Assembly (NCBI RefSeq): GCF_037081775.1 | Contig: NZ_JBAMHQ010000001.1 | Location: forward strand, 248,001 to 312,000 | Direction of reading: 5' to 3' | DNA from: Haladaptatus sp. ZSTT2 | Lineage (GTDB): Archaea > Halobacteriota > Halobacteria > Halobacteriales > Halococcaceae | Length of the DNA stretch: 64,000 bases | Part shown: in pieces, positions 1-64,000 of the stretch | Layout of the letters: each line of letters opens with the position of its first letter | How positions within the stretch are numbered: position 1 is the stretch's first letter | Notes under the pieces: generated by a model | What the model saw: only the letters and a program-made list of their open reading frames with translations | Told to the model about the DNA's origin: nothing | Database searches by the model: none | Made by a program: the position numbers and the translations under genes

Positions 1-2
1 AA

Positions 3-350
3 CGCTGGCTCGCAATTCGGCCGGATGCGGCATCTCCGGCCGACCCGCTGTTCGTGAGCACCGGCGACGACTGGGGTAAACGATTGACTCCCGAAATGGT
101 GCGCGGGATGGTCAAAACCCACGCACGGGAGGCGGGTTGGTATCGCTCTGGCGGCGGGGCAGAAGAGAACGTCACGCCGCACTACTTCCGGCACTTTTTC
201 ACCACCCATCTTCGGGATGCAACGGGCGAGAGAGGCGTCGTGAAGTACCTCCGCGGCGATGTGGCGGAGGACATCATCGACACCTACACCCACAACTGGG
301 GCGACCGCGTGCGCGAGGTGTACGAGGAAAATATCTATTCGTTGCTGTAG
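3..350 (+). CDS. Tyrosine recombinase (integrase), C-terminal part, cut by window edge
   Basis: The reading frame is open from the first bases of the window and stops at 348-350, so the N-terminus lies outside. What remains is the catalytic end of a haloarchaeal tyrosine recombinase: the H-x-x-R box is in HYFRHFFTTHL, and the likely nucleophilic Tyr is in IDTYTHN after the YLRGD segment that replaces the usual LGH. Such enzymes cut and rejoin DNA through a 3'-phosphotyrosine, and serve mobile elements or chromosome resolution. Whether this one belongs to an integrated element cannot be told because its left side is missing. Confidence 0.8.
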   Translation, partial: RWLAIRPDAASPADPLFVSTGDDWGKRLTPEMVRGMVKTHAREAGWYRSGGGAEENVTPHYFRHFFTTHLRDATGERGVVKYLRGDVAEDIIDTYTHNWGDRVREVYEENIYSLL

Positions 351-363
351 AAGCAACATAACT

Positions 364-376
364 CAACCGTCGGTTG
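364..376. repeat. 13-bp palindrome after the integrase
   Basis: CAACCG-T-CGGTTG is a perfect inverted repeat with one central base, 14 bases after the recombinase stop codon. The loop is too short for a good RNA hairpin, so a DNA-protein site is more natural than a terminator. Its role is unknown. Confidence 0.3.
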
Positions 377-464
377 TGCGACTTGTAAAGTGCATGTTGC
401 TATATCGAAACTGCGTGTTCGAGCCACCCTCAGTTGGAGGAAAATCCACAAATTCGACTCACGA

Positions 465-487
465 CCCAACCCGTTTGGTTCGGGTGG
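465..487 (+). terminator. Possible stem-loop between integrase and lipoprotein
   Basis: ACCCG (469-473) and CGGGT (481-485) form a 5-bp stem around a 7-base T/G loop, extended by CC/GG with one bulge. The 351-579 gap holds no recognisable gene. This stem and the palindrome at 364 are the only structure seen there. The function as a terminator is inferred. Confidence 0.25.
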
Positions 488-579
488 ACGTCGTAGAATT
501 ATTTGGAGTGTCGTAGTGGGCTAATTTGCGTGATTGGACGGGAGAAAGTATTCACCATCAACTATTCCACATTTTGTCA

Positions 580-1059
580 ATGCGCCTCCACACTGCCCTG
601 ACGCTGGTTTTGGTCTGCAGTATTGGTCTTGCAGGCTGTGTTGGGACTCCAAGCGGCCAGTCTACAACGACGACCACGACGACAGTGTCGACGACGACGC
701 AGGCCATCTCGACAGGGGAGCCGACCGAAACGACGAGTACTACAACGAGAAAGGCCGATTACACCAGTCCGCCCGAACACAATCTCAGAATCAAGAGCGA
801 GCTCAATAAAACGGCGAACGTCACGCTCACGATTGCCACTGAATCGAACGGAACCGTACTCCAACGCCACTTCAACATTGATTCAAACGCCGGTATTAGA
901 CAGAATCTCAATTACACCGGTCCGCGAGGGGCTGAATACACAGTCACAGTTACTCACGGGAACACGACCGTCACCAAGCGCGTAGAAGACCCGTGGCGCC
1001 ATCAGTTGTACATCAAAGTAACTGCTGATGACTTGTCTATCTCCGTTTTTGCAGTGTGA
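580..1059 (+). CDS. Small Thr-rich lipoprotein
   Basis: This encodes 159 residues. The ATG at 580 is chosen over the upstream in-frame TTG at 526 because it places a signal peptide at the N-terminus: a short basic start, a hydrophobic core and the lipobox LAGC with Cys20 as lipidation site. A Thr-rich linker (about residues 27-55), typical of haloarchaeal cell-surface lipoproteins and probably O-glycosylated, leads into a beta-rich domain with several N-x-T/S sequons. No enzymatic motif is seen. It is probably anchored outside the membrane with a binding or structural role. The neighbours give no functional clue. Confidence 0.6.
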   Translation: MRLHTALTLVLVCSIGLAGCVGTPSGQSTTTTTTTVSTTTQAISTGEPTETTSTTTRKADYTSPPEHNLRIKSELNKTANVTLTIATESNGTVLQRHFNIDSNAGIRQNLNYTGPRGAEYTVTVTHGNTTVTKRVEDPWRHQLYIKVTADDLSISVFAV

Positions 1060-1154
1060 CATGGCACTGATTTTGTAGAGATCTCTCAGCAGCATTCTTT
1101 CTGAGCGACCGATTCTGAGCAACCTATTTGCACCGTGTCACTGTTGGTCATACA

Positions 1155-2153
1155 ATGGCCGGGCGATACCCAACGAAACGACCGATTGACGCGGCGGTGG
1201 TCGAAAGTGACTCTGCGTTCGAGCCGCCCACCGAACTGCTCTCGATGCCGTGGATAGACATCCATAACCACGCGCACACGCTCTCGTGGGGCGACCGAGA
1301 GAAATTCGCCCTGAGTGGGTGTGAAAAAATGGTGATGATGGCGGCGGCGTACTACTGGCTACCGTACAAACCCGTCGCCCCCGACGACGTGCGATTTCTC
1401 TGGGACGACGCGCTGAATCGCCTCGCGCAGATTCGCCAGTCGCACTTGTTCGACGCGAAACTCGGCATTGGCATTCACACGGGCACGCGCGTTTCCGATG
1501 TCTCAGAACTGCTCGACCTGATGCCCGACTACTGCGCGCTCGGCGAAGTCGCTGCGGTGGGTGAAATCGGGATAACTGCCTCTCAGCACGTCGAAGGCTG
1601 GAGCCTCGGCGAGCAAAAAGAAATGATGCGCCGCCAGTTCGAGATTGCCCGCGACGCAGACCTTCCCGCAATCGTTCACACGCCCGCAGACCTCGATGGC
1701 GTAGACATCCCAGACCGCGTGCGCGGCGGCTTGCCGGGGTACGAATTAGACCTCTCGATGCAACGAGAACCCGTGCTTACTGGAGAGAACGTGAAACAGC
1801 AAGCCACCGAAATCGACATTGCCCTCAAAGACGAGGCAGGTCTGCCGGATGAGCAGATGGTGATCTCTCATGGCGACCAGCAGATTGCGCCGACCGTGCT
1901 CGAAACGACGGATTGCTACCTGAGTTTCACCGTGAGCTACCCGTGGCTCCTCGGGGTTACGGCAGCAGACGTTGCGGCGGTCATCGACGAGTACGGCCCC
2001 GAACGCGTCCTCATCGAGACGGATAGCGCCGGAATCCTGCGGGGGGACGTGTTCTCGTTCAAACGGACGCTGTTCGAACTCTACCGCCACGGGCTCTCAG
2101 AAGAAACTATCAGGCAAGTTGCCTACGAGAATCCAAACTCGCTCATTTCGTGA
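1155..2153 (+). CDS. TatD-family metal-dependent hydrolase
   Basis: This encodes 332 residues from ATG 1155; an in-frame TTG at 1128 and an ATG at 1245 are alternatives. The amidohydrolase-fold metal ligands of TatD proteins are all present: HxH in DIHNHAH (His37, His39), Glu in GEVAAVGEIG, His in PAIVHTP, His in ISHGD and the final Asp in IETDSAG. Family members are DNases or broad metallo-hydrolases acting in the cytoplasm. The N-terminal 30 residues are not part of the TIM barrel, so translation may start later. The gene stands alone between the lipoprotein and TFB. Confidence 0.75.
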   Translation: MAGRYPTKRPIDAAVVESDSAFEPPTELLSMPWIDIHNHAHTLSWGDREKFALSGCEKMVMMAAAYYWLPYKPVAPDDVRFLWDDALNRLAQIRQSHLFDAKLGIGIHTGTRVSDVSELLDLMPDYCALGEVAAVGEIGITASQHVEGWSLGEQKEMMRRQFEIARDADLPAIVHTPADLDGVDIPDRVRGGLPGYELDLSMQREPVLTGENVKQQATEIDIALKDEAGLPDEQMVISHGDQQIAPTVLETTDCYLSFTVSYPWLLGVTAADVAAVIDEYGPERVLIETDSAGILRGDVFSFKRTLFELYRHGLSEETIRQVAYENPNSLIS

Positions 2154-2284
2154 ATTTCCGCGAGTAGGTGGCTGTACGTGCGCATTTCCGCGACAGCCTT
2201 TTTACGTTCAACTTCCAATTAGTTACAAGTGTTTTTGCGGTCGTCCTACTGTTTTCTCCCGACGAGCGCGCACACGACCTACCC

Positions 2285-3256
2285 ATGAGTGACGTAGCAA
2301 TTCGTTCGTATTCGAGCGACGAGACACCTGTCTCGACAAAAGTGAAGAAACGCACCGTCGAACTACTTGCCTGCCCCGAATGCGGTGGCCGACTCGTAGC
2401 CGACGCAGAACACGGCGAGACGGTCTGCACGGAATGCGGACTGGTCGTTGCAGAGAGAAAAATCGACCCCGGCCCGGAGTGGCGCAACCTCAGCGACGGT
2501 GAGCAAACCGACGCAAGCCGCGTCGGCGCACCCGCAACGAACCTGCTCCACGACAAGGGGCTCTCGACCAAGATTAGCTGGCAGAACGTTGATGGCTACG
2601 GCCAGACGCTCTCCTCGCGTCAGCGAAAGCGAATGAACCGCCTTCGCACGTGGGACGAACGCTTCCGAACGCGCAATCACGGCGAGCGTAACCTGATGCA
2701 GGCACTCGGGGAAATCGACCGGATGGCCTCCGCGCTCGGCCTCGGAAAAGAGGTACGCGAGACAGCCGCCGCTATCTACCGGCGGGCGCTCGAAGCCAAA
2801 CTGCTCCCCGGGCGTTCAATCGAGGGGATGGCGACCGCCGCACTCTACGCCGCAGCACGCATCGAGGGAAGCCCACGGAGCATCCCCGAAGTGGCGGTCG
2901 TGAGCCGCATCGACGAGATGGAGTTCAAGCGCACCTATCGGTATCTCATCCGCGAACTGAATCTGGGCGTGACGCTCGCAACCCCCGACGACTACGTCGG
3001 CCGGTTCGCCTCGGCACTCTCGCTTTCTGAGGAAACCGTCGCACAGGCACGTGAACTCCTGCGAATCGGTGAGACGAAAAACCTCCACGTCGGCAAGAGC
3101 CCAACCGGACTTGCGGCTGCTGCGGTGTACGCCGCCGCCCTCCTGACGAACGAAAAGCTCACCCAAGACGAGGTGAGCGCGGTCGCAGACGTGAGTACGG
3201 TGACCATCCGGGTGCGCTATCAGGAACTTCTCGAAGCGGCGGGGAAGACCGCCTAA
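2285..3256 (+). CDS. tfb: Transcription initiation factor IIB (TFB)
   Basis: This encodes 323 residues. ATG 2285 gives a normal-length TFB; the frame is open further upstream but that extension lacks similarity to the family. The zinc ribbon has Cys30, Cys33, Cys48 and Cys51 (CPECG...CTECG), followed by the B-finger/linker and two cyclin-fold repeats (about residues 120-215 and 220-320). TFB bridges TBP at the TATA box and RNA polymerase. Haloarchaea carry several TFB paralogues with partly specialised regulons, and which one this is cannot be assigned here. Confidence 0.92.
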   Translation: MSDVAIRSYSSDETPVSTKVKKRTVELLACPECGGRLVADAEHGETVCTECGLVVAERKIDPGPEWRNLSDGEQTDASRVGAPATNLLHDKGLSTKISWQNVDGYGQTLSSRQRKRMNRLRTWDERFRTRNHGERNLMQALGEIDRMASALGLGKEVRETAAAIYRRALEAKLLPGRSIEGMATAALYAAARIEGSPRSIPEVAVVSRIDEMEFKRTYRYLIRELNLGVTLATPDDYVGRFASALSLSEETVAQARELLRIGETKNLHVGKSPTGLAAAAVYAAALLTNEKLTQDEVSAVADVSTVTIRVRYQELLEAAGKTA

Positions 3257-3307
3257 GCGAGTGAATCCTGCCACCTCTTTTTACCACATTCTGTCGTAGA
3301 TACAGGA

Positions 3308-4786
3308 ATGGAACTCTCGGCTATGGCGGTGGATATCGGGACGCGTTCTCCCACCGTCCTCCTCAATCGAGCGGATGCTGCGGAGATGGGCGTCCGAGCG
3401 CTCGATAGGGTACAGCTTCGCCACGCAGACCGCACCTCGATTGGCATCGTCGAAGTGACCGACGGCCTCGTCGCCCGTGGGACACTCGGTGTCACGCGCC
3501 GACTCGGCTATATTTCAGGAACTGTTGACGTGACGCTCGCGCCACGGCCCGATTCGGTCTCGTTCATCCGCAAGAAGCTAGACGATATCGAACTCGAACA
3601 TCACGAACTCAGGACGATCATCGAAGATATCGACGCAGACCGGCTGAACGACGTGGAGCTCGCGGCGTACGTGACGGCAACGTACACGAACGGGCTCTCA
3701 CTCGCAGAAACCCTCTCGCTCACTGAACACATGACAGCCGTGGGTGAATCGCTCGTGTGGGACGACCCGATTATCGCGGATAAACACTCGATTGGCGGCG
3801 TTGCGGGCAATCGAATCACACCCATCGTCGTCTCGATTGTGGCGGCCGCAGGCGTGAAAATACCCAAAACCTCCTCGCGGGCGATCACCTCGCCTGCGGG
3901 CACGGCGGACACGATGGAGGTGTTCTGCCCGGTCGAATTTTCGCTCACAGAGATTCAAGACATCGTCGAGCAGACGAATGGCTGTCTCGTCTGGGGCGGG
4001 GCGGTGAACCTCTCGCCCGTGGACGACAAAATCATCCGCGTCGAGACGCCCCTCGCCATCGACCCGCCGGGCCAGATTATCGCCTCCGTCCTCTCGAAAA
4101 AGAAGAGTGCTGGCTCAACGCACGTCATCATCGACATTCCCTACGGTGAGGGGGCGAAGGTGCGCGACCTCCCCGACGCCCGCGAACTCGCAGAGGACTT
4201 CAAGCGCGTGGGCGAGCACGTGGGACTGACCATTGAGTGTACCATCACCGCCGGGTCTGCGCCCATCGGGCGGGGAATCGGGCCCGTCCTCGAAGCCCGA
4301 GATGTGCTCTCGGTTTTGGAGGGAAACGGCCCCGAAGAACTCAAACTCAAGAGCCTCAGACTCGCAGAAATCCTCCTTGGGTGCTGTGCGTGCGACGAGA
4401 GCGCGAGCGAATTGCTGGACTCCGGTGCCGCCCTCGAAAAGTTCCGTGAGATTATTGCTGCACAGGGTGGCGATCCTGCGGTCGAAATTGAGGCTCTCAT
4501 CCCCGGCAAAGAAACGGTCGAGGTGCGGGCAGACCGGTCCGGTGTCGTGACCCACATCGACAACGCACTGGTGAGCGACCTCGCCCGGCGAGCAGGTGCG
4601 CCAAAAGACGTCGGCGCGGGCATTCTCCTTGCGTGTGCCGTCGGCGAGGATATTACGAAAGGCCAGCCGTTGTTCACCATCTACGCAGAACGCGCCGAGA
4701 AACTGGCAGACGCAGAGCGACTGCTCGCTCGCAGTGAGCCAGTCCGCGTCCGGAGTCGAGAAGAGGCGTTGGTCGAACGAATTTAA
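3308..4786 (+). CDS. deoA: AMP phosphorylase
   Basis: This encodes 492 residues, the usual length of archaeal AMP phosphorylase of the thymidine phosphorylase family. It converts nucleoside 5'-monophosphate and phosphate to base and ribose 1,5-bisphosphate, the entry to the archaeal pentose bisphosphate pathway with R15P isomerase and type III RuBisCO. The N-terminal extension of about 85 residues, the phosphate-binding stretch DKHSIGGVAGNR (158-169), the SPAGTADTMEV segment and the C-terminal PYNP-type domain are all present. A TATA-like TTTTTACC about 30 bases before the ATG suggests a leaderless mRNA. Pathway partners are not in the window. Confidence 0.9.
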   Translation: MELSAMAVDIGTRSPTVLLNRADAAEMGVRALDRVQLRHADRTSIGIVEVTDGLVARGTLGVTRRLGYISGTVDVTLAPRPDSVSFIRKKLDDIELEHHELRTIIEDIDADRLNDVELAAYVTATYTNGLSLAETLSLTEHMTAVGESLVWDDPIIADKHSIGGVAGNRITPIVVSIVAAAGVKIPKTSSRAITSPAGTADTMEVFCPVEFSLTEIQDIVEQTNGCLVWGGAVNLSPVDDKIIRVETPLAIDPPGQIIASVLSKKKSAGSTHVIIDIPYGEGAKVRDLPDARELAEDFKRVGEHVGLTIECTITAGSAPIGRGIGPVLEARDVLSVLEGNGPEELKLKSLRLAEILLGCCACDESASELLDSGAALEKFREIIAAQGGDPAVEIEALIPGKETVEVRADRSGVVTHIDNALVSDLARRAGAPKDVGAGILLACAVGEDITKGQPLFTIYAERAEKLADAERLLARSEPVRVRSREEALVERI

Positions 4787-4873
4787 TCGGCCAACTTGGG
4801 CGTTTTGTCGGCGGTTTGGCACCCTTTTTGGCAAACCTAAACTTCAAGTCGAGGAAGCGATTCCGGCTAGCCA

Positions 4874-5572
4874 ATGAGTTCCCACGAAGCCGAGGCGTTC
4901 ACCTTCGACGACCTCGCCGTTGTCATGGGGTCGTACAACGAAGAAGACGCGATTGCGGCAGTCTGTCGAGACATCAACGATGTCACTGACGGGAAGGCGG
5001 AAATCGTCTGCGTCGATGGCTCGTCTGACCGCACGCCCGAAATCGCCCGCGAACACGGTGCAACCGTTGTCGAACAGGAGCCACAGGGCTACGGCATCGC
5101 GGTGAAAGAAGCGGTCGAAACGCCCGAGCGCCCCGTCGTCGTCACGACCGACTGCGACGACACCTACCCGATGGCCAGACTTCCCGACTTCCTCGAGAAA
5201 ATCAACGAGGGCTACGACGTTGTCAGCGGCGACCGGCTCTACTACGGCGCAGACGCGATGCCCGCGTTCAACCGCTTTGGCAACGAGGCGTTCGCGCTGC
5301 TTGCGAGCACGCTCATGGGCAAGCGCGTCCACGACACGACGACGGGGATGCGCGCCTACCGCCGCGACGTGATTCAGCAAATCGAGTGGACCGAAAACAC
5401 CGGCCTCTCCGCAGAACTCCTGATGCGCCCGCTGATGCGTGACTATCGCATCTACGAGCTACCAATCGAGTACCACGAACGCGCAGGCGAGACGAAGTTA
5501 GACCCACTTTCAGGGGGCGCAGCGATTGCAAAATCAATCGTGAAAGTCGCGGCCGAAGAACACCTGCGGTAA
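4874..5572 (+). CDS. GT2 glycosyltransferase of the dolichyl-phosphate hexose synthase type
   Basis: This encodes 232 residues with a single GT-A domain. The nucleotide-binding start is VVMGSYNEEDAI, followed by VDGSSDRT and the acidic metal motif DCDD (93-96), then the dolichol-phosphate-transferase signature TTGMRAYRR. There is no C-terminal membrane segment, unlike AglD or AglJ. It probably transfers a sugar from UDP- or GDP-sugar to dolichyl phosphate on the cytoplasmic face. The convergent GT-C membrane enzyme that follows directly (5573-7765) would be a natural user of such a lipid-linked sugar; this pairing is inferred. Confidence 0.75.
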   Translation: MSSHEAEAFTFDDLAVVMGSYNEEDAIAAVCRDINDVTDGKAEIVCVDGSSDRTPEIAREHGATVVEQEPQGYGIAVKEAVETPERPVVVTTDCDDTYPMARLPDFLEKINEGYDVVSGDRLYYGADAMPAFNRFGNEAFALLASTLMGKRVHDTTTGMRAYRRDVIQQIEWTENTGLSAELLMRPLMRDYRIYELPIEYHERAGETKLDPLSGGAAIAKSIVKVAAEEHLR

Positions 5573-7765
5573 TCACGCGCTCGTCACGTTCGTCTCGAAG
5601 GAGACGCCCGAAACGTAGTCATCCGCACCCGGGAGGTACGTGCCCTCATAGCCACAGTTTGCCTGTAGGCGACAGACGCGCTTTTCTGGCGGCCAGATGA
5701 GTTTGATCGAGTTCTTTTTCGGGTCTGCATCGACCGACACCGCCTGCCGGTAGGTCACGGTCGAACCACCGGGTTGGACGAACGTCACCGAGAGCACGAC
5801 TTCGTCGGTGTCGGTGAGTGCGACTGTGTTGTTTTCGCCCACACCGAGGCGCTTGAGGTGGTCGTTTTGGATGCTTGCGTTTGCCGGCGTTATCGTCCAG
5901 TTGAGCGCGAGCGTCCCATTCAGGTCGCCTTCGTAGGCGTATTGGATGACCTCCTCGTCGGATTCGAGGCGCACGGTTGCCGTCTCCCCGGCGGTCACGA
6001 CGCCAACTTCGGTTTCGAGATTATGGACAGAGCCGTTTCGCACGGCGAGAGGCTGAATCGCCGGAGTCACCGGTTCCGGGTCGGCCGTCCAGTCCCCGCG
6101 GAACGTGTAGCGAAAGAGGTTGCGGTCTGTGTACCGCCTGATGACCGCGAAATCGTCGCCCGAATCGCCGTCGATGGCGTACACCGCATCTCCGTCGAGG
6201 TGTGGCTGATTTCGCAGAGATTGGAACGGGTGGTTGAGCCAGTCGCCGTACGGTGTGGCGACGAACACGACCGCGTTGTCGAACTGCTGGTTTTCGAATG
6301 GTGCGTAGGCCGATTCGTAACGTTCGGTGTAGCCGCGATTCTCGGAGACGGGATCTGCGAGGACGGCCATTTCGGCTGAGGCGACGACGGGGACACAGAT
6401 TACGAGCGCGGCGAGGAGGACGACGCGTGCGGTTTTAGCGTCGAACTGCGCGACGACCGTTTCGCGGGCGATGTCTGCGATGAACAGCGCGCCCGCCGCC
6501 CCGAAGATAGCAATCGGGAGGAGCACGCCAAAGTGGTAGAACGGCCCGAACTGGGCGATGAGGCCGTCCGTGGGTGTGTCCATGCGCGCGAGGATGTTCA
6601 GGTTGCCCCAGAAAAAGACGTTGCCCGCCGGAATGCTCACGAACAGCGCGGCGAGCATCCAGCGAAGCGTGCCATCAGAGAGGCTCCACGGATTCACCGA
6701 GATGTCGTCGCGGCCGACGCTCGACCCGACGCCGAGGGCGACGAGCGCCGCGCCGACGATGCCCGCAGGGAGCCAGCGCGTGGTGAACTCCCAAAGGACG
6801 TGGGCGTTGGCTTCGATGGCGAGCGAGGGGCTATAGATGCGTTCGTAGCCGAGCAGTTCCCGGCGGCCAAAGCCGATGCCGTCGAGCGGCGCGAACGCCT
6901 CGAACGGGAAGATGAAGGGTGACCCGGTGACGTGTGCGTTGTAGGCGAGTGCGAGCGCCACGCCCGCGCCGCCGAGTACGCCGATGACAGCGTTTCTGAA
7001 CGTGACGGTGAGCAGGGGTTCACCCGCAGGCAGCGAGACGCCGATGGTCGAGATTGCGTGGAAAACGAAGGGTGCGGCGAACAATACGGCCGTAAAGGGT
7101 CGCGAGAAGAAGGCGAGACCGATGGCGACGCCTGCGAGAGCCGCGTAGGCGTAGCTTCGCCGTCGAATTGCGCGAACGTAGCCGAGGGCGAACAGGAGGT
7201 TCAAGAAGAACGTCGGCGCGTACGGCAAGAACACCGACGAGGAGATGAGAAACAGCGGACTTGCGAGGAGGACGACGATGGCCACGAGGCTCGTTCGGGT
7301 ATCAAATGCCTCCTTTGCGAGCAGGCCAACGAGCGTCGCAGAGCCAACGGCAATCAGTGCGAGACTGATGCGAGGTTCGCCAAGCGCCATGCCGACGGCG
7401 AACATTGCGGCGGGGACGGGGGCGTATTTTGGGTACAGCCGAAAGCCGTCTTGGACGAAAAACCACGGGTGGAAGGCGTCAGGCAGTGGGGTTGCAAACC
7501 AGAACTCCCCGGAGAGCAAGAGCTGTGCCTGCTGAAGATACACGCCTTCGTCGTGGTTCGACGAGTGGTACGGAAACAGGTCTGTGGCGATGGCGTAGAT
7601 GACGACGCCGACGAGCGCACTGAGGAGGGCGAGTGCGAGGGACGTGAGGATGGCCCGTTTGAGTTCGGACGCATCTGCGTACTTCCCGGGGGGCGTATCG
7701 GAGGGGGAATCGTCGGTGGTTGTCGTATCGTGGGGGGACTGGGTTCGGGGCTCCCGGTTAGTCAT
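5573..7765 (-). CDS. GT-C (ArnT/PMT-like) membrane glycosyltransferase
   Basis: This encodes 730 residues. After a polar N-terminus there is one membrane helix (about 38-60), then the outward loop with the acidic pair in NHDEGVYLQQA (Asp72, Glu73), the GT-C catalytic position. About ten more helices follow up to residue 470, then a soluble external domain of about 250 residues. The family moves sugars from dolichyl-phosphate donors to lipid or protein acceptors outside the membrane. The stop codon directly abuts that of the convergent GT2 gene. The start overlaps the stop of the iron transporter ATPase by 8 bases, so it may be read through from that operon. Confidence 0.7.
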   Translation of the reverse strand: MTNREPRTQSPHDTTTTDDSPSDTPPGKYADASELKRAILTSLALALLSALVGVVIYAIATDLFPYHSSNHDEGVYLQQAQLLLSGEFWFATPLPDAFHPWFFVQDGFRLYPKYAPVPAAMFAVGMALGEPRISLALIAVGSATLVGLLAKEAFDTRTSLVAIVVLLASPLFLISSSVFLPYAPTFFLNLLFALGYVRAIRRRSYAYAALAGVAIGLAFFSRPFTAVLFAAPFVFHAISTIGVSLPAGEPLLTVTFRNAVIGVLGGAGVALALAYNAHVTGSPFIFPFEAFAPLDGIGFGRRELLGYERIYSPSLAIEANAHVLWEFTTRWLPAGIVGAALVALGVGSSVGRDDISVNPWSLSDGTLRWMLAALFVSIPAGNVFFWGNLNILARMDTPTDGLIAQFGPFYHFGVLLPIAIFGAAGALFIADIARETVVAQFDAKTARVVLLAALVICVPVVASAEMAVLADPVSENRGYTERYESAYAPFENQQFDNAVVFVATPYGDWLNHPFQSLRNQPHLDGDAVYAIDGDSGDDFAVIRRYTDRNLFRYTFRGDWTADPEPVTPAIQPLAVRNGSVHNLETEVGVVTAGETATVRLESDEEVIQYAYEGDLNGTLALNWTITPANASIQNDHLKRLGVGENNTVALTDTDEVVLSVTFVQPGGSTVTYRQAVSVDADPKKNSIKLIWPPEKRVCRLQANCGYEGTYLPGADDYVSGVSFETNVTSA

Positions 7766-8915
7766 CCGCCGGACTATCGACCCTCCAGCGGCTGTCAGGT
7801 GGGAACCACGCGAGGTCGTGGTCAGCCGCGAGCGAGACGGTTACCGGCATCCCGAGAGAGACGCGGGCATCGTGGTTATGCATACACTCAAGTACGTCTC
7901 CCGATTCGAGTTCCACCCGATATAGCACTGTTGGCCCGAGGTAGCGACGGTAGACGACGTGGCCGCCCGCCTGCGCTTCGCTCGCTGGCCGGGCGACGAG
8001 GTCGTCCGGGCGCACGAGCACGTCGATTTCCGTCTCGTCATACTCGGTGACGAGGCCGTGGATTTGTTCGCGGGGAATCGTCCCGATACCCGTCTCGACG
8101 CTGTCGCCGGAGACGGTTCCAGAGAGGAAACTCGCGTGTCCGAGGAAACCTGCGACGAAACGCGACTCTGGATGCTGGAACACCTGCTCTGGACTGCCAA
8201 TCTGTTCGAGTTTGCCGTCGTTCATGACGGCGACGCGGTCTGAGATGGAGAACGCCTCTTCCTGGTCGTGGGTGACCGAAATCGCGGTGACGCCCGCTTC
8301 CTTGATGATGCGACGCACTTCTTCGCGCATCTCGACGCGGAGGTCAACGTCGAGGTTCGAGAACGGCTCGTCTAAGAGGAGGATTTCCGGCTCGGGGGCG
8401 AGCGACCGGGCGAGGGCGACACGCTGTTGTTGGCCGCCCGAAAGCTGGTCTGGCGTGCTCTCTTGGTGGTCGGTGAGGCCAACGAGGCGGAGGAGTTCTT
8501 CGACGCGCTGCTCGCGCTCAGCGTTCGGCATGTCCTTGAGGCCGAAGGCGATGTTCTCTGCGGCGGTGAGGTGGGGAAAGAGGGCGAACTCTTGGAACAC
8601 GACGCCGATGCCGCGCTCTTCGGGTTCGAGGAACGCGCCGTTTCCGGCGACGACGGTGTCGTTTAAGCGAATCGTCCCGTCGTTCGGGCGGGCAAGCCCG
8701 GCAATCAGGCGGAGCGTCGTCGTCTTCCCACACCCAGACGGGCCAAGCAGGGTGAGGATTTCGCCTTCACGGACGGCAAACGACAGATGGTCTAAGACGC
8801 GCTCGCTGCCGAAGGACTTGCCCACGTCTGTGAGCGTGAGCACGGCCCGGTCTGACGGTTCATCGAGCGGTTCATCGACTGAGATATTTCTTGGTGCAAA
8901 GTCGCTATTTGACAT
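7758..8915 (-). CDS. Iron(III) ABC transporter ATPase
   Basis: This encodes 385 residues. Walker A is GPSGCGKT (58-65), the signature LSGGQ (158-162), Walker B ILLLDE (178-183), and the switch His216 is in SVTHDQEEA. A C-terminal TOBE-type region (about 255-370) matches the FbpC/PotA class. It powers the permease encoded just upstream, whose stop codon it overlaps by 11 bases, so the two are translationally coupled. Substrate assignment to ferric iron rests on the binding protein type and the iron-type operator at 11744. Thiamine or spermidine are less likely. Confidence 0.85.
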   Translation of the reverse strand: MSNSDFAPRNISVDEPLDEPSDRAVLTLTDVGKSFGSERVLDHLSFAVREGEILTLLGPSGCGKTTTLRLIAGLARPNDGTIRLNDTVVAGNGAFLEPEERGIGVVFQEFALFPHLTAAENIAFGLKDMPNAEREQRVEELLRLVGLTDHQESTPDQLSGGQQQRVALARSLAPEPEILLLDEPFSNLDVDLRVEMREEVRRIIKEAGVTAISVTHDQEEAFSISDRVAVMNDGKLEQIGSPEQVFQHPESRFVAGFLGHASFLSGTVSGDSVETGIGTIPREQIHGLVTEYDETEIDVLVRPDDLVARPASEAQAGGHVVYRRYLGPTVLYRVELESGDVLECMHNHDARVSLGMPVTVSLAADHDLAWFPPDSRWRVDSPADD

Positions 8916-10539
8916 CGTATCCCTCCATTGCGAGCATCACGAGCATCGACAGCGCCGAGACGACCACGAGCACGAGCGCGGGGATGGCCGCGTGCCCGAA
9001 GTGGCCTGAAGCCTGTGCCGACCAGATGTGCGTGACGAGCGTCTTGAATCCTGTTGGCCGCAAGAGCAGCGTCGCGGGCAGTTCCTTCATCGTCGTCAAG
9101 AAGACGAGCAACGCGCCGCCGAGCAAACCGGGGGCGACCAGTGGCAGCGTCACCTCACGGAACGCGGCCACCGGCGAGCGCCCGAGTGTGCGTGCGGCGT
9201 CAGAAAGCGTCGGGCTGACCTGCAAGAAGCCAGCGCGCGTCGAACCGACGGCCTGTGGCAAGAAGCGCACGACGTAGGCGAAGATGAGCAGCGGGAACAA
9301 GATGAGTTCTTGCTGGTAGAGTCGCCCGCCGTAGCGCGCGCCGAAGTAGACGAGCGCGAGGCCCATCACGACCCCCGGGACGGCGTAGCCGACGTAGGAG
9401 GCGCGTTCGATGAGCCACGACGCCCGCGAGCGGTGGCGCACGGCGAGGTAGGCAATCGGCAGCCCGGCAAGGCCTGCGACGAGTGCAGCCACCGCCGAAA
9501 CGCCCACGGAGTTAAACGCATACTCCCACTGGAAGGCGAGCGACGCGGCCGCCGATTCTGAGCCACCGCGAATCAGCCACGCCGTGAGAATCCCGACGGG
9601 GACGATGAGCGCGAGGCCTGCAACGCCAAGACAGAGCGCGAGTGCGGGCCACTTCCACGCGCCGAGTCGAACCTCTGCGCCGCGAGTCGAGGTGCCCTGC
9701 GTCGAAATGGTGTCGCTCCCGCGCACGCGCGATTCAATTGCGAGGATGACGAACGTCACGATGACGAGTTGGAGCGAGAGGAGCGCGGCGAGGTCTTGCC
9801 CGAACGTCGAAAGCGAGTTCTGCTCTGCGTAGATGACCTTCGTGAACACGTCAAAGCGCATGATTGCGGGCGTGCCGAAATCAGAGAGCGTGTAGAGGGC
9901 GACGAGCAGCGCCCCGGCGGTGACCGCCGGGCGAATCTGTGGAATCGTCACCCGGCGAAACGCCTCCCACCGCGAGTGTTTGAGGGTGCGCGCGGCGTCC
10001 ACGAGACGGGCGTCCATCGTCTTCAGTGACGCCCGCGTGGAGATAAACACGTAGGGGTAGGTGTACAGCGTCATCACGAGCGCCGCGCCGGTGAATCCAT
10101 AGATTTCAGGGAGCTGCTCGATGCCGAGTGGCGCGAGCAACGACTGGAGTTCACCCCGCGGCCCGAACGCGGAGACGAAGGCGAACGCACCGATGTAACT
10201 CGGGACGACGAGCGGCATCGAGAGCGCGACGGTCCAGAAGCGTTTGAACGGGAGGTCAGTACGAACGGTGAGATAGGCGAGCGGGACGGCAAAGGCGATA
10301 GTGGCCGCCGTGACGACCGCGACCAGCAGCGTACTGTTCACGAACACCCGAACGGTGGTCTCGCGGGTGAGGAGATTAAAGGCGGTCGTTCCGCCGACTT
10401 CGAGGGCGTTTGCGAGAATCCAGACGAGCGGGAACACGACGGCGGCCGCAATGGCTCCAGAGAGCAGCGTGAGGCCGAGCGGCAGTGACGACTCACCACC
10501 CTGCGAACTGGGGAACAACGAATCTGTCTCTGGAGCCAT
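8905..10539 (-). CDS. Iron(III) ABC transporter permease, two-domain
   Basis: This encodes 544 residues with about twelve membrane helices in two homologous halves. Each half has the EAA loop that contacts the ATPase: DAARTLKHSRWEAFRRVTIP near residue 190 and DAARTLGRSPVAAFREVTLP near 455. The fused permease is typical of FbpB/SfuB ferric transporters. It lies 7 bases after the binding-protein gene and overlaps the ATPase gene, making a three-gene operon in the order binding protein, permease, ATPase. Confidence 0.85.
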   Translation of the reverse strand: MAPETDSLFPSSQGGESSLPLGLTLLSGAIAAAVVFPLVWILANALEVGGTTAFNLLTRETTVRVFVNSTLLVAVVTAATIAFAVPLAYLTVRTDLPFKRFWTVALSMPLVVPSYIGAFAFVSAFGPRGELQSLLAPLGIEQLPEIYGFTGAALVMTLYTYPYVFISTRASLKTMDARLVDAARTLKHSRWEAFRRVTIPQIRPAVTAGALLVALYTLSDFGTPAIMRFDVFTKVIYAEQNSLSTFGQDLAALLSLQLVIVTFVILAIESRVRGSDTISTQGTSTRGAEVRLGAWKWPALALCLGVAGLALIVPVGILTAWLIRGGSESAAASLAFQWEYAFNSVGVSAVAALVAGLAGLPIAYLAVRHRSRASWLIERASYVGYAVPGVVMGLALVYFGARYGGRLYQQELILFPLLIFAYVVRFLPQAVGSTRAGFLQVSPTLSDAARTLGRSPVAAFREVTLPLVAPGLLGGALLVFLTTMKELPATLLLRPTGFKTLVTHIWSAQASGHFGHAAIPALVLVVVSALSMLVMLAMEGYDVK

Positions 10540-10546
10540 AGGCGGG

Positions 10547-11734
10547 TTAGACGCTGATGCCGACTTCGCGCATCAGGTCGAGCGTTGGGCGAATGTCGGA
10601 CAGTTGTGTGAGGTCGAGGTTTGCGGGCGGGTTGAGTTCGTCGATGGTCGGCAGGTTGCCCACCGGTTCGACGTCGGGGATGAGCGGATACTCGTACGTC
10701 GTGGTGGCGAAGTACGCCTGTGCCTCAGCAGAGAGCAGGTGGCGCACGAAGTTCGCGGCCATCTCCGGGTCGGCTGCAGTGTCCACGACGCACGCGCCAG
10801 CGACGTTGAAGATGGCTCCGGCGTCACCTTCGGTGAATGCGGTTGCGAGCGGCGCGTCCTCGCGGTCTGCGAGCACCCGCTGGATGTAGTAGTGGTTCGT
10901 GAATCCAGCGTCGATTTCGCCGTCCGCGACGGCGAGGGCGATGGCGAACTCGTCTGTGTACTCTTCGACGCCGAGGTCAAGCATACCTTCGAGCCACTGT
11001 TTCGTGGCTTCCTCGCCGTTCAAGATACGCATGGCCGTGACGAACGCCTGGAACGAGCCGTAGGACGGTGCCCAGCCCATGCTGTCGCGCAGTTGCTCTT
11101 GGTCCGGAAACGCCATGATGTCGGTCGGGAGATCCGATTCGCTGAGCGAGTCTGTGTTGTACGGAATCGTCCGTGCGCGCCCGGAGGTGCCGACCCAGTT
11201 GCCGTCGGGGTCGTGGAACTCGGTGCGTACCATGTCCGTAATCTCGCTTGGGAGTGGTTCTGTTCGATTCTCGTCTGCGAGGAAGCCAAGCGACCCGGCG
11301 TTGACCGAGAAGAACACGTCTGCGGGACTGTTCTGGCCTTCGTTCAGAATCTTCTGAACGAGTTGACTCGACCCTTCGTAGCGCGGCTGGATGTCCAACT
11401 CGGGATAGAGGCTTTCGATGTAGGCGATGAGTTCGCCGACGAGCGCCTCGCCGCGTCCGGAGTAGATGGTAATCTCACCGGAGAGGTCCGGCATGTCCTT
11501 CATCGAGGTGCCACCCTGAATCTGGTCACCGAGGCGTCCGGAGCCAATTTGGCCGAACTCGGGAGTTTCGGTGGTGTTCGTCTCTTCACCGGACATGAAT
11601 TGGGTACATCCGGCGAGCGATGCGACGCCAGCGAGGGTGCCAGCGGACTGGAGGAACCGGCGTCGGGACGTCCCCGATGCCCGACGGTTCCGACTGCCAG
11701 CGGGGCTGGCGTCGGACGTGTCTCTCGAATCCAT
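10547..11734 (-). CDS. Iron(III) ABC transporter substrate-binding lipoprotein
   Basis: This encodes 395 residues. The N-terminus has a twin-arginine signal (SRRRFLQS, Arg24-Arg25) and a lipobox ending in Cys43 (SLAGC), so it is a Tat-exported lipoprotein. The mature part has the FbpA-like two-lobe fold: it opens with ITIYSGRGEALV, and paired tyrosines (HYYIQ and TTYEYP) are candidates for ferric ligands. It is the first gene of the transporter operon. A DtxR-type palindrome at 11744-11759 sits 10 bases before its start, on top of the expected transcription start, which predicts iron repression. Confidence 0.85.
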   Translation of the reverse strand: MDSRDTSDASPAGSRNRRASGTSRRRFLQSAGTLAGVASLAGCTQFMSGEETNTTETPEFGQIGSGRLGDQIQGGTSMKDMPDLSGEITIYSGRGEALVGELIAYIESLYPELDIQPRYEGSSQLVQKILNEGQNSPADVFFSVNAGSLGFLADENRTEPLPSEITDMVRTEFHDPDGNWVGTSGRARTIPYNTDSLSESDLPTDIMAFPDQEQLRDSMGWAPSYGSFQAFVTAMRILNGEEATKQWLEGMLDLGVEEYTDEFAIALAVADGEIDAGFTNHYYIQRVLADREDAPLATAFTEGDAGAIFNVAGACVVDTAADPEMAANFVRHLLSAEAQAYFATTTYEYPLIPDVEPVGNLPTIDELNPPANLDLTQLSDIRPTLDLMREVGISV

Positions 11735-11743
11735 TAGTAGTAG

Positions 11744-11759
11744 TTTAGGGCAGCCTAAA
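11744..11759 (-). promoter_or_regulatory. DtxR-type (iron-dependent repressor) operator, transporter operon
   Basis: TTTAGGGCAGCCTAAA is an inverted repeat with 6-base arms TTTAGG/CCTAAA and a 4-base centre. A TATA-like TTAAAG (on the minus strand) lies just beyond it. The same pattern recurs at 12974 and 58670. Haloarchaeal DtxR-family regulators (Idr/SirR) bind TTAGG-type palindromes; which regulator acts here is inferred. Confidence 0.7.
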
Positions 11760-11783
11760 TCACTTTAACCTGCCGATTCGGGG

Positions 11784-12953
11784 TTAATCGTCTGCGAGTA
11801 CTTCGACGGGCTGGCTCGGGGCCGCTCCGTCAAGTTCTGCGAGACACGCGAGCCAGTCGTGCATGTACTCACCGACGAAGTTGAGAAAGCCACCATTGTT
11901 CCACTGGTCGAACTCGCCATCTGCGAGGGCGTTTGCCATCGCCTCGAACGCTTCAGCGTAGGAGTCTGCATCGTCACCGATCTCGTCTACGAGTTCCCAG
12001 ACGTGTTCGTTGAGTTCGAGCGCGGGAACCTCGTTGTTCAGGTCGTCGAACGTCGAACGCGGTGCTTTGTTGTGCTCACAGAGCGGAGAGCCGTTGTAAA
12101 TCTCGGTTCCCATGATGTCACACGCGCGCTTGAGGAACACGCCACTCCAGATGTCGTCGAAGCGCCCGACGTTCCACTCGTTGTCGTCCATCGGGAGCTG
12201 GTAGAACGCGGGAATGACCTCGCGCCGGAAGGCGAGATTCATCGAACAGACGGTGAGGTAGTTGTCGCGGGCGGCCACGAAATCGTTCGTGAAATCTGCT
12301 GCGCCAGTCCGCGTCTGGGCTTGCCCTTCTAAGTCGCCGTCCATGAGGATGCGCACGGCATCGAGGTCGGGGACGTTCGTCCAGAGGCCCTGTGAGGCGA
12401 CGACGTTCGAGATTTCGGTGGTGTCGGTCTCGACTGTCTCGTTCATCGCGGCGTAGGGGTAGCCACGCGGGTAGAGGCCGTGGTCGGCTGCGTTCTGGTA
12501 GAGCACGTTCACCCACTGGGTGTCTGATTGGACGCGCTCTATGTCGCCTTCGTAGTCGAGGTTGGCCAGATGGCGGCCGAAGAAGTCCTCGTCTGGGTGT
12601 GGGAGGGTGTCGTCATCGATGAAAAAGCCGAGGTCGTACTGTGGGTTTGCCCACATGTAGAGCAGGCCAAAGCTGGTCTCTGCATGGCTTGCAGCCGGAA
12701 TGATGTGTGAATACTCGCTGATGTCGTGGGCATCGTACCACGCTTCGCGCCGAGCGCCGTCGAACACGTCACCTGAAACGCCTTCATCATCGAGCATCGC
12801 TTCCATCGCGTCGGTGTCACAGAACTCCTCGGTGACGAGCAAGAAGTGAAGTCTGTCTGTATCGAACTCGTGTTCGCGCGCGTTGTCGAGGTACGCACGA
12901 ACGCACCCGTACTCGCGGATAGTTGGGATGATGACACAAATGTCTGTGGTCAT
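11784..12953 (-). CDS. GT75-like protein (reversibly glycosylated polypeptide / UDP-arabinopyranose mutase family)
   Basis: This encodes 389 residues. The start (ICVIIPTIREYG), the central FIDDDTLP acidic motif (about residue 113) and the later NLAFRREVIPAFYQLP region resemble plant reversibly glycosylated polypeptides, which interconvert UDP-sugar pyranose and furanose rings. Haloarchaeal homologues are often named alpha-1,4-glucan-protein synthase without proof. It has no signal or membrane segment, so it is cytoplasmic. It lies 49 bases before the iron transporter operon on the same strand and has its own iron-type box at 12974. The actual substrate is unknown. Confidence 0.65.
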   Translation of the reverse strand: MTTDICVIIPTIREYGCVRAYLDNAREHEFDTDRLHFLLVTEEFCDTDAMEAMLDDEGVSGDVFDGARREAWYDAHDISEYSHIIPAASHAETSFGLLYMWANPQYDLGFFIDDDTLPHPDEDFFGRHLANLDYEGDIERVQSDTQWVNVLYQNAADHGLYPRGYPYAAMNETVETDTTEISNVVASQGLWTNVPDLDAVRILMDGDLEGQAQTRTGAADFTNDFVAARDNYLTVCSMNLAFRREVIPAFYQLPMDDNEWNVGRFDDIWSGVFLKRACDIMGTEIYNGSPLCEHNKAPRSTFDDLNNEVPALELNEHVWELVDEIGDDADSYAEAFEAMANALADGEFDQWNNGGFLNFVGEYMHDWLACLAELDGAAPSQPVEVLADD

Positions 12954-12973
12954 TGGTCAGCTGATTTTACTTT

Positions 12974-12989
12974 TTTAGGTTGGCCTAAA
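12974..12989 (-). promoter_or_regulatory. DtxR-type operator before the GT75-like gene
   Basis: TTTAGGTTGGCCTAAA has the same 6-4-6 architecture as the box at 11744 and differs only in the centre. It covers bases 21 to 36 upstream of the start codon, where the TATA box of a nearly leaderless haloarchaeal promoter is expected. Binding there would block transcription. Confidence 0.7.
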
Positions 12990-13193
12990 GTATCTGTCGT
13001 TCGCCACCGCCGTGGTATGACATAACTTAACATGGAAAATAAAATGTGAAAAACAACGATTTTTCATATGCTAGACCGACACTTGGTGAACAAAACCATA
13101 CTATTCTGACTCACACACCATATTTAATCCCATATAAGGACAATGCTTATCCCTCTATCACGGGTCGCTTTGAATAAGGGCAACGGGGGTGAG

Positions 13194-13216
13194 GAACAAT
13201 GATAAATAGATTGTTC
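13194..13216 (+). promoter_or_regulatory. Candidate operator of the acyl-CoA/polyester-precursor operon
   Basis: GAACAAT and ATTGTTC are perfect inverted arms 9 bases apart. The spacer GATAAATAG could be the TATA element, giving a transcription start near 13230 and a 5' UTR of about 30 bases with an SD-like GGAG. A regulator bound to both arms would occlude TBP. The regulator is unknown. Confidence 0.4.
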
Positions 13217-13260
13217 TGGTGTGGGCGAGTAGCCACCCGTTGCAACTTGGAGATTACAAT

Positions 13261-14004
13261 ATGGACCTGGAACACCAAACATGCGTTGTAACCGGTGCCT
13301 CTCGGGGTATCGGCCGTGGGATTGCTGTCGAATTAGCCAGTGAAGGTGCAAACGTCGTCGTAAACTACCGCTCCTCAGAGGGCGAGGCCTACGACGTCGT
13401 CGAAGAAATCGAAGAAGCCGGTGGGTCGGCCATCGCCGTCCAAGCGGACGTCGCGAACATCGACGAAGTCGAAGCCATGCGCGAGAAGGTCACCAACGCC
13501 TTCGGTCCGGCGACGGTGCTCGTGAACAACGCGGGCATCACGGTGGACAAGAAGTTCACCAACATGACCCGTGAAGACTGGGACCGCGTCATGGACGTGA
13601 ACTTAGGCGGGATTTTCAACTGCACGAGCGTCTTCTTCGACGACATCACCGACGCCAAAGACGGCCGGCTCATCAACATCTCGAGCGTCGTTGGCCAGCA
13701 GGGGAACTACGGGCAAGCGAACTACGCGACGACCAAGAGTGGCCTGTTCGGATTCACCCGGACGATTGCCCTCGAAATGTCTCGCTCGCGAGCCACCGCG
13801 AACTGCGTCGCACCTGGCTTCGTCAAGACCGACATGCTCGAAACGGTTCCAGACCGTGTCCAAGAGAAAATCATCCAGCGCATCCCACTCGGTCGGTTTG
13901 CCGAAGTGGACGACATCGCCGGGATGGTCTCGTTCCTTGCGAGTCCGAAATCCTCGTACATGACGGGCCAGATTCTTGGCGTCAACGGCGGCATGGAGTG
14001 GTAG
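13261..14004 (+). CDS. Acetoacetyl-CoA / 3-oxoacyl reductase (SDR family), PhaB/FabG-like
   Basis: This encodes 247 residues. The classical short-chain dehydrogenase features are complete: TGASRGIG (11-18) for the cofactor, NNAG (89-92) and the catalytic Ser142, Tyr155, Lys159 (YATTK). Asn34/Tyr35/Arg36 after the second strand favour NADPH. It reduces a 3-oxoacyl thioester to the (R)-3-hydroxyacyl form. The following genes for a carboxylase, thiolase and OB-fold partner suggest acyl-CoA or polyhydroxyalkanoate precursor supply rather than fatty-acid synthesis, which haloarchaea do little of. It is the first gene of the operon, 3 bases before the next. Confidence 0.8.
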   Translation: MDLEHQTCVVTGASRGIGRGIAVELASEGANVVVNYRSSEGEAYDVVEEIEEAGGSAIAVQADVANIDEVEAMREKVTNAFGPATVLVNNAGITVDKKFTNMTREDWDRVMDVNLGGIFNCTSVFFDDITDAKDGRLINISSVVGQQGNYGQANYATTKSGLFGFTRTIALEMSRSRATANCVAPGFVKTDMLETVPDRVQEKIIQRIPLGRFAEVDDIAGMVSFLASPKSSYMTGQILGVNGGMEW

Positions 14005-14007
14005 GCA

Positions 14008-15564
14008 ATGAGTGGGGACGAGGGTTCTGGAGCCGGGGAGCTTCAGAAACGGCGCGAAAAAGCAGCGCGCGGCGGCGGTAAAGAGCGAATCGAAGCCCAA
14101 CACGAGAAGGGCAAGCTCACCGCACGCGAGCGTATCGACTACTTCCTAGACGACGGAACGTTCCACGAGTTCGACCAGTTCGTCGAACACCGGTGTACGA
14201 GCTTCGGCATGGACGAGAAGACGCAGGCCGGAGACGCCGTCGTCACAGGCTACGGCGACGTAGACGGCCGGAAGGTGCTCGTCTTCGCCCACGACTTCAC
14301 CGTCTTCGGTGGCTCCGTGAGCGAGGTCGTTGGCCAGAAAATCGCCAAGGCGATGGAACACGCCATCAACAACGGCGTGCCCATCATCGGGCTGAACGAT
14401 TCGGGTGGAGCCCGCATCCAAGAAGGCCTCGATGCACTCGTTGGCTTTGCGAAACTGTTTAAGCTGAACACGAAAGCCTCGGGCGTCATCCCACAGATTT
14501 CATCGGTTATGGGGCCGTGTGCGGGTGGGGCGACCTACTCGCCTGCGCTCACCGACTTCACCGTCATGGTGCAGGACACGAGCCACATGATGATTACCGG
14601 CCCCGAGGTCATCAAGACCGTCACGGGCGAGGACATCACGATGGAAGAACTCGGCGGGGCACAGGCTCATTCGACGAGGAGTGGCGTTGCCCACTTCGTT
14701 TGCGACGACGACAAGGAGGCGCTCGACCACATCCGCGCGCTGCTGTCGTACCTCCCGTCGAATCACTTAGAAGACCCACCAGTCGTCGAATCGTGGGACG
14801 ACCCGGAGCGCGAACTCGACGACATCCTCGACATCGTTCCCGAAGACCCGAAAAAGCCCTACGACGTGCGCGACGTCATCGACCGCGTCGTCGACGAAGA
14901 ATCGTTCCTCGAAGTCCAGCCCGCGTTCGCGCGCACGGTCGTCACTGGCTTTGCCCGGATGGACGGCAAGCCGGTCGGCATCGTCGCGAACCAGCCGAAA
15001 GTCAACGCCGGGACGCTGGACATCGAATCGAGCGAGAAAGCGGCCAGGTTCGTGCGCTTTTGTGACGCCTTCAACTTCCCCATCATCTCGCTCGTGGACG
15101 TGCCCGGCTTCATGCCCGGCACCGAACAGGAGCACAACGGCATCATCCGCCACGGTGCAAAACTCATCTACGCCTACGCGGAGGCAACGGTGCCGCTCTT
15201 GACCGTCATCACGCGCAAAGCCTACGGCGGGGCGTACATCGTGATGGCCTCTAAGTTCCTCGGCGCGGACGTGAACTACGCCTGGCCGGAAGCCGAGATG
15301 GCTGTGATGGGACCACAGGGTGCCGTAAACATCCTTTTCAGAAAACAGATTGCGGCCGCAGACGACCCCGAAGCAGAACGCGAACAGCTCATGGAGGATT
15401 TCCGCGAGGAGTTTGCGAACCCGTACGCCGCCGCGAAACGCGGCTACGTAGACGACGTGTTGCACCCGCGCGAGACGCGAGCGCGGCTTATCGCTGACCT
15501 CGAACTGCTCTCCCGAAAACGCGTCGACCAACCAGACAAAGCACACGGAAACATCCCACTATGA
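14008..15564 (+). CDS. pccB: Acyl-CoA (propionyl/acetyl-CoA) carboxylase carboxyltransferase beta subunit
   Basis: This encodes 518 residues, the usual size of a biotin-dependent carboxyltransferase with two crotonase-fold halves. GGARIQEG and the oxyanion-hole stretch GPCAGGATYSPALTDF are in the N-half; GFMPGTEQEHNGIIRHGAK and KAYGGAYIVM are in the C-half. It moves CO2 from carboxybiotin to acetyl- or propionyl-CoA, giving malonyl- or methylmalonyl-CoA. The biotin carboxylase/carrier subunit is not in this window. It overlaps the epsilon subunit gene by ATGA. Confidence 0.88.
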   Translation: MSGDEGSGAGELQKRREKAARGGGKERIEAQHEKGKLTARERIDYFLDDGTFHEFDQFVEHRCTSFGMDEKTQAGDAVVTGYGDVDGRKVLVFAHDFTVFGGSVSEVVGQKIAKAMEHAINNGVPIIGLNDSGGARIQEGLDALVGFAKLFKLNTKASGVIPQISSVMGPCAGGATYSPALTDFTVMVQDTSHMMITGPEVIKTVTGEDITMEELGGAQAHSTRSGVAHFVCDDDKEALDHIRALLSYLPSNHLEDPPVVESWDDPERELDDILDIVPEDPKKPYDVRDVIDRVVDEESFLEVQPAFARTVVTGFARMDGKPVGIVANQPKVNAGTLDIESSEKAARFVRFCDAFNFPIISLVDVPGFMPGTEQEHNGIIRHGAKLIYAYAEATVPLLTVITRKAYGGAYIVMASKFLGADVNYAWPEAEMAVMGPQGAVNILFRKQIAAADDPEAEREQLMEDFREEFANPYAAAKRGYVDDVLHPRETRARLIADLELLSRKRVDQPDKAHGNIPL

Positions 15565-15920
15565 CCACGCAAATACTCCAACACCCAGCGGAACTCGAAC
15601 TCCACGGACGCGAGAAACCGCGTCCTGAACCATCACCAGTCGAACAGACACCACCAGAACCGGAACTGCCACCCATCGAACTTGAAGATGGACGGACAAT
15701 TTCGCTTCCGGACACCGCCACCGAGGCCGAAGCGGCGGCGATAGCCGCGGCGGTGAGCGCACACCTCTCGGCAGAGGATGCTGTTCGCGTCGAAGCAGAA
15801 CAGCCGACGCGAGAGAGCAACTGGACGGTTGCTCGGCGACTCAAAATGGGCCGCGAAGCGCGGCGGTTGCCACGGACGGAGACCGGGAGCGCGTGGAGAC
15901 TCGCAGGCCGTTTGCACTGA
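15561..15920 (+). CDS. pccX: Acyl-CoA carboxylase epsilon-type small subunit (PccX-like)
   Basis: This encodes 119 residues, with the ATG inside the stop of the beta subunit gene. A Pro-rich N-terminus is followed by an Ala-rich helix (TATEAEAAAIAAAVSAHL) and a C-terminal part with spaced Trp residues (NWTVARR...GSAWRLAGR). This pattern matches the small epsilon subunits of actinobacterial acyl-CoA carboxylases and the PccX subunit known from haloarchaeal propionyl-CoA carboxylase, which is needed for activity. The assignment rests on pattern and position; sequence conservation in this family is low. Confidence 0.65.
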   Translation: MTTQILQHPAELELHGREKPRPEPSPVEQTPPEPELPPIELEDGRTISLPDTATEAEAAAIAAAVSAHLSAEDAVRVEAEQPTRESNWTVARRLKMGREARRLPRTETGSAWRLAGRLH

Positions 15921-15966
15921 CCACGTCACCGAAACACACACAGCAGTTCACTGATTCATTCAATAC

Positions 15967-17118
15967 ATGGACGTCGCAATTATTGGCGCGTCGATGACCC
16001 AGTTCGGAAAGCGCGAGGGCTGGATTCGCGACTTGCTCGCGGAAGCCGGCGAAGCGTGTCTCACCGACGCGGGTGTCGACCCCACTGACTTAGACCATCT
16101 GTACGTATCGAACATGGCGAGCGGGGAGTTCGAAGGCATGACTGGCGTGCCGAACATGCTCGCCCACGACCTCGGCGCAATGCCCGCCTACACCGCGCGC
16201 ATCGACCAGACCAGCTCCTCTGGCGGCGCTGGCATCTACCACGCCTGGCAGTCGGTCGCCTCCGGCGCGAGCGAGATGACGATGCTCGTCGGCGGCGAGA
16301 AGATGACCCATCGTTCGACGCCGGAATCGACGGACATCATCGCCTCGATTACGCATCCCGTCGAGTACAAACACGGCCTGACGCTCCCGAGTTTCGCGGG
16401 ACTCACCGCCCGACTGTACCTCGACAAGTACGACGCACCCCGCGAGAGTCTGGCGAAAGTCGCGGTCAAGAACCACAAAAACGGCGTGGACAACCCCCAC
16501 GCCCAGTTCCGAAAGGAAGTTGATTTGGAGACGGTCATGGAGTCGCCGATCGTGGCTGACCCGCTCCGACTTTATGACTTCTGTCCCATCACCGACGGCA
16601 GTGCCGCGCTCATGTTCTGCCCCGAGGAAGTCGCCAAGGAGTACACCGACGAGTACGTCGTCGTCTCCGGCGTTGGCGGCGCGACGGACACACACGTCGT
16701 CCACGAACGCGACGACCCGACTGTCATGGGCGGTGTCGTCGAAAGCGGAAAAATCGCGTACGAAATGTCCGGTTACCGCCCCGAGGACATCGACGTGGCC
16801 GAACTCCACGACATGTTCACCATCCTCGAATTCCTCCAGAGCGAGGGGCTCGGCTTCTTCGAACCCGGTGAAGGCTGGAAAGCCGTAGAAGAGGGCGTGA
16901 CCGAACGCGACGGCGACCTCCCGGTTAACACCTCCGGTGGCCTCAAATCGAAAGGGCACCCGCTCGGTGCGTCGGGTGTTGCGCAGGGCTACGAAATTTA
17001 CAAACAGCTCATGGGCGAGGCCGGAAAGCGCCAAGTCGAGGCCGACGTTGGCCTCTGTTGTAACGTCGGTGGCTTTGGAAACTGTGTTATTACCACTATC
17101 ATGGAGGCCCACCAATGA
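15967..17118 (+). CDS. Haloarchaeal-type beta-ketothiolase, alpha subunit
   Basis: This encodes 383 residues of the thiolase fold (SCP2/archaeal branch). Where classical thiolases have the acylated Cys, this protein has Ser: IDQTSSSGGAG with Ser83 at that position. The catalytic His in KSKGHPLGASG and Cys-containing GLCCNVGGFGN near the C-terminus are kept. Ser-type thiolases with an OB-fold partner are known from haloarchaeal polyester synthesis, where they condense acetyl-CoA with acetyl- or propionyl-CoA. The partner gene follows with a 4-base overlap. Confidence 0.8.
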   Translation: MDVAIIGASMTQFGKREGWIRDLLAEAGEACLTDAGVDPTDLDHLYVSNMASGEFEGMTGVPNMLAHDLGAMPAYTARIDQTSSSGGAGIYHAWQSVASGASEMTMLVGGEKMTHRSTPESTDIIASITHPVEYKHGLTLPSFAGLTARLYLDKYDAPRESLAKVAVKNHKNGVDNPHAQFRKEVDLETVMESPIVADPLRLYDFCPITDGSAALMFCPEEVAKEYTDEYVVVSGVGGATDTHVVHERDDPTVMGGVVESGKIAYEMSGYRPEDIDVAELHDMFTILEFLQSEGLGFFEPGEGWKAVEEGVTERDGDLPVNTSGGLKSKGHPLGASGVAQGYEIYKQLMGEAGKRQVEADVGLCCNVGGFGNCVITTIMEAHQ

Positions 17119-17480
17119 GCTTCGACGCCTACGGCTGTGCGAACGGCCACCTCACATACCCAAGCCACCCGCTCTGTCCGGAGTGTGGTGAGAAACAGAC
17201 CGAAACCGTCGACCTTACCGAGGAGACAGCGACCGTCGTCACGTGGACGACGAGCATGGCGACGCCACCCGGCGTGGAGGCCCCGAACACGATTGCCATC
17301 GTGGAGTTCGACGTTGACGGTGAAACGGTCCGCGCCATCGGACAGGCGACGACCGACGAAATCGAAATCGGTGACGAAGTGCGACCCGTGTACGCAGACC
17401 AACTCCGTGAACCCGGTGCGGGCATTCGAGAGCCTGAGAGTCAGGAGTGGGATGGGTACCGGTTTGAACCTGTCCTGTAA
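17115..17480 (+). CDS. OB-fold/zinc-ribbon thiolase partner (DUF35), beta subunit
   Basis: This encodes 121 residues. A rubredoxin-like zinc ribbon (CANGH, CPECG, residues 8-24) is followed by an OB-fold DUF35 domain. Such proteins bind CoA and bridge thiolase with partner enzymes in archaea. The start overlaps the thiolase stop (ATGA), so the two are co-translated. The stop codon lies inside a hairpin that is tandemly repeated downstream (17463-17596). Confidence 0.85.
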   Translation: MSFDAYGCANGHLTYPSHPLCPECGEKQTETVDLTEETATVVTWTTSMATPPGVEAPNTIAIVEFDVDGETVRAIGQATTDEIEIGDEVRPVYADQLREPGAGIREPESQEWDGYRFEPVL

Positions 17481-17596
17481 GCGGTTCTTGTACCGCGGAA
17501 GACAGGCTCAAATCGGAGGTTCTGAACCTGTCCTGTAACCAACGCTTGTACCGCGGAAGACAGGTTCAAGCCGGAGGTTCCGTAACTGCCCTGTAA
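17463..17596 (+). repeat. Tandem 58-bp hairpin repeat over the operon's last stop codon
   Basis: The end of the OB-fold gene, GAACCTGTCCTGTAA (17466-17480), recurs at 17524-17538 and, degenerate, at 17582-17596, a period of exactly 58 bases. Copy 1 folds as a nested hairpin: TTTGAACCTGTC (17463-17474) pairs with 17501-17512 at 11 of 12 positions, and GCGGT (17481) with ACCGC (17492). Copy 2 pairs TGAACCTGTC (17523-17532) with GACAGGTTCA (17559-17568) perfectly but has lost the inner stem. Probable roles are transcript 3'-end formation or stability. Confidence 0.8.
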
Positions 17597-17652
17597 CCGT
17601 CTCGCACCCGACCTGACCGCTCTTTTTTGCCGTCTCCGGCCGTCTCTAGGTC

Positions 17653-18057
17653 ATGGAACCTCGACTCAGCCTCGTCACGCTCGGCGTTTCCCACCTCGAC
17701 CGCGCAATCGAATTTTACCGCGACGGGCTTGGGCTGCCTCTCGAAACTCGTGACCCAGACAGCGACGTGGCGTTTTTCACACTCGGGGCGACGAAACTTT
17801 CGCTGTACCCGCGCGAACTGCTCGCAGAGGACGTGACGGTGTCGCCCGACGGCGAAGGGTTTTCCGGAATTACGCTCGCACACAACGTGCGGTCTGCGCA
17901 AGCGGTCGATGCGCAACTCGAAGAAGCAATCGAGGCGGGCGCAACGCTCGTCAAACCCGGCCAAGAGGTGTTCTGGGGCGGCTATTCGGGCTACTTTGCC
18001 GACCCGGACGGGCACCTCTGGGAGGTTGCGTGGAACCCGTTTTTCGACATCGACTAG
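17653..18057 (+). CDS. VOC-family protein (glyoxalase/bleomycin-resistance fold)
   Basis: This encodes 134 residues forming one vicinal-oxygen-chelate module pair: a beta-alpha-beta-beta-beta start at SLVTLGVSHLDRAIEFYRDGL and the typical end DPDGHLWEVAWNP. Candidate metal ligands are His16 and the final Glu in LWEV. The family includes lyases, epimerases and binding proteins, and the substrate cannot be predicted. It stands alone downstream of the hairpin repeat. Confidence 0.75.
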   Translation: MEPRLSLVTLGVSHLDRAIEFYRDGLGLPLETRDPDSDVAFFTLGATKLSLYPRELLAEDVTVSPDGEGFSGITLAHNVRSAQAVDAQLEEAIEAGATLVKPGQEVFWGGYSGYFADPDGHLWEVAWNPFFDID

Positions 18058-18058
18058 C

Positions 18059-18526
18059 TCAGCGTGCGGGCTGGTGTGTCAGTTCGTAGTGGCCGAGTTC
18101 CGATTCGAGCCGGTCGAGGAACTGGTTGATGGAGACAGCGTGATTCCCCTCCGTCCGCGGGAACACATCGACCAACTCGTCGCCGTCGTACACGGCGAGA
18201 CACACCATGGGGAGGATGAGTTCGTTCGTGTCTTCGCCGGTGAACCAGTGTGATTCGTGTTCGGTGAAGTACGGGCGGAGGCTCATGTGATGGGAGTGTG
18301 CCCAGTTGTCGAACTCCGTGTAGGAGGCAAGGGCGCGTGCTGCCCGCTCGTCGGTATCGCGCTCTAACACGACGCGCATGGGCCACTTGTGGGTCTCTAT
18401 GTGTGTACCGTTCTCCCGTTCGAGTTCGTGGAGCCGCTCAAAGATACGCTCCTGTGAGCGGCGCGCTTCGTCCGGGGCTGGTGCTCTGTAAAACAGTTCG
18501 AGTCGTCGGGTGGGTAGGTTCTTCAT
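18059..18526 (-). CDS. Conserved haloarchaeal protein, function unknown
   Basis: This encodes 155 residues from the ATG at 18526; the longer frame to 18586 adds an unlikely N-terminus. The start RRLELFYRAPAPDEARRSQERIFERLHELE resembles a family of haloarchaeal proteins with a strand and an amphipathic helix that includes predicted helix-turn-helix regulators, but no clear recognition helix is seen here. A His/Trp-rich middle (FDNWAHSHHMSLRPYF) is unusual. It converges on the VOC gene with one base between them. The function is unassigned. Confidence 0.6.
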   Translation of the reverse strand: MKNLPTRRLELFYRAPAPDEARRSQERIFERLHELERENGTHIETHKWPMRVVLERDTDERAARALASYTEFDNWAHSHHMSLRPYFTEHESHWFTGEDTNELILPMVCLAVYDGDELVDVFPRTEGNHAVSINQFLDRLESELGHYELTHQPAR

Positions 18527-18630
18527 ACTGCGCTCCTGAAACCGGTGGTTCTTCGACGTTGGTTTGCAAATGGTAACACACCGCACGAATATGAAGATTT
18601 TTCTCCTCCAGCAGTCTATCCGTTCTGCTA

Positions 18631-19281
18631 TCAGCTTTCGTCGTCTTCGTCATCGACGGCGTCTAACTCCTCGCGTATCGTCTCCAGTTCTGACTCGATT
18701 TCCTCGTCTGCGAGAGCATCCTCTAGGTCGCGTACCGAGTCGTCCAGCTTTGTGTCTTCATCCGGCTCGACCGGGATGACGATGGGCTGGTCGCCAGTCG
18801 GGCTGCGTGGCGACTGGCGAGAGGCTGAGTCGCCTCGCGTCTCGGCCAATCGCTCGTCGATTTCGTCTCTGAGCGTGCGAGCTTCGGTGAGCAGCTTACG
18901 GGCTTCTGGATTCTCGGGGAGGGCACCCTCTTCGAGAGAGACTTGAATCTCGGTTAGCGCACGTTCGAGTCGGTCAATCGCATCTTGGCTCACGTCGCGG
19001 GCGCGAGTCGAGGCGTTTCGTGTCGATTCGGATGCGTCGAGGCTGCGGTTCGTGACGTGGATGACCTCTTGGACGAGTTCGAGCGCCCGGATGTTCGCTT
19101 CGAGGACGGCAATCGCGGTTGGAATCGCATACTCATCGGTAAACGAGAGGAGTCGGCGCGGTGATGGGGGACGGGGCAGCCCACGGCGCGTGGTCGGTTC
19201 GAGCGCGGTTCTGAGTTCTGCAAGCGTCGCTTCGAGGTCGTCGATCAACGGGGAGACCTCATCGCGCGCGTCGTGTGACAT
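18631..19281 (-). CDS. Acidic coiled-coil protein, conserved in haloarchaea
   Basis: This encodes 216 residues; ATG 19281 is chosen because it directly precedes the conserved helical part. The sequence is almost entirely helical with heptad-like Leu spacing (SPLIDDLEATLAELRTAL, LEANIRALELVQEVI, ERALTEIQVSL) and a very acidic C-terminus. It has no signal peptide or membrane segment and no enzymatic motif. It is divergent from the gene at 19387 across about 100 bases. It could act as a structural or partner protein; the function is unknown. Confidence 0.6.
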   Translation of the reverse strand: MSHDARDEVSPLIDDLEATLAELRTALEPTTRRGLPRPPSPRRLLSFTDEYAIPTAIAVLEANIRALELVQEVIHVTNRSLDASESTRNASTRARDVSQDAIDRLERALTEIQVSLEEGALPENPEARKLLTEARTLRDEIDERLAETRGDSASRQSPRSPTGDQPIVIPVEPDEDTKLDDSVRDLEDALADEEIESELETIREELDAVDDEDDES

Positions 19282-19386
19282 ACCCTCACATATGGTGTGC
19301 ACATGGAAAAAGGTGACAACTCGGAGAATCGCTCCTGAAACGCTCCCACAATCTTTATTAGCAACTAATTCCACTTAATATGAAAG

Positions 19387-20079
19387 ATGCCGGGAGAGGG
19401 AGGAACTGGTCTGACGGAGACGACGGCCATCACGCAGGCACTTGCCGCGCTAAAGCGCAGAGGGAGCAGCATTTTGCTCGTCGGTTCTGGGTGTGACAGC
19501 GCCCACCACCACGCGTGTCAGCGCTTGCTGGGTGACGATCCCACAGCATCCCGTCGCAGACTGTTCGTATTCACAGACAGCCCGATTGATGTAGACCGCC
19601 GCCTCCCAAGTGGAAACTGGGGACCAGATTCGCTCAAGGTGATCAATTCCGCGGTGCTCACCCGGAGTGCCAGCGCGGCGACCGCGAACACCGCCACGTC
19701 CGTTCCGACGACGACGGTTGACGAGCGCGACCTAGCTGGCCTCGGTCGCGCCATCTCTGCGGACATCGAAACGTTCGAGCTGCTCTCCGATGGCCTCGAC
19801 CCGGCCGAACTTCGCCTGTGTGTCGACTCGCTCGTCCCGCTGCTCGCGGACCACGACGACGAATCCGTCTTCTCGTTTCTCCACGCGCTCGAAGGCGAAC
19901 TCCACCGCGTGAGCGGCATGGGCCACTTCCACCTGCCACTCGCCTACGACTCTGAAGCCGTCCAACTCATCGAACCGCTGTTCGACGCCGTCATCGAGAC
20001 GCGCTGTGAAGGCGACGACGAATACCAGCGCTGGCACTTAGAAGACGGCAGCCTCACGACCGACTGGCTCGCGCTGTAA
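19387..20079 (+). CDS. Haloarchaeal RecA/P-loop-like sensor protein (DUF7504-like)
   Basis: This encodes 230 residues. The N-terminal half (ALKRRGSSILLVGSG, then RLFVFTDSP) looks like a degenerate nucleotide-binding fold lacking a proper Walker A Lys. The C-terminal part (ELRLCVDSLVPLLADHDDESVFSFLHAL, then GMGHFHLPLAYDS) is typical of a haloarchaeal family linked to signal output, annotated as DUF7504. A TATA-like TTTATTAG lies about 32 bases before the ATG. It is probably cytoplasmic and regulatory, but this is inferred from family resemblance only. Confidence 0.55.
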   Translation: MPGEGGTGLTETTAITQALAALKRRGSSILLVGSGCDSAHHHACQRLLGDDPTASRRRLFVFTDSPIDVDRRLPSGNWGPDSLKVINSAVLTRSASAATANTATSVPTTTVDERDLAGLGRAISADIETFELLSDGLDPAELRLCVDSLVPLLADHDDESVFSFLHALEGELHRVSGMGHFHLPLAYDSEAVQLIEPLFDAVIETRCEGDDEYQRWHLEDGSLTTDWLAL

Positions 20080-20159
20080 TCACTCCGGTTCCGTTCTCCA
20101 ACTCACTATCGCGTTGAGCGAACGCGCTCTGTGTCGGTACCTCCAACACGCCAGTGCAC

Positions 20160-20612
20160 TCAGTCGAACTCGTCGAAGCCTTGCAGCGAGAACTCTTCTG
20201 GTTGGTAACCTGCCCGGTCTACGACGGCGTCGGAGACGAAAATCGGGCAGTCTGCGCGCAGTGCGATGGCGATGGCGTCACTCGGGCGGGCGTCGAAGAC
20301 GAGTTCGCGACCCTCGCCGCCGACGTACTGTTCTGCGTCGATTTTCGCAAAAAAGGTGCCATCCGCGAGGTCGTCGATGCGGACCTGGTCGATTGCACCG
20401 CCGAACTCTGCGACCATGTCCACGAGGAGGTCGTGGGTAAGCGGGCGCTCGAACTGCCGCCCGCGCATGGCGAGTTGCATCGACTGCGCTTGGTCTGCAC
20501 TCACGTAAATCGGGAGCAGTTCGCCTCTCACTTCGAGGACCACCGCAGGTGCGCCGGAACCTTCGTTCCCCACACTGACCCCGACGCCCCGAACGACGGC
20601 TCGATGAGTCAT
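20160..20612 (-). CDS. Bifunctional nuclease family protein (DUF151)
   Basis: This encodes 150 residues from ATG 20612. The DUF151 core is clear: VVLEVRGELLPIYVSADQAQSMQLAM and the signature ARPSDAIAIALRADCPIFV. Plant and bacterial members have reported nuclease activity, and the fold is shared with factors that bind at protein complexes. In archaea the role is not established. It is a single gene with its own promoter region of about 120 bases. Confidence 0.8.
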   Translation of the reverse strand: MTHRAVVRGVGVSVGNEGSGAPAVVLEVRGELLPIYVSADQAQSMQLAMRGRQFERPLTHDLLVDMVAEFGGAIDQVRIDDLADGTFFAKIDAEQYVGGEGRELVFDARPSDAIAIALRADCPIFVSDAVVDRAGYQPEEFSLQGFDEFD

Positions 20613-20732
20613 ATCTCGTGATACGACGCCCACCGTCAAAAGCGATAGTGGTGCCAGTAACTGACGCCCGCTCTCGGCACGAAGACCGTTGAAGCCGGTT
20701 GGAATCTGGTGCGCCGATAGCCGTCGGAATCG

Positions 20733-22046
20733 TTACACGCTGTCGCTGAACACGTTTTCCGTGCCAATCACGCCTGCCTGTCCAGCGGCGACGAGTCCAG
20801 CACCAACGAGAACGAGCCCCGCGGCCACGCCGAAGGTGACGGTGTACCCCATTGAATCCGCGAGCGCGCCTCCGAGGGCGCTCCCGATGCCGCCGCCGAC
20901 ACTCGACAGGGCGGTGTACGCGCCGAGTGCCTCTCCCCGTACCGCTGGCGGGGCGAGTCGCGTGACGATACTGGTCGCGGTGACGGCGATTATCGCCCAC
21001 GTGACGCCGATGATGGCGAACAGCGCGAGCAGCCCCGAGAAACCGGCCAGCGCACCGATACCGCCGACGAGCGCCACGCCGGGAAAGAGGAGGGTGCGCG
21101 CGCCGAGGGCGCTCGTCTGCAGCCGATGGGACTCCCACTTGGTGGCGAGTTTCCCTACCCGGCCGTAGAACACTGCAGACCCGGCGCTGTTCACGACGAA
21201 CAGGATGAAAATTTGGTCGGTCGAGTAGTGAAGGCCGGTGAGGTACGCCGGGAGCGGCCCGAAGTACACGGAAAAGCCAATGAAGAAAACGACGGCGGCG
21301 AACAGGTACGTCCCGAGCGCGGAGGTCCCTCGGTTAGAAAAGCGGCGTGCGTTGAACGACGCCAACCCCCAGTAGATGCGAGAGGGGCCATAAGGAATTG
21401 CACGAACGTACCGACCGGCCCCCCACCCGCCGCGTCCGAGGGTTCGATAGACGCGAAGAAACCGGTCACGGCTCACCATCGAGGGTTCTGGGTACCAGTG
21501 ACGAGCGAGCAGAAACGCGACGAACGTCGTGGCCGCGATGACCGAGAAAAACAGTTGCTGGGCTTCGACCTGTGAAAGTCGGCTGCCGGCGAGCGCCATC
21601 CAGCCGGCTCCGGTGACGAGTCCGAGGAGCCAGCCGAAGCCCTGTACTTCGTTTAACCGGGCGATGCGGTCGTCCCATTCGATGTCGGGGACGCCGTCTA
21701 CGACAATGAGGTTGAGTACCGGGGCCGCCGCGGCGACAACGAACCAGAGGGCAGCGTTCGCGACCAGCAGCAGCCACGGTTCGGTGATGAGTGGCACGAC
21801 GGCGAGGACGAGGGCCGTGGCGGCGAGCGCGACGAGAACGAACGGCCGCCGCCGCCCGGTTCGGGTGGCGAGTCGTCCCCAGAGCAGGGCCCCCGGGACG
21901 CCGGCAAACGCGGCGGTTGAGGCCATCAAGCCGACGAGGAGTGCGTTGCTCCCGAGTGCGAGCGCGTACAGCGGAATCAACAGTGATGCGGCTCCGACTG
22001 CGGCGTAGCCCAGCCCCCACGCGTAGAGCCAACGGTCGTCGGTCAT
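20733..22046 (-). CDS. Major facilitator superfamily transporter
   Basis: This encodes 437 residues with twelve predicted membrane helices. The loop 2-3 motif is GALLWGRLATRTGRRRP, and the second half has the related GRVGKLATKWESHRL. The substrate is not predictable; the long polar segment between helices 6 and 7 (residues 190-240) is normal for this family. It is divergent from the YbaK-type gene across about 200 bases, in which no further gene or repeat was seen. Confidence 0.8.
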   Translation of the reverse strand: MTDDRWLYAWGLGYAAVGAASLLIPLYALALGSNALLVGLMASTAAFAGVPGALLWGRLATRTGRRRPFVLVALAATALVLAVVPLITEPWLLLVANAALWFVVAAAAPVLNLIVVDGVPDIEWDDRIARLNEVQGFGWLLGLVTGAGWMALAGSRLSQVEAQQLFFSVIAATTFVAFLLARHWYPEPSMVSRDRFLRVYRTLGRGGWGAGRYVRAIPYGPSRIYWGLASFNARRFSNRGTSALGTYLFAAVVFFIGFSVYFGPLPAYLTGLHYSTDQIFILFVVNSAGSAVFYGRVGKLATKWESHRLQTSALGARTLLFPGVALVGGIGALAGFSGLLALFAIIGVTWAIIAVTATSIVTRLAPPAVRGEALGAYTALSSVGGGIGSALGGALADSMGYTVTFGVAAGLVLVGAGLVAAGQAGVIGTENVFSDSV

Positions 22047-22245
22047 AGTGGTATTGACACAGACAGTCCACTTTGCTTTACTGAAGTGACCATACGCTGG
22101 AACTGGACGCAGCGCGCGCTGAACGGTCTCGCAAAATACGAACCCAGAATCGCGGAGGTTACGTCAGCCGACTGTCCCTGAGTCGTTCGGGTAGTCACTG
22201 CCGACACACCAGCACATATGGTGATTCAATCGAAAGTCGGTCGAT

Positions 22246-22722
22246 ATGCACGAACGCGCCTCCCAGTTCGCGGCTCGCGCCGCAGAAGAGTACGGGTTCG
22301 AGGTTGATGTTCACGAGTTCCCTGAGGGGACGAAAACCGCAGCAGATGCCGCAGACGCCATTGGCTGTGCCGTTGCCCAGATTGCAAGCAGTATCGCCGT
22401 CATCGCAGACGGCGACCTCATCGTCGTCGTCACGTCCGGCGCAAACCGGGTTGATTTCGAAAAAGTCGCTGACTTACAGGAAGTTCCAGAAGGGACAGTC
22501 AGGATGGCAAATGCAGACGAGATAAAGGAGACGCTTGGCTGGTCTATCGGTGGCGTGCCGCCGTTTTGCCATTCGACGCGCGTTCCGGTGTATCTCGATG
22601 AGACGTTGCTCAGCCACGACCAGGTGTGGGCAGCGGCGGGGACGCCACAGACGGTGTTTCCAATCGACCCGGACACGCTGACGTCGTTTTCTGAGGCCAC
22701 AGTCGCGGACGTTCGAACGTAG
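22246..22722 (+). CDS. YbaK/ProX-type aminoacyl-tRNA deacylase
   Basis: This encodes 158 residues, the length of single-domain trans-editing enzymes. It has FPEGTKTAADAADAIGC near the N-terminus, the conserved Lys in NRVDFEKVADL and the GWSIGGVPPFCHS loop that shapes the active site. These proteins hydrolyse mischarged tRNA (for example Cys- or Ala-tRNAPro) in the cytoplasm. The exact substrate is unknown. It lies 47 bases before the acetate-CoA ligase gene and may be co-transcribed. Confidence 0.82.
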   Translation: MHERASQFAARAAEEYGFEVDVHEFPEGTKTAADAADAIGCAVAQIASSIAVIADGDLIVVVTSGANRVDFEKVADLQEVPEGTVRMANADEIKETLGWSIGGVPPFCHSTRVPVYLDETLLSHDQVWAAAGTPQTVFPIDPDTLTSFSEATVADVRT

Positions 22723-22769
22723 TCACCACCTGCGCTTATCTGTCCGGGCGTCAAATTCCCAACCACTAG

Positions 22770-24863
22770 ATGGGAACGCTATCGACACTGTTTGCACCCG
22801 AGCGAATCGCGGTGGTTGGTGCGACCGAGCGCACCGGGTCAGTCGGCCGTGCCATCACCGAAAACTTGCTCGCAGACTTTAGCGGCGAGACCATCCCGGT
22901 CAACCCGCGCGCCGACACCGTCTGCGGCGTGGAAAGTTACGAGAGCATCGCAACCGTCCCCGGAATAATCGACCTCGCCGTCGTCGTCGTGCCGCCGACC
23001 ATCGCCGTCGAGGTGGTGAGAGAGGCGGCGACGGCGGGTGTCGAGAACGTCGTCGTCATCACGGCGGGCTTCTCTGAGACCGGCGGCGAGGGTGCGGCGC
23101 GCGAGCAAGAACTCACGGCCGTCGCGGACGAGTTCGACCTCAACCTCGTTGGCCCGAACAGCCTCGGTATCATCTCGACCGGTGTGGGGATGAACGCCAC
23201 CTTCGGTCCGGATAACGCGCTTCCCGGCTCTATCTCGTTTATGAGTCAATCGGGGGCGTTCATCACGGCCGTTCTCGACTGGGCGAACGACCGCGACATC
23301 GGCTTTCGCGACGTGGTTTCACTCGGCAACAAAGCCGTCCTCTCGGAGGCGGATTTCATCCGCGAGTGGGGCGACGACGAGGGGACGGAGGTCATCATGG
23401 GCTACTTAGAAGCCATCGAAGACGGCGAGGGGTTCATCGAGGCGGCCCGCGAGGTGACCAAAGACACGCCAATCGTCCTCGTGAAATCGGGGCGTACCGA
23501 GGCGGGGGCGCGCGCGGCCTCCTCGCACACCGGCGCAATCGCCGGCAGCGAGCGAGCCTACAAAACCGGCCTCGAACAGGCTGGCGTCCTCCGCGTCGAG
23601 ACGGTTCAAGACCTGTTCGACTTTGCGGGGATATTGAATGGTCAACCGCTCCCCGAACGCGGAGACGTAGCGATTGTCACGAATGCTGGCGGCCCCGGCG
23701 TGATGACGACCGACGCGGTGGGGGACTCCTCGCTCTCGCTTGCCTCGTTCTCACAGGAGACGCTCGCTGCGCTCACAGAGACGATGCCCGAAGAAGCGAA
23801 CATCCACAACCCAATCGACGTGATTGGCGACGCCGATATCGAGCGCTTCGAGACGGCTATCGACCACGCGCTCGCAGACGACCGTGTCGGCTGTGCAGTG
23901 CTCTTGACGTGCCCAACGGCCGTCCTCGATTTCGACGCGTTCGCAGAGCGCGTCGTCGCCCTGCAAGCAGAACACGAGACGCCGATGGCTGTGTGTCTCA
24001 TGGGCGGCGATTCGACGCGCGAAGCCGCCACGCGGCTGAACAGCGCGGGAATTCCGACCTACTTCGACCCGGCGCGCGCCGTTCGCAGTCTCGACGTGCT
24101 CTGGTCGTACAAACAGATTCGAGAGCGCGAGTACGTGCCACCGAAATCGTTCGATGTAGACCGCGAGCGCGCCCGCGAACTCCTCGATGCAGCGGCCGAA
24201 CGCGGCCAGCCACAACTCGGCGTCGAAGCCTTAGACCTGCTCTCAGCCTACGGGATTCAGACGCCGACGGGGACAGTCGTAGACTCGCCCGCAGACGCCG
24301 TCTCCGCCGCACAGGACATCGGTGACCCGGAAGTCGTCATGAAAATCGTCAGCCCGGACATCCCACACAAATCCGACATCGGCGGCGTGAAAGTCGGCGT
24401 CCCGCTCGAAGACGTGTACGACGCCTACGAAGACCTCATCACTCGCGCACGGGAGTATCAACCCGACGCGACGATTCTTGGGGTCCAAGTCCAAGAGCTG
24501 GTGGCCCGTGCGGAGGCGACCGAAACCATCGTCGGGATGAACCGCGACCCGCAGTTCGGCCCGCTCGTCATGTTCGGGCTTGGCGGTATCTTCGTGGAAG
24601 TCTTAGAAGACGCCACTTTCCGTGTCGCCCCCGTGAGCGAGCGCGACGCGACGTCGATGCTCGATGAAATCAAGACTGCACCGCTCCTGCGTGGGGCCCG
24701 CGGTCGCAAACCCGTAGACCAGCAGGCGCTCGCAGAGACCATCCAGCGGCTCTCACAGCTCGTGACCGACTTCCCCGAGATTCTCGAACTCGACATCAAC
24801 CCGCTGCTCGCCACGCCCGAGGGGGCAACGGCACTCGACCTCAGACTCACTATCGACCAATGA
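22770..24863 (+). CDS. acd: Acetate-CoA ligase (ADP-forming), fused alpha-beta
   Basis: This encodes 697 residues: CoA-binding domain (about 1-130), ligase-CoA domain (150-290), a third alpha domain to about 455, then an ATP-grasp beta domain (465-697). The phosphohistidine is His253 in SSHTGAIAG, and the ATP-grasp start HKSDIGGVKVGV is present. The enzyme makes ATP and acetate from acetyl-CoA, ADP and phosphate, the standard haloarchaeal route without acetyl phosphate. It overlaps the next gene by ATGA. Confidence 0.9.
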   Translation: MGTLSTLFAPERIAVVGATERTGSVGRAITENLLADFSGETIPVNPRADTVCGVESYESIATVPGIIDLAVVVVPPTIAVEVVREAATAGVENVVVITAGFSETGGEGAAREQELTAVADEFDLNLVGPNSLGIISTGVGMNATFGPDNALPGSISFMSQSGAFITAVLDWANDRDIGFRDVVSLGNKAVLSEADFIREWGDDEGTEVIMGYLEAIEDGEGFIEAAREVTKDTPIVLVKSGRTEAGARAASSHTGAIAGSERAYKTGLEQAGVLRVETVQDLFDFAGILNGQPLPERGDVAIVTNAGGPGVMTTDAVGDSSLSLASFSQETLAALTETMPEEANIHNPIDVIGDADIERFETAIDHALADDRVGCAVLLTCPTAVLDFDAFAERVVALQAEHETPMAVCLMGGDSTREAATRLNSAGIPTYFDPARAVRSLDVLWSYKQIREREYVPPKSFDVDRERARELLDAAAERGQPQLGVEALDLLSAYGIQTPTGTVVDSPADAVSAAQDIGDPEVVMKIVSPDIPHKSDIGGVKVGVPLEDVYDAYEDLITRAREYQPDATILGVQVQELVARAEATETIVGMNRDPQFGPLVMFGLGGIFVEVLEDATFRVAPVSERDATSMLDEIKTAPLLRGARGRKPVDQQALAETIQRLSQLVTDFPEILELDINPLLATPEGATALDLRLTIDQ

Positions 24864-25918
24864 ACACACTGCTCATCACGTCAACCGAAGAAAGCACCGG
24901 CAAGACGGCCATCGCCCTCGCGCTCGCGACGCTCGCGTCCGCACAGGGCACGGCCGTTGGCTACATGAAACCCAAAGGCACGCGCCTCCAGTCGAACGTC
25001 GGGAAGATTCTCGACGAAGACCCGATGCTCGCCCGCGACCTGCTCGATTCCGCGGACGACGTAGCGGAGATGGAACCAATCGTCTATTCACCGACGTTCA
25101 TCGAGAACGCCATCCGTGGGCGAGAAGACCCGAGCGCACTCAGAGACCGCGTCGCAGAGAACTTCGCCCACCTTGCCACAGACCGCGACCTGATGGTCGT
25201 CGAAGGCGGGGGAAGCTACACGACCGGCGGTATCATCGAACTGACCGACGCCGACGTGGCGGACCTCCTCGACGCGAACGTGCTGTTGCTTGCAACCTAC
25301 AGCGAACCGGGCGACGTAGACGACGTACTCGCTGCAGCCGAGAGCTTTGGTGACCGACTCGGCGGCGTCCTGTTCAACGCCGTCAAGGACGCAGATTACG
25401 ACCGCGTCTCGACGGACGTGGTGCCGTTTCTCGAAGGCCGTGGGATTCCCGTCTACGGCGTCCTCCCGCGAAAGCGTGAACTCGCCGGGCTCACCGTGGC
25501 CGACCTCGCCAAGGAACTCGGCGCACAGGTCGTGACGCCAGACGTGCCGACCGACGGCTACATCGAGCGGTTCGCCGTCGGTGCGATGGGCGCGGAAGCC
25601 GCGCTGAGCCAGTTCCGGCGGACGAAAGCGGCGGCGATGATTACCGGCGGCGACCGCACCGACATCCAGACGGCGGCGCTCGAAGCGCCGGGCATCATGT
25701 GTCTGTTGTTGACCGGTGGCTTCCAGCCACCGGGGGCGGTCGTTGGCAAGGCCGCAGAACGTGGGGTACCAATCTTGCTCATGCAGACGGACACGATGAC
25801 GACCATCGAGCGCGCAGAAGACGTGATTCGCTCCGGGCGCACCCGCGACGAGGAAACCGTCGCGTCGATGCGCCACCTACTCTCGACACACGCAGACGTA
25901 GACGCAATGCTTCGGTGA
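24860..25918 (+). CDS. BioD-like P-loop plus DRTGG-domain protein (misnamed phosphotransacetylase)
   Basis: This encodes 352 residues. The N-terminus is a dethiobiotin-synthetase-like P-loop fold (ITSTEESTGKTAIALALA) with VVEGGGSYTTGG as the second loop. The C-terminus is a DRTGG domain (TGGDRTDIQTAAL) often found with CBS or Pta modules. The catalytic PTA/PTB domain is absent, so it cannot make acetyl phosphate by itself. Its start overlaps the ADP-forming ligase stop, which suggests a regulatory or accessory role in acyl-CoA/acetate exchange; that role is inferred. Confidence 0.75.
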   Translation: MNTLLITSTEESTGKTAIALALATLASAQGTAVGYMKPKGTRLQSNVGKILDEDPMLARDLLDSADDVAEMEPIVYSPTFIENAIRGREDPSALRDRVAENFAHLATDRDLMVVEGGGSYTTGGIIELTDADVADLLDANVLLLATYSEPGDVDDVLAAAESFGDRLGGVLFNAVKDADYDRVSTDVVPFLEGRGIPVYGVLPRKRELAGLTVADLAKELGAQVVTPDVPTDGYIERFAVGAMGAEAALSQFRRTKAAAMITGGDRTDIQTAALEAPGIMCLLLTGGFQPPGAVVGKAAERGVPILLMQTDTMTTIERAEDVIRSGRTRDEETVASMRHLLSTHADVDAMLR

Positions 25919-25924
25919 GGAGAG

Positions 25925-26365
25925 CTATTCGGTTTCGCCCGCCGGAACCGCCAACACCGGAATCTGTGAGTGTGAGAGCACGCGCGTCGTCGTACTGCCG
26001 AGCAGTTGTTCGATGCCTCGTGCGCCGTAGGTTCCCATGACGATGAGGTCCACGTCGGCACGCTCTGCCGCAGAGACGATGGCCTCGTTGATGTGAATGC
26101 CGCGGACGATTTCTGTGGTCGCCTCGACGCCCGCCTCCTGAGCCGCGTCAGCGATTTCTCCGACGGCTTGCTCGCCCGCTTCGGTGAACGCTTTGAGCAT
26201 GTCGCTGAGTTTCTGTGAACTGAACAACAGTGTGGCTGCGCTTTCGTCTACGACGTACACGACGTGGAGGCTCGCACCGGTTTCGGTTGCGAGGTCGATG
26301 GCGTACGTGCCCGCTCTTCGGGCGGCGTCGCTTCCGTCAGTCGGCACGAGAATCACGTCATACAT
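25925..26365 (-). CDS. Universal stress protein
   Basis: This encodes 146 residues of a single UspA domain. It starts with the strand YDVILVPTDGSDAARRA and ends with the ATP-binding pattern GTYGARGIEQLLGSTT, so it is the nucleotide-binding type. It is cytoplasmic. It converges with the BioD/DRTGG gene 6 bases away and is divergent from a second UspA gene at 26489. Confidence 0.85.
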   Translation of the reverse strand: MYDVILVPTDGSDAARRAGTYAIDLATETGASLHVVYVVDESAATLLFSSQKLSDMLKAFTEAGEQAVGEIADAAQEAGVEATTEIVRGIHINEAIVSAAERADVDLIVMGTYGARGIEQLLGSTTTRVLSHSQIPVLAVPAGETE

Positions 26366-26488
26366 ACCGTAGTGTACGAGGGAGAGAACTAAAAGATACG
26401 ACGGTGAAACGGTCCCAGGAGATGGGAACTGGCGCGTGCCTTAAGCCCAAAACCGCCCTTTTTACACACGAGAAGTGAGGGGAGATTC

Positions 26489-26908
26489 ATGTACAACACA
26501 ATACTCGTTCCAACCGATGGCAGTGAGCAGGCAGCCCGTGCCGTAGAACACGGCATGAAACTCGCAGAACAGTACGACGCGACGCTTCACACGATGTTCG
26601 TCGTCGATACCCGACGCTACGGTGACCCGACGCTCAGCAGCACCGAACTCATCGTAGAGGAGATGGAAGATGTCGGAACCGACCTCGTCACCGACATTGA
26701 ACAGCGCGCCACCGACCGCGGACTGGCTGTCGTCTCACGCGTCTGCCACGGCGTCCCCGACGAAGAAATCGTCGCCTACGCCACGGAGATCAATGCGGAC
26801 ATCATTGTGCTCGGCGCACACGGCAAAAAGCGTGCAAATCGCATACCGATTGGGAGCGTCGCAGAGCGGGTCGTCCGCACCGCAGACCGTCCGGTGCTTA
26901 CGACGTAG
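26489..26908 (+). CDS. Universal stress protein
   Basis: This encodes 139 residues of a single UspA domain with the start YNTILVPTDGSEQAARAV and the ATP-site GAHGKKRANRIPIGS. A CTTTTTACA TATA-like element lies about 30 bases before the ATG. Its last 11 bases overlap the end of the convergent CNNM-type gene, so the two transcripts can form antisense overlap. Confidence 0.85.
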   Translation: MYNTILVPTDGSEQAARAVEHGMKLAEQYDATLHTMFVVDTRRYGDPTLSSTELIVEEMEDVGTDLVTDIEQRATDRGLAVVSRVCHGVPDEEIVAYATEINADIIVLGAHGKKRANRIPIGSVAERVVRTADRPVLTT

Positions 26909-28001
26909 CGTCCTTGTCTAGAGGGTCTTCTAAATCGCCCGTAATCGCCTCGAAGGCGTCCGTAGCTGTGACCAGCCCAACGACGGAGCCAGTCACGTCG
27001 TCTGCGTCCGCGGCGGCGTCCGGCACCTCAGTGACGAATGCGAGCTCCTGATTTTCTGCTTGGAACGTGTCGATGACCTCACTCACAGCGGTGCGGCCAT
27101 CGATAGAGAGCGGCTCTGACGCAATCGATTCGAGGGTGATCGAGCCGTCGGTCACGGCTTCGATGTCTTGGAGGAGGGCAGGAACGTAGACGATGCCCTC
27201 GAAGTCTTCGAGCGAGTCGCCAACGAGTGGGAATCGCCCGTGTGGGTTCTCTGCAATGATGTCGAGATTCTCCGCGAGCGAATTGGTGGTCGAAAGCGTC
27301 ACGATCGACTCGCGGGGAACCATCACCTCGTGAACTGGGGTTTTGCCGATTTCGAGGGCGTTCATCACCTCTCTGCGCCGCTCGTCGGTCAGGTCGCCTT
27401 CAGACAGCATGTCGCCAACGCGACTCCTGAGTTCGCGGCGCGTACTCGGGCCGTCGCCGTCTTCTTCGTCCGTCCATGACCGGTCGATTTCGACGCCGAA
27501 CAGGCGAAGGATGCCTTTGGCAATCTTATCAGAGAGGATGATGACGGGAGCCATCACCTTCGTCCACCAGTAGAGCATGGGCGCACAGTAGCGGGCGACG
27601 AACTTCGTGCGTTCGACGCCGAGATACGTCGGCGCTTGCTCGCCGATGACGATGTGGGCGATGTTAATCATCCCGAGGGCAAACACCACCGACAGCGCTG
27701 TGTGGCCGCCGCTAGTGATACCAAGGAGCCCAAAGGCGCCAGAGAACACGGCGGCGACGGCTGGTTCTGCGACGACGCCGAGGCCGACGCTCGAAATGGT
27801 GATGCCGACTTGACAGCCCGAGAGATAAATCTCCAGCTTGTCGGTCATCTCCCACGCCTTGTCGAGGCCGGGGCCGGAGAACTCTTCACGGGAGAACTGA
27901 CGAACCCGCGTCATGGCGAACTCAGTCGTCACGAAAAAGGCGTTCGCCAGCAACAATGCCACTCCACCGACCAGTCGAAGGGCCGTTGTGACCTCGCTCA
28001 T
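26898..28001 (-). CDS. CNNM/CorC-type membrane protein with CBS pair
   Basis: This encodes 367 residues. A DUF21 (CNNM) membrane domain with three to four helices (about 1-170) includes LSGCQVGITISSVGLG and GEQAPTYLGVERT. A CBS pair follows (about 205-340), beginning with TPVHEVMVPRESI. CNNM proteins are involved in Mg2+ or other cation efflux; the CBS pair binds ATP. The C-terminal CorC/HlyC domain is missing or very short. Older annotation calls these hemolysins without basis. Confidence 0.8.
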   Translation of the reverse strand: MSEVTTALRLVGGVALLLANAFFVTTEFAMTRVRQFSREEFSGPGLDKAWEMTDKLEIYLSGCQVGITISSVGLGVVAEPAVAAVFSGAFGLLGITSGGHTALSVVFALGMINIAHIVIGEQAPTYLGVERTKFVARYCAPMLYWWTKVMAPVIILSDKIAKGILRLFGVEIDRSWTDEEDGDGPSTRRELRSRVGDMLSEGDLTDERRREVMNALEIGKTPVHEVMVPRESIVTLSTTNSLAENLDIIAENPHGRFPLVGDSLEDFEGIVYVPALLQDIEAVTDGSITLESIASEPLSIDGRTAVSEVIDTFQAENQELAFVTEVPDAAADADDVTGSVVGLVTATDAFEAITGDLEDPLDKDATS

Positions 28002-28044
28002 CTGACCGGTGGTAAGAACTAGGAGCCCGTAAGCCTACGGGCCG

Positions 28045-28452
28045 TTAGGCGACTTCCTCGATGAGCGAGGAGAGCGTTGCCTTGTCTTGGACGCCGACGA
28101 GTCGCTTTGCCTGTTCGCCGTGGGCGTAGAGCAGGAGGGTTGGAATCCCCTGGACGCCGTTCGACTGGGCGAGGTTCTGGTGTTCATCGACGTCCACCTT
28201 CACGATGGTCGCCGCGCCTTCTGCGGCGAGTTCTTCCATCGTCGGTTCGAGCATTTTACACGGACCACACCAGTCGGCGTAGAAGTCAACGAGCACGACG
28301 TCGTGGCTGTCTACAATCTCCTGTAGGTGTTCGGTGCTCTCGATGTGGATTGGTTCTGACGGAGACTCAGCGGCCTGTGCGTTTGCCTGCAGTTCTTCTG
28401 CTTTCTTCTGGCGAATGGCGTCGATGTCGTCGGTACTTGAGGAATCGCTCAT
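28045..28452 (-). CDS. Thioredoxin
   Basis: This encodes 135 residues from ATG 28452; a longer frame to 28545 is not supported. A charged N-terminal extension of about 35 residues precedes a normal thioredoxin fold with the WCGPCK active site (Cys62, Cys65), preceding VDFYAD and the cis-Pro in GIPTLLLY. It is a cytoplasmic dithiol reductant. It is divergent from a DCC-family disulfide protein, another redox gene. Confidence 0.9.
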   Translation of the reverse strand: MSDSSSTDDIDAIRQKKAEELQANAQAAESPSEPIHIESTEHLQEIVDSHDVVLVDFYADWCGPCKMLEPTMEELAAEGAATIVKVDVDEHQNLAQSNGVQGIPTLLLYAHGEQAKRLVGVQDKATLSSLIEEVA

Positions 28453-28556
28453 GTCCCACCCTATTACGTGGATGGCTTTAATCACATTGCCCGTGTGCCG
28501 ACACGGTACACAACCGATGGCGGACAGTATTTTGCGCGCGAGCACGTAGGATAGGT

Positions 28557-28988
28557 GTGACCTCTCCCGACGCCGTGCTCATCTATGACGGCGAGTGTCC
28601 GTACTGCTCGATGGCCGCGATTGCGCTGAAGCGACTCGACACCGTCGTCGCCATCTCGTGGTACGACGACGCCGCCCAACAGTTCCTCGACGCACAGTTC
28701 GGCACGACACCGTTTGCGATGGTGCTCGTAGACCAACAAGCGAGACAGGTGTATGCGGGCAAAGCCGCAGCAAAAGAACTTGCCTCGCGGGCGGGAATGC
28801 CGAAACTCGCCGGGAATCTCGTGCGCGACAACTACGAAACGATAGCCGACCTCGTTGGCCTCGCGAGCGGTCGGGGACGCGACCCGGACGACTATCACGA
28901 ACAGTACGACCTGACTGCAAAAGCGAGCAACCTGTTTACCGCGCTTGCCGCGGCCGCCACCGAGCGTCCCGCAGACGTGACCGCTTAG
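28557..28988 (+). CDS. DCC-family thiol-disulfide oxidoreductase (DUF393)
   Basis: This encodes 143 residues. The signature YDGECPYCS (Cys14, Cys17) is at the N-terminus, followed by a thioredoxin-like helix. The start codon is GTG at 28557. The family is predicted to act in disulfide exchange; the partner is unknown. Its 3' end overlaps the convergent DUF4330 gene by 4 bases. Confidence 0.8.
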   Translation: MTSPDAVLIYDGECPYCSMAAIALKRLDTVVAISWYDDAAQQFLDAQFGTTPFAMVLVDQQARQVYAGKAAAKELASRAGMPKLAGNLVRDNYETIADLVGLASGRGRDPDDYHEQYDLTAKASNLFTALAAAATERPADVTA

Positions 28989-29491
28989 GCAAAGCGAATG
29001 ACCGTTGGTTTCACCACGACATCGCCGAAGTCGAGGGTGACCCGCTTGCCGACATAGATGCGCTCGCCGTTGTAGTAGCGCAACTCGTCTTTCATCGTGA
29101 GCGTGGTTTCGACCGTCAGCTCAGCCGTGACCGTCTCGTTCGTCTCTGAAATAACCTCGATAGCTTCGACTTCGACGAGCGAATCGGTGGCGTTGACTGG
29201 CCCTTCTTCTATCGGTTCGAGCAGGTATTTTGGGACGCTTTCGAGCCGGTAGACGACGCTCACGTTCTCGGTCGGTGGCGGCGCAGTCGTGTTATTCGTT
29301 TGATTCTGCGGCGTTGCTGTCGGCGTTGGCGTCGGTGTGGCGGTGGTGTTGTTCGTGGCGGGGTCTGCCGCGTCGTCGCCCAGCACGAGCGCGCCACCCG
29401 CGCCGACCACCGCAATCACGAGGAGGATGACGAACGCGTCGATAATATTCACGAGCCCGAAGAGATTCCCGTCCGAATCGAGAAGTGGCAT
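28985..29491 (-). CDS. DUF4330-type single-pass membrane protein
   Basis: This encodes 168 residues. The N-terminus LLDSDGNLFGLVNIIDAFVILLVIAVVGAGG gives one membrane helix (about 17-40). A Thr/Pro/Asn linker with several N-x-T sequons follows, then a beta-rich domain outside the cell. The pattern matches DUF4330 proteins, whose function is not known. It sits just upstream of the N-glycosylation locus, but on the sequence alone a link is not shown. Confidence 0.7.
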   Translation of the reverse strand: MPLLDSDGNLFGLVNIIDAFVILLVIAVVGAGGALVLGDDAADPATNNTTATPTPTPTATPQNQTNNTTAPPPTENVSVVYRLESVPKYLLEPIEEGPVNATDSLVEVEAIEVISETNETVTAELTVETTLTMKDELRYYNGERIYVGKRVTLDFGDVVVKPTVIRFA

Positions 29492-29576
29492 TACTCAAAC
29501 CATTGGCAACCCCGGTTACAAACATGTCGGTTTCTCCGCTTTCTGTGACAGAAAAACAGCGATGGAGACGGGGCAG

Positions 29577-30530
29577 TCAGGCGTATTCGAGGTCGTCGGT
29601 GTACCAGTCGAGCGCCAGCACGGCCGCCCCACCGACGATGGCGATAAACACGACCGCACCAATCGAGAGCGCCGACTCGAACGTGCCGTTTGCGAGGACC
29701 TCCGCTGCTGGCAGGCGAAGCGCGCCGACCATCAAACTCACGAGGAACGTAAGCGTCGCCGCGCGGTAGTTCGAGAGCGCCCATCGGATGACGTGGGCGA
29801 TAGAAAAGAGCCCCACGACTGCGCCCACGCCGAACACGACGACGGTCGTGGCGGGTTCGATGACCAGGTCGAGGGCACCACCGCGAGCGATGCCGATGAG
29901 GCCGTCAACGAACCGGCGAAGCGTGCCGAGCATGAACTCGTACTGGCCCATGAGCAACAGCAAGAACGACCCCGAAATGCCGGGCAGAATCATGGCGGTG
30001 ATGGCGACGGCACCGGCGACGAACGCGAACGGGAGCGTGTTCGGTAGGCCGCCGCTGCTCGATGCGCCCGAGACGAGAAACGCGAACGCAAAGCCGACGA
30101 CGGCGACGGCGAGGCGCGCGGGCGTGTTCACGTTGACGTGGTTGTAGAGGACGATGGCCGAGGCGGCAATCAGCCCGAAGAAGAACGCGAACGTGAACGT
30201 CGGATACTCCACGAGCGCGGTTTCAACGATGCGCGAGAGCGTGATGAGTGCCGTCAGAATGCCCGCGCCGAGCGCGACGAGGAAGAACACGTCCATGCGG
30301 AGCAGGTCGTCGCGGAACGCCGCGCGGCCATCTGCGGTGTGGAGGCGAAACACGTTCGCAATCGCCGCAGCGTCGAGTTCCGTGATGGCGCTGATGAGCC
30401 GTTCGTAAATCCCAGTGATGAGCGCAATCGTGCCGCCCGAAACGCCGGGCACCGTGTCCGCAGCGCCCATGAAAAAGCCTTTCAAGTAGATCGAAAACAG
30501 CTCCCCGCCGGGAATCCGAGAGTCACTCAT
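29577..30530 (-). CDS. DUF368 polytopic membrane protein, likely polyprenyl-phosphate transporter
   Basis: This encodes 317 residues with eight or more predicted membrane helices. The DUF368 signature GAADTVPGVSGGTIALITGIYERLI is at residues 22-46 and is mirrored in the second half by ILPGISGSFLLLLMGQYE. Bacterial DUF368 proteins (PopT) carry undecaprenyl phosphate back across the membrane. Here the start codon shares one base with the aglB stop (TAATG), so both are co-translated. A role in recycling dolichyl phosphate released by AglB is a strong inference. Confidence 0.8.
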   Translation of the reverse strand: MSDSRIPGGELFSIYLKGFFMGAADTVPGVSGGTIALITGIYERLISAITELDAAAIANVFRLHTADGRAAFRDDLLRMDVFFLVALGAGILTALITLSRIVETALVEYPTFTFAFFFGLIAASAIVLYNHVNVNTPARLAVAVVGFAFAFLVSGASSSGGLPNTLPFAFVAGAVAITAMILPGISGSFLLLLMGQYEFMLGTLRRFVDGLIGIARGGALDLVIEPATTVVVFGVGAVVGLFSIAHVIRWALSNYRAATLTFLVSLMVGALRLPAAEVLANGTFESALSIGAVVFIAIVGGAAVLALDWYTDDLEYA

Positions 30531-33500
30531 TAGGCAACTCGTGGGAGAGCCGAGGGTATATTGGCTACGGCCGGGGCGTCAGCCGCCTGCCACGAGAGCG
30601 TGGCGGGCGGTGTCAGCGAAGCCGAGGTGTTGGAGTCGTTCGTGGTGTTCGTCCCGTTCGGCGCGTCCGTGGCGCTTCCGTCAGTGGTGTTGGTCGCGTT
30701 GCCGTCGTCCTGTGCGCCTTCGGGGATGTCGACGGTCTCCTCAGAGAGCGAGACTGTGACGGCGTTCGAATCCTCACCGATGACTTGGCCTTCGGTCACG
30801 TCCGCAGACCCCTGCCACTGCGTGCCGGTCAGGTTGTCGTCGCGTTCGAGCGGCGAGGTGAACGTGTACGGGCCGGTCGCGCGAACACTCACGTTGGTGT
30901 AGCCTTCCGAGAGACCGTATTCTTCGTATCCCGTCGTCGAGTACGGCAGCGTCATCGTGAACTCGCCGTTCTCGTCAGTCTGGGCCTGCTGCGTGTAGGT
31001 GAACGTCGAGTTCGACGTTGGCATTCGCATCTCGACTGCGGCTGTGATGGTCGTGTTCGCCGGACCGGTGCCTTCCACGGTGGCACCCGGCACCTTCTCG
31101 AACGTCTTGACCCACGCTGGCGGCGTGTTGAACAGCGCGTTCGTTGAGAGGCCGCCTTGTCCGAGCAACTGAGCGCGCGTGAAGAACGCCTGCTGGAACG
31201 TCGGTGAAGACAGTGCAGACGTGTTCGAAATCTTCACGAGGCGGTAGTGTTGGAGTGCGGGAACGCGCTCGCTTGGGTACTTGCCGATGCCACCGATTTG
31301 CGAGGTGGCGTCGTTGTCGACGTACTCACGGGCTTCGTCCATCGTCTCGAACCGCTTGATTGCCGTCGCGTTCGGTCCGCTTGGCAGTGCTGGGAACGTC
31401 ACCGTCCCCCGGTTGGTTTGCACCGAACTCGTCCCCCAGTCGGAGACGACCGGCTCGACTTCGATGGAGCTGCCGTGGTGGTAGTAGAGGCGCGTCCGCA
31501 TGCTCTCGTAGTAGCGCTGGGACTGCACGGTGTAGACGAGTTGCGTCCCCTGTTGGTTGAACACGGGTTTGATAATGTCCCGCGAGGTCAGGTTCTCGCG
31601 GTTGTAGAACACCGTCGGCGCGGAGAACTTGTTGGAACTCGGGTCTGCAAGCTTCCAGTCGATCATGACGTAGCGCGTCTCCTCGCCCTCTGGGCTCACG
31701 AGCTGTTCGTTCGCCGCCGTCTCGTTGGTCGACAGCAGGAAGTTCGCCGCTTCGGTGGCGCTCTGCTGGAACGGGTTGGCGTCAGGGATGCGCTCGCCTT
31801 TGACGGTGATGAAGTGGCCGTAGTCCCACCACGACATCACCCCATACGAGCCGTCTGGATAGTCGAAGTCGTCCGTCTGGGCGTAGGTGCCGTAGAGGTC
31901 CATCTGGTTCTGTGCGCCGCCGTAGGTACCTTCTTTCGGCGTCTCGTTTGCGAGCCAGTCGAGGCTGTCGTCCCACTGAGTGACTTCGCCCGGCTGGGAC
32001 ACCTGCCCGGCGTAGGAGATGGCGTTCGTCCCCCGCAGCGCGAGCGGGCCGGTGACGACGAGCAAGATGGCGACGACAGTGAGTACCTGATAGAGTTCGA
32101 TGTCGCGTACCGAGCGAATCGCCTTCTCGGGGCTGACGAAGCGGAAGATTCCGCCCGCAAGGAAGGCGTTGAGCGCGACGATAGCGAGGATGAGGTAGTA
32201 GTTAAAGCGCACCTGCGTGAACGCGGCGGCCGTCATGAACACGGCCCACGTCAGGACGAAGAGGTACTCTGCGCGCGACTTGCCCGCGTAGAAGTACTGG
32301 ACGAGCATGACGCCCGCACCGACGACGGCGGTGTAGAACGTCAGGCCGTAGGAGAAGGAGAGGTAGTTCTGTGCTTGTGAGAGCTGCAGAGGCTGGGCCT
32401 CACCGACGGTCTGGGCGGTGGCGCTCGACCCGAAGCCAGCCACCCGAGAGAACTGCGAGACGAAGAAATTGAACACGTCCGGGACGACGACCATCAACAG
32501 CAGCGAAACAACGGCGATAGAGCCGACGATGACGCCCGGGAACGCGAGGCGTGGGTAGTCGGTCGTGTCGAGTTTCCGCGCGAGGAACGCGAGGAACACA
32601 CAGCCACCGGCGACGGCGGCGGCGAGGAGCGGCTGGATGAGCGTGAACTGAGTCGGACTGAGGGCGAAGCTGTCGAACGACACGAGCGTGAGGACCGTGA
32701 CAACACCCATCATCACCGCGCCCGTGATGGCGAGGTGTTCTGGACTCTCGCCGCGCACGTAGACGATGCTCAGTGCGAGCGCGAAGAAGACGCCAAGGAT
32801 ACCGACGAGGAAGACGCCCGGTGGCCACGTCCAGATGTAGAGCGAGACAGCGACGCCAGCGAGCGCAGCCCACCCGACGGGGCTTCTGAGGTTATCCCAA
32901 TCGCGCTCTTGGAACTGTTCGTACACCGGTTTTTCGCGCTCTGCGACCGACAGGGCGACCATCACGGCGAGGACGGCAATCGACTGGAACAGCGCCTCTG
33001 CGACGTGGTGGTCTGAGAAGCCAACGAGGCTGCGCCGGAGGAACTCACTCGGCGCGAGCGCGAGGATGAGCACCGCGACGATGCCGCCAAAGCGGCCACC
33101 GAGGCGCTTGCCAATGAGGTAGGCTGGAATCGCCACGAGCGTCCCGAACACCGCAGGCGCGAACAGGAGCGTCAGACCAATCGTGTGCTGGTCTGGACTG
33201 CCGAGGCCGACGATGAGCGCGACGGTGGCGACGATTTGGTCGTACAGCGTCCCGAACTGGCCAACGCTCGTCCCGACGGGGAAGTGCGTCCACGGGTCGA
33301 ACGGCATGGTCGAGGGCCAGTGTTGAACCGTGTAACTCACTTGCCGGAAGTGGTACCATGCGTCGTTTCCAGAGAAGAAGACGTCGCCGCCACTGACGAA
33401 ATTTTTCCAGCCCTGAACTCGGGTGTACAGCATCACGCCGAGGAGGGCCACGAGGAGCGGAACGTGATACCACTCCTCGATGAGGTCGGCCACCGACCCG

Positions 33501-33544
33501 GAACGACGGGTCTGTGCCGACGGCTGTTTATTGCGTTTGCTCAT
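30530..33544 (-). CDS. aglB: Dolichyl-phosphooligosaccharide-protein glycotransferase AglB (STT3)
   Basis: This encodes 1004 residues. The N-terminal half has about 13 membrane helices with the first acidic metal motif in FSGNDAWYHFR (about residue 60). The external half begins with the diagnostic SWWDYG (about 571-576). A Ser/Thr/Asn-rich spacer precedes the C-terminus. The enzyme transfers the lipid-linked glycan to Asn in N-x-S/T of S-layer and other exported proteins. It is divergent from the aglG-like gene and coupled to DUF368 downstream. Confidence 0.95.
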   Translation of the reverse strand: MSKRNKQPSAQTRRSGSVADLIEEWYHVPLLVALLGVMLYTRVQGWKNFVSGGDVFFSGNDAWYHFRQVSYTVQHWPSTMPFDPWTHFPVGTSVGQFGTLYDQIVATVALIVGLGSPDQHTIGLTLLFAPAVFGTLVAIPAYLIGKRLGGRFGGIVAVLILALAPSEFLRRSLVGFSDHHVAEALFQSIAVLAVMVALSVAEREKPVYEQFQERDWDNLRSPVGWAALAGVAVSLYIWTWPPGVFLVGILGVFFALALSIVYVRGESPEHLAITGAVMMGVVTVLTLVSFDSFALSPTQFTLIQPLLAAAVAGGCVFLAFLARKLDTTDYPRLAFPGVIVGSIAVVSLLLMVVVPDVFNFFVSQFSRVAGFGSSATAQTVGEAQPLQLSQAQNYLSFSYGLTFYTAVVGAGVMLVQYFYAGKSRAEYLFVLTWAVFMTAAAFTQVRFNYYLILAIVALNAFLAGGIFRFVSPEKAIRSVRDIELYQVLTVVAILLVVTGPLALRGTNAISYAGQVSQPGEVTQWDDSLDWLANETPKEGTYGGAQNQMDLYGTYAQTDDFDYPDGSYGVMSWWDYGHFITVKGERIPDANPFQQSATEAANFLLSTNETAANEQLVSPEGEETRYVMIDWKLADPSSNKFSAPTVFYNRENLTSRDIIKPVFNQQGTQLVYTVQSQRYYESMRTRLYYHHGSSIEVEPVVSDWGTSSVQTNRGTVTFPALPSGPNATAIKRFETMDEAREYVDNDATSQIGGIGKYPSERVPALQHYRLVKISNTSALSSPTFQQAFFTRAQLLGQGGLSTNALFNTPPAWVKTFEKVPGATVEGTGPANTTITAAVEMRMPTSNSTFTYTQQAQTDENGEFTMTLPYSTTGYEEYGLSEGYTNVSVRATGPYTFTSPLERDDNLTGTQWQGSADVTEGQVIGEDSNAVTVSLSEETVDIPEGAQDDGNATNTTDGSATDAPNGTNTTNDSNTSASLTPPATLSWQAADAPAVANIPSALPRVA

Positions 33545-33548
33545 TGTC

Positions 33549-33564
33549 TTTCCTGACTAGGAAA
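33549..33564 (-). promoter_or_regulatory. Inverted repeat just before aglB
   Basis: TTTCCT-GACT-AGGAAA is a 6-4-6 inverted repeat 4 bases upstream of the aglB start codon. A TATA-like TTTATGCG (minus strand) lies about 25-30 bases before the start, so the repeat would sit at the transcription start. A similar TTTCCC-N4-GGGAAA occurs at 62248. The regulatory role is inferred. Confidence 0.35.
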
Positions 33565-33652
33565 ACGCGCATAAACCTTGTTATCTACGCGTCAACACCA
33601 GCAAGGAATTGAAAGGAAACGCCTTTGGACAAACGTCACCTTTCTCTGAAAA

Positions 33653-34573
33653 ATGCGGGTCTCCGTCGTCCTCTGTACGTATTCACTCGACCTCTACGAT
33701 GCTTTCGAGCAAGCAGCAGAAAGCATCCTCGCCCAGACGTATCCGAACCGTGAACTCATCGTGGTGGTCGACGGAACCCCCGAGGTGGCAGAACGCGTCA
33801 TCGAAGACTTCGGCGCGCGTGAGGACGTACGCATCCACCTGAACAGCGAGAATCGCGGCCTGCTCGCAAGCCGAAACACGGGCGCAGAACTCGCAGACGG
33901 TGACATCGTCGCGTTCATCGACGACGACGCGGTCGCAGACCCAGAGTGGCTTGCAGAACTCGTCTCGGTGTACGACTCCCACGACGCGCTCGCCGCGGGC
34001 GGGCGCATGACCCCCGAGTGGGTCGCTGGCAAACCAGCCTTTCTCCCCGCCGAGTTCTACTGGCTCATCGGCGTCACCCACCGCGGCTTCGCAGACGGCC
34101 CCGGCGAGGTGCGAAACACCTTCGGCTCGAATCTCTCGTTCAAACGCGACGTGTTCACCGACCTCGGCGGCTTCGACACCGCCATCGGCGGCCGCAAAGG
34201 CGAAAAAAACCTCCAGGGCGGCGAGACCGAACTCTGTGCGCGCCTGCGCCAGCAGTACGATGCAGGCGTCTACTACACCCCCGACGCGCGCGTGGCCCAC
34301 AAGGTGTTCGCCTACCGCACCGACCCTGAGTGGTTGCTTCGCCGGGCCTTCTGGCAGGGCTACTCGAAGCGCGCGATGGAGGTGTTGGTACCCGAATCGA
34401 GCGGCGAGGAGTCTGAATTCTTGGGTCAGTTGCTAACAGAATTTGCGCCACAGCGGGCGAAACGACTCCTGTTTCACCCCTCGCGTTCCGGGCTGTTGCA
34501 GTTGGTGATGCTGGTCGTGTTGACGGGTGTGGTTGGGCTTGGGTACGTGTACGGATTCATCAAGCATCAATGA
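33653..34573 (+). CDS. aglG: N-glycosylation glycosyltransferase AglG-like (GT2)
   Basis: This encodes 306 residues. The GT-A domain starts VSVVLCTYSLDLYDAF, and the metal motif is FIDDDAVADPEW (about residue 84). GSNLSFKRDVF and YRTDPEWLLRRAFWQGYSKR are in the middle, and one membrane helix lies near the C-terminus (about 283-302). Length and order match AglG of Haloferax, which adds a hexuronic acid to dolichol-linked glycan. Its sugar here could differ. It overlaps the next gene by ATGA. Confidence 0.8.
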   Translation: MRVSVVLCTYSLDLYDAFEQAAESILAQTYPNRELIVVVDGTPEVAERVIEDFGAREDVRIHLNSENRGLLASRNTGAELADGDIVAFIDDDAVADPEWLAELVSVYDSHDALAAGGRMTPEWVAGKPAFLPAEFYWLIGVTHRGFADGPGEVRNTFGSNLSFKRDVFTDLGGFDTAIGGRKGEKNLQGGETELCARLRQQYDAGVYYTPDARVAHKVFAYRTDPEWLLRRAFWQGYSKRAMEVLVPESSGEESEFLGQLLTEFAPQRAKRLLFHPSRSGLLQLVMLVVLTGVVGLGYVYGFIKHQ

Positions 34574-35592
34574 CTGAGACGCCTATCGAAAGCGAGTCGC
34601 TCAGAGTTCTATGGCTAACTCCGGATAAACCAGCGAACATCAGCGTTGGCAGAAAGCGAATTGCAGACTATCTCCAAACACAGGGAATTGAGGTTGTGCT
34701 TCGCGGAACGACGCTTCAAACTGTTCGCCAGTCGCTGCGCGAACGACGTGAGTTCGACGTAATCGTTGGCACGACCCGTGCTGGAGCAATCGCCGGAACG
34801 TTACTTTCGGTGCTTGGTTCGAAACCCTTGCTCGTTGACCATATCGACCCAATCAGGCAGTTTGCAGAAACGCACCCTCGGCTGCTTTCTGTGGTAGTCA
34901 GGGTGTTAGAAAACGCCTCGTTTGCTCTCGCAGACCATGTCATCTATGTTTACGATGAGGAAGCAGCGCGGGTGAGAAAATACGCATCAGTCGCAACGAA
35001 GACGGAGTTGGGCGTCCCCTACGACACGTTCGCCAATCCTCCACAGTCGGTCATCGAACGTGCCGAAACTCGATTGAAACGCAGTGGCGTGAACGAACAC
35101 GTCGTCATCTACGTCGGTGGGTTAGAGCCGATTTACCACATTCGAGAACTGCTCGACAGTATGGACTACCTTCCCGACTGGTCGCTTGTCATCCTCGGAA
35201 CGGGAAGTCTCGAAGAGTTAGTCGCGTCCAAAGCTGCAGAACGTGAGAACGTGATCTATCTGGGGACGGTTCCGCACGAAGATGTCCCCGGGTATCTCCA
35301 CGCCGCGGATGTTGGTGTCTCGCTTGTAGACGACGCCCATACGCTGAAAGTGCTCGAATATGGCTCGGCTGGCCTCCCAGTGGTTCAGCTTCGGGGCCGT
35401 GCAGAAGGTCGATTTGCTGGGTTGGCATCGTTCTGCACTCTCGAACCGCAGGCGATTGCCACGGCGATTCGGTCGGCACCCGAGACTACCGATACAAACG
35501 CACTCAAAGAGACGAGCAAACAGTATGATTGGCGTTCGATAGGACAAGTCTATGAGTCAGCGTTACGAAGTACTGTAAACGACCACCAATGA
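34570..35592 (+). CDS. GT4-type glycosyltransferase
   Basis: This encodes 340 residues with two Rossmann-like halves of a GT-B enzyme. The N-half start is LRVLWLTPDKPANISVGRKR; the donor site in the C-half has VIYVGGLEPIYHIRELLDSM and the late KVLEYGSAGLPVV, in which the second Glu of the usual E-x7-E is replaced. It is a soluble enzyme probably acting on the cytoplasmic lipid-linked glycan. Its base composition is clearly less G+C-rich than aglG. Overlaps of 4 bases on both sides indicate co-translation. Confidence 0.75.
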   Translation: MTETPIESESLRVLWLTPDKPANISVGRKRIADYLQTQGIEVVLRGTTLQTVRQSLRERREFDVIVGTTRAGAIAGTLLSVLGSKPLLVDHIDPIRQFAETHPRLLSVVVRVLENASFALADHVIYVYDEEAARVRKYASVATKTELGVPYDTFANPPQSVIERAETRLKRSGVNEHVVIYVGGLEPIYHIRELLDSMDYLPDWSLVILGTGSLEELVASKAAERENVIYLGTVPHEDVPGYLHAADVGVSLVDDAHTLKVLEYGSAGLPVVQLRGRAEGRFAGLASFCTLEPQAIATAIRSAPETTDTNALKETSKQYDWRSIGQVYESALRSTVNDHQ

Positions 35593-36473
35593 CCGATTCG
35601 AGGCTCAATGAGCAGTCGTGGACGTACTCAATTTGCATCACGCACTACAATCAAGGAGCGACGCTCAAGTCGAGCCTCAAAAGCATCCTCAACGAGCGCC
35701 CGGACAACTGTGAAATCGTCATCGTTGATGCCGGAAGCGACGATGGGAGCCTCGCTATTCTCAAATCGTTCGCCGCAGACCACGAGGCACTTCGACTTTT
35801 CATCGAACCAGGCTGTAACCGCGGCGAGGGGAGACAACGGGCGCTCGAAGAAGCAACGGGGGAGCACATCATTGCAAACTACGACCTCGATCAGACGTAC
35901 GGCACGCTGCTCGAAGGGGTGTTGAACGTGTATCACGACCTTCTTGAACGAGATGGCCCGATTGCGCTTCGAACGGCTGGCAATCTGTTCATTGCTCCAC
36001 GAACCCTGTTACGTGATGTCGGTGGGTACAGTCCCCTGATGCGTGGTGAAGACCACGAGTTGACCGACCGGCTCGAAGACCGTGGTGTCTTGCGCTATTT
36101 GCCCGTGAAAAACACCGAAAATATCGATAGTTCGAAGCCAACCGTACGCCGCAGAGCAACGCGGTGGTTTCGCTCCGCAAAAGGACTGTATCAGATTGGG
36201 TTTTCACCCGCACAGATATTCCACTTTCTGTTTGCAAACCACCCATTTCCGCTCTCATTGATTGGATTGCCCTTGTCGATTGGTGGCATTGTCGCAGGAG
36301 CCATTGAGGGCCGCGTCTACACCGCCCGGAAAAAACGCTGGCGAGAGATTTTCGAAATGAGCGCGCGACCGACCTATGCAGACGTGTACGTGGCTGTTCC
36401 ACCGGAACTGTCTCAGTATGCGATTTCAGACGAAACACCACCCAATAGCACTCCTCGCCGTGACCAGTCATAA
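35589..36473 (+). CDS. GT2-type glycosyltransferase with C-terminal membrane segment
   Basis: This encodes 294 residues. The GT-A start is YSICITHYNQGATLKSSLKS, with VDAGSDDGS and NYDLDQTYG as nucleotide/metal motifs. LMRGEDHELTDRLEDRG gives the ED motif. A hydrophobic stretch HPFPLSLIGLPLSIGGIVAGA lies around residues 217-237. It is probably part of the glycan assembly path. The third of three coupled genes, it has low G+C (for example 26 of 60 in the line at 36181). Confidence 0.75.
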   Translation: MTDSRLNEQSWTYSICITHYNQGATLKSSLKSILNERPDNCEIVIVDAGSDDGSLAILKSFAADHEALRLFIEPGCNRGEGRQRALEEATGEHIIANYDLDQTYGTLLEGVLNVYHDLLERDGPIALRTAGNLFIAPRTLLRDVGGYSPLMRGEDHELTDRLEDRGVLRYLPVKNTENIDSSKPTVRRRATRWFRSAKGLYQIGFSPAQIFHFLFANHPFPLSLIGLPLSIGGIVAGAIEGRVYTARKKRWREIFEMSARPTYADVYVAVPPELSQYAISDETPPNSTPRRDQS

Positions 36474-36537
36474 TGGGGCGAGACGAGCCAAGTGAAGAAT
36501 CCATAAACCCTACTACAAAAGAAGCCAACAGGTTTGT

Positions 36538-38076
36538 GTGAAGGTGTCTACTAATTCTGCCCTCCGGACGCTGTTTAAAGGAGGTGGAATTCTCTTTTTA
36601 GGGCTGTTTCTTGAACTCGGAATCTCGTTCGTCGCAAAACTCGTCATCGCACGGGTTCTCGGCCCTGTGAACTACGGGGCGGTGTCACTCGGGATCACGA
36701 CTGCGACCATCGTCTCGACTGTGGTTCTGCTTGGGTTGAACACGGGCATTGGCCGGTATCTTCCAATGTTCAGCGACAAGACGCGTAGACGTGGCGTGCT
36801 AGTCTCTGCGTTTCAAATCGGTATCCCGCTCTCGATTCTTGCAAGTTTGCTCATTGTCGTGTTCGCTCCAACGATTGCACGCGTTGTGTTTACCGATCCG
36901 GCGACCGAAGCCGTACTCCGAATCTTTGCGCTCTGTATCCCGCTCGCAGCGGTGATGAAACTTGCCGTCGGGAGCATACAGGGGCTAAAGCTGTCGCTTC
37001 CGAAAGTGTATATCCAGAACATCTCGCTTCCAACGCTCCGATTCGCAGGGATTATCGTTGCTCTGTCGGTCGGTGTTGGCGCGACCGGTGTCGCGTGGGC
37101 GTACGTAGGCTCGTATCTCGGAGCGGCGGCACTTGGCGTCTATGTGTTATATACACGGACGTCACTTTTCGCTCGGAAAACCCCGTATCAACCCATGCAC
37201 AGAGACCTGCTGTGGTTCTCTGCACCGCTTGTCATCTCAACGGTGATGACGTTCGTGTTTGCGGACATGGACACGTTCATGCTTGGTTATTTTTCTTCAA
37301 CGGCGGACGTTGGTATCTACAACACGATCTACCCAATTGCGCTCTTGCTCACGATGATGTTGAGTTCATTTGGGTTCCTCTTTATGCCGGTTATCGCTGA
37401 GCTTCACGCTACTGGCGACACAGAGAGTATGCGCCAGCTCTATCACGTCGTCACGAAGTGGGTGTTCGTCGTTACGGTTCCCCTGTTCGTCGTCGTCGCG
37501 CTCTTCCCAACGGCGAGTATTCGACTGACGTTTGGTGAACAGTACGTCTCGGGTGCAGCCGCGCTGAGTATCCTTTCGATTGCCTTTTTCAGCCATGCAA
37601 TCGCCGGACCAAACAGTGATACGTTGACTTCGCTTGGTCATACGAGATTGATAATGTTCGACAACACGCTCGTTGCCGGAGTCAACTTCGTGTTGAACGT
37701 CGTGTTGATCCCTCCCTATTCGGTGCTCGGCGCGGCAGTTGCCACCGCCGTAGCGTACGTCCTACTCAACTTACTCTACTCGTACCAACTGTACCGAGTA
37801 ACCGGTATTCAGCCGATTACTGGCTCGCTCGTGCGCTTGTCTCTGGTTGCGGTTGGGTTGAGTGCGTTGGTGTACTTGCCTGTAACCAACCAGTGGATCA
37901 CATCGGTTCCTCTACTAGTGCTCGTTGCAGCGGTAGCAGTGATTGGGTACACTGTTGCAGTACTTCGATTCGGAATTGGGTCGGAAGAACTCGTGTTGCT
38001 CGAAAGCGTAGAAGACCGATTCGATATTGATCTGGGGCGACTGAAATCCCTCGTGGTACGCGTCAGTAGATCGTAG
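36538..38076 (+). CDS. Oligosaccharide-lipid flippase (Wzx/MATE-like), AglR-like
   Basis: This encodes 512 residues with about 14 membrane helices of the polysaccharide biosynthesis/MOP family. Start GTG 36538 follows a TATA-like CATAAACC by about 26 bases, so a leaderless mRNA from its own promoter is likely. It would move the lipid-linked sugar or glycan to the outer face, as proposed for AglR. Its place between the glycosyltransferases and aglJ fits this. Base composition is intermediate (about 57% in lines counted). Confidence 0.8.
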   Translation: MKVSTNSALRTLFKGGGILFLGLFLELGISFVAKLVIARVLGPVNYGAVSLGITTATIVSTVVLLGLNTGIGRYLPMFSDKTRRRGVLVSAFQIGIPLSILASLLIVVFAPTIARVVFTDPATEAVLRIFALCIPLAAVMKLAVGSIQGLKLSLPKVYIQNISLPTLRFAGIIVALSVGVGATGVAWAYVGSYLGAAALGVYVLYTRTSLFARKTPYQPMHRDLLWFSAPLVISTVMTFVFADMDTFMLGYFSSTADVGIYNTIYPIALLLTMMLSSFGFLFMPVIAELHATGDTESMRQLYHVVTKWVFVVTVPLFVVVALFPTASIRLTFGEQYVSGAAALSILSIAFFSHAIAGPNSDTLTSLGHTRLIMFDNTLVAGVNFVLNVVLIPPYSVLGAAVATAVAYVLLNLLYSYQLYRVTGIQPITGSLVRLSLVAVGLSALVYLPVTNQWITSVPLLVLVAAVAVIGYTVAVLRFGIGSEELVLLESVEDRFDIDLGRLKSLVVRVSRS

Positions 38077-38172
38077 TTTCTGCCCCGTGCGTTCGTGCAC
38101 GAAACCCCGTATCGATTTTCAGTGAGCCCTGTAGGAGAAGGCTTTTGCAGGCCCGGAAACGACCAAAAAACA

Positions 38173-39162
38173 ATGGAATCCCGCGACGACGTTTGTGTTC
38201 TCATCCCGACGCTCAACGAAGCCGCGACCATCGGGTCGGTCGTAGATGGCTTCCACGAGCAGGGATTGACGAACGTCCTCGTCGTGGACGGCCACTCCTC
38301 AGATGGGACGAGAGAGATTGCGGCCGACCACGGCGCACGGGTCATCACCCAGTCGGGCAGCGGGAAGGGACAGGCCGTCCGCGAGGCAATTCGGAAGATT
38401 TCGGTGCCGTATATTCTGATGGTTGACGGCGACGGCACCTACCGCCCGGAAGATGCAGAAGCCATGCTCGAACCACTGCTGTGGGGCGATGCACAGCACG
38501 TCATCGGTGACCGGTTTGCGCACATGGAGGCGGATGCGATGTCGCGGGTGAATTCGGTGGGAAATCGCGTCATCAACCGGGCGTTTTCGCTCATTCACGG
38601 GCGCAACCTCAGAGACATCCTGAGTGGGTACCGCGCGTTCACTCGCGAGTCGGTCGAGGCGCTTGGCCTCTACGCAGACGGATTTGGTATCGAGACAGAG
38701 CTCGCCGTCGAGTGCGTCAAACACGGCGTGACGACGACCGTCGTGGATATTCACTACGGCTCGCGTCCGGCGGCGTCTGATACGAACCTTCACCCGCTTC
38801 GTGACGGTGGCATCATTTTGATGACGCTGTACAAACTCGCGAAAACCAACAATCCGCTCTTTTACTTCGGGAGTGTGGCGGGGGTGAGCACCGTGATCGG
38901 CGTCATCATTGGGCTGTACGTGGGCGTCGAATACGTCACCATCGGGGTCTCTCACGAGGCGATGGCGGTTGTGTCGGCCTTTTTCATCCTCTTTGGGATG
39001 CAACTGTTGATGTTCGGCGTGCTTTCAGACTTGATTGTGACGCTCAACCGCGAACAGACGCGGCGACTCGAAGAAATTGCCAGACAGCGTCGTAACCCTG
39101 CTGAGCATGGGGAGTCACGGCGCGTCGAGTCGGCGTCGCCCGGCCCGGACGAACGGGCGTAA
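38173..39162 (+). CDS. aglJ: Dolichyl-phosphate hexosyltransferase AglJ
   Basis: This encodes 329 residues. ATG 38173 begins just before the GT2 fold; the frame upstream to 38095 is not conserved-looking. The motifs are VCVLIPTLNEAATIG, VDGHSSDGT, MVDGDGTYRPED and the family-typical DILSGYRAFTRESVE. Two membrane helices lie near the C-terminus (about 240-262 and 270-295). AglJ adds the first sugar of the N-glycan to dolichyl phosphate. It closes the glycosylation locus; G+C content rises again here. Confidence 0.88.
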   Translation: MESRDDVCVLIPTLNEAATIGSVVDGFHEQGLTNVLVVDGHSSDGTREIAADHGARVITQSGSGKGQAVREAIRKISVPYILMVDGDGTYRPEDAEAMLEPLLWGDAQHVIGDRFAHMEADAMSRVNSVGNRVINRAFSLIHGRNLRDILSGYRAFTRESVEALGLYADGFGIETELAVECVKHGVTTTVVDIHYGSRPAASDTNLHPLRDGGIILMTLYKLAKTNNPLFYFGSVAGVSTVIGVIIGLYVGVEYVTIGVSHEAMAVVSAFFILFGMQLLMFGVLSDLIVTLNREQTRRLEEIARQRRNPAEHGESRRVESASPGPDERA

Positions 39163-39194
39163 TACCTATTTTTCGTGAACCCCTCGCGCCACAC

Positions 39195-39404
39195 ATGACG
39201 AAGTACACCTCGGTCTCTATCTCGAAAGAACTCGCTGATAAGGTCGAAGAGACAATCGAAGGGACGAGCTTTTCGAGTACGGGCGACCTCGTCCGTTTTT
39301 TGCTGCGGAGCATCGTCGTGCAACACCAACGAAAAGGTGAGTTGACTGAAGCGGAGTTCGAAGAGGTCACGCGACAGTTGCGCGAACTCGGGTATCTCAA
39401 ATAA
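39195..39404 (+). CDS. Ribbon-helix-helix (CopG-like) DNA-binding protein
   Basis: This encodes 69 residues: the strand KYTSVSISKEL, helix ADKVEETIEG, then TGDLVRFLLRSIVVQ as the second helix, an RHH dimer fold. The charged C-terminus (EAEFEEVTRQLRELGYLK) may be an oligomerisation helix. It could regulate aglJ or the island to its right. No toxin gene is adjacent, so it is probably not an antitoxin. Confidence 0.75.
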   Translation: MTKYTSVSISKELADKVEETIEGTSFSSTGDLVRFLLRSIVVQHQRKGELTEAEFEEVTRQLRELGYLK

Positions 39405-39408
39405 GGTT

Positions 39409-39819
39409 TCAGGGCAACGCGTCTTCTGGCGGTTCTGCATCGACAATGGTGAGTGGCTGCTCTGTCCCTGTCGCGTCATAGACGCGGACAGAGTCGTCGT
39501 CCCACGGGGGTGTTGCGATGAACACTGTAGAGCCTACCTTACCACTGGCTGGAGAATCGTCAAAGCCATCCGGGTACGAGACGAATCGCCCGTGTGACTT
39601 CTTCGCTGGATTGTTCAGGTCAACGCCAAAAACGGCGGAAACTGATGTATCCCCGGCGAGATAAAAATGCGAAAACACGGGCGTCTCTTCGGGGACCGAG
39701 AGTGGCTCCGTGAACGACCCCGCAGGAGTCGTAGAGAGCGTGAATACTACCGGCTCTGGCGCTTCCGTGCGGGCGTATTCGAGGAGGATGGTGAGAAGGC
39801 CACGTGTCGCATAAACCAT
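39409..39819 (-). CDS. Conserved haloarchaeal protein, function unknown
   Basis: This encodes 136 residues from ATG 39819; a GTG at 39831 is the alternative start. It has an N-terminal helix (TRGLLTILLEYA) then mostly strands, including ETPVFSHFYLAG, SVSAVFGVDL, GRFVSYPDG and VFIATPPWDDDSVRVYD. It lacks a signal peptide. The pattern is familiar from other haloarchaea, but I cannot name a family or function. It is divergent from a 44-residue ORF across an AT-rich gap of about 190 bases. Confidence 0.55.
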   Translation of the reverse strand: MVYATRGLLTILLEYARTEAPEPVVFTLSTTPAGSFTEPLSVPEETPVFSHFYLAGDTSVSAVFGVDLNNPAKKSHGRFVSYPDGFDDSPASGKVGSTVFIATPPWDDDSVRVYDATGTEQPLTIVDAEPPEDALP

Positions 39820-39978
39820 GTCGGATGACACGTTGCCACCGTGGTTAAACAGTTCGGCGGAATTGCGGTTATGCTCCTGTCAGTTCCTTGCTTTCACCGA
39901 AAACACCCCGAAGCAAAGCCTCATCAGACATATATCCAAACTTCTCTACAAATATTTATATCATTTATGTATAAAAAA

Positions 39979-39986
39979 TTATAAAT
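39979..39986 (+). promoter_or_regulatory. TATA box of the 44-residue ORF
   Basis: TTATAAAT sits in a very AT-rich stretch (39925-39990), 28-35 bases before ATG 40014. This spacing places the transcription start a few bases before that ATG and supports it over the upstream in-frame ATG at 39987, which falls inside or right after the TATA element. Confidence 0.55.
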
Positions 39987-40013
39987 ATGGCGCGTTCTTT
40001 TGTATTTGCTGAT

Positions 40014-40148
40014 ATGGTCAAAAAATCAGTAAAGGAATTCCTTGCAAAGAACCCACACATGATGGGCGCTCTGTTCACGATGACCATCGTCCTCTCGAAA
40101 GCTGGGAACATGATTGCAGGTCACGGGACTAGCACGCCGGGGCCCTAA
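40014..40148 (+). CDS. 44-residue hydrophobic small protein (DUF7503-like)
   Basis: This ORF starts with a basic helix (VKKSVKEFLAKNPH) followed by a hydrophobic segment (MMGALFTMTIVLSKAGNMIAG) and ends TSTPGP. It resembles a haloarchaeal family of about 45 residues sharing GALFT, AGN and a terminal GP. The helix could lie in the membrane. It is convergent with the CHAT protease gene, 50 bases from its end, and has a strong TATA box. The function is unknown; it could be a substrate or partner of the protease. Confidence 0.65.
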   Translation: MVKKSVKEFLAKNPHMMGALFTMTIVLSKAGNMIAGHGTSTPGP

Positions 40149-40198
40149 TCTGTTTAACACTCCTTTTTGACACGACAACCAGTATCCGGACGCAGGGG

Positions 40199-42262
40199 CT
40201 ACGACTCGGCGACGATGTCCGTACTCCACGTGAACTCTCCGTCGAAGATTACTGGCGTCTCTTCGAGCGAAAGGAACTCGTAGAGTTCCTCACGACCAAC
40301 GGTGAACGTCTTGATGTGGCCTGAACTCAGGAACTGGTCTTGGTTATCCCCGATATGCGGACAGAACAGCGTTCCAATCCCCATATTCCTCGTCGGGTAA
40401 GTTCTGATACTCACATCGAACCCATCGTCGCGAGTGCGCACGTCACAGATATGTGGCGTGAGGCTCTCTGCGTGGGCAATATCGACGTTACCGTCACCAA
40501 CGACGAGATACTGACTCCCGATGATGCTCTGGTCTGCGGCGATGGTGAGCGCCGCGCGGAGCGGGAATCCGAGATTCAACAGCCGTGCCATCGTACTCCC
40601 GATTCTGAACGCACCACTGTCGATAACCTCATCCAGGGTCACGACGCCACCGACGCTCCCGCCCTCGATGAGTCGCATTCCTTGGGTGTACGACCGGCAG
40701 GCGTTGAGCATGAAGGCGTCTACACCCACGCTCTCAAGGGTTCGAACGTTGAGTTTTCCGTCGGTACACTGGAAGCCGTCGTCGTCAATGTGGCCGATGT
40801 AGTGGAGGAAGTCCACGTCCGATTCGAGAACCTGCCCGAGTTCTGAAACGGTGAGATTCGAGGTGAGTGTGACGTTAAACGGGAGTTCCTCGCGCGACCC
40901 GTACACGTCTGCCGCCGCATGCTGCTCATCGAGCATTGCCTCGTCGTTGCAGACAACGGTGATGTCGATGTCTTGGTTCGTCACTGTCCGGTGGAGTCGG
41001 TTGCGGAACGCGGACACCGTGGCCTTCGTCGCCCCGAGCGGGGCATTCTCGCCAACCCACGCCTGTTCGAGGGAGTTCATGGATTCGGGTTGGACGACGG
41101 AAATCGACGACTGCTCGCCGTCCGTCGTCGCCCGCGTGAACGTGTCGCGCATGAACTCGTCAACGGCCGCCGTCTGAGCTTCCGGTTGGGTCACCGTACT
41201 CGCGGTTGGTGTCCGGACGATGGCGAGGTCGTTTACGAGAAACGGCAGAATTTCGACGTTTTCTGGCGCTGGTGGGATGTGCGTCGTCAGCTTCCACTCG
41301 GGCAGGTGGGGTTTGATACGGTCGTACGGCACTTCGAGGTCGGCTTCGAGTTGCTCGCCAACCGATTGGCTGTACCGTTCTTTGAGCGAGAACGGAATGT
41401 GCTCTTCGACGGCACTGCGTTCGTGAAGCGACACCTGATAGTAGCCTTCGGTGCGGGTCAGGCAGTCCAAGAAGAACGTTTGTTTGAGCAGCCGTTCGAC
41501 TGTCCGCTCGAAGGCCTCGCCTGTCCCGAGTGGATGGACGGACCCCGTCTCGGTGATGAGCTGTGCCGTCTCTCCCGGCTCGATTTCCGCACCGAGGTAG
41601 TATGCAAGTGGCGCAACCACGTAGAGCGCCTCGAGTTTTGGAGGTACTTGAAGTGTCACACCGGTCTCGGGTGCGGAAAGACCGTCGGGGATGTCGAGTT
41701 CATCGCCGAGTTCAATCGTGGGCGGATGGCCCCTGAGCGTCGGGTACGACCGTTCACAGGAAGCCGTCTTCAGCGAAGAACTGAGGGCTGAAATCGCCGC
41801 CATCATGTCGTGTGGGTCTTCGGTCGTCGTGATGGTCGTCGCGGGACTGTCGTGATACGACCGTGCGCCAACGAGCACCTCGGTGTCGTCGCCAAACTCG
41901 AACGCCATCTCTGTCGCACCAGCGGTGACCGTCAGCGGTGCGGTGACCTGCAAATAGAGCTTGATGGGGCCGTTGAGTTCGATACTGTACGTTTTTTCAG
42001 GGAGGTCGTGAAACGCAAAGTGCTCTGCTTGCAGGACCATGTTGCCTCGGTTGGTGCGAACGTAGGTGGCTACCACTTGCGAAAGAACGAGTTCAGAAGT
42101 AGTGATAGAAACCGCAGTGTCTACTGGAAATCGAAACCGGTCTGTATCCACGGGACTCGGCGCTACCGAACGGTCAGTACGGAGGGCACACTGTCTGCGT
42201 TCAATGGGGTCTGCGATCTGCAAGCCGTGAGTACCCGTGCACGCCTCAATCGTGACGTACAT
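40199..42262 (-). CDS. CHAT-domain caspase-like protease
   Basis: This encodes 687 residues. ATG 42262 has an SD-like GGGAGGG 9 bases upstream; the frame beyond it is unlikely to be used. The first 420 residues are a beta-rich region without known motifs. The CHAT fold follows (about 425-600): FLHYIGHIDDDGF gives catalytic His491 and FMLNACRSYTQGM gives catalytic Cys522, then GGSVGGVVTLDEV. It should be an active cysteine protease of the separase/caspase clan. In bacteria such proteases serve defence or cell-death modules. No known defence partner is adjacent. Confidence 0.82.
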   Translation of the reverse strand: MYVTIEACTGTHGLQIADPIERRQCALRTDRSVAPSPVDTDRFRFPVDTAVSITTSELVLSQVVATYVRTNRGNMVLQAEHFAFHDLPEKTYSIELNGPIKLYLQVTAPLTVTAGATEMAFEFGDDTEVLVGARSYHDSPATTITTTEDPHDMMAAISALSSSLKTASCERSYPTLRGHPPTIELGDELDIPDGLSAPETGVTLQVPPKLEALYVVAPLAYYLGAEIEPGETAQLITETGSVHPLGTGEAFERTVERLLKQTFFLDCLTRTEGYYQVSLHERSAVEEHIPFSLKERYSQSVGEQLEADLEVPYDRIKPHLPEWKLTTHIPPAPENVEILPFLVNDLAIVRTPTASTVTQPEAQTAAVDEFMRDTFTRATTDGEQSSISVVQPESMNSLEQAWVGENAPLGATKATVSAFRNRLHRTVTNQDIDITVVCNDEAMLDEQHAAADVYGSREELPFNVTLTSNLTVSELGQVLESDVDFLHYIGHIDDDGFQCTDGKLNVRTLESVGVDAFMLNACRSYTQGMRLIEGGSVGGVVTLDEVIDSGAFRIGSTMARLLNLGFPLRAALTIAADQSIIGSQYLVVGDGNVDIAHAESLTPHICDVRTRDDGFDVSIRTYPTRNMGIGTLFCPHIGDNQDQFLSSGHIKTFTVGREELYEFLSLEETPVIFDGEFTWSTDIVAES

Positions 42263-42449
42263 CAGAGACAGCCCTCCCACATTGAATGCCGGCACCCGTG
42301 GACGGCATACATATACCCTTCTTACAGAACGATTTACCAAAAAAGTATCGTCGGAAATACGTGTTTACAGGGACGAGGGTCGCGCCCGGCCGAGAGCGGG
42401 CGCATTTTGACCGATGTCTGTCTTCTTGCGTGGGATTTCGACGCCTCGG

Positions 42450-43133
42450 CTAAAACGGGAGAAAACTCTTGAGAGTTTGCATGTAGAGCTTTGGCGTGCG
42501 CTTTATAGACCCCGCGAGTGCATCGCGGAGCGCCCCCGCTGCGTCCGTTGAGATTCCCGGGCCGTGGCCAACGAGGATTCGCTCCGGCGAAAGTCCACGA
42601 AACGGGCGGCGTGGTGGGGTCAGACGCATCGCCGGGTGGACGCCCAACCGTTCGTTGCTCGTACAGTAATAGGAGACGGTTCCAAACGCCTCCGGGACGA
42701 CGAGCGTGCCGGAGTCGGCGTCGTAGAGCGCGCCTTCATTCCAGAAGAGGTTATCATACACTTTCAACAGGGTGTACTTGGTGTCGGCAAGCGCACCTTC
42801 GAACAGCGTCGTCGGGGCATCGAGGTCGTCTGAGATGCCCGCCATCCATCGAGGGAGGTAGACAGAGACGTCGTGTCGGCGCGCAATCGCCGCCGCGTCG
42901 CGTTTGTGTCGGTCGAGCAACAGTACCACGCCACCGACGGGGCCGTATTCCGCGATGTGGTCGTCTAACCCCCCGAAGTCAACGGGGTCGACGAGCCAGA
43001 CGCGGCCGGCCGAGACGAGCGCGTGGCTCGCCCGTTGCATCCCCTCTTCTGGATGGGCAATCCAGCCGAAGCCACCATCCCACTCGTCGATTAGTTCCGG
43101 TTCGCCCGCCGTGCCGGAGGCTTTCATCGTCAT
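42450..43133 (-). CDS. Conserved haloarchaeal protein, possibly a distant metallo-beta-lactamase-fold protein
   Basis: This encodes 227 residues from ATG 43133 (ATG 43127 also possible). Strands such as RVWLVDPVDFGGL, GGVVLLLDRHKRDAA, the closing GTVSYYCTSNERLG and ILVGHGPGIS are laid out like the metallo-beta-lactamase fold, but the HxHxDH motif is reduced to DRHKRDAA, so catalysis is doubtful. It has no signal or membrane segment. The gap to the CHAT gene start (42263-42449) contains no gene. Confidence 0.5.
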   Translation of the reverse strand: MTMKASGTAGEPELIDEWDGGFGWIAHPEEGMQRASHALVSAGRVWLVDPVDFGGLDDHIAEYGPVGGVVLLLDRHKRDAAAIARRHDVSVYLPRWMAGISDDLDAPTTLFEGALADTKYTLLKVYDNLFWNEGALYDADSGTLVVPEAFGTVSYYCTSNERLGVHPAMRLTPPRRPFRGLSPERILVGHGPGISTDAAGALRDALAGSIKRTPKLYMQTLKSFLPF

Positions 43134-43220
43134 ACCACAACTCACGCGCGCAAGCCGGATAAACGACGGGCCTACCCGGTTCGGGAACCGCTTAAGGACA
43201 GCCCCGTCGTAGAGGCAGGT

Positions 43221-43901
43221 ATGTTCTCGTCGCTCCGATGGCTGGCGCTCGAAGTGAAATATCTCGACCCGGCGCTGTCGTTTTACCGCGAGCACCTCGA
43301 CCTCTCAGTGAGGCGTGAACGCGAGTCAGAAGCGGCTCTCGCCGTCGGAAAGACAGACCTTATTCTCCGAGCGCCGAGTTCCGTGCCCCGCGGCGGCCTG
43401 CACACGCACTACGCGTTCTCGACGCCAGCAGGCGAGTACGACGACTGGTGGAACACCCTCTCCCAACAGTTCGACCTCACTGAGTTCAAGTTTGGCTCGG
43501 CAAAGTCGCTCTACTTCTACGACCTCGAAGGCAACTGCGTCGAGATTGGCCAATCAACCGACGAAGGCACGGGAATCACGGGAATTTTCGAAATCGTCCT
43601 CGAAGTCGAAGACTTAGATCGGGCAGTGTCGTTTTACACCGACCTCGGCCTCTCCGTTCGCGACCGCGGCGACAACCGACGACGGGTACGCCTCGACGCA
43701 GGCCCTTTCGACATCGAACTCTGGGAACCACAACTTGGGCTTGCAGACGCCCGCGGCGGCGTCCATGTAGACATCGGCGTGACGGCCACAGCTGCGACGA
43801 CAAAGGTAGACTCCATCACAGAAAAAGCGCTCTCGGTAGAAGAAACAGACACCGGCTATCGCATCCGCGACCCGGACGGCCACTACCTGACGATTGAGTG
43901 A
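43221..43901 (+). CDS. Two-module VOC-family protein (dioxygenase/glyoxalase fold)
   Basis: This encodes 226 residues with two vicinal-oxygen-chelate domains: the first starts LRWLALEVKYLDPALSFYREHL and ends LYFYDLEGNCVEIG, the second starts FEIVLEVEDLDRAVSFYTDLGL and ends IRDPDGHYLTIE. Tandem modules are typical of extradiol dioxygenases and glyoxalase-like proteins. Metal ligands look incomplete in the first module. The substrate is unknown. Confidence 0.7.
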   Translation: MFSSLRWLALEVKYLDPALSFYREHLDLSVRRERESEAALAVGKTDLILRAPSSVPRGGLHTHYAFSTPAGEYDDWWNTLSQQFDLTEFKFGSAKSLYFYDLEGNCVEIGQSTDEGTGITGIFEIVLEVEDLDRAVSFYTDLGLSVRDRGDNRRRVRLDAGPFDIELWEPQLGLADARGGVHVDIGVTATAATTKVDSITEKALSVEETDTGYRIRDPDGHYLTIE

Positions 43902-43904
43902 GCC

Positions 43905-44195
43905 TCAGAGCCGTTCGGTGTTGATACCAACACCGGGTGGCGTGACGACGAGGAACTCTCGAAAGTGCATGAGTTCGCCCTCTAAATCCCGGATGTCGCG
44001 GGCGAACCCGGCAGCGAGGCTGTTCAGGTCGCCTTCGATGGCGAGAAACAGCGTTTTGCCCTCTTTGACAGCATCTACCCACTCGTCCGGTGGCGTCTGC
44101 CCGTTTAACACGCCGAGTACAATCTCGCCGCTTCCCTGCCCTTCTTCTTCGAGTTCACTCTCTGCGGCTCGTAAATCGAGGTCGAAATCGCCCAT
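43905..44195 (-). CDS. Conserved haloarchaeal protein (DUF5779-like)
   Basis: This encodes 96 residues of an acidic cytoplasmic protein without signal or membrane part. It has GEIVLGVLNGQTPPDEWVDAV, KTLFLAIEGDLN and a C-terminal helix/strand HFREFLVVTPPGVGI. It is widespread in haloarchaea as a small single gene. It ends 4 bases from the convergent VOC gene. The function is unknown. Confidence 0.6.
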   Translation of the reverse strand: MGDFDLDLRAAESELEEEGQGSGEIVLGVLNGQTPPDEWVDAVKEGKTLFLAIEGDLNSLAAGFARDIRDLEGELMHFREFLVVTPPGVGINTERL

Positions 44196-44296
44196 ATTGT
44201 AGGCTCGAAGGCGGGCGAGAAAAATATACTGTCGGTTGGCTGCGAGGCTGGTCGCACACGACGACGCGCAAAAAATGTCCTCCCGACGGTCGCTGT

Positions 44297-44749
44297 TTAG
44301 TCGTTGCGGTACTCTTTGCGGTAGCCGCGGAACTCCGTGCGGTGGGCCTCTTCGTCCGCGAGGATAGTGACGGCGAGGTCTTCGGTCACCGGGTCGTCCG
44401 CTTCATTTGCGGCCGTGATGAGCTCTCGGTAGGTGTCGATAGCGTCGTTTTCTGCTTCGAGCACACCCTCGATGACCGAGAGCACGTCCGTCGAGTCTTC
44501 GGGTGGCTGGAGGTTCTGCTGGCGCGCTTCGAACTCGTAGGAACTCGGCGGTCGCTCGTCGAGTTGCTTCAAGCGCTCTCCGAGCAGGCGCGCGTGGGAG
44601 AGTTCCTCTTCTATGTCTACGTCGAGACTTTCTTTGATTTCTGCGGCGCGAACCCCATCGAGGATGATGGCGTTCGTGAGGTAGTTCATGACCGTTTCAA
44701 TCTCATCGGAATATGCGCGACGGAGGAGGCGAGTTACTTCTTCAGACAT
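44297..44749 (-). CDS. Ferritin-like di-iron protein
   Basis: This encodes 150 residues from ATG 44749 (ATG 44761 is an alternative). It is a four-helix bundle with two E-x-x-H ligand pairs, EELSHAR and DEEAHRTEF, plus bridging Glu in SDEIETVMNYL and EAENDAID. It could store iron, detoxify peroxide, or act as a small oxidase. No DtxR-type box of the kind at 11744 is seen upstream, so iron control through that box is not supported here. Confidence 0.8.
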   Translation of the reverse strand: MSEEVTRLLRRAYSDEIETVMNYLTNAIILDGVRAAEIKESLDVDIEEELSHARLLGERLKQLDERPPSSYEFEARQQNLQPPEDSTDVLSVIEGVLEAENDAIDTYRELITAANEADDPVTEDLAVTILADEEAHRTEFRGYRKEYRND

Positions 44750-45091
44750 CACCTGAGACAACGTGCGCGTGCCTCATATTCTCTCGGGCCACATGGGAAA
44801 TTGCTCATTCTACCGTGGGCATACACCCACTCTGTGACCGACCATCCGTCCAGTCGGCACCCGCCCAGAGCGCGCGCACCATTTATTCCGCGAATTAGAA
44901 TGGAAAAGTTACTTTTTCATGATTATTTAGCGGGGGCGTTGACGCGATAGCATACCACAGTGTATAAGGATGTTTTGAGCATATTGAGGTGTCGCAGTCG
45001 TGCGGTTTTCAAATTTCGCCGGTTTTTCTCGGAGCTGTCAGCGTGAAAGGATGACCGGTTCGAGCGACACTGTTATATATGCGTTAGATAG
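44750..45091. other. Intergenic region before leuA (342 bp)
   Basis: No gene is seen in this stretch. An AT-rich segment at 44880-44980 contains the inverted repeat ATGGAAAAG-TTA-CTTTTTCAT (44900-44920, one mismatch), and a strong TATA element lies at 45073-45080. The first could belong to the ferritin promoter, the second belongs to leuA. Confidence 0.5.
45073..45080 (+). promoter_or_regulatory. TATA box of leuA / 23-codon ORF
   Basis: TTATATAT lies 26-33 bases before ATG 45106, the spacing of a leaderless haloarchaeal promoter. It is only 12 bases before TTG 45092, the only in-frame start codon for full leuA, so a transcript from this promoter would not contain that TTG. Confidence 0.6.
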
Positions 45092-46336
45092 TTGGTTGCG
45101 ATACAATGTCTCACCGACATACCGAGGAAACGTCGTCTCAGACGGCGGGTCGAGTTCTTCGAGGGCACGCTAACTAACACCACTGCCCCCGAGATTGACA
45201 CGGTACGGATTTTCGACACCACGCTCCGCGATGGGGAGCAGACACCACGCACGTCGTTCTCGTATGAAGACAAACGCGAGATAGCGGCGGCGTTGGACGA
45301 CATGGGAACCCACGTCATCGAGGCTGGCTTCCCGGTCAACTCGGACGCCGAGTTCGAGGCCGTCCGCGACATCGCAGAGAGCACGCACACCACGACGTGT
45401 GGACTGGCGAGGGTCGTCGACAAAGATATCGAGGCTGCACTGGACGCGGGCGTGGAGATGATTCACGTCTTCGCGAGCACCAGTGACATTCAGCTCGAAG
45501 ACTCCATGCACGCCACTCGCGCGGAGGCAAAACAGCGCTCCGTCGAAGCAGTCAGGCGCGCAAAGGAGGCAGGCGTCACGGTGATGTACTCACCGATGGA
45601 CGCGACGCGAACGAACCACGACTTCCTCATCGATGTCGTGGAAGCCGTGAGCGACGCGGGAACCGACTGGATTAACATCCCCGACACCTGCGGGGTGGCG
45701 ACGCCCACGCGGATGGCCAAACTGGTCTCCGACGTGGTCGCACACACGGACGCCTACGTGGACGTCCACGCCCACGACGACTTCGGGCTGGCGACGGCGA
45801 ACGCCATCGCCGGGTTCGAAGCCGGGGCTCACCAGGCACAGGTGTCAGTAAACGGCATCGGCGAACGCGCCGGGAACGCCGCTTACGAAGAGGTCGTGAT
45901 GGCCGCAGAGAGTCTGTTCGGCGTCGATACCGGCATCGACACCACGCAGATAATGAAAATCGCGAAAATCGTCGAGGAGTGCAGCGACGTGCCGATTCCG
46001 GCGAACAAACCCGTCGTGGGCAAGAACGCCTTCGCCCACGAGAGCGGAATTCACGCCGCGGGCGTCATCGAGAACGCCTCCACGTTCGAGCCGGGCGTCA
46101 TGACGCCAGAGATGGTCGGTGCAACCCGTGAACTGGTCATGGGCAAGCACACGGGCACTCACTCCGTGAGAAAGCGCCTGCAGGACGAAGGGTTCGACCC
46201 AACCGAAGAGCAGGTGCGCGCAGTGACGCGGAAGGTAAAGGACTTCGGCGCGGACAAACAGCAGGTCACCGACGACGTGCTCGCGCGCTTTGCCAAAGAG
46301 GTCGGCGTCAAAGAGAAGTCGGAGGTCAAAGCCTGA
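45092..46336 (+). CDS. leuA: 2-isopropylmalate/citramalate synthase family enzyme, without regulatory domain
   Basis: The open frame encodes 414 residues. The DRE-TIM catalytic domain has IDTVRIFDTTLRDGEQTP and the metal ligands in DVHAHDDFG; two linker subdomains follow. The C-terminal LeuA-dimer domain that binds feedback inhibitor is absent. The enzyme condenses acetyl-CoA with a 2-oxoacid for leucine or isoleucine synthesis, as upstream partner of ilvBNC-leuCDB. The start is a problem: only TTG 45092 lies in frame before the core, yet the TATA box points to ATG 45106 in another frame. A frameshift at 45143-45150 would join them. Confidence 0.85.
   Translation: MVAIQCLTDIPRKRRLRRRVEFFEGTLTNTTAPEIDTVRIFDTTLRDGEQTPRTSFSYEDKREIAAALDDMGTHVIEAGFPVNSDAEFEAVRDIAESTHTTTCGLARVVDKDIEAALDAGVEMIHVFASTSDIQLEDSMHATRAEAKQRSVEAVRRAKEAGVTVMYSPMDATRTNHDFLIDVVEAVSDAGTDWINIPDTCGVATPTRMAKLVSDVVAHTDAYVDVHAHDDFGLATANAIAGFEAGAHQAQVSVNGIGERAGNAAYEEVVMAAESLFGVDTGIDTTQIMKIAKIVEECSDVPIPANKPVVGKNAFAHESGIHAAGVIENASTFEPGVMTPEMVGATRELVMGKHTGTHSVRKRLQDEGFDPTEEQVRAVTRKVKDFGADKQQVTDDVLARFAKEVGVKEKSEVKA
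45106..45177 (+). CDS. 23-residue ORF overlapping the leuA start (leader or frameshifted N-terminus)
   Basis: The first ATG after the TATA box opens a short frame that ends at TAA 45175-45177, out of frame with leuA. It begins MSHRHTEETSSQTAG. It contains one Leu and one Val only, so a branched-chain attenuation role is not supported. Removing one G in the GGCGGG near 45143 would fuse it in frame to VEFFEGTL of leuA, giving a normal leaderless start. It is therefore either the true N-terminus split by a frameshift, or an upstream ORF. Confidence 0.45.
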   Translation: MSHRHTEETSSQTAGRVLRGHAN

Positions 46337-46418
46337 ATTATGACTTCCGGCGTTTTTGCTCGTGACGAGCCTTGCGTGAACGATGCTCGAATGAGCAAGG
46401 TTTGCACGACGCACAACA

Positions 46419-46428
46419 GTTATAATGG
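46419..46428 (+). promoter_or_regulatory. TATA box of the ilv leader
   Basis: GTTATAATGG carries TATAAT at 46421-46426, 26-31 bases before ATG 46452. A leaderless transcript starting at or just before this ATG is expected. The element lies about 80 bases after the leuA stop, so ilvBNC-leuCDB has its own promoter. Confidence 0.65.
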
Positions 46429-46451
46429 GCGCGTCACATACCCGTCTACTA

Positions 46452-46529
46452 ATGCAGACACTCGCCGCTCACACGCAGTCGCAGGCGACGAGCGGTGCTG
46501 CGGCTCAGCTCATTATTGTAGGGGTCTAG
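46452..46529 (+). CDS. ilv leader peptide (25 residues), putative attenuator peptide
   Basis: The ORF starts ATG CAG ACA CTC and ends CAG CTC ATT ATT GTA GGG GTC TAG, so the peptide finishes QLIIVGV: five of the last six residues before the stop are Leu, Ile, Ile, Val and Val. The Ile and first Val codons (ATT, ATT, GTA) are uncommon in this G+C-rich genome. The ORF is placed like a leaderless gene behind its TATA box. Its final codons overlap the 5' arm of a hairpin. ilvB begins 127 bases after its stop. The arrangement matches classical ilv leader peptides of bacteria; function is inferred. Confidence 0.7.
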   Translation: MQTLAAHTQSQATSGAAAQLIIVGV

Positions 46530-46562
46530 CTCCCCTACCTACCCCCATCTCCACCGATTTTT
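46518..46562 (+). terminator. Hairpin and T-run in the ilv leader, putative attenuator
   Basis: GTAGGGG (46518-46524) and CCCCTAC (46532-46538) are perfectly complementary with a 7-base loop that contains the leader stop codon. C-rich sequence follows and then five T (46558-46562). A ribosome held at the two Ile codons (46512-46517) would cover the 5' arm. The rest of the 46337-46656 gap shows no other gene. Confidence 0.6.
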
Positions 46563-46644
46563 GCACTGACCTCAAAGCCACAGCACTTGCGCAAGCACAC
46601 CCTGCGACCACGACCAAACCGATGACCAACCGACCCACACCAAC

Positions 46645-46649
46645 GGAGG
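46645..46649 (+). promoter_or_regulatory. Shine-Dalgarno of ilvB
   Basis: GGAGG stands 7 bases before ATG 46657. Leaderless haloarchaeal genes lack such sites, so it indicates that ilvB is read from a transcript with a 5' UTR, consistent with the leader promoter at 46419. Confidence 0.65.
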
Positions 46650-46656
46650 CCCGAAC

Positions 46657-48417
46657 ATGAGCGAACGGGCGACCTCCACCTACCCAGATTCGACCGAGGA
46701 ATCGACCGACGAGAAACCCACACGCCGCCCCGTGACCAACGGCGCACAGTCCGTCGTTCGCGCGCTCGAAAACGCGGGCGTCAAACACCTGTTCGGCGTC
46801 CAAGGCGGGGCAATCATGCCCGTCTACGACGCGCTCTACGATTCAGAGATGACGCACGTCACGATGGCCCACGAGCAGTCTGCATCCCACGCCGCAGACG
46901 CCTACGGCATCGTGTCTGGTTCACCGGGTGTGTGTCTCGCCACTTCTGGACCGGGCGCGACGAACCTCGTGACCGGCATCGCAGACGCGAACATGGACTC
47001 AGATCCCATGATTGCGCTGACGGGACAGGTTCCGTCGGACATGGTCGGTTCTGATGCGTTCCAAGAAACCGACACCACGGGCGTTACCGCACCAATCACC
47101 AAGGCGAACTACTTCGCCTCTGACACGGACACCGTCGGCGACGTGGTGGGCGAAGCGTTCGCCATGGCCGCGAGTGGCCGACAAGGGCCGACGCTCGTCG
47201 ACCTGCCAAAGGACATCACCAATGCGCCGACCGACCGCGAGCCGGGGCCGGGGCGCACGCCATCGACCTACAACCCGCGGACAGATCCCGACCCCGAAGA
47301 GGTGTCTGCGGCCGCGAGCGCACTCGCGGGCGCGAAAAAGCCCGTCATCCTCGCCGGTGGCGGCGTCATCAAGGCAAACGCGACCGAGCAACTGAGCGAG
47401 TTCGCAATCGAACACGAAATCCCCGTCGTCACGACGATGCCTGCCGTTGGCGCGTTCCCCGAAGACCACCCACTCTCGATGGAGATGGCTGGCATGCACG
47501 GGACGGGCTACGCGAACATGGCCATCACGCACTGTGACGTGATGCTGGCCGTTGGCACGCGATTTGACGACCGGCTGACCGGTGGTATCGACACGTTCGC
47601 CCCGGAAGCCGAAATCATCCACATCGACATCGACCCGGCAGAGGTTTCGAAGAACATCTACGCCGACTATCCGGTCATCGGGGATGCGGGAACGGCGCTC
47701 ACGCGCCTGTACGACGCGATGGCGAACGAGCCGGATGCAGACGACTGGCGCGAACAGTGCCAGACGTGGAAAGACGAATACCCGATGGACTACCAGACGC
47801 CCGAAGACGAACCGCTCAAACCGCAGTTCGTCGTCGAGGCGTTCGACGCCGTGACTGACGACGACACCATCATCACCACGGGCGTTGGCCAACACCAGAT
47901 GTGGGCCGTCCAGTACTGGACGTTCAAACAGCCACGGACGTGGGTGTCTTCCCACGGTCTCGGAACGATGGGCTACGGCCTGCCCGCCGCCATCGGCGCG
48001 CGACTGGCCGCCCGCGACGACCAGACCATCATCAGCTTCGAAGGAGACGGGTCGTTCCTGATGACCCTCCAGGAGCTGTCGGTGGCCGTCCGTGACCACA
48101 TGGACATCACCGTCGCCGTCCTCAACAACAAGTACATCGGCATGGTTCGCCAGTGGCAGGACGCCTTCTTCGAAGGCCGCCACTCGGCGTCCGAGTACGG
48201 CTGGTGCCCCGAGTTCGACAAGCTCGCAGAAGCCTTCGGCGCGAAGGGCTTCCGCGTCGATGAGTACGACGAGGTCGCAGACACCATCGAGGCCGCGCTG
48301 GCCTACGACGGCCCGTCGGTCATCGACTTCCACATCGACCCCGCTGCGAACGTCTATCCGATGGTCGCAAGCGGCGCAGCAAACGGCCGGTTCGCGCTCT
48401 CGGAGGACCAACTATGA
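46657..48417 (+). CDS. ilvB: Acetolactate synthase, catalytic subunit
   Basis: This encodes 586 residues with the three domains of a ThDP enzyme: N-terminal Pyr domain (about 25-190) with the catalytic Glu in HEQSASHAADAYG, central FAD/Rossmann domain (about 210-350), and PP domain (about 385-560) with the ThDP-Mg motif GDGSFLMTLQEL...NNKYIGM. It makes 2-acetolactate and 2-aceto-2-hydroxybutyrate. It is the first structural gene behind the leader and overlaps ilvN by ATGA. Confidence 0.95.
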   Translation: MSERATSTYPDSTEESTDEKPTRRPVTNGAQSVVRALENAGVKHLFGVQGGAIMPVYDALYDSEMTHVTMAHEQSASHAADAYGIVSGSPGVCLATSGPGATNLVTGIADANMDSDPMIALTGQVPSDMVGSDAFQETDTTGVTAPITKANYFASDTDTVGDVVGEAFAMAASGRQGPTLVDLPKDITNAPTDREPGPGRTPSTYNPRTDPDPEEVSAAASALAGAKKPVILAGGGVIKANATEQLSEFAIEHEIPVVTTMPAVGAFPEDHPLSMEMAGMHGTGYANMAITHCDVMLAVGTRFDDRLTGGIDTFAPEAEIIHIDIDPAEVSKNIYADYPVIGDAGTALTRLYDAMANEPDADDWREQCQTWKDEYPMDYQTPEDEPLKPQFVVEAFDAVTDDDTIITTGVGQHQMWAVQYWTFKQPRTWVSSHGLGTMGYGLPAAIGARLAARDDQTIISFEGDGSFLMTLQELSVAVRDHMDITVAVLNNKYIGMVRQWQDAFFEGRHSASEYGWCPEFDKLAEAFGAKGFRVDEYDEVADTIEAALAYDGPSVIDFHIDPAANVYPMVASGAANGRFALSEDQL

Positions 48418-49076
48418 CGCAAGGACTGCAAGGCCCCCGCCCAGAGGAGCGTCCCCACCCAGAGGGACGACGCAACGCACAGGGCGAACGTATCGACCCG
48501 GTTCAAGAAGCAAAACAGGAGACCCGACAGGCCACCGTTTCAGCGCTCGTCAAACACGAACCGGGCGTGCTGTCGCTCGTTTCCGGGCTGTTCAGCCGCC
48601 GCCAGTTCAACATTGAGAGTTTGACCGTTGGGCCGACGACGGTTGACGGCCACGCGCGCATCACGCTGGTTGTCGAGGAAACTGACGCGGGTATCGACCA
48701 AATCAAAAAACAGCTGGCGAAGTTGAAACCCTCCATCGCGGTTGGCGAACTCGGCACGGACGCCGTTCGCGCGGAACTGGTCTTGCTCAAGGTGCAGGGC
48801 CACGAGCCGGACAAGGTTCACGCCATCACGCAGATGTACGAGGGGCAGACGCTCGACGCCGGGCCGCGAACCATCACGGTGCAAATCACGGGTGACCAGC
48901 GGAAAATCGACGACGCCGTCGATGCGTTCCGCCAGTTCGGCATCATCGAAATCGCCCGGACGGGCCAGACCGCACTCGCGCGCGGCGACACGCCGACGAC
49001 GCCGGGTGAATCACCCGCTGCGTCAGCAGAGAGTACCGCTTCAGAAACGCAAAACAGTTCCAATACACAGCAATGA
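48414..49076 (+). CDS. ilvN: Acetolactate synthase, regulatory subunit
   Basis: This encodes 220 residues. After a polar N-terminus of about 35 residues the ACT domain ([29 protein letters not shown]) and the C-terminal IlvN domain ([23 protein letters not shown]) follow. A Ser/Thr-rich acidic tail of about 35 residues is a haloarchaeal addition. It gives valine feedback to IlvB. It overlaps both neighbours by 4 bases. Confidence 0.92.
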
Positions 49077-50122
49077 CAGACGAATTTACCACAACCGTAT
49101 ATTACGACGACGACGCAGACGACGCACAGCTCGCAAACAAGACGGTAGCCGTCCTCGGCTACGGCAGTCAGGGCCACGCCCACGCACAGAACCTCGCAGA
49201 CAGCGGCGTTGACGTGGTCGTTGGCCTCCGCGAGGAGTCCGCATCTCGACAGGCCGCAGAGGCAGATGGACTGCGCGTGCGAAATCCAGTGCAGGCCGCA
49301 AAAGAGGCAGACATCGTCTCCGTGCTCGTCCCGGACACCGTCCAGCCAGCCGTCTACGAACAAATCAAAGACGAACTCGAACCGGGTAACACGCTCCAGT
49401 TCGCCCACGGGTTCAACATCCACTACAGCCAAATCGAGCCAAGCGAAGGCATCGATGTGACGCTCGTCGCGCCGAAGAGTCCGGGCCACCTCGTCCGCCG
49501 CAACTACGAGGCCGGACAGGGCACGCCGGGACTCGTCGCTGTCCACCAGGACAGCACGGGCGAGGCAAAAGAAGAGGCACTCGCCTACGCCAAGGCAATC
49601 GGCTGTACGCGCGCCGGGGTCATTGAGACCACCTTCCGCGAGGAGACAGAAACCGACCTGTTCGGCGAGCAGGCGGTCCTCTGTGGCGGCGTCACGAGCC
49701 TCGTCAAGCAGGGCTACGAAACGCTCGTTGACGCGGGCTACAGCCCGGAGATGGCCTACTTCGAGTGCTTGAACGAACTCAAGCTCATCGTCGATCTGAT
49801 GTACGAAGACGGCCTCGGCGGCATGTGGGATTCGGTCTCCGACACCGCAGAGTTCGGCGGACTCACCCGCGGCGACGAAATCGTTGACGAACACGCCCGC
49901 GAGCGCATGGAAGACGTTTTAGAGCGCGTCCAGAACGGTACCTTCGCCCGCGAATGGATTGTCGAGAATCAGGCTGGTCGCCCGAGCTACAACCAACTGC
50001 GTGACGCAGAGAAGAACCACGAAATCGAGCACGTTGGCGCACGCCTGCGCGACCTGTTCGCGTGGAGCGGCGAAGAGCAAGAGGACACAAGCGAGAAGAA
50101 ACGGGTGAAAACCGATGCCTGA
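49073..50122 (+). CDS. ilvC: Ketol-acid reductoisomerase
   Basis: This encodes 349 residues of the class I type. The Rossmann motif is [17 protein letters not shown], and the knotted C-terminal domain has the metal ligands in [23 protein letters not shown] and the downstream Glu residues ([18 protein letters not shown]). It isomerises and reduces acetolactate to the dihydroxyacid. The C-terminal 25 residues are acidic and probably disordered. The start overlaps ilvN (ATGA). Confidence 0.95.
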
Positions 50123-50345
50123 AAAGGGCACGATGAAAGACGTGAGCCACACGAACCCCTACACGGGTGAGGCCTTTGGTGACAGCGTCGTGTATCGACG
50201 CGGCGTCGTCATCACCGACGGCGGCCACGATCCTGAACGGGAAGGCGAGGCAGATACGATGGAAGACGTAGACCACGAGCCACCGAACGGCGACGGGGCA
50301 AACCCCGTCTTCGAGCGCGGCCCAGACGTAGAAGACGATGAGTAA
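50115..50345 (+). CDS. Small acidic protein in the BCAA operon, function unknown
   Basis: This encodes 76 residues, overlapping ilvC by 8 bases and leuC by 8 bases, so translation is coupled on both sides. It has a conserved-looking head ([20 protein letters not shown]) and an acidic, probably disordered tail. No enzyme motif, membrane part or zinc site is seen. Its fixed place between ilvC and leuC suggests a role in the pathway, maybe as a partner of one of them. Confidence 0.6.
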
Positions 50346-51759
50346 CGGAACGCTGTACGACAAGGTGTGGGACCGGCACAAAGTCACGACGCTCCCGAAC
50401 GGCCAAGACCAGCTGTTCGTGGGCCTCCACCTCATCCACGAGGTGACGAGTCCGCAGGCGTTCGGGATGCTCCGCGAGCGCGACCTCGAAGTCGCCTATC
50501 CGGAACGTACCTACGCGACAGTTGACCACATCATTCCGACTGCAGACCAGTCGCGGCCCTACGCCGACGACGCCGCAGAGGAGATGATGAGCGAACTTGA
50601 GGAGAACGTCCGCGAGGCCGGTATCCAGTTCGCAGACACGTCCACGGGCAATCAGGGAATTGTCCACGTTATCGGACCAGAGCAGGGCATCACCCAACCC
50701 GGTATGACCATTGTGTGTGGCGACAGTCACACCTCGACACACGGTGCATTCGGCGCACTCGCCTTTGGGATTGGCACCTCGCAAATCCGCGACGTGCTCG
50801 CCACCCAGACCGTGGCGATGGAGAAAAAGAAGGTGCGGAAAATCGAGGTCACCGGCGAACTCGGTAACAGCGTCACGGCCAAAGACGTCATCCTGACCAT
50901 CATCAGCAAACTCGGCACCGATGGCGGCGTCGGCTACGTCTACGAGTACGCGGGTGAGGCCATCGAGAGCCTCGACATGGAAGGGCGGATGAGCATCTGC
51001 AACATGTCCATCGAGGGCGGTGCGCGTGCGGGCTACGTGAACCCGGACGAAACTACCTACGAGTACCTGCGCGAGACGGACGCCTTCGCGGACGACCCAG
51101 AGAAATTCGAGCGGATGAAGACGTACTGGGAGTCCATCACGTCCGACGACGACGCCGAGTACGACGACGTGGTGACCATCGACGGCTCCGAAATCGAGCC
51201 GACCGTGACGTGGGGAACCACACCCGGACAAGGCATTGGCATCAAACAGCCGGTGCCCGCCCCCGACGACCTGCCTGCCGACAAGCAGGACACAGCACGC
51301 ATGTCGCAAGAACACATGCGCGTCGAACCCGGCAAGACGATGGAGGGCTACAAAATCGACGTGGCCTTCCTCGGTAGCTGTACCAACGCCCGACTGCCAG
51401 ACCTGCGTGCGGCGGCGGCCATCGCCAAAGGGCGGCAAGTTCACCAGGACGTTCGCGCAATGGTCGTCCCCGGTAGCCAGCGCGTGAAAGCCGCGGCCGA
51501 AGCAGAAGGCCTCGACAAAATCTTCACCGAGGCTGGTTTCGAATGGCGACAGGCTGGCTGTTCGATGTGTCTTGGCATGAACGACGACCAGCTGCAGGGC
51601 GACGAAGCCTCTGCCTCCTCGTCGAACCGCAACTTTATCGGCCGACAGGGGAGCAAAGACGGGCGCACCGTCCTGATGAGCCCCGAGATGGTCGTGGCAG
51701 CGGCGGTGACCGGCGAGGTCACTGACGTTCGCGAACTGAAGGAGGTGGCCCACGTATGA
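50338..51759 (+). CDS. leuC: 3-isopropylmalate dehydratase, large subunit
   Basis: This encodes 473 residues of the aconitase fold. [21 protein letters not shown] is the typical active-site stretch, and the 4Fe-4S ligands are in GSCTNARL and CSMCLGMN. With LeuD it isomerises 2- to 3-isopropylmalate, and possibly citramalate to 3-methylmalate in the isoleucine route. It overlaps leuD by ATGA. Confidence 0.93.
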
Positions 51760-52367
51760 CCGACGTACCGAGCGTCACCAACGCTTCCGGGACGGGCATT
51801 CCCATCCGCGGAAACGATATCGACACAGACCAGATCATTCCGGCGCGATTCATGAAGGTCGTCACCTTCGAAGGGCTTGGCGAGTTCGCCTTTTTCGATA
51901 AGCGCTTTGACGAAGACGACAACGAGAAAGACCACCCGTTCAACGAAGCGCAGTATCAGGATGCCTCAATTCTCGTCGTGAACAGCAACTTCGGCTGTGG
52001 CTCCTCGCGCGAACACGCCCCACAGGCGCTCATGCGCTGGGGCATCGACGCCATCATCGGCGAATCCTTCGCAGAGATTTTCGCGGGCAACTGCCTCGCA
52101 CTCGGCATCCCGACGCTGACCGCAGACCACGACACCGTCTCCGAAATCCAAGACTGGGTCGAAGCGAACCCAGACGAGGAACTCGACGTTGACGTGGCCG
52201 CAGAAACCGTGACCTACGGCGGCAAGACCGTCTCCGTCACCGTAGACGATGCCCAGCGTCGGGCGCTCGTCGAAGGCGAGTGGGACACCACGGCGCTGCT
52301 CAAGTCGAACGCCAAAGCCGTCGCAGAAACCGCAAACGCCCTGCCGTACATGGAAAGCGATGACTGA
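51756..52367 (+). CDS. leuD: 3-isopropylmalate dehydratase, small subunit
   Basis: This encodes 203 residues of the swivel domain with [12 protein letters not shown] near the N-terminus and the conserved [17 protein letters not shown] loop. It completes the LeuCD heterodimer. Its 3' end overlaps the leuB start by 8 bases. Confidence 0.93.
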
Positions 52368-53340
52368 ACAGATTGCCGTGATTCCGGGCGACGGAATCGG
52401 CCAGGAAGTCACACCCGCTGCCGTAGAGGTACTCGCCGCGCTTGACCTCGGCTTTGAGTTCGTCTCCGGCGACGCTGGTGACGCAGTCAAAGAAGAAACT
52501 GGCGAGGCGCTGCCACAAGCCACGCGCGATCTCGTCTCAGCCTCGGACGCGACACTGTTCGGTGCGGCGGGTGAGACGGCCGCGGACGTGATTCTCCCGC
52601 TTCGCAAACAGGTGGAGTCATTCGCAAACGTCCGCCCGGCGACGGCCTACCCCGGCGTCGATGCGCTCAAACCGGACACCGACCTCGTGTTCATCCGCGA
52701 GAACACGGAGGGCGTCTACAAGGGCATCGAATCGGAGATTGCCCCCGGCGTGACGACGCTCACCCGCGTCATCACCGAAGAGGCCTCGCGCAACATCGCA
52801 GAGTTCGGCTTCGACTACGCAGCACAGAACGGCTACGACACGGTCACCATCGCCCACAAGGCGAACGTGATGCGCACGACCGACGGCCTGTTTTTAGAAA
52901 CGGCACAACAGGTCGGCGACGAACGCGGCGTGGACTACGACACGGCGCTCATGGACGCGCTGGCGATGCACCTCATCCTCCGGCCGGAGGAGTATGGCGT
53001 CGTCATCTGCCCGAACCTCGCAGGGGATATGCTTTCTGACCTGTCTGCCGGACTCGTGGGCGGCCTCGGCCTCTTGCCGAGCGCCAACGTCGGTCACGAC
53101 AACGCGCTGTTCGAGCCGGTTCACGGGAGCGCCCCGGACATCGCAGGCCAAGGAATCGCCAACCCGACGGCGACGATTCTCTCTGGCGCGATGTTGCTCG
53201 ACCACCTCGACCACGGCGAAGAAGCCGGACGGGTTCGCAGTGCCGTCGAATCGGTGCTCGAATCCGGCCCGCACACGCCTGACTTAGGCGGCGAAGCGAG
53301 CACGGAGGACGTAACGGCGGCAATCGTAGAACGCCTGTAA
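52360..53340 (+). CDS. leuB: 3-isopropylmalate dehydrogenase
   Basis: This encodes 326 residues from ATG 52360, which gives the family start [16 protein letters not shown]; the frame upstream overlaps leuD and is not used. [12 protein letters not shown], the Lys in IAHKANVM and the NAD-site region [13 protein letters not shown] are typical of the decarboxylating dehydrogenases. It oxidises 3-isopropylmalate (or 3-methylmalate) to the 2-oxoacid. It is the last gene of the operon. Confidence 0.92.
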
Positions 53341-53381
53341 CGCCCCCTGATTTTATCCCCTGTGGCGTGCTATTTGCTGGT

Positions 53382-53531
53382 ATGCCCCGCGTGCATTTAG
53401 ACGAGAAGACGCTCGAACGCTTAGATGGCCTTCGTCAGGAAGACGAATCCTACGACGAAATCATCACTGAACTCATCAACATCTACCAAGCAGAAGAGTT
53501 GACGCTCCACTACAGCGGCGAAGAACTCTAA
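53382..53531 (+). CDS. 49-residue DUF7557-like (antitoxin-like) protein
   Basis: The product starts PRVHLDEKTLERLDGLRQED and continues with a helix (YDEIITELINIYQ) and the short strand ELTLHYSGEEL. It resembles small VapB/RHH-like haloarchaeal proteins annotated DUF7557. No toxin gene is adjacent, so it is probably a solitary regulator. The stop overlaps the end of the convergent gene by 4 bases. Confidence 0.65.
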   Translation: MPRVHLDEKTLERLDGLRQEDESYDEIITELINIYQAEELTLHYSGEEL

Positions 53532-53974
53532 GCCTGCTGCGCGGCCACGCGGCGAATTTCCTCCCAGCGACCGTTCTCTTCTAAGTGGCGCTGGAGGGTT
53601 TCTGCGTACTCGTTTGCGAGTCGCTCTGCGGCACGAATCTCTTCTTCGTCTACCGCCGGGTCGGAACTGCCGAGTCCGAGCGCATTTTTCACCGAGTCCA
53701 TCATTCCCCCGGACTGTTTTTGCTTCGATGGGCCGCCTTGCATCTGCTGGCGGATGTTGTCGAGTTCGGGGACGATTTCGGGCACCTTCTCGGTGTTTGC
53801 GACGAGTCGTGCGCGCTCTGGGTCGTCCGGATGCTCTATCTCCAAATCGACGGCCATCATGATGAGCCCCCATTCTTGGCGGGTGAGTTGTGATTCGGCG
53901 ATGCGGTCTGTGAACAGATTGTCGACCGTCATGCGTGCGCCGACGATGCGGTCTGTCCAAGGGCGCTCTGACAT
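53528..53974 (-). CDS. Conserved haloarchaeal protein (DUF5799-like)
   Basis: This encodes 148 residues, starting at ATG 53974 (SERPWTDRIVGARMTVDNLF). It is helical, with SQLTRQEWGLIMMAVDLEIE and a C-terminal amphipathic helix (RLANEYAETLQRHLEE); the Gly/Gln/Ser-rich middle is a linker. It is cytoplasmic, its function is not known, and it is widespread in haloarchaea. Confidence 0.65.
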   Translation of the reverse strand: MSERPWTDRIVGARMTVDNLFTDRIAESQLTRQEWGLIMMAVDLEIEHPDDPERARLVANTEKVPEIVPELDNIRQQMQGGPSKQKQSGGMMDSVKNALGLGSSDPAVDEEEIRAAERLANEYAETLQRHLEENGRWEEIRRVAAQQA

Positions 53975-54015
53975 ACACACCCCTAAAATAAGCGAACGTA
54001 TCAGGGTTTCCCCGC

Positions 54016-54441
54016 TCAGACGAGTACGGCGTTCATCTCGATGTCGATGGCACCGAGCGCCCGCGAGATGATGCAGTTTTCTTTCGCGCCTGTCGCGATT
54101 TCGAGGAACTCGGCTTCGTCCACGTCGGGGGCAGAGCCTTCTACGTCGACGACGATTTTCGTAATCGATTGGGTTCCATCGACTTTTTCTAGGTGAACGT
54201 TCGCCGTCGCCGTCACTTTCTCCGGGTCGTAGCCCGCACGCTGGAGGTCTGCTGCGACCTGCATCGCAAGACAGGCGGCGTGGGCAGACCCGAGCATCTC
54301 CTCGGGGTTCGATTCGCTGCCGTCTTCGAAGCGAGACATGAACGTATAGGGCGCTTCGATGACGCCACTGCCGGTTTTGACTGTTCCTGACCCCTCGCGG
54401 AGCGTTCCCTCCCACACGGCCTCGGATGAACGTACTGGCAT
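54016..54441 (-). CDS. OsmC/Ohr-family peroxidase
   Basis: This encodes 141 residues. The two redox Cys of the family are in SAHAACLAM and AKENCIIS. It reduces organic hydroperoxides or related electrophiles in the cytoplasm with dithiol help. The domain order and length match OsmC rather than Ohr. It is a single gene. Confidence 0.85.
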   Translation of the reverse strand: MPVRSSEAVWEGTLREGSGTVKTGSGVIEAPYTFMSRFEDGSESNPEEMLGSAHAACLAMQVAADLQRAGYDPEKVTATANVHLEKVDGTQSITKIVVDVEGSAPDVDEAEFLEIATGAKENCIISRALGAIDIEMNAVLV

Positions 54442-54514
54442 GGTACGTCAGTTGCATTGGTGACACGACACAATAACTGTGTGTGAACGAATCGCAGAAA
54501 AGGGGGAGACGAGA

Positions 54515-55237
54515 TTACTGGGCGGCGAGGTCGAACGTCTCGTCGCCATCCAAAACGACGACTTCCGTGCCGCTTCCGGTCGCGGTCACTTCTTTCTTGA
54601 AGTCTTTCGGGTCTTGTTCGATTGGCGGGAACGTGTCGTAGTGCATCGGGAAGGCGTAGTCCGCGTCGAGCCAGTCTGCGGCGATGGCCGCCTGCCACGG
54701 CCCCATCGTGAAGTGGTCGCCAATCGGGAGCGCCACGGCGTCGGGTTCGAGGTACGGGCCAATCACGTCGCGCATCTCGGTCATCAGGCCGGTGTCACCC
54801 GCGTGGTAGAACGTGTAGCTGTCTTCGTCTGCCACCTGCGTTGGCTTTGTATCGCTGATGATGAACCCACCGGGCATCCCGCCAGAGTCTGCGTACTCGG
54901 ACATGAGGCCGTTGGTGTGGTCTGCGCGGTGCATCGTGACGAAGGCGTCGCCGCACTCGACGGTGCCGCCGATGTTCATTCCAATCGTGTCCTCGTGGCC
55001 GAACTCGTCTGCGACGTACGAGGCGAGTTCTGGCGTGGCGACGACGGTCGCGTCGGTGAATGCCCCAGCGTCTGCGATGTGGTCTGCGTGTCCGTGAGTA
55101 AGCAGCAGATAGTCCGGATCTGGAACGTCTTCGGGCGATTTCTCAGTCTTTGGATTGTCGAAAAACGGGTCGATGAGGAGGCTCGTGTCGCCTACGTCCA
55201 CGTGCCACGTCGAGTGTCCGTACCAAGTAAGTTTCAT
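54515..55237 (-). CDS. Metallo-beta-lactamase-fold hydrolase (UPF0173 type)
   Basis: This encodes 240 residues from ATG 55237, the start typical of the family ([13 protein letters not shown]). The metal ligands are complete: [11 protein letters not shown], then [18 protein letters not shown] and the final His in MHYDTFPPI. It is cytoplasmic and the substrate is unknown. The frame upstream to 55294 is not used. Confidence 0.85.
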
Positions 55238-55290
55238 GCCACGTGTGAGTAGTGAGCAGAGCCACTTAACGACTGAGGAGGGCGCACGAC

Positions 55291-55485
55291 TCACCGGAAA
55301 TAGCGCAGATAGTAGCCGGCGGCAAGCGCGGCGACGAGGCCCGCACCGAGCGTGAAGCCGCTGAAAGGGGCGTCAGTTGCGACGTGGGTCGCCTCGGTCG
55401 TGGCCGCCACGACATCCGGGGAGACGGTCGTGAGTGCAGCCGCGCTTACGAGCAGGCTCCGTCCCACTAGCGACGCGATTCGCAT
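55291..55485 (-). CDS. Small exported/membrane protein
   Basis: This encodes 64 residues with an N-terminal hydrophobic signal-like segment ([20 protein letters not shown]) and a C-terminal membrane helix ([20 protein letters not shown]) ending in Arg. The tail resembles archaeosortase-type C-terminal anchors but lacks the PGF motif. Its short length is unusual; it may be a remnant of a longer surface protein. Confidence 0.4.
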
Positions 55486-55567
55486 AGCCGACTGCTCTCT
55501 GGGACGCGACCTAAATGTTCTGCCGCGACGATGCAGTTATCACATGTGAGAGACATGTCCAAACTGA

Positions 55568-55942
55568 ATGGCGCGAGACGGCTGGCAGCAGACCCACCCA
55601 GACGTACAGACGGTTCTCGATACGTTAGACGACACCGTCTGTCAGTCGCTGCTCAAAGAACTCACGTCCGAAAAGACGGTACAGGAACTCGCAGAAGTAG
55701 CAGACGTTCCGCGTTCGACCGCGTATCGGAAAATCAATCAGCTTGAAGCGGCATCGCTCGTAGAGGCATTCGTCGAGGTGCGAACCGACGGCCACCACAC
55801 CACGCGTTACCGCCTCGATTTCGAAGACGTGACGTTCAGTCTCGATGCGAACCGCGAGTTGACGGTCGCCATCACGCGCCCACCAGACGCCCCAGAAGAC
55901 CGGTTGGCGTCGCTCTGGAACGAATTGAGGAAAGAAACATGA
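55568..55942 (+). CDS. Winged helix-turn-helix regulator (ArsR-like)
   Basis: This encodes 124 residues: a helix-turn-helix with recognition helix PRSTAYRKINQLEAASLVEAF after TSEKTVQELAEVADV, a wing HHTTRYRLDF and an acidic tail. It is a haloarchaeal transcription factor type usually encoded next to a DUF7521 membrane protein, as here (ATGA overlap). Confidence 0.8.
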   Translation: MARDGWQQTHPDVQTVLDTLDDTVCQSLLKELTSEKTVQELAEVADVPRSTAYRKINQLEAASLVEAFVEVRTDGHHTTRYRLDFEDVTFSLDANRELTVAITRPPDAPEDRLASLWNELRKET

Positions 55943-56214
55943 CCGAACTGTTCACCGTCGTCGTTGCACTCAAAACAATCACACTCGTCCTTGGCGGGCT
56001 CATCACCTATTTCGCGTACAAAGCCTACCGTCGGACGAATGCCCCCGCACTGAGAGCACTCACTATTGGCTTTGGAATCGTTACAGCGGGGTCGTTACTC
56101 GCTGGTATCGCAGACCAGATACTCGGCGTCGATGCGAGTCTTGTCGCCGTCATCGAGAGTGGGCTGACGGCGGTTGGATTTGCGGTGTTAATGTACGCAC
56201 TCTACGTCGAGTGA
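55939..56214 (+). CDS. DUF7521-like small membrane protein
   Basis: This encodes 91 residues with three membrane helices (about 5-24, 36-57, 66-87) and a basic loop YKAYRRTNAPALR. It is co-translated with the HTH regulator before it. The pair probably forms a membrane sensor/regulator unit; the signal is unknown. Confidence 0.7.
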   Translation: MTELFTVVVALKTITLVLGGLITYFAYKAYRRTNAPALRALTIGFGIVTAGSLLAGIADQILGVDASLVAVIESGLTAVGFAVLMYALYVE

Positions 56215-56237
56215 GTGTCGCAGAAAAAGTCGTGTGT

Positions 56238-56810
56238 TCAGCCGAAGATGTACTGCAGGCGTGGGTAGCGCTCGATGAGCGGTTCGCCACGGAACTCGAT
56301 GCGTTCTAAGTAGGTGTCGAGGCCGAGGATGCGGCCTGCACCGAAGGCGGCCACGGCGAGGAAGACCAGCATGTACGCGAAGTCGCCGTTGATGACGCCG
56401 TGTTCGATGCTCCAGTTACCGAAGTAGAACATGAGCATCATGAACGCGCCGAAGAACGCCGCGAGGCGGGTCAGTGCGCCGACGATGAGTCCGAGACCGA
56501 TGAGGAGTTCACCCCACGGGACGGCGATCGCGAGGAAGTCAACGAACCACTGCGTCTGTCCCATCCAGAGGAACATCCCTTGCAGTGGGTTGCCATTGGT
56601 TGCCGCGACGTTAAGCAGGTAGCCCTGTGCGCCCCAGCCAGCTGCGAGCACCTTGTCGAGGCCTGCGTTCAAGAACGCAACCCCCATCATGAGTCGGAGT
56701 GCGAGGACGAACCACGCGCTCAGGCTGTGTGCTTCACCGCGAACCGTGATGCCACCGAGTTGGCTTTCGAACGTATTTACGCCTTCGAGGGTTGGTTGAG
56801 TAGTTGCCAT
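56238..56810 (-). CDS. DoxX-family membrane protein
   Basis: This encodes 190 residues from ATG 56810. Four membrane helices include the DoxX pattern ALRLMMGVAFLNAGLDKV and PWGELLIGLGLIVGALTRLAAFFGAFMMLMFY. Members are found in thiosulfate:quinone oxidoreductases and in stress-related membrane complexes. The frame to 57065 upstream is not used. Confidence 0.8.
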   Translation of the reverse strand: MATTQPTLEGVNTFESQLGGITVRGEAHSLSAWFVLALRLMMGVAFLNAGLDKVLAAGWGAQGYLLNVAATNGNPLQGMFLWMGQTQWFVDFLAIAVPWGELLIGLGLIVGALTRLAAFFGAFMMLMFYFGNWSIEHGVINGDFAYMLVFLAVAAFGAGRILGLDTYLERIEFRGEPLIERYPRLQYIFG

Positions 56811-56947
56811 TTTTATCACCTTACAAGTACTGCTACGCGAACAGAGAGAATATAAACCAAAGCTGAGTCTCAATCCATGAGAATCGTCCCACTGTGAGCG
56901 TTTGCCACAGCACAAACGCTTAACCAACCACAGACACGAGCGGACGT

Positions 56948-57682
56948 ATGCGACATGTTCGATTCCGCGACCCGGCAGGGTCGGTACGAACTGGTGAGTG
57001 GACCGACGAGGGCATCGTTTTCGCGGGCAGAACCTACGACACCGACGAGGTGGACGTACTCCCACCGTGTGAACCGTCGAAGATCGTCTGTGTCGGGCTC
57101 AACTACGCAGACCACGCCGCAGAACAGAACTCTGAGATTCCAGACCGTCCACTGTTGTTTCTCAAACCCCCGAACACGCTCGCTGGCCACGGCGACGAAG
57201 TGACGCTTCCGGCGGGCAAAGAGCGCATTGACCACGAAGCCGAACTCGGCGTGGTGATCGGCACGCAGGCGAAAAACGTCGCCGCAGCAGACGCGATGGA
57301 CTACGTGGCGGGCTTTACGTGCGTAGACGACCTCTCGAACCGCGACGACCAGCGCAAAGAACAGAACTGGATTCGTGGCAAGGCGTTCGACAACGCCGCG
57401 CCAGTCGGCCCGGTCGTGGCAACGCCCGACGAAGTACCGGACGACGCGTCGGTCAAACTCTGGGTCAACGGCGAACTGCGCCAAGAGTCGTCTCGGGCTG
57501 AGTTTATCTTCTCGATTCCCGAACTCATCGAGGAGATTACGTCCTACCTAACGCTCGAAGAGGGCGACATCATCTCGACGGGGACGCCAGCGGGCGTCTC
57601 GCCGCTCGCAGACGGCGACGTGGTCGAAGTCGAAGTCGAGGGCGTTGGCGTGCTCGAACACGCCGTCCGGATTCCCGAATAG
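56948..57682 (+). CDS. Fumarylacetoacetate hydrolase family protein
   Basis: This encodes 244 residues. The FAH fold starts at residue 40 (PSKIVCVGLNYADHAAE) with the metal ligands in DHEAELGVVIG and the region FTCVDDLSNRDDQ. The family comprises beta-diketone hydrolases, decarboxylases and isomerases in aromatic and sugar-acid breakdown. The specific substrate is not predictable. Its stop directly abuts the convergent hydrolase. Confidence 0.83.
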   Translation: MRHVRFRDPAGSVRTGEWTDEGIVFAGRTYDTDEVDVLPPCEPSKIVCVGLNYADHAAEQNSEIPDRPLLFLKPPNTLAGHGDEVTLPAGKERIDHEAELGVVIGTQAKNVAAADAMDYVAGFTCVDDLSNRDDQRKEQNWIRGKAFDNAAPVGPVVATPDEVPDDASVKLWVNGELRQESSRAEFIFSIPELIEEITSYLTLEEGDIISTGTPAGVSPLADGDVVEVEVEGVGVLEHAVRIPE

Positions 57683-58603
57683 TTACGATACGGAATTGCT
57701 GACCGCATCGAATTTTCCGAAAAACGCTTCGAGTTCAGTGGCAACGCGTGCCGGGGCTTCGATTGCGGGCGCATGTCCCACCCCTTCTAGGACGACGAGT
57801 GCGGCGTCCGAACCGACGTCAGAAAGGGTGTGGTCTATCATTTGCCGGAGAATGACGCTGTCTTCGGTACCGTACAGGACGAGCATTGGCGCACGGAGGT
57901 GCATCCCCTCGCCGGTGCCTTGTTCGACACCGTTATCGACCGACGAGATGTTGAAATGGGCTGTCGCGTAGACGAAGTCGAGAAACCCCTCTTGGGTGAG
58001 CATCTCTGCAACGTGGTCGGCTAAGTCGAGGGCGTCCGGGAGTTGCTCGTTGAACACGAGCGTTTGCAGGTAGGCTGTGAGGAACTCGGCGTCGTTCGTC
58101 TCGATGGCTTCGAGGACAGGTGCAATCTGGAGGGTGTCTGCGGCGAGTTCGGCACGAGTGGCGAGCGGTTGTTGTGAGATGACGTTGCCCGCGTTGTCTT
58201 TTTTCAGGATGGGGTATCCGCGCGCGCTCACCGGAGAGATGAGGGTTTGTGAGCGCACGAGCGACGGCGCTTTGAGTTCTACCTGTAAGCCAATCGCCGC
58301 ACCGCTTGACCACCCGACGACGTGGACGGGGCCGACGTCCAACGCCGCGAGAAACGCCGCAACATCGTTCGCAAAATCCGCAATCGAATCGACTGGTTCG
58401 AGGTACGACGAGCCGCCACAGCCTCTGAGGTCGACCGCGATGAGGTGATAACGCGGATCCAGTTCATCAAAAACGAGCTCCCAGTGAATCGAAGACGAGC
58501 AGTTCGTATGGATGAACACCACAGGGTCTGTCTCGCCCATGCGCTCACGATAGGCGAGTTGATCGCCGCTCGGCAGTGTGACCACATGAGTCTCGACAGT
58601 CAT
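57683..58603 (-). CDS. Alpha/beta hydrolase
   Basis: This encodes 306 residues from ATG 58603. The oxyanion region is PVVFIHTNCSSSIHW, the nucleophile elbow GWSSGAA (Ser about 107), the acid in LYGTEDSVI and the late His in VLEGVGHAPA. It is cytoplasmic. Its place opposite an FAH-family gene could fit a catabolic pair, but no substrate evidence is available. Confidence 0.8.
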   Translation of the reverse strand: MTVETHVVTLPSGDQLAYRERMGETDPVVFIHTNCSSSIHWELVFDELDPRYHLIAVDLRGCGGSSYLEPVDSIADFANDVAAFLAALDVGPVHVVGWSSGAAIGLQVELKAPSLVRSQTLISPVSARGYPILKKDNAGNVISQQPLATRAELAADTLQIAPVLEAIETNDAEFLTAYLQTLVFNEQLPDALDLADHVAEMLTQEGFLDFVYATAHFNISSVDNGVEQGTGEGMHLRAPMLVLYGTEDSVILRQMIDHTLSDVGSDAALVVLEGVGHAPAIEAPARVATELEAFFGKFDAVSNSVS

Positions 58604-58669
58604 AGTCGGTTGTAGGAGCAATTACATATAACGTTTCCGACACAAGTGATGTGGATGACAACGCATAAA

Positions 58670-58685
58670 TTTAGGGTGGCCTAAT
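58670..58685 (+). promoter_or_regulatory. DtxR-type operator before the GMC dehydrogenase operon
   Basis: TTTAGGGTGGCCTAAT has the same 6-4-6 architecture as the boxes at 11744 and 12974 (one arm base differs). It overlaps a TATA-like CATAAATTTAG (58664-58674) and ends 11 bases before the start codon, so a bound repressor would block this promoter. Confidence 0.65.
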
Positions 58686-58696
58686 TCTGCGCCAAG

Positions 58697-59221
58697 ATGA
58701 AGCTGACGCGACGAGACGCGCTTGCATCGCTTGCGAGCGTGGGAATCGTCGTCGGTGGGGGTGCGGCGTTCCTCGCGAGTGACACCGACGGCACCGACGT
58801 GTCACGGACGCAGCTTGTCGAAACGATGGCTGCCGTTGCAGAAGTTATCTATCCAACGGACGTGAGTGGGATTCACGCATTTGTTGAGACGTATTTGACG
58901 GAGAAAGCAGCCGCCCGACCGGCGTACAGAAGCCACCTCGGACGTGCGGTGGCCGAACTGAACGAGACGGCAGTCGAGTGGTACGACGCCCCGGTTTCGG
59001 CGTTGCCGGTCGAAGTCCGAGAACAACTCCTCAAAGAGATGGGGCTTCCCGAAGCCGACCCAAGTTCCGACCCGGACGCGACGACGGCGCGGCGACTTCG
59101 CTACTACATCTGGAACGATCTCCAGTACGCGCTCTACGCGTCGCCAACGGGCGGGCGTCTCGTGGGCATCGAGAATCCACAGGGCCATCCCGGCGGCTTG
59201 AGCTACACAGACCAGCCATGA
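58697..59221 (+). CDS. Tat-exported gluconate 2-dehydrogenase subunit 3-like protein (GMC partner)
   Basis: This encodes 174 residues. The twin-arginine signal RRDALASLASVGIVVGGGAA is at the N-terminus. The mature part (MAAVAEVIYPTDVSGIHAFVETYL, then YYIWNDLQYALYASPTGG and GYxx-type end HPGGLSY) matches the small gamma subunit that carries FAD-dependent sugar dehydrogenases through the Tat system. It overlaps the GMC gene by ATGA. Confidence 0.8.
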   Translation: MKLTRRDALASLASVGIVVGGGAAFLASDTDGTDVSRTQLVETMAAVAEVIYPTDVSGIHAFVETYLTEKAAARPAYRSHLGRAVAELNETAVEWYDAPVSALPVEVREQLLKEMGLPEADPSSDPDATTARRLRYYIWNDLQYALYASPTGGRLVGIENPQGHPGGLSYTDQP

Positions 59222-60810
59222 CCCACACCACCGCCTCCCGCACTGACGTGTGCATCGTCGGCGCGGGGCCTGCCGGAGCCTTGCTCGCAGACACGCTTGC
59301 AGCGGCTGGCCACGACGTGGTGGTGCTCGAAGCCGGGCCGCGATTCGACCCTGAAGACCGCATCGCGCAGATGGAACGCTCGATTCGACCGGGCGACAGC
59401 GACCACGGCGTGTGGGAGATGGGTGGTCCACGCGACGCGTACACGTCTTCTGGCGAGAACTTCTACCCGCTCAATCACGCTCGCGTGAAAGGCGTTGGCG
59501 GGAGTACGCTCCACTGGCAGGGGATGGTAATGCGCCTCCACGAGTCAGACTTCGCCGCCACCGGCCCGGACGGCGGCGAGTGGCCCATCGATTACGACGA
59601 GTTGCGACCCTACTACGCGAGCGCAGAGAAGGAGTTGGGAGTCGCTGGCTCGGTCGACAACCCGTTCGCCCCGCCACGAGACGAGCCGTATCCGATGCCT
59701 GCGTTCGCGCCCTCGCACTCGGATTCGATTTTCGCAGAGGCGTGTGAGGCACTCGAAATCACCACCCATTCGGTGGGGAACGCACGCAACTCAGAGGCGT
59801 ACGACGGGCGCTCTCAATGCGTAGGCTACGGGACGTGCAATCCCGTGTGTCCGTCGGGCGCGAAGTACTCAGCCGACACCACCATCGAGAAAGCAGAGGC
59901 AAAGGGCGTTCGCGTCATTGCTGAAGCCCCCGTCCAACGCCTCGAAACCACCGCATCCGGTGAGCGGGTCGAAGCGGCTGTGTACGCGAAAAACGGGCGG
60001 ACGTACCGACAGGAAGCCCGTCAGTTCATCCTCGCGGCTGGCGGCGTTGAAATCCCGCGACTGCTCTTGCTGTCCGCTTCGGACGACCACCCGGACGGCC
60101 TCGCAAATTCGAGTGGCGTAGTCGGTCGCTACTTCATGGAACACCTATTTGCGGGCATGGGTGGCGTACTTCCCCGCCGCGAGACACGGCAGAACCACAT
60201 CGGGTTCAACACGACCGAAAGTCACCAGTTTTACGACACCGACGACCCCGATATCGCCCCTATCAAACTCGAATTTTTAAACTATGCCGGGCCCTCGCCC
60301 GTCGAGATGGCGATGGATGCAGCCGAGTACGGCGACGAACTGCTCGAAACGCTCCAGGACTCGTACGGCCACGAACTCGGAATCGGGGCGCTCGTTGGCC
60401 AAGCGCCGCGCAAAGAGAACTATATCGGCCTCGACACGGCGAAAACCGACGACCACGGCAAACCCGTCCCGGACGTTCACTGGCGGGTTGGCGAGAGAGA
60501 ACGACGAACTCTCGCCCGCGCAAACGAGATTCAACGCGCCGTCATGGACGAACTTGGCGTGGACATCCGGTGGACGGTCGGGCCGGAAAACACCGGGCCG
60601 ACGTATCATCACATGGGAACCACGCGAATGGGAACGAACCCCGAAACGAGCGTCGTCGATGCGCGCATGCGCACGCACGACGTGGCGAATCTCACGATTG
60701 CGTCAAGCAGCGTGTTCGTCACGGCGGGGGCGATGAACCCGACGCTCACCATCGCAGCGTTGACACTTCGCGCAGCTGACTTCGTCTCTGAATCGCTAAA
60801 ACAAACGTAA
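59218..60810 (+). CDS. GMC oxidoreductase with predicted Fe-S site (FAD-sugar/alcohol dehydrogenase)
   Basis: This encodes 530 residues. The FAD-binding start is CIVGAGPAGALLADTLAAAG (about 11-30). The catalytic His is in HHMGTTRMG and the Asn/His partner in AMNPTLTIAAL. Three Cys (Cys201, Cys207, Cys211; spacing C-x5-C-x3-C) match the ligands of the [3Fe-4S] cluster known from bacterial FAD-glucose dehydrogenase. No signal peptide is present; export is by the Tat subunit encoded upstream. The electron acceptor is unknown, and no cytochrome gene follows. Confidence 0.82.
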   Translation: MTHTTASRTDVCIVGAGPAGALLADTLAAAGHDVVVLEAGPRFDPEDRIAQMERSIRPGDSDHGVWEMGGPRDAYTSSGENFYPLNHARVKGVGGSTLHWQGMVMRLHESDFAATGPDGGEWPIDYDELRPYYASAEKELGVAGSVDNPFAPPRDEPYPMPAFAPSHSDSIFAEACEALEITTHSVGNARNSEAYDGRSQCVGYGTCNPVCPSGAKYSADTTIEKAEAKGVRVIAEAPVQRLETTASGERVEAAVYAKNGRTYRQEARQFILAAGGVEIPRLLLLSASDDHPDGLANSSGVVGRYFMEHLFAGMGGVLPRRETRQNHIGFNTTESHQFYDTDDPDIAPIKLEFLNYAGPSPVEMAMDAAEYGDELLETLQDSYGHELGIGALVGQAPRKENYIGLDTAKTDDHGKPVPDVHWRVGERERRTLARANEIQRAVMDELGVDIRWTVGPENTGPTYHHMGTTRMGTNPETSVVDARMRTHDVANLTIASSSVFVTAGAMNPTLTIAALTLRAADFVSESLKQT

Positions 60811-60842
60811 GGGGAAGGCTAGGTTAGCGACCAATCCTCGTC

Positions 60843-61442
60843 TCAGTCGTCTTTGCCGCATGCACACATCTCACCGTTGTTGTAGGCGTCTAGGATGTTG
60901 TAGAGACATTCACCGTTTGCTTCGAGTTTGTCCCACTCACCTGTGCATCTGTTTGGAAGCGTTATCTCGGCATCCCAAGTTCGCATGGGTGTGTACTTCG
61001 CCGTCCCGAAGTCAGCGAAGCCAGCGGCGTAGAGCCAGCGCACGGCTACGCCCGGTACACCGTAGTAACAGCGACCGCCGCCGATACACTTGTCTGCGGT
61101 GCCGCGATACCGGATACACGAGTCCTCTGCACCCGCGTACTGGTTGAGTTTGGCCGCGACGAGCGCCTTTGCGAGGATGCGGTTTTTGTCACCGCGGACG
61201 GGTTGTTTCAGGAGGTAGTGAATCCAGAACTCCTTGCGGGCACGCTTGTTGGCGATTTGCAGCACGTCAACCGGCCACGCTTCGGGATGGTTCTTCCAGT
61301 AGCCCGGCGACCGCGCACAGACTTTCCGTCGGTCTCTGTCACCTCGGGCCGCGGCTGTGCCGGGAATGCCGAGTGACGCCGCTCCCGCGATGAGCGCACC
61401 GCGTTTAAGGAGTGTTCGTCGTGAAGTACGTATGTCAGTCAT
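60843..61442 (-). CDS. Cys-rich Tat-exported protein with PGYWKNH motif (paralogue 1)
   Basis: This encodes 199 residues. The Tat signal is TSRRTLLKRGALIAGAASLG. The mature protein has CARSPGYWKNHPEAWP, LLKQPVRGDKNRILAKAL and Cys residues in EDSCIRYRGTADKCIGGGRCYYG, NRCTG, GECLYN and MCAC, eight in all, suggesting disulfides outside the cell. The PGYWKNH unit occurs in secreted proteins of unknown function. A paralogue follows at 61654. Confidence 0.6.
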   Translation of the reverse strand: MTDIRTSRRTLLKRGALIAGAASLGIPGTAAARGDRDRRKVCARSPGYWKNHPEAWPVDVLQIANKRARKEFWIHYLLKQPVRGDKNRILAKALVAAKLNQYAGAEDSCIRYRGTADKCIGGGRCYYGVPGVAVRWLYAAGFADFGTAKYTPMRTWDAEITLPNRCTGEWDKLEANGECLYNILDAYNNGEMCACGKDD

Positions 61443-61653
61443 GAGTTCTCACTCGTACGAAAAATCTCTATCAATTGACTTTGTTACAAGTCTGTTACCT
61501 CAGTTTTGGTTGAACTACCAGTCGGTATGGAGGCCATTTCAGCGTGAACGTTCAACTTAGCAACCAGAGCAAACCGTGAGCCGAGAAAGGCGTTATTCGT
61601 GGAACAGTGGTTAGCCTGTCGTGAATCTCGTGGGCAGAAAAGAAAACGTGAGC

Positions 61654-62241
61654 TTAGTCGGCCTTGCACGCACAGAGCATGCCGTTGTTGTAGGCGTCTA
61701 AGATGTCGTACAGACATTCGGCGTTCACCTTAACGGTGTCGCGCTCGCCAGTGCACTCGTTGTGGAGCATCACGGGGAGCTTCCAGGTGGTCTGTGGCGT
61801 GTAGCCGTTTGCGAATTCTGGGAAGCCAGAGGTGATGAGCCACTTGTCCGCTACGCCGGTCACGCCGAAGTAGCAGCGACCGCCGCCGATACACTTGTCT
61901 GCGGTGCCGCGATACCGGATACACGAGTCCTCTGCACCCGCGTACTGGTTGAGTTTGGCCGCGAGCAGCGATTTCGCAAGGATACGGTTTTTATCGCCTT
62001 CGACGGGTTGTTTCAGGAGATTTTCGATCCAGTAGTCTTTGTCCATCTCGAGGCCACCAATCTTGACGGTCTCGACTGGCCAGGCTTCGGGGTGGTTCTT
62101 CCAGTAGCCTGGCGAGCGAGCACACACAACCGTTCCACAGCCTGCTGCGGAAACGGTTCCCGGAATACCAATTGCCGCCGCCCCCGCGATGAGCGCACCG
62201 CGCTTGAGTAATGTGCGCCGTGATGTTTGCATTTCTGTCAT
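61654..62241 (-). CDS. Cys-rich Tat-exported protein with PGYWKNH motif (paralogue 2)
   Basis: This encodes 195 residues with the same plan as its neighbour: Tat signal TSRRTLLKRGALIAGAAAIG, CARSPGYWKNHPEAWP and the shared Cys framework ending LCAC. It differs in an additional Cys before the first motif and in the C-terminal third. A 91-base block (61874-61964) is identical to 61069-61159 of paralogue 1. The gap between the genes (61443-61653) holds no ORF I can support. Confidence 0.6.
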   Translation of the reverse strand: MTEMQTSRRTLLKRGALIAGAAAIGIPGTVSAAGCGTVVCARSPGYWKNHPEAWPVETVKIGGLEMDKDYWIENLLKQPVEGDKNRILAKSLLAAKLNQYAGAEDSCIRYRGTADKCIGGGRCYFGVTGVADKWLITSGFPEFANGYTPQTTWKLPVMLHNECTGERDTVKVNAECLYDILDAYNNGMLCACKAD

Positions 62242-62247
62242 AATGGG

Positions 62248-62263
62248 TTTCCCCGAAGGGAAA
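62248..62263 (-). promoter_or_regulatory. Inverted repeat before paralogue 2
   Basis: TTTCCC-CGAA-GGGAAA is a perfect 6-4-6 inverted repeat 6 bases upstream of the start codon. It could be an operator or a 5' hairpin. It resembles the repeat before aglB (33549). Confidence 0.35.
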
Positions 62264-62373
62264 GATGAGGGTTGGGGATATTGTTATCAACAAACAATCT
62301 TTGTGAAAGCTCATTTTACCGGAAACCGGAATGGTGGGCTTAAACCAACTCACCACTCGCCCGAGGTGGGTGC

Positions 62374-62380
62374 GTTTAAG
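62374..62380 (+). promoter_or_regulatory. TATA box of hisC
   Basis: GTTTAAG lies 25-31 bases before ATG 62405, which supports a leaderless hisC transcript. The reverse complement CTTAAAC occurs at 62339-62345 and may serve divergently. Confidence 0.5.
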
Positions 62381-62404
62381 GGCGCACGCCGATAGCAGAC
62401 AGAT

Positions 62405-63478
62405 ATGCAACCACGGGACCTCTCCTCGCACACCGCCTACCGAGCGGGGCGTGGCATCGAGGAGGTCGCACGCGAATTGGGCCTCGACCCAGCGAATCTG
62501 GTAAAACTCTCTTCTAACGAGAACCCACACGGGCCGAGTCCGAAGGCCGCAGCGGCCGTCGAAGCCGCCGCGCCGACCATCCATACCTACCCGAAAACGT
62601 CGGCCGCGGACCTGACTGACGCCCTCGCAACAAAGTGGAGCGTCACCGGCGAACAAATCTGGCTCGCAAACGGCGGCGACGGTGCACTCGACTACCTCTG
62701 TCGAGCGATGCTCGAACCCGGCGACGAAGTGCTCGTCACGAAACCCGGCTTCGCCTACTACGCGATGAGCGCCCGCTACCACCACGGAGAGGTGAACGAG
62801 TATCCGCTGCAGAAAGCAGACGACTTCGCCCAAACCGCAGCGGGCGTGCTCGACCACTACGACGGCGAGCGCATCATCTTCCTCACGAGCCCGCACAACC
62901 CGACGGGGTCAGTCATGGCACTCGACGAGGTCGTGACGGTAGCAGACGAAACAGCCGAGGAAACCCTCGTCGTCGTCGATGAGGCTTACGGCGAGTTCGC
63001 GGAGATGGACAGCGCAATCTCACTGCTCTCTGACCGCGACGATATCGCCGTTCTCCGCACGTTCTCGAAGGCCTACGGCATCGCAGGGCTTCGACTCGGA
63101 TACGCCGTTGTCCCCGAAGTGTGGGCCGACGCCTACGCCCGAGTGAACACGCCCTTCGCCGCGAGCGAACTGGCCTGTCGGGCCGGACTCGCCGCGCTCT
63201 CTGACGACGAGCACGTCGAGAAATCCGTCGCAACCGCCGCGTGGGCGCGCGAGTACATCTCCGAGAATCTCGAGGCAAAGACGTGGGAGAGCGCCGGAAA
63301 CTTCGTTCTCGCGGACGTCGGTGACGGCTCTGCGGTCACGAAAGCCGCCCAGCGCGAAGGCATCATCGTCCGCGACTGTTCGAGCTTTGGGCTGCCCGAG
63401 TCCATCCGCATCACCTGTGGCACTGAGGAGACGACGAAGCGCGCGGTGTCCGTGTTGAACGAGGTGCTCACGTCGTGA
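62405..63478 (+). CDS. hisC: Histidinol-phosphate aminotransferase
   Basis: This encodes 357 residues of the class II aminotransferase fold: SSNENPHGPSP near the N-terminus, VDEAYGEF in the middle and the PLP Lys in FSKAYGIAGLRLGYAV (about residue 223), with Arg in SIRITCGT near the C-terminus. It transaminates imidazole acetol phosphate in histidine synthesis. It overlaps the kinase gene (GTGA). Confidence 0.9.
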   Translation: MQPRDLSSHTAYRAGRGIEEVARELGLDPANLVKLSSNENPHGPSPKAAAAVEAAAPTIHTYPKTSAADLTDALATKWSVTGEQIWLANGGDGALDYLCRAMLEPGDEVLVTKPGFAYYAMSARYHHGEVNEYPLQKADDFAQTAAGVLDHYDGERIIFLTSPHNPTGSVMALDEVVTVADETAEETLVVVDEAYGEFAEMDSAISLLSDRDDIAVLRTFSKAYGIAGLRLGYAVVPEVWADAYARVNTPFAASELACRAGLAALSDDEHVEKSVATAAWAREYISENLEAKTWESAGNFVLADVGDGSAVTKAAQREGIIVRDCSSFGLPESIRITCGTEETTKRAVSVLNEVLTS

Positions 63479-63984
63479 GAGTCGTCGTCACCGGCACGCC
63501 CGGAACGGGCAAGACGACGGCCACAACCCTCATCGATACCGACCTCGACGTGATTCACCTGAACCACGTGATTCGAGACGAAGACGGCCTCTATAGCGAA
63601 GTTGACGAGGAGCGCGACAGCCTCGTTGCCGACTTGGATGCCGTCCGCGAGTGGCTCGGTGACCGCGACGACGTGCTCGTCGATTCCCACCTCGCTCATC
63701 ACCTGACGGCGGACAAAGTCATCGTGCTTCGCTGTCACCCAGACCAGCTCGAACAGCGCCTGCTTGAGCGCGGCGAAACCGCCCAAAAAGCGCGCGAAAA
63801 TGCAGAGAGCGAGGCGCTTGACGTAATCCTCTCGGAAGCCGTCAACGAACACGGTCTCGAAGCCGTCTACGAAATCGACACGACTGACCGAACCCCCGAG
63901 GCGGTTGCCGCGGCCATCGAAGCCGCCATCGTTGGTGACCGCGCACCGTCTGCGGGCGAAGTGTCCTTCATCGACTATCTATAA
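63475..63984 (+). CDS. AK6/Fap7-type adenylate kinase-like NTPase
   Basis: This encodes 169 residues, start GTG 63475 inside the hisC stop. The P-loop is GTPGTGKTT, the LID-like and NMP region includes VDSHLAHHL and HPDQLEQRLLERGE. AK6 proteins act in ribosome biogenesis and adenylate balance in archaea and eukaryotes. It overlaps the next start codon by one base (TAATG). Confidence 0.85.
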   Translation: MRVVVTGTPGTGKTTATTLIDTDLDVIHLNHVIRDEDGLYSEVDEERDSLVADLDAVREWLGDRDDVLVDSHLAHHLTADKVIVLRCHPDQLEQRLLERGETAQKARENAESEALDVILSEAVNEHGLEAVYEIDTTDRTPEAVAAAIEAAIVGDRAPSAGEVSFIDYL

Positions 63985-64000
63985 TGCTCGACAAATTCAG
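63984..64000 (+). CDS. Start of a downstream gene, cut by window edge
   Basis: ATG 63984 shares one base with the previous stop codon and begins MLDKF. In haloarchaea a CDP-alcohol phosphatidyltransferase often follows the AK6 gene and starts this way. Five codons are too few for a real identification. Confidence 0.3.

Follow-up and report, generated by a model that had tools for sequence, protein, structure and literature searches.

A conserved leader open reading frame and hairpin upstream of ilvB in Halobacteriales suggest attenuator-like control of branched-chain amino acid genes

In bacteria, the control of biosynthetic operons by leader peptides is textbook knowledge, and ilv operons use such peptides for ribosome-mediated attenuation. 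In the classical ilv/leu attenuators (ilvGMEDA, ivbL-ilvBN and the leu leaders) a short peptide with codons for the pathway products is followed directly by a hairpin, and the locus described here has the same arrangement in front of ilvB. The Corynebacterium ilvB-II motif likewise contains a conserved upstream ORF (uORF) with branched-chain amino acid (BCAA) codons ahead of ilvBNC, and has been proposed to act by transcription attenuation, with reporter tests (PMC10272879). For archaea, the open-access full-text literature gave no described case of leader-peptide control, in line with a first-pass annotation of this DNA that knew of no haloarchaeal example, although a subscription-only report could be missed. 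The same literature gave no prior report of the ilvB leader or of ORFX, the frame that overlaps it.

The window (the whole 64,000-nucleotide stretch of Haladaptatus sp. ZSTT2 DNA that was analysed) carries a BCAA gene cluster in which the leader lies between leuA (stop 46334-46336) and ilvB (ATG 46657). By their ORF coordinates the genes from ilvN to leuB span 48414..53340 on the + strand, each beginning inside the end of the one before; the starts of ilvB and leuA were assigned by rule. The genes behind the leader are:

46657..48417, + strand: ilvB, the first structural gene after the leader
48414-49076, + strand: ilvN, start overlapping the preceding stop
49073-50122, + strand: ilvC, start overlapping the preceding stop
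50115-50345, + strand: orf76, between ilvC and leuC, overlapping both neighbours and made of two similar halves
50338-51759, + strand: leuC, start overlapping the preceding stop
51756-52367, + strand: leuD, start overlapping the preceding stop
about 52360 (inferred start) to 53340, + strand: leuB, start overlapping the preceding stop

The region between leuA and ilvB contains the following elements:

46340..46660, + strand: ORFX, in the frame of uORF1 minus 1; its ATG lies 3 nt past the leuA stop and the frame stays open as far as the ilvB ATG
46419..46425, + strand: GTTATAA, the TATA element of the internal ilvB promoter, with the uORF1 ATG 33 nt downstream
46452..46529, + strand: uORF1, leader peptide MQTLAAHTQSQATSGAAAQLIIVGV, predicted to be leaderless, recognised by its in-frame ATG, coding signature and C-terminus
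46465..46495, + strand: P0, a tentative upstream hairpin within uORF1 (CCGCTC/GAGCGG), proposed from own versus swapped energies
46512..46520, + strand: control codons ATT ATT GTA (Ile Ile Val), of which GTA and the next codon, GGG, are invariant across Halobacteriales
46518..46538, + strand: hairpin P2, GTAGGGG/CCCCTAC, with the uORF1 stop TAG (46527-46529) in its loop
46530..46656, + strand: spacer from the leader stop to ilvB, C-rich and G-poor by pooled composition at 86 loci
46622..46660, + strand: uORF2, MTNRPTPTEART, an internal ATG in the ORFX frame whose stop overlaps the ilvB ATG (ATGA)

The elements recognised in the first-pass annotation (TATA box, 25-residue ORF, ATT ATT codons, 7-bp hairpin, T-run, Shine-Dalgarno sequence and ilvB) were all confirmed in place. 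In the window uORF1 runs from its ATG at 46452 through 25 codons, ending in LIIVGV, to the TAG at 46527-46529, with ATT ATT at 46512-46517, and the arms of P2 (46518-46524 and 46532-46538) form a perfect 7-bp helix. The spacer holds a T5 run at 46558-46562 and GGAGG at 46645-46649; pooled over the 86 loci its base composition is A25 C40 G21.5 T13. ATT was correctly described as an uncommon codon, making up 14% of Ile codons in the ilv operon of the window, and GTA makes up 3.4% of Val codons. Perfect 7-bp hairpins with a loop of 3-9 nt are expected 0.18 times per 200 nt in the window, and the fold of the whole leader has a z of -1.3, so a leader seen in one genome could be due to chance. Since such a hairpin is not rare by itself, the case for the leader rests on comparison.

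With ilvB as the sole bait, 110 loci were collected from relatives and named genomes. A frame encoding Ile-Val-Gly-(Ala/Val) shortly before its stop was present no more than 400 nt upstream of ilvB at 83 of the 88 ilvB-ascertained loci. All 83 use the codons GTA GGG, in a search that permitted any third base, and at these loci the stop of the motif frame abuts or sits within a GGGG...CCCC hairpin. The five non-matching loci comprise one cut by a contig end (L103), one that is truncated (L018) and three in which the motif lies just beyond the search (L013, L014 and L096). Scanned as a DNA pattern, the site occurs in 18/18 genomes of the family, once in each apart from an extra chance site in one genome, and in 211/295 genomes of the order, usually once, with reversed-pattern controls near zero. 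The order genomes lacking the exact pattern mostly have ATC in place of ATT. Matches were obtained in 22/25 Halobacteriales compared with 14/123 in the rest of the phylum, where they are scattered and look like chance, and the leader appears restricted to Halobacteriales. uORF1 precedes essentially every haloarchaeal ilvB checked (more than 100 species), being degenerate in one genus. These loci are phylogenetically related, so the counts are not independent events, and the claim of invariance rests on the ilvB-only set and the non-matching genomes, as the 114-locus alignment used below was gathered with GTAGGGG in the pattern. Conservation of the leader is far stronger than a single window could reveal: the comparison proposed in the first-pass annotation was carried out and found the ORF and hairpin upstream of ilvB throughout Halobacteriales, and the lack of conservation that would have spoken against its reading was not seen.

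Two variations were observed beside this pattern. The degenerate leader (L177 and L178, from one genus) ends in SIRVRAAMAH or SIRVRAAPAH and lacks IVG, with the GTA codon and a GGGCC/GGCCC hairpin kept. A semi-conserved element, CGCACCGTTTTCAGAGCGACCAGC, lies 40-60 nt past the hairpin in Natrialbaceae and Haloferax, and weaker forms occur elsewhere.

uORF1 resembles a translated ORF. At 96/96 non-redundant loci an in-frame ATG precedes the motif with the frame open between them, at a distance that ranges from 54 to 147 nt and changes only in steps of three. The sequence xTTAT occurs 33 or 36 nt before this ATG at 79 of the 96 loci, and when ATGs at either distance after xTTAT were counted in any frame, 82/82 were in the motif frame. 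The TATA spacing puts the transcription start on the uORF1 ATG or only a few bases from it, and the mRNA is predicted to be leaderless; 72% of the protein-coding transcripts of Hfx. volcanii are of this kind (PMC4983044). Purine frequencies at codon positions 1-3 of the uORF1 body are 0.61/0.40/0.44 (p=2.5e-47), and this coding signature together with the fixed promoter spacing leads us to predict that uORF1 is translated. Conservation is confined to the C-terminal IVG(A/V), with a weak S-x-A also shared; the rest of the peptide is not conserved between families, so the constraint falls on the last few codons. The Ile control codon is present at 112/114 loci (ATT 82, ATC 30) with the Val codon GTA next, and the stop follows 4 or 5 codons past the Ile codon at 105/114. 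Ile and Val codons are few, one of each being nearly or fully invariant. Among family relatives, no leaderless uORF of this kind was found before trpC or ilvD, and one of the 17 hisG loci had a leaderless uORF, unrelated to the ilvB type. Searches of the leader gave no credible match among 4227 Rfam families and nothing in Pfam.

The GGGG/CCCC core of P2 is essentially invariant over the 114 loci, and the next inner pair is C-G in 83, T-A in 8, T-G in 8 and G-C in 1. On an alignment of the 114 leaders RNAalifold predicted the four GGGG/CCCC pairs and no others, and gave them no covariation term, as these pairs hardly vary. The outer arms are absent from 36/114 loci. GTA is paired in less than half of the loci, yet it is never changed, so pairing is not its sole role, and it may be a sequence recognised by a protein or RNA rather than a codon. 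The hairpin P0 was favoured in own over swapped windows by -1.8 kcal/mol (p=3e-5) and by -2.6 against the reversed control. In a window-by-window coevolution scan of the leader, uORF2 and the ilvB start, only this hairpin inside uORF1 clearly stood out, the next lowest p being 0.009 among 177 window pairs.

The first-pass annotation read the locus as ribosome-mediated attenuation, with a T-run as one of its elements. The conserved leader, the Ile/Val codons beside a conserved hairpin and the separate promoter agree with this reading. The T-run does not, being unconserved (T5 at only 5/114 loci), and an intrinsic hairpin-plus-T-run terminator was discarded, as the hairpin is found at all loci and T5 at so few. 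A long-range helix (P1) that would pair the end of uORF1 with a region 30-95 nt downstream, suggested by single-sequence folds, was likewise dropped after comparison of own with swapped duplexes (p=0.75), and no other long-range pairing that could serve as a mutually exclusive antiterminator was clearly better than swapped controls. A textbook ilv attenuator is thus half present, with the leader peptide and control codons but not the intrinsic terminator and antiterminator; as there is neither a conserved T-run nor an alternative helix in these alignments, the classical switch is missing.

The leader is overlapped by ORFX, which crosses the promoter, uORF1 and the hairpin and ends in a stop overlapping the ilvB ATG. 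This frame and the out-of-frame start of leuA described below, both of which take comparison to recognise, are absent from the first-pass annotation. This frame is open at 111/111 loci with no in-frame stop, compared with 288 and 415 stops in the other two frames, and dinucleotide shuffles leave it open at 11.9 of the 111. Inside the 96 uORF1s there are 0 stops in the ORFX frame against 37.6 expected, with a minimum of 22 in 200 codon shuffles, by which a composition effect was rejected as the source of the missing stops. In nearly all loci ORFX begins at an ATG that overlaps the leuA stop or comes immediately after it, and the ORFX stop falls at the ilvB ATGA overlap in 69/86. No codon periodicity was detected in ORFX upstream of the promoter (p = 0.71); within the spacer its third codon positions are weakly enriched in purines, a pattern that does not indicate coding. 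These features suggest that ORFX is selected for openness and not for a product; kept open over more than 100 species in this way, it would be an unusual kind of conserved ORF. In Hfx. volcanii, coupling of neighbouring genes by termination-reinitiation needs overlap, and reinitiation is lost over distances longer than about 20 nt (PMC10666635); coupling of leuA to ilvB would therefore require a frame that spans the region between them. Both junctions of ORFX are overlaps or spacings within about 20 nt, and we propose ORFX as a ribosome bridge from leuA to ilvB. The first ATG in the spacer is in the ORFX frame at 80 of the 87 loci that have one, and the stop of the resulting uORF2 lies at the ilvB ATGA overlap in 68/79. 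uORF2 was considered as an independent coupled uORF, and frame analysis turned it into the tail of ORFX, in which an internal ATG is nevertheless kept.

Two genomes have the leader a second time, close to a ferritin-like gene and with neither leuA nor ilvB beside it (L135, - strand, about 1250-1650, and L138, 1390-1780). In both the TATA element, uORF1 and hairpin are intact and the ORFX frame has stops inside uORF1. The constraints on uORF1 and ORFX are therefore separable, and openness of ORFX accompanies the presence of leuA. Downstream of these copies is a gene similar to that for the small protein lying between ilvC and leuC in the main cluster, so the stand-alone copy probably controls a member of the same gene set. 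A third match, a candidate stand-alone copy, was noted at G171:C2:1392286.

The neighbouring leuA has an anomalous start, with the following features in the window:

45106..45177, + strand: leaderless ATG-frame ORF at the leuA 5' end, MSHRHTEETSSQTAGRVLRGHAN, out of frame with leuA
45157-45159: rare Leu codon CTT in this ORF
overlap stretch carrying the CTT: GGTCGAGTTCTTC

The leaderless leuA ATG is in a frame from which a +1 shift is needed to reach LeuA at 74/74 distinct loci, and 62 of these have no ATG in the LeuA frame. In the window the LeuA frame has no ATG, GTG, TTG or CTG from the leaderless ATG at 45106 to the IFDTTL sequence (45209). The overlap contains an invariant TCGAGTTCTTC, read in the ATG frame as CGA GTT CTT. 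Production of LeuA looks frameshift-dependent on this evidence, and leuA is a candidate for +1 recoding. The start of the corresponding Hfx. volcanii gene, leuA2 (HVO_1510), has been described as a problem by Pfeiffer and Dyall-Smith, who weighed initiation at an in-frame CTG against initiation at an out-of-frame ATG followed by slippage and speculated on control by leucine (PMC8305020).

We consider it likely that the region upstream of ilvB is a translation-sensing, attenuator-like leader that tunes ilvBNC-leuCDB to the supply of Ile and Val, with the hairpin that follows normal termination as the OFF state. Transcription-translation coupling has been reported in haloarchaea (PMC8576121). 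The internal promoter would give an mRNA whose 5' end coincides with the uORF1 ATG or lies no more than a few bases away, and ribosomes would load on it immediately. With charged Ile- and Val-tRNA plentiful, ATY-GTA-GGG-GYN would be read, and the ribosome would terminate at the stop in the hairpin and leave; the hairpin could then form and expression of ilvB from the internal promoter would be low. Under a shortage of Ile or Val the ribosome would halt on the Ile or the rare Val codon, 4-5 codons before the stop, and its footprint over the GTAGGGG arm would prevent the hairpin, hide the site and allow the operon to be expressed. The OFF step would most likely be premature 3'-end formation, with the archaeal factor FttA/aCPSF1 acting on the C-rich spacer where it is left untranslated, coupling of FttA/aCPSF1 activity to loss of translation having been proposed as a hypothesis (PMC11616081), and next in preference a block on translation start at uORF2. 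Stalling would at the same time break the link between ribosome and polymerase, which leaves the sign of a factor-dependent OFF step uncertain. On read-through mRNA from leuA, we infer that ORFX would carry ribosomes across the leader to ilvB and bypass the sensor.

Control at translation alone is a rather unlikely alternative, in which the hairpin, or the spacer left empty after release, prevents initiation at uORF2 so that coupling does not reach ilvB. The single frame of the uORF2 ATG (80/87), the overlap of its stop with the ilvB ATG (68/79) and the dependence of Hfx. volcanii coupling on overlap, lost at about 20 nt (PMC10666635), fit this alternative, but no support was obtained for base pairing between the leader and the start region of either uORF2 or ilvB, and uORF2 is also explained as the tail of ORFX. 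We regard as improbable an arrest by the nascent peptide, with the C-terminal IVG(A/V) halting the ribosome at the stop and sensing free Ile, Val or Leu as TnaC does tryptophan. Preservation of IVG(A/V) as amino acids while the Ile codon varies synonymously (ATT 82, ATC 30), and a stop within 4-5 codons at most loci, would suit such an arrest; the peptide upstream is not conserved between families, and the action of a peptide alone would not call for the codon-level invariance of GTA and GGG. TnaC-type leaders have conserved residues upstream of the stall site, where the haloarchaeal leaders share only IVG(A/V) and a weak S-x-A.

The near-invariance of the sequence, including GTA where it is unpaired, and its inverted-repeat form could also indicate that the palindrome GTAGGGG...CCCCTAC is a DNA operator, for example of an Lrp-type regulator, with the ORF incidental. 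There is a slim chance of this, given a distance from the uORF1 ATG that changes between 54 and 147 nt only in steps of three, the coding signature of uORF1, the absence of the outer arms at 36/114 loci and the presence of one site per genome. Slimmer still is the chance of a programmed -1 frameshift at GTAGGGGC, by which ribosomes would pass from uORF1 into the ORFX frame and on to ilvB. In most loci the -1 frame of uORF1, which is ORFX, has no stop between the motif and the ilvB ATG (its end coincides with ATGA in 69/86), and the adjacent leuA looks frameshift-dependent, but GGGG favours a +1 rather than a -1 slip, openness of ORFX upstream of uORF1 is explained by coupling to leuA, and the frame is not kept in the stand-alone copies. 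These copies, with ORFX-frame stops and an intact uORF1, also contradict the notion that the uORF1/hairpin pattern is a by-product of coding constraint on ORFX; openness of ORFX at every locus would fit it, its lack of codon periodicity upstream of the promoter (p=0.71) would not, and we give it hardly any credence.

The control codons match the pathway, with Ile and Val in the ilvB leader and Leu (CTT) in the leuA leader. It is possible, and we put it forward tentatively, that the BCAA cluster is run wholly by ribosome behaviour. LeuA would be produced solely through a +1 frameshift at the hungry Leu codon, ilvB would be controlled via its own promoter and Ile/Val leader, and ORFX would carry ribosomes across the leader; on read-through mRNA this would silence the sensor and link the leucine signal with that of isoleucine/valine. 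A conserved, genetically tractable case in essentially all haloarchaea would test the regulatory use of transcription-translation coupling in archaea, and leuA, if the frameshift is true, would offer an archaeal candidate for cellular +1 recoding that is linked to the supply of amino acids.

Compared with the bacterial ilv/leu attenuators, described here from general knowledge, the archaeal leader is predicted to be leaderless, has one invariant Ile and one invariant Val codon, shows no antiterminator alternative or conserved T-run, and is overlapped by a second open frame. From the Corynebacterium ilvB-II motif (PMC10272879) it differs in belonging to another domain of life and in sequence and structure. 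As in TnaC and Rho-dependent leaders, a ribosome stalled late in the leader ORF could cover the site of a termination factor, with C-rich RNA following, but the haloarchaeal peptide is not conserved upstream and the putative factor is FttA rather than Rho. At the leuA-ORFX and ORFX-ilvB junctions the neighbouring frames overlap or lie very close together, as required for termination-reinitiation in Haloferax volcanii (PMC6728339, PMC10666635); unlike the coupled genes of that species, ORFX extends over a promoter and a leader and apparently is not selected for a protein product. The HVO_1510 start anomaly concerns the same gene and neighbourhood as the leuA of this cluster (PMC8305020). The main text of that report does not describe the ilvB leader or ORFX, and the comparison made here adds an out-of-frame ATG at 74/74 loci and the fixed TCGAGTTCTTC.
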